From a virus: a stretch of 24,535 nt of DNA. Positions 1 through 24,535 of the stretch are shown in pieces. Numbering within the stretch: the stretch's first letter is position 1; each line of letters starts with the position of its first letter. The notes beneath the pieces were generated by a model. The model worked only from the letters and a program-made list of their open reading frames with translations, searched no databases and had not been told where the DNA came from. A program made the translations under genes and the position numbers. Location of the stretch: positions 1 to 24,535 of IMG/VR virus record IMGVR_UViG_3300035204_000524; one strand, written 5' to 3'.

Positions 1-1359
1 CTCAATTACACAATAAGAAATACAGGATCGTTTTTTGATGAAGGTGGACTTGCTGTTTATCATAATGGTAAGGAATTAGCAAGCGATATTAATGCTGGAA
101 CATATAAGTTGCGTAATAACAATTTCAATATGTTTGTGGGATATGCTCCCGGCTATCCCGCATATGATAATTTTAGAGATAACCCCGAGTACTCTAGATC
201 ATTTCCTTTATATGGAAGAACAGAGGCTTTAAGTGTGTGGGGGAGAAGTTTGACTGATGATGAGATAGCCCGTCTTTGGAACAACGGAGATGGTGTTGGA
301 TATGATTGGGTAATAAACAACACAGATAATGACATCATATTAGATCTATCAGACGGTAATGTTCAAACCTTAGTTGCGCCATTTAATATAACAGATATTA
401 ATGTGGGAGAGATTTCAGGTCTGTCCGGAGAATTTGATCCATATGTTGATGAGAATAAATATGGTGAAGCAATATCAATGACTCTTTTCATTGAAGGGGG
501 ACCACTGGGAATTGAGTTTTCTAGCAAGTTTAAATTCAACGAAAGTCCTCCATTCACCAAAGGAACAGACATAATAAATCTACTAACCATCGATGGAGGC
601 GAATCGTGGTTTGCTACCGTTTCTGCTTGTGGTTATGGTATAACAGATGATACATTGAGTGATTATGGTTCTTGTTGTTATTTGAATGGTAGTTGTGATG
701 AATTTATAACAGAAGAATATTGCAACAGAAATGGTGGTAACTTCAATGAAAACTTTAGTTGTTTCACATCCAATTGTGGGTTTTATCAGAGAGGTGCTTG
801 CTGCACAAACTATAATGTCCTAACTGGTCAATCATATTGTGTATCCAATGTAACGCTATACGAATGTGATTTGTTTGGTGGGATATTCTGGCTAGGAGAA
901 GCATGTGGTATAGCAGGATTTAATTGTCCAAACCCATGCACCTCTGAAGAAGCATCAGTGGGTGCGTGTTGCCAAGGGCCGGATAGTTGTGAAGACACTA
1001 CGCTGGAAGTGTGCGATAGTAGAAATGGTGTGTTCTTGGGTGTAGGAATGTTTTGTAGTGATAGTGATTGTTGCACTGCATATGGATCGGGCGGGGGTCA
1101 AGAGAATATTCCAGGAGCATGGTGTTATTTACAAAACGTAAATGGTGAATATGAAGTGACTTGTTTGGAGGGTTACTTTAGCGAACCACCCGGAGTGGAT
1201 GATGGTGAACAACCACCTGTCTTTATGGGCGTGGGAACAAAGTGTCATGATCCAGAAACAGATTGCACTTGCGTTTTACCAAATCCAGATGCAGTTCCTA
1301 TTGGACTTCCACGCAACACAACTCCTCCGAGCGGCCCAAGAAATAGGAGCAGAAACTGA
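1..1359 (+). CDS. LamG-like / Cys-repeat virion protein, 5' truncated by window edge
   Basis: The frame is open from base 1, giving 452 visible residues, so the true start lies outside the window; a TTG at 109 is in frame but is unlikely to be the start. The first roughly 100 residues look like the C-terminal part of a LamG/concanavalin-A-like beta sandwich, with the typical closing pattern LSVWGRSLTDDEIARLWN (nt 226-282). From about nt 667 there are at least three Cys-rich units starting GSCC or GACC (nt 667, 793, 961). Each has paired cysteines, a further C, a GG-F or NGVF turn, and a closing C; a more diverged unit follows at about 1114-1269. LamG domains bind glycans in other proteins, so a surface or fibre role is inferred. 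It overlaps the next gene by one base (TGATG), which implies translational coupling. No T4 counterpart is recognised. Confidence 0.75.
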   Translation, partial: LNYTIRNTGSFFDEGGLAVYHNGKELASDINAGTYKLRNNNFNMFVGYAPGYPAYDNFRDNPEYSRSFPLYGRTEALSVWGRSLTDDEIARLWNNGDGVGYDWVINNTDNDIILDLSDGNVQTLVAPFNITDINVGEISGLSGEFDPYVDENKYGEAISMTLFIEGGPLGIEFSSKFKFNESPPFTKGTDIINLLTIDGGESWFATVSACGYGITDDTLSDYGSCCYLNGSCDEFITEEYCNRNGGNFNENFSCFTSNCGFYQRGACCTNYNVLTGQSYCVSNVTLYECDLFGGIFWLGEACGIAGFNCPNPCTSEEASVGACCQGPDSCEDTTLEVCDSRNGVFLGVGMFCSDSDCCTAYGSGGGQENIPGAWCYLQNVNGEYEVTCLEGYFSEPPGVDDGEQPPVFMGVGTKCHDPETDCTCVLPNPDAVPIGLPRNTTPPSGPRNRSRN

Positions 1360-2036
1360 TGTCTAAGACACTGAAACACATACCATTAAAATCGTATAGT
1401 ATAATATCCGACAATAAAGATCCAAATGGAACATGTTGCTTAGAAGATGGTAGACGAGTGTATTCTAAAAAATCATTTTGTGATAGTTGTGTTAATTCAT
1501 ACTTTCAGGAGAATCAATACCCTGATGTCGATGGATATCCCTGTTATGGTTACTATGGAGACACAACCGAAACAGGATTGTGTTTATATTCTAACTTAAC
1601 AAACAGAAACTATAGAAATCAATCAATAGATAATTCGTTTTCGTGCAGCAGTGTGCGTGTTGGTAATTTTTCACTCGCGGGACAAACAAACTTTTGCAAC
1701 TTTGAGACAATATTTAGTAACAAGGATATTCAATATCGGGATAAATACGAATTTAGATTTATTGCTTTACCCGATTGGTCAATTTGCGGAAACCAAACAG
1801 GATCCTCCGTCCCCATGAATTTTTTAGAGAAAGACTTTGCTAAGGATTCTATACAAAAGAAGAATGTGTTTGTCTACAACACACTAGAAACTATGAGTCC
1901 TCTGAAAAAATTAAAGCAGAAGAACGAGGGGGACATAATAGATATTGATGAGAAGTATGCATTTCAAATAGTTCGATCCCTGGACAACAAATCCAGAAAA
2001 ACAGCAACAATACGAATAAGAGAATTGGGTGAATAA
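1359..2036 (+). CDS. Small Cys-rich protein with one GxCC unit, unknown function
   Basis: This 225-residue protein has its ATG sharing one base with the stop of the gene before. It carries a single GTCC-type unit near residues 24-43 (GTCCLEDGRRVYSKKSFC), matching the units in both neighbours, and further cysteines up to about residue 145. The C-terminal third is Lys-rich and lacks cysteine (KKLKQKNEGDIIDIDEKYAF, then a basic stretch). No signal peptide or membrane segment is visible. It is coupled to the next gene by a one-base overlap (TAATG at 2034-2038). Position between two large repeat proteins suggests that it is co-made with them, perhaps as an adaptor or chaperone; that is inference. 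I do not recognise the family beyond the shared repeat. Confidence 0.7.
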   Translation: MSKTLKHIPLKSYSIISDNKDPNGTCCLEDGRRVYSKKSFCDSCVNSYFQENQYPDVDGYPCYGYYGDTTETGLCLYSNLTNRNYRNQSIDNSFSCSSVRVGNFSLAGQTNFCNFETIFSNKDIQYRDKYEFRFIALPDWSICGNQTGSSVPMNFLEKDFAKDSIQKKNVFVYNTLETMSPLKKLKQKNEGDIIDIDEKYAFQIVRSLDNKSRKTATIRIRELGE

Positions 2037-5000
2037 TGTCCATACAATTTAGAACCAGAAATGTAACATACCAACCAAGTGGATTCACTGGTGCATGTTG
2101 TTATGCTATCGGTGAAAATAAAGTATGTAATGATTCTGATAGTTTAAATTTTAAAGAATGTTCTGATTTAGGTGGGGTGTTTTTGGGTTCTGGTACAACC
2201 TGTGTAAATGGAGATTCAACGTGCGATACAATACCAATAAACACTCCATCAGTTCTGGGTGCGTGTTGTGCGTGTGATGGTACATGTGCGGATAATGTGA
2301 CAGAAGATTATTGTAACATTAAAAAACTCGATCCCACAACTCCCACACATAAATTCCACATGGGAGAGACATGCCAATCTGTGGATTGTGAAAGTCAGAC
2401 TCTTTTTGATTGTTGTGCAGATGGAATTGTGTTTGCTGGAATTTGTACGAATGAGTCTTGTAGGGAGATTGGTGGGGCAACTGCTGATTTTGGTTCTGGT
2501 TGTGACGGAAGTAATTTGATTCCTGCATCATCAGGCATTTGCTGCAATGTCACTTCTACTGGTTATGACACTCCGTGTCAATATATGGACAACACCGATT
2601 CCCGGTGGGGAGGAAATCCAGAAGCATTTTGTATTGCGATAGGTGGAACGTTCTTTGATGATGAAGTATGCGGAAGTGAAGTATGCCAAAGAGACGAAAG
2701 AATAAATCATGCATGTTGCAGACACAACGGATGCTTCTCTTTACCGGAAGATGTGTGTCTAAATTCGTATGGTGTATATTTGGGTCAGGTTGGATGTGAG
2801 AACACCAACTGCCAAAATATAGTGTTCGGTGCGTGTTGTCATTCTAACATTTGTAACATGACAGATGCTACGACTTGTAATCAACTTCAGGGCGAGTTCT
2901 TTGCGGGGTATGATTGTACATCAACAATGCTCCAAAATTGTGCAAAACAAGAACCTGTTGGTAAGTGCTGTAGAACTATAGGTGAACCAAAATGTGTTGA
3001 TTCTGTTACAGAACTTGGTTGTAGAGAAATAGTTCAGAATGATTATCTAAACAGCGAATGGATTTTTGTTGAGGGGGGTGATTGTCATGAATGCCAAGAC
3101 GGGTATGCATGCTATGATAGGGATGATGAAATAGGATCATGTTTATATACCTTCGCTCCTCTTGGATCTGAAATGAATCAAAACAACAAATTAGCGTTCA
3201 TGACAACTCGGAAGTGGTGTGAAGTTATATCGGGAGATTGGAACAGCACCATACAAATGAAACACATATTCAAGGGGTGTGGTATTACACCCGAGGATCT
3301 AAAGTCAGCATACAATAGTTTCCCTGGCGACAATCCAGATGGTTATGCATATGATGATGTGGGTTCTGCTTCTTATGGGTATCCCGTGGGTTCATGTTCG
3401 ATCAATGGGTTGTGTAATAATTTTTACACAAGAAGCAACTGCATAAATTCTAATGGTGTCTATATGGGTAACGGAACTCATTGTTATAATTCGGTTCTCA
3501 CTGATATGAGCGGTGATTCTTCTGGTGAGGGCTCGTCTGTACTTGATCCCACATATAGCAACTACACTTCATTCATTAAACGAGGAACACCGGGAAGATT
3601 TATTGACTTTATATCTTCATCATATGAAGATGATGTTGAATCTTTACCCACGTTCTATTACAGGATAAAAGAAGACATCATGCCTCCTATGAGATTCCCT
3701 ACTGATAGCATGAAGATTAGAAAACCAAACCACAACAAAGCGGTTAAGGCGATTGAAGGTAAGGAATTGCTGGTTCGGAATAATGCACCATTGGGAAAAA
3801 TTAGAACGCTGTCATTAATTGAAGGAGACAGCAGAGGAAGATATAGAATGTTGGATATCCATGATCTGAATATGAATTTGCTGGATGGGATTAAAAAGTT
3901 AGATGTGATGCCAGATAGCGGATTCAATTTAGAAAACGTTTCTTCTTCTGTGGAGGTTCTTAATGTACAAGGAAAGAAGAATCCATTTAACGTTCGCGTG
4001 AGTAATAAGTCCGATGGTACAGGAAGTCAATATGAGATAAATGGTATTCCTAGAGATAAATTATTCTTATATGTTGGTCAGACGTATGTGTTTGACCTCT
4101 CTGATTCGTCTTTGCGTCCATCCGATGATTATAACACACACCACACTCTAAGATTTTCTGAAACGTCAAATGGACTTCATGACGGAGGAATTCCTTATGA
4201 GACGAACGTTTCTGTTGGTGAAGTTGGTAAGGAAGGATCACATGCGACAATAACCATTACGGAATCGACTCCAAATAGATTGTATTACTATTGCAGTAAT
4301 CATATAAACATGGGTGGTGAGATTGAAATAAGAAAGCATTATCAGAACGATTCTTTAAATTTATCATCTAAAACCAATCTTAGAAAATTATTTGTTAATG
4401 ACACCACATTAGACACACTAACCTTACCATCTTCTGATTCTCTAGAAGTGGTGGATTGTTCTGGAAATAATATTTCTTCTGTTGATATATCAAGACACCC
4501 ATACATATATTCCTTGAATATATCATACAATAAAATAGGTGCAATTGATCTGAGTGGGTTTGGACAATTTAATGGTGATGGTTCTTTAGATGTTTCAAAC
4601 AATAAAATAACATCTTTAAACATTCCCACATTACATCAAGGGACTGGATTGCGTCAACTTGATGCAAGTGATAACCCGTTGGTAATGCTGGATATTAAGG
4701 ATGATACTAAAATTGACATTTTGGATATATCATACACAAATCTTTCCTATCTTTCGATGCCTAAAAATACAGGAGTCAAAGAACTTCACATGAACAACTG
4801 CAAGATAAATTCCATATCCTTACAGGGGTCGGTTACAGAAGTATTCGGAGAATGTACTTACATCGATGCCTCAAATAATAAACTGAGTTATATTCCATTC
4901 ATTGATGCGGATAAAAATATCATACCTGCAAACTTAACGCAATTGAATCTTGCTGGAAATAATATTGGAACGGCAGATGTCATTATACTCTTTAACGTTT

Positions 5001-5143
5001 TGAAGAAATATGCTACAACTTACAATACAAGTAAATTGACAATTGACTTATCTGGCAATCCTGCTACAATAAACCAAGCCTCTTTGACAGATTTGAAACA
5101 TGAGTGGGGCAGCAAATTAAGTATCATTGGTAATATAACATAA
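2036..5143 (+). CDS. Multidomain virion protein: GxCC repeats, cupredoxin-like domain, leucine-rich repeats
   Basis: The protein has 1035 residues and three visible parts. (1) Residues 1-490 hold about eight Cys-rich units opening at GACC 19, GACC 75, DCC 126, GICC 167, HACC 225, GACC 265, GKCC 309 and GSC 452, several with a GG-F-G turn. (2) Residues about 650-767 form a cupredoxin-like domain: YVGQTYVFDLSDSS, then HHTLRFS with His703, then YYYCSNHINMGG with Cys753, His756 and Met759, in the arrangement of type 1 copper ligands. (3) Residues about 774-1031 are leucine-rich repeats of the LxxLDxSxNxI type (LDVSNNKITSLNI, LNLAGNNIG). No signal peptide is seen. The place just upstream of the neck genes suggests a fibre, whisker or baseplate surface component. 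The cupredoxin-like domain resembles one I know from marine phage structural proteins; copper binding is untested. Confidence 0.75.
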   Translation: MSIQFRTRNVTYQPSGFTGACCYAIGENKVCNDSDSLNFKECSDLGGVFLGSGTTCVNGDSTCDTIPINTPSVLGACCACDGTCADNVTEDYCNIKKLDPTTPTHKFHMGETCQSVDCESQTLFDCCADGIVFAGICTNESCREIGGATADFGSGCDGSNLIPASSGICCNVTSTGYDTPCQYMDNTDSRWGGNPEAFCIAIGGTFFDDEVCGSEVCQRDERINHACCRHNGCFSLPEDVCLNSYGVYLGQVGCENTNCQNIVFGACCHSNICNMTDATTCNQLQGEFFAGYDCTSTMLQNCAKQEPVGKCCRTIGEPKCVDSVTELGCREIVQNDYLNSEWIFVEGGDCHECQDGYACYDRDDEIGSCLYTFAPLGSEMNQNNKLAFMTTRKWCEVISGDWNSTIQMKHIFKGCGITPEDLKSAYNSFPGDNPDGYAYDDVGSASYGYPVGSCSINGLCNNFYTRSNCINSNGVYMGNGTHCYNSVLTDMSGDSSGEGSSVLDPTYSNYTSFIKRGTPGRFIDFISSSYEDDVESLPTFYYRIKEDIMPPMRFPTDSMKIRKPNHNKAVKAIEGKELLVRNNAPLGKIRTLSLIEGDSRGRYRMLDIHDLNMNLLDGIKKLDVMPDSGFNLENVSSSVEVLNVQGKKNPFNVRVSNKSDGTGSQYEINGIPRDKLFLYVGQTYVFDLSDSSLRPSDDYNTHHTLRFSETSNGLHDGGIPYETNVSVGEVGKEGSHATITITESTPNRLYYYCSNHINMGGEIEIRKHYQNDSLNLSSKTNLRKLFVNDTTLDTLTLPSSDSLEVVDCSGNNISSVDISRHPYIYSLNISYNKIGAIDLSGFGQFNGDGSLDVSNNKITSLNIPTLHQGTGLRQLDASDNPLVMLDIKDDTKIDILDISYTNLSYLSMPKNTGVKELHMNNCKINSISLQGSVTEVFGECTYIDASNNKLSYIPFIDADKNIIPANLTQLNLAGNNIGTADVIILFNVLKKYATTYNTSKLTIDLSGNPATINQASLTDLKHEWGSKLSIIGNIT

Positions 5144-5159
5144 TGGAGATAGGGTTAAT

Positions 5160-5645
5160 ATGGAAGATAAAAGTTTTGCGAAATCATCATTGAAAGATAA
5201 AATGGGAATGATGAAAAATTTTGCATCGGCAATCGTATCGCGTGGTGTTAATAATAAAAAAATTGACGAGGCAACAAAGCAACTTAGGGTGTTGAGTTGC
5301 TTTGGGAACGATGACGAACTTATACCCTGTGAATATTTAAGAGATAGTAAAACTGCGGGTAAGAATTACTGCGGCGGGTGTGGTTGCGGTGACCGAAAGG
5401 GTACTTGGTTGATGTCGGATGGGGATGAATATAGTAAATTAGATTATCCAAAGTTATATTGTCCGTTGAATATGCCAGGTTTTGCAAACTATAAGTCTGC
5501 GGAAGATGATGAGGGTGGTGATACTCCAACTAGAAGATTTTATATAGAAAACATGAAACCAGAAGATATTCGTAATATTGAGGTGTCTCTTCCCGATTCC
5601 CCAGATCCCCCAAAAGAGCCAACACCAAAAGATAAAAAAGAATAA
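5160..5645 (+). CDS. Conserved-looking Cys-cluster protein, unknown function
   Basis: This 161-residue protein starts at ATG 5160, with GGAGA (5144-5148) and GGG upstream. Cysteines at about 47, 57, 71, 74, 76 and 101 include a tight C-GGCGCG cluster (residues 71-77). They are followed by a SKLDYPKLYCPLNMPGF segment (about 92-108) that looks structurally constrained. The layout fits a metal-binding fold such as a zinc ribbon, or less likely an iron-sulfur site. The N-terminus is basic and helical; the C-terminal 25 residues are Pro- and Lys-rich and probably disordered. It sits between the Cys-repeat genes and gene 13. I recall similar proteins in marine T4-like phages but no assigned role. 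Confidence 0.7.
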   Translation: MEDKSFAKSSLKDKMGMMKNFASAIVSRGVNNKKIDEATKQLRVLSCFGNDDELIPCEYLRDSKTAGKNYCGGCGCGDRKGTWLMSDGDEYSKLDYPKLYCPLNMPGFANYKSAEDDEGGDTPTRRFYIENMKPEDIRNIEVSLPDSPDPPKEPTPKDKKE

Positions 5646-5697
5646 TCGAATCTATATCCCTGCTATTATACATAATGATAGAAAAGGGAGATGTTAG

Positions 5698-6513
5698 ATG
5701 CCAGCAATTACCACTAAGGATGGTTTAATTGATTATGCTTTCAGACGGCTGGGCGCACCCGTCATTGAAATAAATGTTGATAGACAACAAGCAGAAGAAC
5801 GTCTTGAGGATGCTATTCAGTTTTTCACTGAGCGTCATTTTGATGGTGTCGAGAAGGCATTGTTTAATTACGCAGTCACACAGGACGATATAGATCAGGG
5901 ATTCCTTAACGTTGACAATTTTGGTGCCATCAATGGTGCTAGTGGTGAGGGAGAGGGGGACACCCCAACAGGAAAAGACGTAGTAAGCGTAGTTCGTGTT
6001 TTTAGATTTGGTGCAGGTACATCTAACATGTTTAATGTTAGATATCAAATGGCATTGAATGATTATTTTGGAATTAATCGAAATCTGTTTAATGGTACTG
6101 CTATGGGTATAGCATCCTATTCTAGCACCAAAAGATATATCAGTCTTATTGAACAACAATTTGAACCAGAGAAACAGATCCAATTCAATAAAGTCACTAA
6201 CAAATTACACATTGACATGGACTGGAATGATGATGTGACAGTAGGTAAGAATTTACTCATTGAGGCTTTTGTTGCTATAAATCCAGATATTTTTGGTGAA
6301 ATATATAATGACATACTATTGAAAAAATACTTCACCGCGTTGTTGAAGAAGCAATGGGGAGACAACCTTTCCAAATTTGACAACGTAGCACTTCCTGGTG
6401 GAGCAGTAATGAGGGGTGGTCAGATTGTAGCGGAAGCAAATGAAGAAATAATGAGGTTAGAGCAGGAAGTACTTCTGACATACGAACTGCCTATTAACTT
6501 TACGGTAGGATAA
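5698..6513 (+). CDS. 13: Neck protein gp13 (head completion)
   Basis: This 271-residue homologue of T4 gp13 (309 residues) forms, with gp14, the neck that seals the packaged head and joins the tail. The N-terminus has the family pattern DYAFRRLGAPVIEINVD followed by a helix RLEDAIQFFTERHFDG (about residues 50-65). A C-terminal region with MDWNDDVTVGKNLLIEAFVA and KYFTALLKKQWGDNLSKF (about residues 213-228) is also typical. A short Gly/Glu/Asp-rich loop lies near residues 80-97. The ATG at 5698 is supported by GGGAG (5686-5690), seven bases upstream. Gene 14 begins one base after its stop and gene 15 follows, as in T4. Confidence 0.9.
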   Translation: MPAITTKDGLIDYAFRRLGAPVIEINVDRQQAEERLEDAIQFFTERHFDGVEKALFNYAVTQDDIDQGFLNVDNFGAINGASGEGEGDTPTGKDVVSVVRVFRFGAGTSNMFNVRYQMALNDYFGINRNLFNGTAMGIASYSSTKRYISLIEQQFEPEKQIQFNKVTNKLHIDMDWNDDVTVGKNLLIEAFVAINPDIFGEIYNDILLKKYFTALLKKQWGDNLSKFDNVALPGGAVMRGGQIVAEANEEIMRLEQEVLLTYELPINFTVG

Positions 6514-6514
6514 T

Positions 6515-7438
6515 ATGACAACTAATCCTTATTTCAAGAAATATGTCGGTGATGCCGACATTGTTGAAGACCTGACCATCGAAACCATCAAATCGATGGG
6601 TCAAGATTTTATCTATATTCCTCGAACGTTGGTCAATTTAGACGAATTGTTTGGAGAAGACACGATATCGCAATTTGATGATGGTTATGAAATTGAAATG
6701 TATATTCAGAATGTTGATGGGTTTGAGGGCGAAGGAGATATCCTTAGTAAGTTTGGAATTGAAATAAAAGATAGCATGACTTTGGTTGTGTCTCGTAGAC
6801 GATTTGAAGAAACTATATCAACATATGAGGACATCAAAAGACCCCGCGAGGGAGATTTGATATATTTTCCTTTAAGTAAGACATTATTTGAAATTAGATT
6901 TGTTGAACATGAAAATCCATTCTATCAATTGGGAAGACTCTACACATATGTCCTATCTTGTGATGTGTTCACCTATTCCCACGAAGACATCGATGTCGGT
7001 ATTAGTGATATTGATAATGTAGAAGAAGAACGAAAACAATTTATGATTAACTTATCTTTAGGTGATCGGGTATCTGGTATCGAATATACCAATTTCTTTG
7101 CCGGTGAAACTATCTTCCAAGTCTCAGGGACCACAGGAGGGACGCTAGGAGCCGCCACAGCGACTGCTACGGCGATTAATTGGAATCTTACGGGTAAGAC
7201 CCTCGGAATCACAAACGTCGTAGGAACGCTGAATACTGACCCCACAGAGAGTGTCATAGGTGCAGTTTCTGGGGCAGAATACTTCATCACTGCTACCGAA
7301 ACGACCACCATCATAATACCACAGGAACCTGTAGTTGATGATAATTCTGGTCAGAATGAAGACTTCCAGTTTATTGGAGATAGGGACAATATATTTGACT
7401 TTACTGACGTTGATCCTTTCAGTGAGGGAGAATTTTAG
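6515..7438 (+). CDS. 14: Neck protein gp14 with marine-phage beta insert
   Basis: This 307-residue homologue of T4 gp14 (256 residues) is the partner of gp13 in the neck. Residues 1-170 follow the family: NPYFKKYVGDADIVEDLTIE, IKSMGQDFIYIPR, then a segment ending NPFYQLGRLYTYVLSCDVFTYS. The extra length is a Thr/Ala/Gly-rich stretch at about residues 190-270 (GETIF, GAATATATAINWN, LGITNVVGTL, GAVSGAEYF). It resembles a small beta module I know from marine phage structural proteins, and it is richer in GC than the sequence around it. The acidic tail ends DVDPFSEGEF. The stop TAG shares its G with the GTG start of gene 15. Confidence 0.88.
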   Translation: MTTNPYFKKYVGDADIVEDLTIETIKSMGQDFIYIPRTLVNLDELFGEDTISQFDDGYEIEMYIQNVDGFEGEGDILSKFGIEIKDSMTLVVSRRRFEETISTYEDIKRPREGDLIYFPLSKTLFEIRFVEHENPFYQLGRLYTYVLSCDVFTYSHEDIDVGISDIDNVEEERKQFMINLSLGDRVSGIEYTNFFAGETIFQVSGTTGGTLGAATATATAINWNLTGKTLGITNVVGTLNTDPTESVIGAVSGAEYFITATETTTIIIPQEPVVDDNSGQNEDFQFIGDRDNIFDFTDVDPFSEGEF

Positions 7439-8280
7439 TGTTTACACATTTCTACAAAGAATCAATTCGTAAGACCGTGATCGGCTTTGGTTCCCTATTC
7501 AACAATATCCTAATATCCAGAAAGAATTCGGATGGTACGGAGAAGGAACAAATACGAGTTCCTTTAGCGTATGGTGCTAAAGAAAAGTTTATCAGAAGAT
7601 TAATGGAGACAAGTAGTATTTCAGATGATAATAAGGTCATTGAATTGCCTCGTATGTCATTTGAGATCACCAACTACATTTACGACTCTTCGAGAAAAAG
7701 AAATTCATTAACAAGACGCACGGTGCCGAGTTCCGATTCAACTAAAAGTGAATTCGTATACGCTGAGGTTCCGTATGATATCTCATTTATTGTTCAAACA
7801 TATGTCAGAAACATGGACGATGCTCTCCAGATAACAGAGCAAATACTACCATACTTTACACCCGACTTCACAATGACAATCAACTTTAACGATATTAATA
7901 AAAAAGTGGATGTTCCTATTACACTAAACGACGTTACATTATCTGAAGAATATGAAGGTAACTTTGATATTAGACGATTAATAACTACCCAATATACGTT
8001 CACTGCTAAGACTTACATATTCGGACCAACAAAAGAGCAGAAAAGTGTTCGTTCCGCAGACATTGTATTCTTTGACTTTAATGATGAGGATAATTGGGAC
8101 GTTCCAAGAGGCACTGGTGGAACTGGTCCTGCTGGTGCTGCGAATAGATTTGTTTATGGAGTTAGTGGAGATGTCAACCGAGATGATTTCAATTATACAG
8201 ACGATATAAATACTAATAAGTTTGTTGGTGGTTCTAGTGGTTCTGGTGGAATAGACATTTATGGAAATACATATGCGTGA
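7438..8280 (+). CDS. 15: Tail sheath stabiliser / completion protein gp15
   Basis: This 280-residue homologue of T4 gp15 (272 residues) forms the ring that caps the contracted or extended sheath and receives the head. Recognisable features are the N-terminal HFYKESIRKTVIGFGSLFNN, then RVPLAYGAKEKFIRRL, the region PRMSFEITNYIYDSSRK, and the C-terminal RRLITTQYTFTAKTYIFGP. The start is GTG at 7438, overlapping the gene 14 stop by one base (TAGTG). The last roughly 50 residues are a Gly/Asn/Asp-rich extension (GTGGTGPAGAAN, then GGSSGSGG) that is probably flexible. Gene 16 starts inside its 3' end. Confidence 0.9.
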   Translation: MFTHFYKESIRKTVIGFGSLFNNILISRKNSDGTEKEQIRVPLAYGAKEKFIRRLMETSSISDDNKVIELPRMSFEITNYIYDSSRKRNSLTRRTVPSSDSTKSEFVYAEVPYDISFIVQTYVRNMDDALQITEQILPYFTPDFTMTINFNDINKKVDVPITLNDVTLSEEYEGNFDIRRLITTQYTFTAKTYIFGPTKEQKSVRSADIVFFDFNDEDNWDVPRGTGGTGPAGAANRFVYGVSGDVNRDDFNYTDDINTNKFVGGSSGSGGIDIYGNTYA

Positions 8281-8764
8281 TAGAAAAAAAGAAACAGATG
8301 AAGCAATTTCAAAAGCATTAGATGTAGCATTTGAGGTCACTAATGAAATAGTACCGGAAATTGTTGAGTCGGATGCAGTTCCTCCTGTGGGAGATACTGA
8401 TATAATTCTAAGTGATGCATGTCGCAAGGTTGACTTTCAAGATGCTAGAACCAATCTGCTGGATTTGATTGGAACAGGTAAAGTTGCCATAGAGGGTATA
8501 TTGAACGTTGCTGAAAATGGAGATGCGCCTAGAGCATATGAAGTAGTTTCTCAGTTACTGAAGACAGTATCAGAAATGAATAATGATCTGATCGGTATTC
8601 ACCAAAAAGCATCTGACATTAATAAGATTGAATATAAGCAAAATAATACGACCAATAATTCCATTTATGTGGGATCGACCAGTGATCTTCAAGACTTGAT
8701 AAACCAGTCTAGAAGTAGAAACAAAGCACTTCAGAATGAAATAGAACATACAGATGACGGATAA
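8261..8764 (+). CDS. 16: Terminase small subunit gp16
   Basis: This 167-residue homologue of T4 gp16 (164 residues) is the DNA-recognition and regulatory subunit of the packaging motor. The central segment FQDARTNLLDLIGTGKVAIE and a following helix pair (VVSQLLKTVSEMNNDLIGIHQ) match the coiled-coil core of the family. The later NSIYVGSTSDLQDLI matches the T4 segment that contains VFMGSPTELMDEI. The start is uncertain: ATG 8261 (GGTGGA at 8245-8250) overlaps gene 15 by 20 bases, while ATG 8273 overlaps by 8 and has a closer GGA. The end overlaps gene 17 by 11 bases, so 15, 16 and 17 are probably translated as a coupled set. Confidence 0.88.
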   Translation: MEIHMRDRKKETDEAISKALDVAFEVTNEIVPEIVESDAVPPVGDTDIILSDACRKVDFQDARTNLLDLIGTGKVAIEGILNVAENGDAPRAYEVVSQLLKTVSEMNNDLIGIHQKASDINKIEYKQNNTTNNSIYVGSTSDLQDLINQSRSRNKALQNEIEHTDDG

Positions 8765-10430
8765 GCGTGGTGGATATTTAGGAAACTCAAATCTTAAGCC
8801 TTCCGGGGTGGATATTCAGTTCACACCAGAACAGGTGGAAGAATATATAAAATGTGCCAATGATCCTGTGTATTTTATTGAGAAGTATATTAAAATTGTG
8901 CATCTAGATTTGGGTCTTGTTCCTTTTAATCTGTATGATTATCAAAAAGAACTTGTCAATGTCATCCACGACAACCGATTTACAATATCAAAACTTCCCA
9001 GGCAGAGTGGTAAATCTACTACAATTGTATCATACCTTTTACATTATGTGTTATTTAATCAAAGCATGTCAGTCGCCATTCTTGCTAACAAACAAACAAC
9101 AGCAAGAGAAATTTTAAGTAGGCTGAAATTAACATATGAATATCTTCCCCTCTGGTTGCAGCAAGGTATCATTGAATGGAATAAAGGTAGTATTGAGTTG
9201 GAGAATGGTTCTAAGATTCTTGCATCATCCACCTCTGCCAGTGCAATTCGTGGTGGATCATTCAACTGCATCATGCTTGACGAATTTGCCCACGTTCCGA
9301 ACAACATAGCAGAAGAATTTTTCAGTTCGGTTTATCCTACTATTACTTCCGGTCAAAGCACAAAAGTAATGATGGTATCCACCCCCAATGGTCTGAATAT
9401 GTTCTATAGGTATTGGGTGGGTGCAAACAGGAAGAAGGGCGAACCGGGTAAGAATGAATATGTGTCATTTGAAGTGCATTGGAACCAAGTACCCCTATAT
9501 CCAGGAGGACCACTTAGAGGAAATGCGTGGAAAGAAGAAACTATTGCAAACACAAGTGAGGAACAGTTTCAAACGGAATTTGAATGCGATTTCCTCGGCA
9601 GCAGCGCAACTCTCATAGCATCGTCAAAACTACACACAATGGTACATAAGACTCCAAAAATATCCAATAGAGAAGGTGTTGATGTCTATGAAGATCCGAA
9701 GAAAGATCACACATACATCATATGTGCAGATCCATCTAGGGGTGTTGGTAAGGACTACAGCGCGTTGACAGTGGTTGATATTCATAAAACTCCGTATAGA
9801 GTAGTTGCGAAATACCGAAACAATCTCATCTCGCCCATGTTGTTTCCGACCGTTATTCGTTCATTGGCAAAACAATACAACAGAGCATATGTTCTTGTTG
9901 AAATTAATGATATTGGAGCGCAGGTTGCTGATGTATTGAAGGAAGATTTGGAATACGAAAATGTTCTTATGTCTTCTTACATGGGCAGAAAGGGTCAAAC
10001 AATCACCGGGGGGTTTAGTGGGAAAAGCGCACATTATGGAGTGCGCACGACCATCCCTGTGAAAAAACTAGGATGTTCGGTTTTAAAATCTCTAATTGAA
10101 AATGATCGGATTATTATTGAAGACGCTGACATAATACATGAACTTACAACCTTTGTCGCAAAAAAGCAATCATATGAGGCGGATGATAGTTACAACGACG
10201 ATTTAGTGATGACTCTTGTGTTGTTTTGTTGGTTGACTCGTCAGGATTATTTCAAAAATTTGACCGATGTTGATATTAGAACAGACATATATAAAGAAGA
10301 GATAAGTGATTTAGAAGAAGAAATTTCATTCTTTGGAATAATAGACGATGGTGTTGAGGAAAGTAGTTATTGGGATGGTACAGATCGTTGGGAGAAGAAA
10401 GATCGTTGGGAGAAGACAGATATTTGGTGA
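8754..10430 (+). CDS. 17: Terminase large subunit gp17 (packaging ATPase and nuclease)
   Basis: This 558-residue protein (T4 gp17 has 610) drives DNA into the prohead and cuts concatemers. The N-terminal ATPase shows Walker A LPRQSGKST (residues 81-89), Walker B CIMLDE (172-177, Asp176 and catalytic Glu177), and a coupling motif MVSTPNG (207-213). The C-terminal RNase H-like nuclease shows CADPSRG with Asp326, LVEIND with Glu383, and NDDLV with Asp482/Asp483, the expected acidic triad. The last 20 residues carry a duplicated DRWEK motif, encoded by an 18-bp tandem repeat. The start at ATG 8754 lies inside gene 16. This is the most secure identification in the window. Confidence 0.96.
   Translation: MTDKRGGYLGNSNLKPSGVDIQFTPEQVEEYIKCANDPVYFIEKYIKIVHLDLGLVPFNLYDYQKELVNVIHDNRFTISKLPRQSGKSTTIVSYLLHYVLFNQSMSVAILANKQTTAREILSRLKLTYEYLPLWLQQGIIEWNKGSIELENGSKILASSTSASAIRGGSFNCIMLDEFAHVPNNIAEEFFSSVYPTITSGQSTKVMMVSTPNGLNMFYRYWVGANRKKGEPGKNEYVSFEVHWNQVPLYPGGPLRGNAWKEETIANTSEEQFQTEFECDFLGSSATLIASSKLHTMVHKTPKISNREGVDVYEDPKKDHTYIICADPSRGVGKDYSALTVVDIHKTPYRVVAKYRNNLISPMLFPTVIRSLAKQYNRAYVLVEINDIGAQVADVLKEDLEYENVLMSSYMGRKGQTITGGFSGKSAHYGVRTTIPVKKLGCSVLKSLIENDRIIIEDADIIHELTTFVAKKQSYEADDSYNDDLVMTLVLFCWLTRQDYFKNLTDVDIRTDIYKEEISDLEEEISFFGIIDDGVEESSYWDGTDRWEKKDRWEKTDIW
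10383..10418 (+). repeat. 18-bp tandem duplication at the 3' end of gene 17
   Basis: Two 18-bp units lie side by side, 10383-10400 and 10401-10418, identical except for one base near the end (GATCGTTGGGAGAAGA plus AA or CA). They are in frame and encode DRWEKK and DRWEKT. The sequence then continues with a degenerate partial copy (GATATTTGG, giving DIW). Confidence 0.9.
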
Positions 10431-10445
10431 AAAAGAAGAAAGTCA

Positions 10446-10453
10446 TATATAAT
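10446..10453 (+). promoter_or_regulatory. Candidate late promoter element TATATAAT before gene 18
   Basis: The octamer TATATAAT lies in the 69-base gap between genes 17 and 18, 46 bases before the ATG. The same octamer occurs in the gaps before gene 22 and before the gene at 19231. It resembles the T4 late promoter TATAAATA recognised by gp55, which this phage encodes. Promoter function is inferred. Confidence 0.5.
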
Positions 10454-10499
10454 AATGTCAATAAGAAGTAATTCCTACATGAATTTAAGGGGATAAAGT

Positions 10500-12323
10500 A
10501 TGGCTTTCAATGTCAGTCCAAATGTAAACGTATCTAGATCAAACTTAACCTCATTTACAAAAAACGTATCTAACGTGGTTTCGGGATTTGTTGGTCGTCT
10601 AGAATGGGGTCCAACTGGCTCCAATGTACAAATTTCAAATGAAAATGAACTCTATAGAACATTCGGTCCTCCCACTACCGGCACTGGCGGTATGGATTGG
10701 TGGGTTGCTGCCAACTTCTTAAGTTATGGCAGTCCTCTTCTGGTTCGTCGTTGCGAAACATATGCAAATTCATGTGGGGTTGCGGGTGCAATGGGTTTCA
10801 GCGCAGGAGTAGCGGGTTCATATGGGACAGGACCAACCTCAACATTCTCATCTAAGTACTCAGGCGATTTGGGCAACCAACTCCGGGTAGTTGTTATTGG
10901 TGCTAACGGATATAATGACGGACCCACAAGTGCTGCATGGGGAACAACATACGGCGTATTCAACAATAATAATTATGGTTACGTCCCATCAACAACTGCG
11001 TTTGCAGAAGCACGCGGACTTACCTCCGACGAAATGCACATTGCAGTGCTTTCGGGTGAAGTTGATACTGCACTGGGTATAAAGGATGAAATATTAGAAT
11101 CACACATAGGTCTATCCCGGTTCATTAATGCAAAGGGTATTGATGGAACCAACATCTACTACAAAGACGTAATAAACAACACATCACAATACATTAAACT
11201 TAATTCTGGTATGTTTACAGATTCAGACCAATCTCTAAGTGATATTGTAGAAAATAACTCTGATGTTACTTTAAGTGATTGGTCAGCACAATGGTTCAAT
11301 GGATTTAGTGACGCGACAGATTCTGGGTTTACCGCAGCAGGACTTTCGGGTAACGTGGCAATCACTTTCCTGAATGGAGGTTCTGTTGGAACATCATTCG
11401 GTGGCAGAAGCGCAGATTATTCTACAGGGTTTGGAGACACCGACACTCAAGATGTTGACATCCTTGTTACCGGAACAAATGACAACAATGACAACATTGC
11501 GATTGCTGAAATAGCAGCAGACAGAAAAGATTGTATTGGATTTGGTACTGCATTCACTGGAATTACTGGTGGATTCGAGAATACCAATGACTCCACCCCA
11601 ACCAGCACAGTTGCTGATGCGAAATCAGCAAGAGATGAAATTCAATCTAACTCTTATATGTCGTTAGATAGTGGTTTTAAGTATATCTACGATAACCGGA
11701 ACGACATCGGTAGATGGATTCCATTGAATGGTGATGTTGCTGGTATTGTTGCTAAAACTTCTGCCACAAACGATCCCTGGTGGTCGCCTGCTGGTCTGAA
11801 CAGAGGCACAATCAACAACATCATCAAGTTGTCCCTCAATCCAACTCGTCAGGAAAGAGATGAATTGTATGGAAGTCAGATCAACCCTGTAGTAATATTC
11901 CAGGGCGAGGGTGCAGTTCTCTTCGGAGACAAGACATTGGAATCTAGACCAAGTGCCTTTGATCGCATTCAAATTAGACGACTATTCAACGCTCTAGAAA
12001 AGCAGATTGCTACCGCAGCGAAGTTGCAACTCTTTGAGTTTAATGATGCGTTTACGCAGCAATCGTTCAAGAATCTAATTGAACCATTCTTGCGAAATGT
12101 TCAGGCAAGACGAGGTATTGAATCGTTCTCTATTACTTGTGATACCACAAACAATCCTAGTGACGTAATTGAGCAGGGTAGATTTGTCGCAGACATATTC
12201 ATCAAACCTCTCAATTCTATCACGGTGATTCAATTAAACTTCACAGCACAAAGTAATGCCGCTGTGTTTAACGAAAATGTTCTTTCTAGTAGAGTAAACT
12301 CAAATGAGTCCACCTCGTTCTGA
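10500..12323 (+). CDS. 18: Tail sheath protein gp18
   Basis: This 607-residue protein (T4 gp18 has 659) is the contractile sheath subunit. The N-terminus has PNVNVSRSNLTSF and GFVGRLEWGPTG (about 29-40), as in the T4 family. The conserved C-terminal polymerisation domain includes AVLFGDKTLESRPSAFDRI, RRLFNALEKQIATAAKLQLF and GRFVADIFIKPLNSITVIQL. The middle (about 90-380) is variable, Gly/Asn/Thr-rich and is expected to face outward. Translation starts at ATG 10500 with AAGGGG (10487-10492), seven bases upstream. It is followed directly by the tube gene, as in T4. Confidence 0.94.
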   Translation: MAFNVSPNVNVSRSNLTSFTKNVSNVVSGFVGRLEWGPTGSNVQISNENELYRTFGPPTTGTGGMDWWVAANFLSYGSPLLVRRCETYANSCGVAGAMGFSAGVAGSYGTGPTSTFSSKYSGDLGNQLRVVVIGANGYNDGPTSAAWGTTYGVFNNNNYGYVPSTTAFAEARGLTSDEMHIAVLSGEVDTALGIKDEILESHIGLSRFINAKGIDGTNIYYKDVINNTSQYIKLNSGMFTDSDQSLSDIVENNSDVTLSDWSAQWFNGFSDATDSGFTAAGLSGNVAITFLNGGSVGTSFGGRSADYSTGFGDTDTQDVDILVTGTNDNNDNIAIAEIAADRKDCIGFGTAFTGITGGFENTNDSTPTSTVADAKSARDEIQSNSYMSLDSGFKYIYDNRNDIGRWIPLNGDVAGIVAKTSATNDPWWSPAGLNRGTINNIIKLSLNPTRQERDELYGSQINPVVIFQGEGAVLFGDKTLESRPSAFDRIQIRRLFNALEKQIATAAKLQLFEFNDAFTQQSFKNLIEPFLRNVQARRGIESFSITCDTTNNPSDVIEQGRFVADIFIKPLNSITVIQLNFTAQSNAAVFNENVLSSRVNSNESTSF

Positions 12324-12341
12324 TTTTAGGAGTATCAACCA

Positions 12342-12872
12342 ATGAGCATTGATAATATCATAGGTGCGGCTGGATCACAAAAAGTACTAAGACCTACTTT
12401 TTTCAAAGTGACTCCCCCTGCTGATGGACATCTTTCTTCTTTATCATCACACGGTGACATAAAAATCAAAGCAGTTACAACTCCAACGTCAACATTATCC
12501 GCCATTGATATACCCTACAAAGGTCGTAAAATTAAAACGGCTGGCACTAGAACGTTTGACACATGGACAATAACAATCCTATATGCGAACGATGATCTTC
12601 GTCGTGAGTTTCAAAAATGGATACAAGATATACAACATTCGGAGAATATAGGTCAACCCTCGGCCACGGCCAGTAAATTATTTGAAGATTGGACTATCAC
12701 TTTGTTGAACCTAGATGGTACTGATTCCGCACATATATGGAAACTGGTGGGGTGCTGGCCAGCAGAACTGGGTGAAGTTACACTAGACCAAAGTGATGGT
12801 GACGCAATCTCAGAATTTACTGTAACAATGCAGTATACATACTTCAGCAAAGACGAAATAACAACAGGATAA
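12342..12872 (+). CDS. 19: Tail tube protein gp19
   Basis: This 176-residue protein (T4 gp19 has 163) forms the inner tail tube through which DNA passes. Family features are LRPTFFKV near the N-terminus, then DIPYKGRKIKTAGTRTFDTW (about residues 56-75), TITILYANDDLRREFQKWI, and a C-terminal ELGEVTLDQSDGDAISEFTV. AGGAG (12328-12332) precedes ATG 12342 by nine bases. A paralogue follows after five bases. Which of the two is the major tube subunit cannot be settled from sequence alone; this one directly follows the sheath gene, as gene 19 does in T4. Confidence 0.88.
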   Translation: MSIDNIIGAAGSQKVLRPTFFKVTPPADGHLSSLSSHGDIKIKAVTTPTSTLSAIDIPYKGRKIKTAGTRTFDTWTITILYANDDLRREFQKWIQDIQHSENIGQPSATASKLFEDWTITLLNLDGTDSAHIWKLVGCWPAELGEVTLDQSDGDAISEFTVTMQYTYFSKDEITTG

Positions 12873-12877
12873 CCATT

Positions 12878-13420
12878 ATGGCAATAGATCAAGTTTTATT
12901 AGGCTTAATAGACAACCAATTTGTTCGTCCTTCACTATTCAAAATATCAATTGATGATGTGGTGGTCGGTGGGGAGCAACAGGTATTCTGGGTTAAATCT
13001 GCATCATTGCCAGCATCATCCGTGGGTGTAATTGAAGTACCTTATCATGGTCGTAAAGTGTACATGCCTGGTGATAGAACATTTTCTGATTGGCAGATGA
13101 CGGTTATATATGCTGATGAAGATGCTAACACTTTATATGATAAATTTTTATCATGGATGAATGGGATACAAACTCCGGCGGGAGTTGGGGTAGCGAGAGA
13201 ACAGGCTAAAACGGTGACGGTTGATGTTTTAAGTCCAAACTCAAATATATCAGACGAGAACATTAACATTATAGATACATACACTCTATATGGGGCATTT
13301 CCTATTGAAATCGGTTCTATGGATTTAAGTCAGGAAACAAGTGATTCGTTTATGGAGTTTACAGTGTCCCTATCATATTCTTATCATATGATGACTAATG
13401 CAGATGATGCAGATGGGTGA
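12878..13420 (+). CDS. Second gp19-like tail tube protein
   Basis: This 180-residue paralogue of the gene just upstream follows the same plan: FVRPSLFKISIDD, then EVPYHGRKVYMPGDRTFSDW aligned with DIPYKGRKIKTAGTRTFDTW. Next come MTVIYADEDANTLYDKFLSWM, GAFPIEIGSMDLSQE and EFTVSLSYSY. The two proteins have clearly diverged in the middle. T4 has one gp19 plus baseplate proteins with related tube folds (gp48, gp54), so this copy could be a second tube subunit or a tube-initiating or terminating ring. The start at ATG 12878 lies five bases after the previous stop. No strong ribosome binding site is seen, which suggests reinitiation. Confidence 0.85.
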   Translation: MAIDQVLLGLIDNQFVRPSLFKISIDDVVVGGEQQVFWVKSASLPASSVGVIEVPYHGRKVYMPGDRTFSDWQMTVIYADEDANTLYDKFLSWMNGIQTPAGVGVAREQAKTVTVDVLSPNSNISDENINIIDTYTLYGAFPIEIGSMDLSQETSDSFMEFTVSLSYSYHMMTNADDADG

Positions 13421-13447
13421 TTTTTCTAATTATTAGAGGAGTATATT

Positions 13448-14989
13448 ATGGCTATTGACTTTTTTGGATTTTCGTTGGGTAAAAAGGCAGAAGAGAAAAA
13501 AGAAGAGAAGAAGAAACCCCCATCTTTCGTTGAGCCCAACTCATACGATGGTACTTACACTATGGATGGTGTTCAGGGTGGATTTTTTGGTTCGTATGTT
13601 GATTTTCTTGGAATAATAAAAAGTGAGAATGACCTCATATCAAAATATAGAGGTATGTCACTTTATCCTGAAGTAGATCAAGCAATTGAGGATATCACAA
13701 ATGAATCTATTGTGTATGGTCACAATGGACGGGCAGTTGATATTAATCTAGACAATACAAATTTATCTGACAAAATCAAATCTAAAGTGGCAAAAGAGTT
13801 TGAAAATGTATTAACTTTGATTAATTTTTCCAACAAGGGTTCTGATATTTTTAGACGATGGTATGTGGATAGTAAGTTGTATTATCATATGATATTTCAC
13901 GAAGGAAACGATCCCGAGACTATCAAACGAGGTCTTAAGGAATTACGCCCTATTGATCCAGTGAAAATACGGAAGATTAGAAAGGTTCAAAAGGGTAACC
14001 TTAGATCTGTTGTAGATGGGGGTCAAGATAACATTCCAGTTGTAAAAAAGGTAGAAGAGTTCTTCTTGTTTACAGATACTACACAAAATACAATTACACC
14101 CACTCCAACATCTGGTATGAAAATTAGTGTTGATGCTATCTGTTATGTTCCGTCCGGTGTTGTTGATGCTACGAGCAAGAGAGTGATTGGATATTTACAC
14201 AAAGCAATCCGACCCATGAACATGCTTAGACAAATTGAGGATGCTGTTGTCATTTACCGAATATCTCGCGCACCAGAAAGACGAATTTTCTATATTGATG
14301 TTGGTAACCTACCTAAGCAAAAAGCAGAACAGTATCTACGAGACATCATGAATCGGTATAGAAACAAGATTACATATGATGCTGCTACCGGTGAAATTAA
14401 AGATGATAGACGACACATGTCAATGCTTGAAGACTATTGGATTCCGCGACGAGAGGGTGGTAAAGGTACAGAGATTACCACCCTTGATGGTGGTCAAAAC
14501 TTAGGCGAGATGGAAGATGTAATGTATCTACAGAAGAAACTCTATAGAGCATTAAATGTTCCTATATCTCGACTAGAAAGTGAGTCCGGTTTCAACCTTG
14601 GTAGATCTACTGAAATTACACGGGATGAAGTAAAATTCGCAAAGTTCATTGAAAAGTTACGAAGTCGGTTCAATTATCTATTCTTGAATATTCTTAAAAT
14701 TCAACTCATTGCAAAGGGAATTATTCTAGAATCCGAATGGAATGTACTTGAACAACAGATAATGTTCAAATATCAAAAGGATTCTTACTTCTCGGAACTT
14801 AAAGAATTGGAAATAATGAAGGATAAGATGGAGATTCTCCGCGATATGCAAGAATATGTTGGAGTCTATTTTTCAAAAGAATATATAAAGAAGGAAGTAT
14901 TACATCAAACCGATGAAGACATCCTGAAGATAGAAAGTCAAATTCAAAAAGAAAGCGCGTCTGAGCCGCAAGAAGAGGGAGAATTCTAA
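13448..14989 (+). CDS. 20: Portal vertex protein gp20
   Basis: This 513-residue protein (T4 gp20 has 524) is the dodecameric portal through which DNA enters and leaves the head. Family signatures include the N-terminal KYRGMSLYPEVDQAIEDITN (about residues 67-86), RRWYVDSKLYYHMIF, and the clip and stem region PMNMLRQIEDAVVIYRISRA. Further on are PERRIFYIDVGNLPKQKAEQ, MEDVMYLQKKLYRALNVPIS and the closing FNLGRSTEITRDEVKFAKFI. The N-terminus has a Lys/Glu-rich run (KKAEEKKEEKKK, residues 12-23). The start is ATG 13448 after GAGGAG (13436-13441). Its stop overlaps the next ATG by one base (TAATG). Confidence 0.95.
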   Translation: MAIDFFGFSLGKKAEEKKEEKKKPPSFVEPNSYDGTYTMDGVQGGFFGSYVDFLGIIKSENDLISKYRGMSLYPEVDQAIEDITNESIVYGHNGRAVDINLDNTNLSDKIKSKVAKEFENVLTLINFSNKGSDIFRRWYVDSKLYYHMIFHEGNDPETIKRGLKELRPIDPVKIRKIRKVQKGNLRSVVDGGQDNIPVVKKVEEFFLFTDTTQNTITPTPTSGMKISVDAICYVPSGVVDATSKRVIGYLHKAIRPMNMLRQIEDAVVIYRISRAPERRIFYIDVGNLPKQKAEQYLRDIMNRYRNKITYDAATGEIKDDRRHMSMLEDYWIPRREGGKGTEITTLDGGQNLGEMEDVMYLQKKLYRALNVPISRLESESGFNLGRSTEITRDEVKFAKFIEKLRSRFNYLFLNILKIQLIAKGIILESEWNVLEQQIMFKYQKDSYFSELKELEIMKDKMEILRDMQEYVGVYFSKEYIKKEVLHQTDEDILKIESQIQKESASEPQEEGEF

Positions 14990-15591
14990 TGTCCTATAAC
15001 AAAAACATGATTTTCAATGCATTAGAAGAAGATGCCTCTTCGTTTACTCGCAATTTTATGCAGAGTGTGAATGAAAAAATTCATGATGTAATTGAAACGA
15101 TGCGGTTAGATTTATCCGAATCGCTAATAACGGGATATACCATCGATGAGGCGGTACGTTCTGATACAAGAACATACACATTTAAGAGTCGCTCAGACGC
15201 TAAAGAATTCTCTAAAGGTCTTATGGAAATGGGTCTTCGCAAAAATGAGTTAACACTTCGTGGAATTCGAGTCCAAACGAAAAGGTTTACAGATAACCAG
15301 ATGGAAGAAATGGTTCTTAGTATGGCAAAAGATCTAAAAGCGTCAATCCAAGAAGAAGCAAATATTTTTTCTATGATGAGCGAATCTGTCGTGGATAATG
15401 AGTCACTTCCTCTCATTTTGAATGATGGTAAATTCGTTACAATTAAACCCTTTGTTTGTGAGTCTATTATCAAACTCCATGATAACCTAAATAGTATTAA
15501 TCAACTTAAGTTACGAGATAATCTCATCGCAGATGTTGATAATTTCTCTCGTATAGTTGATTTTGCATTACAGAACGAAACTAACGAATAG
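14989..15591 (+). CDS. Putative prohead core protein, gp67-like N-terminal module
   Basis: This 200-residue protein lies between the portal and the gp67-like gene, the place where T4 has core genes 67 and 68. The first 50 residues (FNALEEDASSFTRNFMQS, then EKIHDVIETMRLDLSESL) share their pattern with the N-terminus of the next gene: an AL-x-x-D start, EKI, then E-T/E-M/I-R/K-L/M-D. The remainder is helical and charged: a predicted segment TYTFKSRSDAKEFSKGLMEM, then a C-terminal region ending VDFALQNETNE. It lacks the acidic tail of gp67. A role in the scaffold core is inferred from position and the shared module; it may correspond functionally to gp68, but I see no clear sequence match. Confidence 0.65.
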   Translation: MSYNKNMIFNALEEDASSFTRNFMQSVNEKIHDVIETMRLDLSESLITGYTIDEAVRSDTRTYTFKSRSDAKEFSKGLMEMGLRKNELTLRGIRVQTKRFTDNQMEEMVLSMAKDLKASIQEEANIFSMMSESVVDNESLPLILNDGKFVTIKPFVCESIIKLHDNLNSINQLKLRDNLIADVDNFSRIVDFALQNETNE

Positions 15592-15600
15592 GAAATTCCA

Positions 15601-15924
15601 ATGGATAGCAATAGATTAACTCAAGCACTACACGACGAAGACTTTCTTACAACAAAACAAATCATTCACGAAGAACTATATGAAAAAATTGCAGTCTCTC
15701 TTGAAGAAATCAAGATGGACATGTATCCCGTCGTATTCAATGAGGGGAAAAAGAAACTTGATAAGGTTGGGGAAGAAGACGATGATGTAGATAATGACGG
15801 TGATTCGGATGAGTCTGATTCTTATCTCAACAATCGTCGCAATAAAGTAGGCGATGCAATTAAGAATCGTAAAGATGATGAGGATGATGAGGATGATGAG
15901 GATGATGAGGACAAAGACGAATGA
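15601..15924 (+). CDS. 67: Prohead core protein gp67-like
   Basis: This 107-residue protein has the same plan as T4 gp67 (80 residues), an acidic internal core protein cleaved during head maturation. It has a short helical N-terminal half (ALHDEDFLTTKQ, YEKIAVSLEEIKMDMYPVVF) and a highly acidic tail, with DDDVDNDGDSDESD (about 61-74) and four DDE units at 92-103. ATG 15601 follows GGAAA nine bases after the previous stop. Its end overlaps gene 21 in an ATGA. The position just before the protease gene supports the assignment, although T4 has gene 68 in between. Confidence 0.75.
   Translation: MDSNRLTQALHDEDFLTTKQIIHEELYEKIAVSLEEIKMDMYPVVFNEGKKKLDKVGEEDDDVDNDGDSDESDSYLNNRRNKVGDAIKNRKDDEDDEDDEDDEDKDE
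15874..15909 (+). repeat. Four tandem GATGATGAG units
   Basis: Four perfect 9-bp copies of GATGATGAG run in frame at the end of the gp67-like gene and encode (Asp-Asp-Glu) four times. This low-complexity repeat could vary in copy number by slippage while keeping the frame. Confidence 0.95.
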
Positions 15925-16565
15925 AATTAATCACAGAAGTAACAGAAGCAGTTAATTATATTACCGAAGAGAATGATGGTAAGAAAACATACCACATTGA
16001 AGGTGTTTTCATGCAATCTAATGTGAAGAATAGGAATGGTCGCATCTATCCTAATAGCACATTAATGAATGAAGTTAATCGCTATAATGAAAAATATGTA
16101 CGGGGTAATCGTGCTATGGGCGAACTTGGTCATCCTGAAGGTCCGACGCTAAATTTAGAACGTGTTTCTCATATGATCACAAATCTAAATCCAAGTGGTA
16201 ATGACGTTCACGGAAAAGCCAAGATATTAGAAACACCCTATGGGAAAATTGTACAAAACCTCATTGATGGTGGTGCAAAGTTGGGTGTATCTTCGAGAGG
16301 AATGGGCTCTTTGAAGTCTATGGATGATGGAATTAACGAAGTACAAGAAGACTTCATGTTAGCAGCAGTTGATATTGTTGCTGACCCTTCCGCCCCTAGT
16401 GCCTTTGTAAATGGTATAATGGAAGGTAAAGAATGGATGTGGAATAACGGAGTTATACAGGAAGTTAACATATCCGAATATCACAAAGAATTAAAAAAAG
16501 TATCACAGCGTAATCTTGAAGAAAAAGCAACAAGATTATTTCAAGATTTCATCTCAAAACTTTAG
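15921..16565 (+). CDS. 21: Prohead maturation protease gp21
   Basis: This 214-residue protein (T4 gp21 has 212) is the serine protease that cleaves scaffold and capsid proteins inside the prohead. It shows the family motifs in order: YHIEGVFMQSNVKNRNGRIY (about 24-43), GELGHPEGP with the probable catalytic His71, GAKLGVSSRGMGS with the probable catalytic Ser124 or Ser125, and DIVADPSAPSAFV (151-163). The ATG overlaps the gp67-like stop (ATGA), so the two are coupled. Probable targets in this window carry (L/I)-x-E sites, notably in gp23. Confidence 0.94.
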   Translation: MKLITEVTEAVNYITEENDGKKTYHIEGVFMQSNVKNRNGRIYPNSTLMNEVNRYNEKYVRGNRAMGELGHPEGPTLNLERVSHMITNLNPSGNDVHGKAKILETPYGKIVQNLIDGGAKLGVSSRGMGSLKSMDDGINEVQEDFMLAAVDIVADPSAPSAFVNGIMEGKEWMWNNGVIQEVNISEYHKELKKVSQRNLEEKATRLFQDFISKL

Positions 16566-16571
16566 GTTTTA

Positions 16572-16579
16572 TATATAAT
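16572..16579 (+). promoter_or_regulatory. Candidate late promoter element TATATAAT before gene 22
   Basis: The octamer TATATAAT lies in the 38-base gap between genes 21 and 22, 24 bases before the ATG and just upstream of AAGGAG (16588-16593). It is identical to the elements at 10446 and 19206. It could give scaffold and capsid genes extra transcription; this is inferred. Confidence 0.5.
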
Positions 16580-16603
16580 ATCAGATAAAGGAGTTCGCAA
16601 AAT

Positions 16604-17695
16604 ATGGATTATCCAGATCCCATCGACACAATCAGAAACGTTATCGCAGGTAATGACTCTGACCTAGACCCCGAGGTGGCTAAAGAAGTGTATGGTCTTA
16701 AAGACTATCGCAAGAAAATGAAGCCAGGTACAGGTGAGGACGAAGAACTCGACGAAGCAGACAAGAAGATGGGCGTAGTCAACGCTAAAAGTGTTGAAGA
16801 CCCTGATCTTTATCAAGACGCAGAAGGTGGTCATGCTAAAATTGACACTGATGAATTAACTGGTGGTGAAGAACCAGAACTTCCTGCTCGAAAAACGAAG
16901 GCACCTCCAAAGAGTGATGCCGCCAACAAAGCGAGTATTGCGGGTAAGTTAAAGGGTAAAAAGGACAATAGCCTAGTTCTCCCTGCTACCGAAAGTCTTC
17001 GGTCGTTGTTTGATGGTGAAAATCTTAGCGAAGATTTTATGAATAGTGTAATCACTATTTTTGAAGTTGCTTTAATTGAACGAACAGAAACAGTTGAAGA
17101 AGAATTACGCGAACAGCACGAAGCAATTATAGTTGAACATACCGACCGCTTAACTTCTGAACTGACAGAAAAGGTTGACGATTACCTCAACTATGTCGTT
17201 GAAGAATGGGTCAAGGAAAATCAACTCGTCATTGAAAATAATCTTCGCATGGAAATTGCTGAGAACTTCATCTATGGTCTTAAGGACTTGTTCCAAGAAA
17301 ACTATGTTGACATTCCAGACGAGAAGGTTGACCTCTTTGACGAACTTGTACACGCAAACGAAGAAGTTTCAGAAAACCTCAATCAACAGGTTAATGAAAA
17401 CATTGAACTGCAAAAGCAACTCATCGAGAGTCGTTGCAGTGAACTTATTGAAACGAGTTCTAAAGATATGACAGACACTGAATCGGAACGATTCCGAAGT
17501 CTGGCAGAAAATATTAGTTTTGAAAGCGAAAATGAATTCGTTAACAAGTTAGTTTCCCTCAAGGAAAATTACTTCACAGAAAATGAAGTATCGCACCTTG
17601 ATTATGCTGACGAAGAATTAACAGAAACCCCACAACCATTAGCCGAGGGTGCAATGAAAGATTACGTTGATGCCCTCTCACGAACTATTAAATAG
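16604..17695 (+). CDS. 22: Prohead scaffold core protein gp22
   Basis: This 363-residue protein is longer than T4 gp22 (269). The second half is the scaffold rod: heptad-like, Glu-rich helices with DRLTSELTEKVDDYLNYVVE (about 182-201) and FIYGLKDLFQENYVDIPDEK (about 222-241), which I know as typical of marine T4-like gp22. The first 130 residues are acidic, Lys/Ala-rich and probably disordered, and account for the extra length. Possible gp21 cleavage sites of the (L/I)-x-E type are LDE-A at residues 49-52 and LAE-G at 346-349 near the C-terminus. Translation starts at ATG 16604 after AAGGAG (16588-16593). It is followed by gene 23, as in T4. Confidence 0.88.
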   Translation: MDYPDPIDTIRNVIAGNDSDLDPEVAKEVYGLKDYRKKMKPGTGEDEELDEADKKMGVVNAKSVEDPDLYQDAEGGHAKIDTDELTGGEEPELPARKTKAPPKSDAANKASIAGKLKGKKDNSLVLPATESLRSLFDGENLSEDFMNSVITIFEVALIERTETVEEELREQHEAIIVEHTDRLTSELTEKVDDYLNYVVEEWVKENQLVIENNLRMEIAENFIYGLKDLFQENYVDIPDEKVDLFDELVHANEEVSENLNQQVNENIELQKQLIESRCSELIETSSKDMTDTESERFRSLAENISFESENEFVNKLVSLKENYFTENEVSHLDYADEELTETPQPLAEGAMKDYVDALSRTIK

Positions 17696-17740
17696 TATTT
17701 TTAACACATAACCCCCGAACTAGGGATTAGGAGAAAAAAA

Positions 17741-19141
17741 ATGGATATATCAGACGCACCAAGGTACGACCTTCTTGAAGAGAAGTGGCAACCTGTCATT
17801 GAACACAACTCGCTTCCAGATATTGAAGATAGTTATCGTAAGAAAGTAACTGCTGTTCTTCTTGAGAACCAAGAAAAAGCAATGCGGCAGCAATCATTAA
17901 CCGAAGCATCACCAACAAACGCTGCTGGTGCAAGCGGTCTTTCGTACAGCGATTCAAGCACTCTTGCTGGTTATGATCCAGTATTGATGAGTCTTGTTCG
18001 TCGTGCAATGCCAAACCTCGTTGCTTACGATATTGCTGGTGTGCAGCCCATGAGCGCACCTACCGGTCTTATCTTTGCAATGCGATCCCGCTACAACGAT
18101 CAGTCGGGCGTAGAAGCACGATTTGACGAAGCAGACCCACGCTTCTCCGCAACTGGCGGTATTAGTGGTGGTCTTACTGCTGGTCTGTCTGCTGATCCGT
18201 TCCCTGGTACTAGCCATGGTAATACGAGCGCAGTAGCATCTGATCTGGACACACTATATGGTGCATCGTACCAAGGTATGGGTCGTGGAAACGCTGAAGG
18301 TCTTGGTGGTGATGCCAACTCTCATTTCCGCGAAATGGCATTCACCATTGAGCGTACATCAGTTACTGCTAAGACTCGCGCCCTCAAAGCAGAGTACACG
18401 ACTGAACTCGCTCAGGACTTGAAGGCTATTCATGGTCTTGATGCTGAGACTGAACTTGCTAATTTGCTTTCCGGTGAAATTCTCACTGAAATCAACCGAG
18501 AAGTTATGCGAGCAATTTACTTCAACGCTAAACTGGGCTGCTTGCAGCAAGATATCACAACTGATGGTCGTTACGATCTAAACACCGATTCCGATGGTCG
18601 TTGGTCCGCAGAACGCTTCCGTGGATTGATGTATCAGATTGAACGCGAAGCCAACGTGATTGCAAAAGAGACTCGTAGAGGTAAGGGTAACTTCCTCCTT
18701 TGCTCCGCTGATGTTGCATCAGCACTCGCAATGGGTGGATTCCTCCAGATCTCTCCCGCTCTCAACCAGAATCTCTCTGTTGATGACACTGGCAATACTT
18801 TTGCGGGTCTTCTCAATGGTAAGATGAGAGTCTACATTGATCCATATGCTGACGCGCTCAAGAACTTCGCAGTTGTTGGATATCGCGGTAGCAACCCATA
18901 TGACGCTGGTATGTTCTATTGCCCATATGTTCCGCTCCAGATGGTGCGTGCGGTTGGTGAGAATACCTTCCAGCCCAAGATTGGATTCAAGACTCGTTAC
19001 GGAATGGTCAACAACCCATTCGTGTCAAACAGACCGGGTGAGTCTGCAACAGATCGATCTGATCCGGCAGATCCCGATTCCAAGCGAAGTAACCAGTATT
19101 ATCGTATCTTCTTGATCGATAATATCCATGGTAACACCTGA
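17741..19141 (+). CDS. 23: Major capsid protein gp23
   Basis: This 466-residue protein (T4 gp23 has 521) is an HK97-fold capsid subunit. The highly conserved LVRRAMPNLVAYDIAGVQPM (about residues 86-105) identifies it, with PTGLIFAMRSRY following. The E-loop region, TRALKAEYTTELAQDLKAIH, FLQISPALNQNLSVDDTG and the C-terminal FVSNRPGES also fit. A probable maturation site is LTE-A (residues 53-56), so about 55 residues would be removed by gp21, close to the length removed from T4 gp23. AGGAG (17729-17733) precedes an A-run and ATG 17741. The gene is visibly richer in GC than most of the window, as expected for a highly expressed gene. An intrinsic terminator follows. Confidence 0.96.
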   Translation: MDISDAPRYDLLEEKWQPVIEHNSLPDIEDSYRKKVTAVLLENQEKAMRQQSLTEASPTNAAGASGLSYSDSSTLAGYDPVLMSLVRRAMPNLVAYDIAGVQPMSAPTGLIFAMRSRYNDQSGVEARFDEADPRFSATGGISGGLTAGLSADPFPGTSHGNTSAVASDLDTLYGASYQGMGRGNAEGLGGDANSHFREMAFTIERTSVTAKTRALKAEYTTELAQDLKAIHGLDAETELANLLSGEILTEINREVMRAIYFNAKLGCLQQDITTDGRYDLNTDSDGRWSAERFRGLMYQIEREANVIAKETRRGKGNFLLCSADVASALAMGGFLQISPALNQNLSVDDTGNTFAGLLNGKMRVYIDPYADALKNFAVVGYRGSNPYDAGMFYCPYVPLQMVRAVGENTFQPKIGFKTRYGMVNNPFVSNRPGESATDRSDPADPDSKRSNQYYRIFLIDNIHGNT

Positions 19142-19165
19142 TAGTTGGTAATATAAAACCAAAGA

Positions 19166-19196
19166 AGCACGGGAGTTTCGGCTCCCGTGTTTTTTT
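19166..19196 (+). terminator. Intrinsic terminator after gene 23
   Basis: A perfect 8-bp stem, CACGGGAG (19168-19175) with CTCCCGTG (19182-19189), encloses a TTCG tetraloop closed by a T-G pair. It is followed by a run of seven T (19190-19196). The hairpin lies 27 bases after the gene 23 stop, so it should end transcription of the assembly block. Confidence 0.93.
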
Positions 19197-19205
19197 GCGC
19201 CCACC

Positions 19206-19213
19206 TATATAAT
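19206..19213 (+). promoter_or_regulatory. Candidate late promoter element TATATAAT after the gene 23 terminator
   Basis: The octamer TATATAAT lies ten bases after the terminator T-run and just before the ribosome binding site AAGGAGG (19215-19221) and ATG 19231. A promoter is expected here, because the terminator should cut this gene off from the block upstream. Identical copies lie at 10446 and 16572. Confidence 0.6.
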
Positions 19214-19230
19214 TAAGGAGGAAATCTACC

Positions 19231-19767
19231 ATGGCAGATTCATCAATCGGTGGTGTGACAGCGGGAAACATGGACCCGTCGTTAGCACAACCAATAACAG
19301 ACAATTATCTAAAAAGCAATCAATTTAAATTCTCAATTGATCGATGTCCACTCTTGACATACTTCGTACAGAGTGTATCATTTCCTAATATATCTGTGAC
19401 AGAACAGGAATTTCCCACAAGATATGCAACCCCTGTGTATATTCCTGCCAATAGAGCAGAACATGGTGAGTTGAGTGTTCAAATGTTGATTGATGAAAAC
19501 CTAAGAAACTGGTCAGAAATTTACGATTGGATTGAAGAAGCAGTTCCCTTGCGGGAAATTGGCAACGACCCTACCCAATATCTAAGCACCGCAAACATGC
19601 TCATGTTGAATAGTGCATATAAACCGGTACTTAGTGTGGAGTTTACTAATGTATTTCCAAGTAGTTTAGGAGAAATACCATTCTCTTCCATTTCTACCAT
19701 GACAGAACCCATCTCAGTCCAAGTTTCTTTTAAATATACAGGATATGTCATAGAAAGGCTTACATGA
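19231..19767 (+). CDS. 3: Tail-tube-like protein, probably tail completion gp3
   Basis: This 178-residue protein (T4 gp3 has 176) has a tube-type fold signature distinct from the two gp19-like proteins. It includes LKSNQFKFSIDRCPLLTYFV (about 29-48), QSVSFPNISVTEQEFPTRYA, GELSVQMLIDENLRNWSEIY, and the C-terminal strand VQVSFKYTGYVI. Its place between gene 23 and uvsY is where marine T4-like phages carry gene 3, whose product caps the head end of the tail tube. The symbol rests mainly on position and length; a baseplate tube protein (gp48- or gp54-like) is the alternative. It has a very good ribosome binding site, AAGGAGG (19215-19221). It overlaps uvsY in an ATGA. Confidence 0.6.
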   Translation: MADSSIGGVTAGNMDPSLAQPITDNYLKSNQFKFSIDRCPLLTYFVQSVSFPNISVTEQEFPTRYATPVYIPANRAEHGELSVQMLIDENLRNWSEIYDWIEEAVPLREIGNDPTQYLSTANMLMLNSAYKPVLSVEFTNVFPSSLGEIPFSSISTMTEPISVQVSFKYTGYVIERLT

Positions 19768-20201
19768 AATTGAGTGAATTGAAAATTATGGTCAGTGATG
19801 ATATTGAATTTAACGAAACAGAACTAGATACAGAATCATTGAGAATTCCACAACTCCACAATAAGTATCTTACGTTTCTTATTGATGAAAAAATAGTACT
19901 AGAGAAGTATAAACAACGACTCAAAATTATCACAAAAGATAAGTGGTTGTATTATAGTGGTAAAATGTCGGAAGAAGAACTTAAAGAAAAGGGTTGGGAA
20001 CCATTCAGTTTGAATATTCTTAAATCTGATGTTGACAAATTTTTGGAGTCTGATTCAGAATTAATTCAAATCAAAACAAACGTGACGGTTCAAGAAGAAA
20101 AGATTAATTATCTAGACGCTATTCTCAAAATGATCAATGGTCGTCAATGGATGATTCGTTCTGCTATTGACTGGATAAAATTTAGCAATGGTATAATGTA
20201 A
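19764..20201 (+). CDS. uvsY: Recombination mediator UvsY
   Basis: This 145-residue protein (T4 UvsY has 137) loads the UvsX recombinase onto single-stranded DNA coated with gp32. The segment KDKWLYYSGKMSEEEL (about 59-74) corresponds to the ARLDYYSGRGDGDE region of T4 UvsY. The rest is helical and charged, with a C-terminal segment IRSAIDWIKFSNG matching the family's terminal helix. It is coupled on both sides: ATGA with the gene before and TAATG with uvsW. The uvsY-uvsW pairing matches T4 and its relatives. Confidence 0.87.
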   Translation: MKLSELKIMVSDDIEFNETELDTESLRIPQLHNKYLTFLIDEKIVLEKYKQRLKIITKDKWLYYSGKMSEEELKEKGWEPFSLNILKSDVDKFLESDSELIQIKTNVTVQEEKINYLDAILKMINGRQWMIRSAIDWIKFSNGIM

Positions 20202-21685
20202 TGGATGTAATCATCAGTGATGTAAGTGAAGTCTACATTAAAGTAGATTGTGATAGATCCATAGCAAAAGAACTTTCGGACTTCTTCACCTTTTTAGTAC
20301 CGAATTATCAATATACACCCGCATACCAAAAGAAGAAATGGGATGGAAAGATTCGGTTGTTCAATCTGCATGCCCGCACGTTGTATAAAGGTCTATTGGA
20401 TTATGTTATACATTTCTGTAAGGATAGAAAATATACATGCGAACTGAAAGATATAACAACAAGCGGCAAACCTATTTCAGAAGATGACATTGAAGGATTT
20501 ATTGATTATCTAAAACTCTCCGCTAGTGGTAATGATATCGTACCACATCCTCATCAGATAGATGCGGTCCTGCACTCTATTCGGAATGGTAGAAGCCTTA
20601 TGCTTTCTCCCACTGGTTCCGGAAAATCACTTATTATCTACATAATAATGAGGTACTATTTGGACATATTACCGAACGACAAGAAAGTGTTAATCATAGT
20701 TCCGACAACGGGTTTGGTGTCACAACTGAAATCAGACTTTAATGACTACTCAAATAATGATAGATGGGATGCAGAGAACAACATACACTGCATATTCTCA
20801 GGACAAGCAAAATCAACCGACAAACGAGTTGTTATAAGCACATGGCAAAGTCTCTATAAACTAGATCCAAAATTCTTCTACGAATATGATGTGGTGTTTG
20901 GGGATGAGTGCCATCTTTTTCAAGCAAAATCACTCACTTCATTAATGTCAAAATTGACCCACATCAAGTATAGATTCGGCACTAGTGGTACACTAGATGG
21001 ATCTAAGGCACATAAACTGGTCATTGAAGGTCTGTTTGGTAGAGTATTTAAAACTACCACCACTGTGGATTTGATTGAGAAGGATCTATTGAGCAACTTA
21101 GACATTGAATGTGTTGTGTTGAAATATACACCAAATGAAATACAAACTATCAAACGTGCGACATATCATGATGAAATGGATTGGCTGTTGTCCTCTGAAA
21201 AAAGAAACAACTTCCTTTGCAAGTTGACCGAATCTCTTGATGGAAATACCTTGATGTTATTCAACTATGTTGATAAACATGGTATACCTCTTTATAATAA
21301 ACTCAAAGAAATGAAGGATGATGTGTATCTCATATATGGCCAAACCGCAGTAGAGCAGAGAGAAGAAATTAGACAACTTGTGAACAATCATGAGAATTCT
21401 ATATTGGTTGCGTCGTATGGTACATGTTCTACAGGTATTAATATTCAAAATATCCACAACATTATATTTACATCCTCTTCTAAATCTGTTATACGGGTTC
21501 TACAATCAATAGGAAGGGGTTTGCGAAAATCATCCAATAAAGACAAAGTGAAAGTATATGATATTGCAGATGATCTATCATATAAAAAGTGGCGAAATCA
21601 CACATTGAAACATTTGGACGAACGTGTTAAGATATATACTAATGAGAACTTTAGATATAGACTAGTCTCTGTACAGGCACAATAA
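20201..21685 (+). CDS. uvsW: Recombination DNA helicase UvsW
   Basis: This 494-residue superfamily 2 helicase (T4 UvsW has 503) unwinds and migrates branched DNA and R-loops, shifting replication from origin-dependent to recombination-dependent mode. Motifs in order: PHPHQIDAV as the Q-like region (115-123), Walker A SPTGSGKS (136-143), Ia IVPTTGLVSQ (166-175), DECH in place of DEAD/DEAH (235-238), TSGT (261-264), SYGTCSTGINI as motif V (405-415), and QSIGRGLRKS as motif VI (435-444). An N-terminal domain of about 100 residues with YQKKKWDGKIRLF (42-54) is typical of UvsW. Confidence 0.94.
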   Translation: MDVIISDVSEVYIKVDCDRSIAKELSDFFTFLVPNYQYTPAYQKKKWDGKIRLFNLHARTLYKGLLDYVIHFCKDRKYTCELKDITTSGKPISEDDIEGFIDYLKLSASGNDIVPHPHQIDAVLHSIRNGRSLMLSPTGSGKSLIIYIIMRYYLDILPNDKKVLIIVPTTGLVSQLKSDFNDYSNNDRWDAENNIHCIFSGQAKSTDKRVVISTWQSLYKLDPKFFYEYDVVFGDECHLFQAKSLTSLMSKLTHIKYRFGTSGTLDGSKAHKLVIEGLFGRVFKTTTTVDLIEKDLLSNLDIECVVLKYTPNEIQTIKRATYHDEMDWLLSSEKRNNFLCKLTESLDGNTLMLFNYVDKHGIPLYNKLKEMKDDVYLIYGQTAVEQREEIRQLVNNHENSILVASYGTCSTGINIQNIHNIIFTSSSKSVIRVLQSIGRGLRKSSNKDKVKVYDIADDLSYKKWRNHTLKHLDERVKIYTNENFRYRLVSVQAQ

Positions 21686-21700
21686 AAGAGGAATTTAAGA

Positions 21701-22441
21701 ATGAGGAAAACCGATAATAAGAAAGTAACACATAGAATTCTCAAATTAACAACAGGTGAAGAAATAATCACCAAAATAACAGGTCAAACGAAGAATAAAT
21801 TTATCATTAATGACCCTATGCTATTCGTGTTGCAGCATGTACAAAATGGTCCGTATATGGGAACAATGTCCGTGTTAAAAAAATGGATTGAACATTCTGG
21901 TGAAAGAACAATTAGGATCCCAAAAGACTTGGTTATTTCTATTGTACAACCTAATAAAAATGCTTGTGAGTTGTATGATATGGAACTAGAACAAGTAATA
22001 GAAGCAGTTGAAGAAAATAAAATTGCCAAGTTTGATGATATCGCAAAGAATAAAAAGAAACAACCACCATTTGATCAAATGTCAACATTTCCTCCATCGA
22101 TGATAGAAGATATGATGAATTCTACACCAGAATCGGTTTATGATGAAATTTTCAACACTGAATTACCAGCAGACATGATGGACAAAGAAAAGTTTGATAT
22201 GATCGCCATAACACTTATGATGCACCCAAGCATAATCAACGAATTGATAGATGCTGACATTGTTGACAAAAATATGTTTAATGATGCTATATTAGACGCA
22301 CTAGGTATTGGTAATAATGGACCAATAAAAAATGATCCGGAATATACCGGTAACGATAAAGATCATCCGGAGTATGGCAACCGACTGACAGACTGGCATT
22401 GGGATTTGAATGATGACGAGTGGGATCTACCTGGCAACTAA
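21701..22441 (+). CDS. Unknown protein with a possible Sm-like N-terminal domain
   Basis: This 246-residue protein lies between uvsW and gene 55. Residues 12-66 (RILKLTTGEEIITKITGQ, then a FIINDPMLFVLQ strand) read like the start of a small Sm/Lsm-type beta barrel, in which G-E-E-I-I begins the second strand. This is a weak, pattern-level suggestion. The middle is acidic and helical with repeated Met/Asp/Ile (MIEDMMNSTPESVYDEIF, MMHPSIINELIDADIVD). The C-terminus is Asp/Trp-rich (DWHWDLNDDEWDLPGN). There is a weak AGAGGAA ribosome binding site 10 bases before ATG 21701. I recall uncharacterised genes at this place in marine T4-like phages but no function. Confidence 0.65.
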   Translation: MRKTDNKKVTHRILKLTTGEEIITKITGQTKNKFIINDPMLFVLQHVQNGPYMGTMSVLKKWIEHSGERTIRIPKDLVISIVQPNKNACELYDMELEQVIEAVEENKIAKFDDIAKNKKKQPPFDQMSTFPPSMIEDMMNSTPESVYDEIFNTELPADMMDKEKFDMIAITLMMHPSIINELIDADIVDKNMFNDAILDALGIGNNGPIKNDPEYTGNDKDHPEYGNRLTDWHWDLNDDEWDLPGN

Positions 22442-22514
22442 GTACCATTAAGTATGTTCTATTATACTTATGATCGTTGACACTCCAAGTGTAGCGGGGG
22501 TGGAATAAAAGTCA

Positions 22515-22574
22515 ATGAAAAACTTTAAGATTCTCTTGAATATTTTAAATGGGGTGTGTATAATTTTGATATGA
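22515..22574 (+). CDS. Possible 19-codon leader ORF ahead of gene 55
   Basis: ATG 22515 opens a 19-residue frame that ends in TGA at 22572-22574, overlapping the ATG of gene 55 (22571) as ATGA, the junction type used elsewhere in the window. A G-rich stretch (22496-22502) lies about 12 bases upstream and could be its ribosome binding site. The predicted peptide is basic then hydrophobic (MKNFKILLNILNG, then VCIILI). If real it would couple translation into gene 55. Chance is a serious alternative in such AT-rich DNA, and a promoter-like sequence overlaps it. Confidence 0.25.
   Translation: MKNFKILLNILNGVCIILI
22536..22564 (+). promoter_or_regulatory. Sigma70-like promoter before gene 55
   Basis: TTGAAT (22536-22541) and a perfect TATAAT (22559-22564) are separated by exactly 17 bases, close to the ideal for a host sigma70 promoter. 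The predicted transcript would start at about 22571, which is the A of the gene 55 ATG itself, implying a leaderless or nearly leaderless message. An early or middle promoter for the late sigma factor makes sense because gp55 must be made before late transcription begins. Confidence 0.5.
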
Positions 22575-23170
22575 AAGAGAAAAAGAAGATAAATCAGTAT
22601 ATTGACAACAAAGAGTTTCTTGCTGCTATGGTTGCATGGAAAGAATTAGTCATCGATGCCGTTGAATCGGGAGATGATAAACCTCCGGTGACCACATACA
22701 TTGGTGAGTGTTTCATGAAGATAGCAGAACATTTATCACGCAAAAGCAATTTTACTAATTATCCATATAAAGAAGAAATGATAGGTGATGCGATTGAAAA
22801 TTGCTTAATGTATGCGCATAATTTTGACCCAGAGAAATCAAAGAATCCATTTTCATATTTTACTCAGATAACATACTATGCATTTCTCCGACGAATAGAG
22901 AAAGAGAAGAAGCAGTCATACATCAAGTTTAAGTTGCTACAAGAACAGGATGATGTCGTAATTCAAAATTGGTTCCAAAAGAACTATTTTGAAAAAGAGG
23001 AGAAGAAAGAAGAAGACTGGGATATTGAAGATGCCATGAAGGATGCATTTAATATCAATGAAAAAGATGTGGATAAATTTACACCCAAGAAGAAAAAGAA
23101 GAAGAAAGCAAAGAAGAACTTGGATGTATTTTTAGAGGATGACAAGAGTGAAGATAGCCCTGATAAGTGA
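22571..23170 (+). CDS. 55: Late sigma factor gp55
   Basis: This 200-residue protein (T4 gp55 has 185) directs host RNA polymerase to late promoters. The core YKEEMIGDAIENCLMYAHNF (about 66-85) and the segment FDPEKSKNPFSYFTQITYYAFLRR (visible as NPFSYFTQITYYAF, about 92-105) are the sigma region 2-like signature of the family. A Lys-rich run (KKKKKKKAKK, about 173-182) precedes LDVFLEDD near the C-terminus, which fits the hydrophobic-acidic motif used by gp55 to bind the sliding clamp gp45. I prefer ATG 22571 over an in-frame GTG at 22556, because the GTG overlaps the -10 element and lacks a ribosome binding site. Gene 47 starts nine bases after the stop. Confidence 0.9.
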   Translation: MKEKKKINQYIDNKEFLAAMVAWKELVIDAVESGDDKPPVTTYIGECFMKIAEHLSRKSNFTNYPYKEEMIGDAIENCLMYAHNFDPEKSKNPFSYFTQITYYAFLRRIEKEKKQSYIKFKLLQEQDDVVIQNWFQKNYFEKEEKKEEDWDIEDAMKDAFNINEKDVDKFTPKKKKKKKAKKNLDVFLEDDKSEDSPDK

Positions 23171-23179
23171 GATGACATT

Positions 23180-24229
23180 GTGAAAATTTGCATTCTGAAT
23201 GACACACACTGGGGGGCGAGAGGCGACTCTCAAGTGTTCCTAAACTATTTTATGAAGTTCTTTGACGATGTGTTTTTTCCATACGTTAAAGAGCATAACA
23301 TACACACATTAATACACGCAGGCGACCTGATGGACAGGCGTAAGTTTGTCAATTTCAATATCCTGAATCAGGTGAGAGAGAAGTTCATTGAAAGATTAGA
23401 AGATGCAGGTATTGAGATGCATTGCATTCTCGGAAATCACGATGTCTATTATCGCAATACTAACCGCGTCAATTCTATGTCTGAGTTGTTCGGTGACTCT
23501 CCTGCCTTGAACATATACGAAGAGCCAGTTGTGAAGACTTTTGGTGCTTTGGATATTGCTTTTCTTCCGTGGGTAAACAAAGAGAACTATGACCAATCCA
23601 TTGAGTTTATCAAGACAGCAGAGGCACCCTTCCTCATTGGACACCTTGAGTTGAGTGGGTATGATGTCATTCGTGGTGTGCAGTACAACGATGGTATGGA
23701 TCCCAAACTCTTTAGTAGGTATGAGCAGGTATTGACAGGACACTTCCATTGCCGTCAAGAGAGAGGTAACATCTATTATCTTGGAACCCAGTATCAGATC
23801 ACCTTCAGCGATCTGAACGAAACGAAGGGGTTCCACGTTCTTGACACAGACACCCGCGAGATTGAGTTCATCCCCAACCCATACCAGATGTTCCACGCTG
23901 TCACCTACAACGATAAAGATGGTCCAGTTGATGCAGATGAGTTTGATTGTCGTTACCTTGAGAATGCATATGTCAAGTTGTTCGTAGAACACAAAGAACA
24001 CCCATATTCCTTTGAGCGGTTTATGGACAAACTCTATGATTGTGGCGTTGAGAAGATTACCATCGTTGAGGAACTGGTAGACATCTCGGACGAAGAAGAA
24101 ATAGTTGACTTAGCCCAAGATACCGTTACACTGATCAACAATGAGATTGAGGGGCTGGAAGAAGTGAAAGACAAAGAGAAGATGAAACGCATCATCAAAG
24201 ATTTGTATATGGAGTCATTGTCATTATAA
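23180..24229 (+). CDS. 47: Recombination endonuclease subunit gp47 (Mre11-like)
   Basis: This 349-residue protein (T4 gp47 has 339) is the nuclease half of the gp46/gp47 complex that resects DNA ends for recombination-dependent replication. The metallophosphoesterase motifs are complete: LNDTHWG (Asp8, His10), HAGDLMDRR (Asp49), ILGNHDVYY (Asn86, His87), LIGHLEL (His155) and LTGHFHC (His188, His190). The start is GTG 23180, right at the first conserved strand. The 3' half is noticeably richer in GC and in GAG/AAG codons than the upstream genes. Gene 46 begins within the last few codons. Confidence 0.95.
   Translation: MKICILNDTHWGARGDSQVFLNYFMKFFDDVFFPYVKEHNIHTLIHAGDLMDRRKFVNFNILNQVREKFIERLEDAGIEMHCILGNHDVYYRNTNRVNSMSELFGDSPALNIYEEPVVKTFGALDIAFLPWVNKENYDQSIEFIKTAEAPFLIGHLELSGYDVIRGVQYNDGMDPKLFSRYEQVLTGHFHCRQERGNIYYLGTQYQITFSDLNETKGFHVLDTDTREIEFIPNPYQMFHAVTYNDKDGPVDADEFDCRYLENAYVKLFVEHKEHPYSFERFMDKLYDCGVEKITIVEELVDISDEEEIVDLAQDTVTLINNEIEGLEEVKDKEKMKRIIKDLYMESLSL
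24211..24214 (+). promoter_or_regulatory. Ribosome binding site GGAG that decides the gene 46 start
   Basis: GGAG at 24211-24214, inside the end of gene 47, lies eight bases before ATT 24223. This is normal spacing and supports initiation at that unusual codon, since no ATG, GTG or TTG is in frame nearby. Confidence 0.5.
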
Positions 24230-24535
24230 ATTTCACGACACTTAAATGGAAAAATTTCCTTTCAACAGGAAACTATCCAACAACATTGGACCTCACCAGA
24301 CACAGAAACACTCTGATCTCTGGAGAGAATGGTGCAGGCAAATCAACGATGCTTGATGCGTTGACGTTCGCCCTATTCGGCAAGTCGTTTCGTGGGATCA
24401 ACATTCCCCAACTTCCTAACTCAATCAACGAGAAAAATTGTGAAGTGGAGATTGAGTTCACAATTGGCAAGGATGAGTATCGGGTGTTCCGTTCCTTGAA
24501 CCCAAAGAAGTTTGAGATATACAAGAACGGGAATC
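24223..24535 (+). CDS. 46: Recombination endonuclease subunit gp46 (Rad50-like), 3' truncated by window edge
   Basis: The last 313 bases encode the first 104 residues of the ATPase partner of gp47. The protein begins NFTTLKWKNFLSTGNY and continues to Walker A GENGAGKST (residues 34-42) and MLDALTFALFGKSFRGINIP (43-62), then NSINEKNCEVEIEFTIG: the standard SMC/Rad50-type N-terminus of gp46. The first in-frame standard start codon is TTG at 24286, well inside the conserved region, so it cannot be the true start. Alignment with the N-termini I remember from related phages puts the start at ATT 24223, overlapping gene 47 by seven bases. Most of the protein (coiled coil, Walker B) is outside the window. 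Confidence 0.9.
   Translation, partial: MINFTTLKWKNFLSTGNYPTTLDLTRHRNTLISGENGAGKSTMLDALTFALFGKSFRGINIPQLPNSINEKNCEVEIEFTIGKDEYRVFRSLNPKKFEIYKNGN

Follow-up and report, generated by a model that had tools for sequence, protein, structure and literature searches.

The window, which denotes here the whole stretch of 24,535 nucleotides analysed from the uncultured virus record IMGVR_UViG_3300035204_000524 (IMG/VR), encodes a large modular protein, referred to as ORF3, within a series of long open reading frames that all lie on the same strand and lead into the neck genes of a T4-like virus. The genes and features are as follows.

1-1359, plus strand: ORF1, cut by the window start; a Laminin_G_3-like part (sub-threshold), then Cys-rich units with a CC pair (CC units)
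1359-2036, plus strand: ORF2, 225 aa, one CC unit; its stop codon shares one base with the start codon of ORF3
2036-5143, plus strand: ORF3, 1035 aa, ATG start; protein with CC units, a cupredoxin-like domain and leucine-rich repeats (LRRs); homologues in contigs L002, L167 and L169
2036-2059, plus strand: N-terminal anchor motif MSIQFRTR, conserved in the same-position gene across T4-like contigs
2090-3094, plus strand: Cys-rich units 1-7, each with a CC pair (residues 19-353)
3389-3484, plus strand: eighth Cys unit (residues 452-483), in which GSC replaces GACC; matched by the CC-unit profile, domain E 1e-4
3503-3985, plus strand: Cys-free middle region (about residues 490-650)
3992-4336, plus strand: cupredoxin-like domain (residues 653-767)
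4142-4144, plus strand: H703, putative copper ligand 1
4292-4312, plus strand: ligand loop C753-x2-H756-x2-M759, putative copper ligands 2-4
4337-5128, plus strand: LRR solenoid with C-terminal cap (residues 768-1031)
5160-5645, plus strand: ORF4, 161 aa, six invariant Cys, a marker of the virus group
5698-10430, plus strand: T4-like gp13, gp14, gp15, gp16 and gp17 (neck, tail sheath stabiliser, terminase)

Gene neighbourhood and integrity of ORF3

The adjacency of ORF3 to the neck genes, proposed earlier from the letters of the DNA, was confirmed, with ORF3 followed by ORF4 and then by gp13 to gp17; tail tube proteins are encoded farther downstream of gp17. Synechococcus T4-like phages have terminases 58% identical to that of the window, and the core order matches that of the Synechococcus phage S-CREM1, where the gene immediately preceding gp13 carries the annotation tail fiber, by similarity only. 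In T4, the position ahead of gene 13 is occupied by wac. By these two gene orders, ORF3 takes the place of a fibre or whisker gene in a T4-like virus that is a distant relative of the cyanophages, and it lies within the structural run where a T4-like tail fibre would be encoded. Relatives of the upstream ORF1 contain collagen-like GPTGPTG repeats.

The sequence-only reading had described ORF3 as a single protein joining Cys repeats, a cupredoxin-like domain and LRRs in a combination unfamiliar in phage structural proteins. The open reading frame, the order of its modules and their coordinates were all borne out, and the same domain order recurs in other viral proteins, as continuous full-length homologues of ORF3 are encoded in the viral contigs L002, L167 and L169 (92%, 51% and 49% identity, respectively). 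Single-sequence searches of the viral contigs retrieved L002 only, while L167 and L169 were reached via the neighbouring ORF4. Far from being common to many known phage proteins, the combination of CC units, cupredoxin-like domain and LRRs was found in no isolated phage among 50,697 records. An assembly or binning artefact fusing unrelated genes might be suspected, given that a single ORF on a metagenomic contig combines three modules that look unrelated. However, such a chimera is rejected because three homologues encode the same continuous protein, and dN/dS ranges from 0.05 to 0.11 along the whole of ORF3; the chance of an artefact is considered negligible. Comparison of the window with L002 gives dN/dS values of 0.054 for the CC part, 0.047 for the middle region, 0.108 for the cupredoxin-like domain and 0.100 for the LRRs; purifying selection is strong in all parts of ORF3, with a relaxation of about twofold in the cupredoxin-like domain and the LRRs.

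AlphaFold2 (AF2) models the N-terminal half of ORF3 with pLDDT values of 20-70 and predicts weak LRR-like strands in the middle region at low confidence. A layout with the cupredoxin-like domain inserted into an LRR array is hinted at, but is not claimed here, as the middle region shows only a weak match to the LRR relatives (E 0.07 with a probability under 1% by hhalign; E 0.17 against L224).

Cys-rich base and exchanged C-terminal ends

The base of ORF3 is rich in Cys, with 50 of the 54 Cys residues of the protein within residues 1-490. The CC pairs start at residues 21, 77, 126, 169, 227, 267 and 311; the GxCC units proposed earlier for residues 1-490 are thus real, although that range is slightly generous, since the CC pairs stop at residue 312. 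Six [GH]xCC motifs occur in ORF3, a number seen in 0 of 20,000 shuffles. Counted on their own, CC pairs are unremarkable, as 2,684 of the 20,000 reach the number in ORF3. Several of the units are drawn by AF2 as a hairpin, a helix and a strand, at low confidence. With a degenerate DNA pattern, 79 viral contig stretches were found to contain the unit, often several times per protein, and it is found again upstream of ORF4 and gp13 in L098, L112, L125, L138 and L160. It was not found in isolated-phage records, nor did any isolated-phage sequence match the Cys-rich base of ORF3. In cellular genomes, the CC units among the matches listed belong mostly to large repeat proteins of Planctomycetota (Phycisphaerae) and are in frame in 80 of 80 loci among those matches. 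That the spacing of the six Cys is conserved across large repeat proteins suggests mini-domains braced by disulphides.

At the opposite end of the protein, LRRs had been proposed for residues 774-1031 or thereabouts. This is supported by a Pfam LRR_4 match over five stretches (E 6.6e-12; 45.7 bits against a cut-off of 27) and by a predicted solenoid (AF2 pLDDT about 87) whose PDB matches are LRR proteins, so that tandem units above the curated cut-off and the solenoid characteristic of LRR proteins are both found. The strict LxxLDxSxN string occurs only once, at residue 872, along with four looser cores (0 of 20,000 shuffles). Profile comparison aligns the LRR ends of relatives with that of the window (E 2.2e-11), and because the match takes in the C-terminal cap, their homology extends beyond a generic repeat. 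Internalin-like proteins are also among the LRR matches of ORF3; the Internalin J family model (NF033187) scores 32.5 bits, against its cut-off of 1700.

Genes occupying the same position were compared with ORF4 as the search anchor. ORF4 was not found in the 50,697 phage records; at least 600 stretches of viral contigs matched it, of which 80 loci were kept, and 87 loci with ORF4, some of them near-identical, were compared. Of the 87, 53 have a Cys-rich gene whose product begins with MSIxFR[TS]R or a similar motif, and 22 of the remaining 34 have too little upstream sequence to judge. The C-terminal ends, in turn, are Lcl_C-like in 59 loci (a count obtained with a profile built on these same sequences), LRR in 14, cupredoxin-like in four (the window, L002, L167 and L169, all of which also carry LRRs), none recognised in five and not visible in five. 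Curated Pfam matches are fewer, with Lcl_C in 7 and LRR_4 in 8 of 56 members. In L098, L138 and L174 the end is encoded as a separate next gene; neither Pfam nor PHROG matches backed a protease-like reading of the L174 ORF (GDSSSP). In Legionella, Lcl_C forms the end of an adhesin recognising glycosaminoglycans (PMC11162425). A constant N-terminal anchor with exchanged C-terminal ends, as in tail fibres, is thus found across these loci. Receptor-binding proteins usually show such a fixed base with swapped ends, and the pattern agrees with an adhesin whose tip can be exchanged. The earlier suggestion of an adhesin thereby gains comparative support from the tail-fibre position, the constant anchor and the variable end. 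Along the length of ORF3, only the cupredoxin-like part matches known fibre families (fibre PHROGs).

The cupredoxin-like domain and its putative copper ligands

A cupredoxin-like domain, anticipated at about residues 650-767, was located by profile match at about 653-766. For residues 643-770, AF2 predicts a beta-barrel with a pLDDT of 91 (37 relatives in the alignment), and the Greek-key beta-barrel fold of the cupredoxin superfamily is supported by the top PDB matches, which are cupredoxins. Foldseek ranks the three-domain copper nitrite reductase 2dv6 first (E 6.5e-4) and rusticyanin next; VIA-align superposes 100 residues on the N-terminal cupredoxin domain of 2dv6 (residues 25-136) with Z 9.7 at 2.6 A, and gives Z 8.6 against a rusticyanin. 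This domain of 2dv6 holds type-1 copper (PMC7201279), and the typical copper ligands of cupredoxins are two His, a Cys and a Met (PMC4059628). Residues of these types are present in ORF3 in the canonical order as H703, C753, H756 and M759, the last three with the classical C-x2-H-x2-M spacing. By sequence, Pfam Copper-bind gave only sub-threshold matches (best E 0.014) in 6 of the 37 relatives and no match to the window copy, and PDB searches with the domain gave chance matches, such as antibodies.

The complete ligand set HCHM is present in 87 of 88 distinct domains, where the conservation of C753 and H756, though not of H703 or M759, is partly selected for because both stood in the retrieval patterns. 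The exception, the second copy in L012 (NSSY), has lost all four. In the set of isolated phages collected by tblastn similarity, 13 of 17 full domains (the window counted as one) carry HCHM, whereas the other four have lost most or all of the ligands, the corresponding positions reading IE-- in P-RSM1, HY-- in P-RSM4, RDVY in ACG-2014b and R--- in S-RIM2 (dashes denote an unaligned end). The ligands are thus kept or lost as a group, which argues for joint action, as in a metal site. Y751, G713 and S708 are conserved to the same degree, so that the conservation of the ligands is by itself no proof of such a site. A copper site in the domain is probable and its occupancy by copper plausible; the copper could have a structural part, could sense redox state or could serve as bait for metal receptors.

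Many tail proteins of marine phages contain the domain, a finding that goes beyond the first reading of the window. It is present in 229 of the 50,697 phage records, with carriers named as Synechococcus, Prochlorococcus, Cyanophage, Pelagibacter, Methylophilales and marine or uncultured phages, and in at least 578 viral contigs. It belongs to PHROGs designated tail fiber, baseplate wedge, virion structural protein and fibre connector; cyanophage tail proteins are among the BFVD matches of the domain model, and a fibre connector and a baseplate protein resembling gp7 are among the carriers with an annotation. As the domain is common in marine phage tail proteins, the window is not unique in possessing it; what is rare is the combination of modules. 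No literature on cupredoxins or copper sites in phage tails was found among open-licence papers.

Probable function and comparison with known systems

The features described above are best explained, with a probability of roughly 60%, by ORF3 being a modular adhesin in the tail-fibre position of an uncultured marine T4-like myovirus, consisting of an anchor, a stalk, a copper-type domain and an LRR tip. For this protein we infer a location in the virion, disulphides, copper occupancy and receptor binding. The constant N-terminus MSIQFRTR would dock onto the particle, and the CC units would be strung together as small modules braced by disulphides, making the stalk stiffer after exit from the reducing cytoplasm. 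The cupredoxin-like domain, with its complete set of His and Cys-His-Met ligands, would take up a copper ion, and the C-terminal LRR solenoid may touch a protein or glycan of the host surface.

The same adhesin may instead be built with a cupredoxin-like domain that is merely a beta-sandwich spacer, metal-free in the particle, whose His, Cys, His and Met are kept for packing, and this is a possibility of some weight. The domain persists in Kyanoviridae fibres devoid of the ligands (P-RSM1, P-RSM4, ACG-2014b and S-RIM2), which indicates that the fold is useful without copper; equally conserved non-ligand residues and the sub-threshold Copper-bind match point the same way. A spacer does not, however, readily account for four residues far apart in the sequence being retained or lost together, for the classical spacing of three of them, or for copper proteins as the closest structural matches. 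ORF3 might also be a neck whisker or collar fibre, which would sense or retract the fibres or give the particle another point of host contact at its neck. The location of the gene just upstream of the neck genes, corresponding to the place of wac in T4, is by itself compatible with such a role, but the equivalent gene of S-CREM1 is annotated as a tail fiber, albeit by similarity only, and exchanged Lcl_C-like and LRR ends suit receptor binding better than a fixed part of the neck; a whisker is considered unlikely. Far less probable still is a non-virion protein made late in infection that, once set free or presented, would act on the surface of the host or on neighbouring cells. CC units of large cellular repeat proteins (mainly Planctomycetota among the matches listed) and the internalin-like LRR matches would agree with this, whereas the fixed anchor, the place of the gene inside the structural run and the relatives of the cupredoxin-like domain in tail and baseplate PHROGs speak against it.

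The comparison describes a set of attachment proteins of T4-like viruses in which the Cys-rich base is constant and the ends (Lcl_C-like, LRR or cupredoxin plus LRR) are exchanged. The most interesting lead is the type-1 copper ligand set, widespread in marine phage tail proteins and kept or lost as a group; if the domain does contain copper, virus tails may carry the metal. A broader proposal, that marine phage tails commonly hold type-1 copper centres in hundreds of fibre and baseplate proteins, with the metal or its redox state influencing adhesion, the choice of receptor or the formation of disulphides in Cys-rich stalks, is regarded as doubtful. Since the domain is present in the isolated cyanophages S-TIM5, Syn1 and S-RIM14, the copper idea is testable without the uncultured virus, and P-RSM1 and S-RIM2, as natural relatives minus the ligands, can serve as controls.

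The closest known counterpart of the window copy is the marine phage tail domain of PHROGs 30742, 677, 693, 708, 6005 and 27200, which is homologous to it (36-49% identity) and is carried, for example, by the virion structural protein of cyanophage S-TIM5 and the tail fiber-like protein of P-SSM2. Both share the four putative ligands, present in most members, and a tail or baseplate context; unlike ORF3, the carriers examined are devoid of CC units and of the LRR end, and window-type copies have a short insertion before H703 that the other marine phage tail copies do not have. Type-1 copper cupredoxins (the N-terminal domain of 2dv6, rusticyanin, amicyanin and pseudoazurin) have the fold and the His...Cys-x2-His-x2-Met pattern in common with the window domain, which differs from them in its identity of only 13-19%, its phage tail context and the putative nature of its copper. 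The LRR end shares its solenoid, by sequence and predicted fold, with internalin- and SDS22-type proteins (InlJ 3bz5, SDS22 6mky), but has its own C-terminal cap, common to other viral LRR ends. With the receptor-binding tail fibres of T4-like phages, ORF3 shares the gene position, the modular layout and a constant anchor with a variable end, and differs in a Cys-rich CC-unit base not found in isolated phages and in its LRR or Lcl_C-like ends. Iron-binding HxH motifs have been proposed in phage tail fibres as a 'Ferrojan' or 'Trojan Horse' mechanism (T4 gp37, Alteromonas phage R22Y; PMC11705849). In both cases a metal site is proposed in a tail adhesin, with iron at HxH in those fibres and a candidate type-1 copper site within a cupredoxin fold in ORF3; the candidate redox-metal site in phage adhesins would thus represent a copper counterpart of the iron idea for marine phages.

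Neighbours of the ORF3 gene

The protein encoded by ORF1 (window 1-1359, cut by the window start) carries the cysteine-rich CC units fused to a Laminin_G_3-like part, for which the Laminin_G_3 match is sub-threshold (E 0.07), and its relatives in three viral contigs (L098, L112 and L138) contain collagen-like GPTGPTG stretches. ORF4 (window 5160-5645) is located upstream of gp13 across the whole virus group of the window, and its six Cys residues (47, 57, 71, 74, 76 and 101) are invariant among the aligned relatives. It found no match among 50,697 phage records and is possibly a small metal-binding protein. In the viral contigs L170, L174 and L177, the gene immediately before ORF4 encodes a standalone LRR protein whose N-terminal part is long; a GDS-S protease-like motif is present in those of L174 and L177, and the L174 protein matched neither a Pfam protease nor a PHROG.

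Tail-tube and terminase genes

Three tube-like proteins are encoded in the window:
12342-12872, gp19-like tail-tube paralogue, first of a tandem pair
12878-13420, gp19-like tail-tube paralogue, second of the pair
19231-19767, third tube-like protein, occupying the T4 gp3 position

The tandem paralogues share 29% identity (E 4e-27). A short 18-base tandem repeat (window 10380-10421) encodes DRWEKK at the terminase C-terminus.

Matches to the cupredoxin-like domain in other viruses, and a multicopper-oxidase-like end in a cellular contig

The phage cupredoxin-like model matched A0A481Z6J5, A0A481Z7Q7 and A0A481YVH3 in BFVD (query TM 0.68-0.72), which are small 'beta-sandwich proteins' from records named after pithovirus and marseillevirus. 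In a Phycisphaerae contig (L251), a multicopper-oxidase-like C-terminus (HCHILEHEDHEMM) shares an open frame with CC units. Fibre proteins of the cyanophages P-RSM1 (L373), P-RSM4 (L377), ACG-2014b (L372) and S-RIM2 (L378) retain the cupredoxin-like domain with the putative copper ligands mostly or all gone and would serve as natural metal-free controls.
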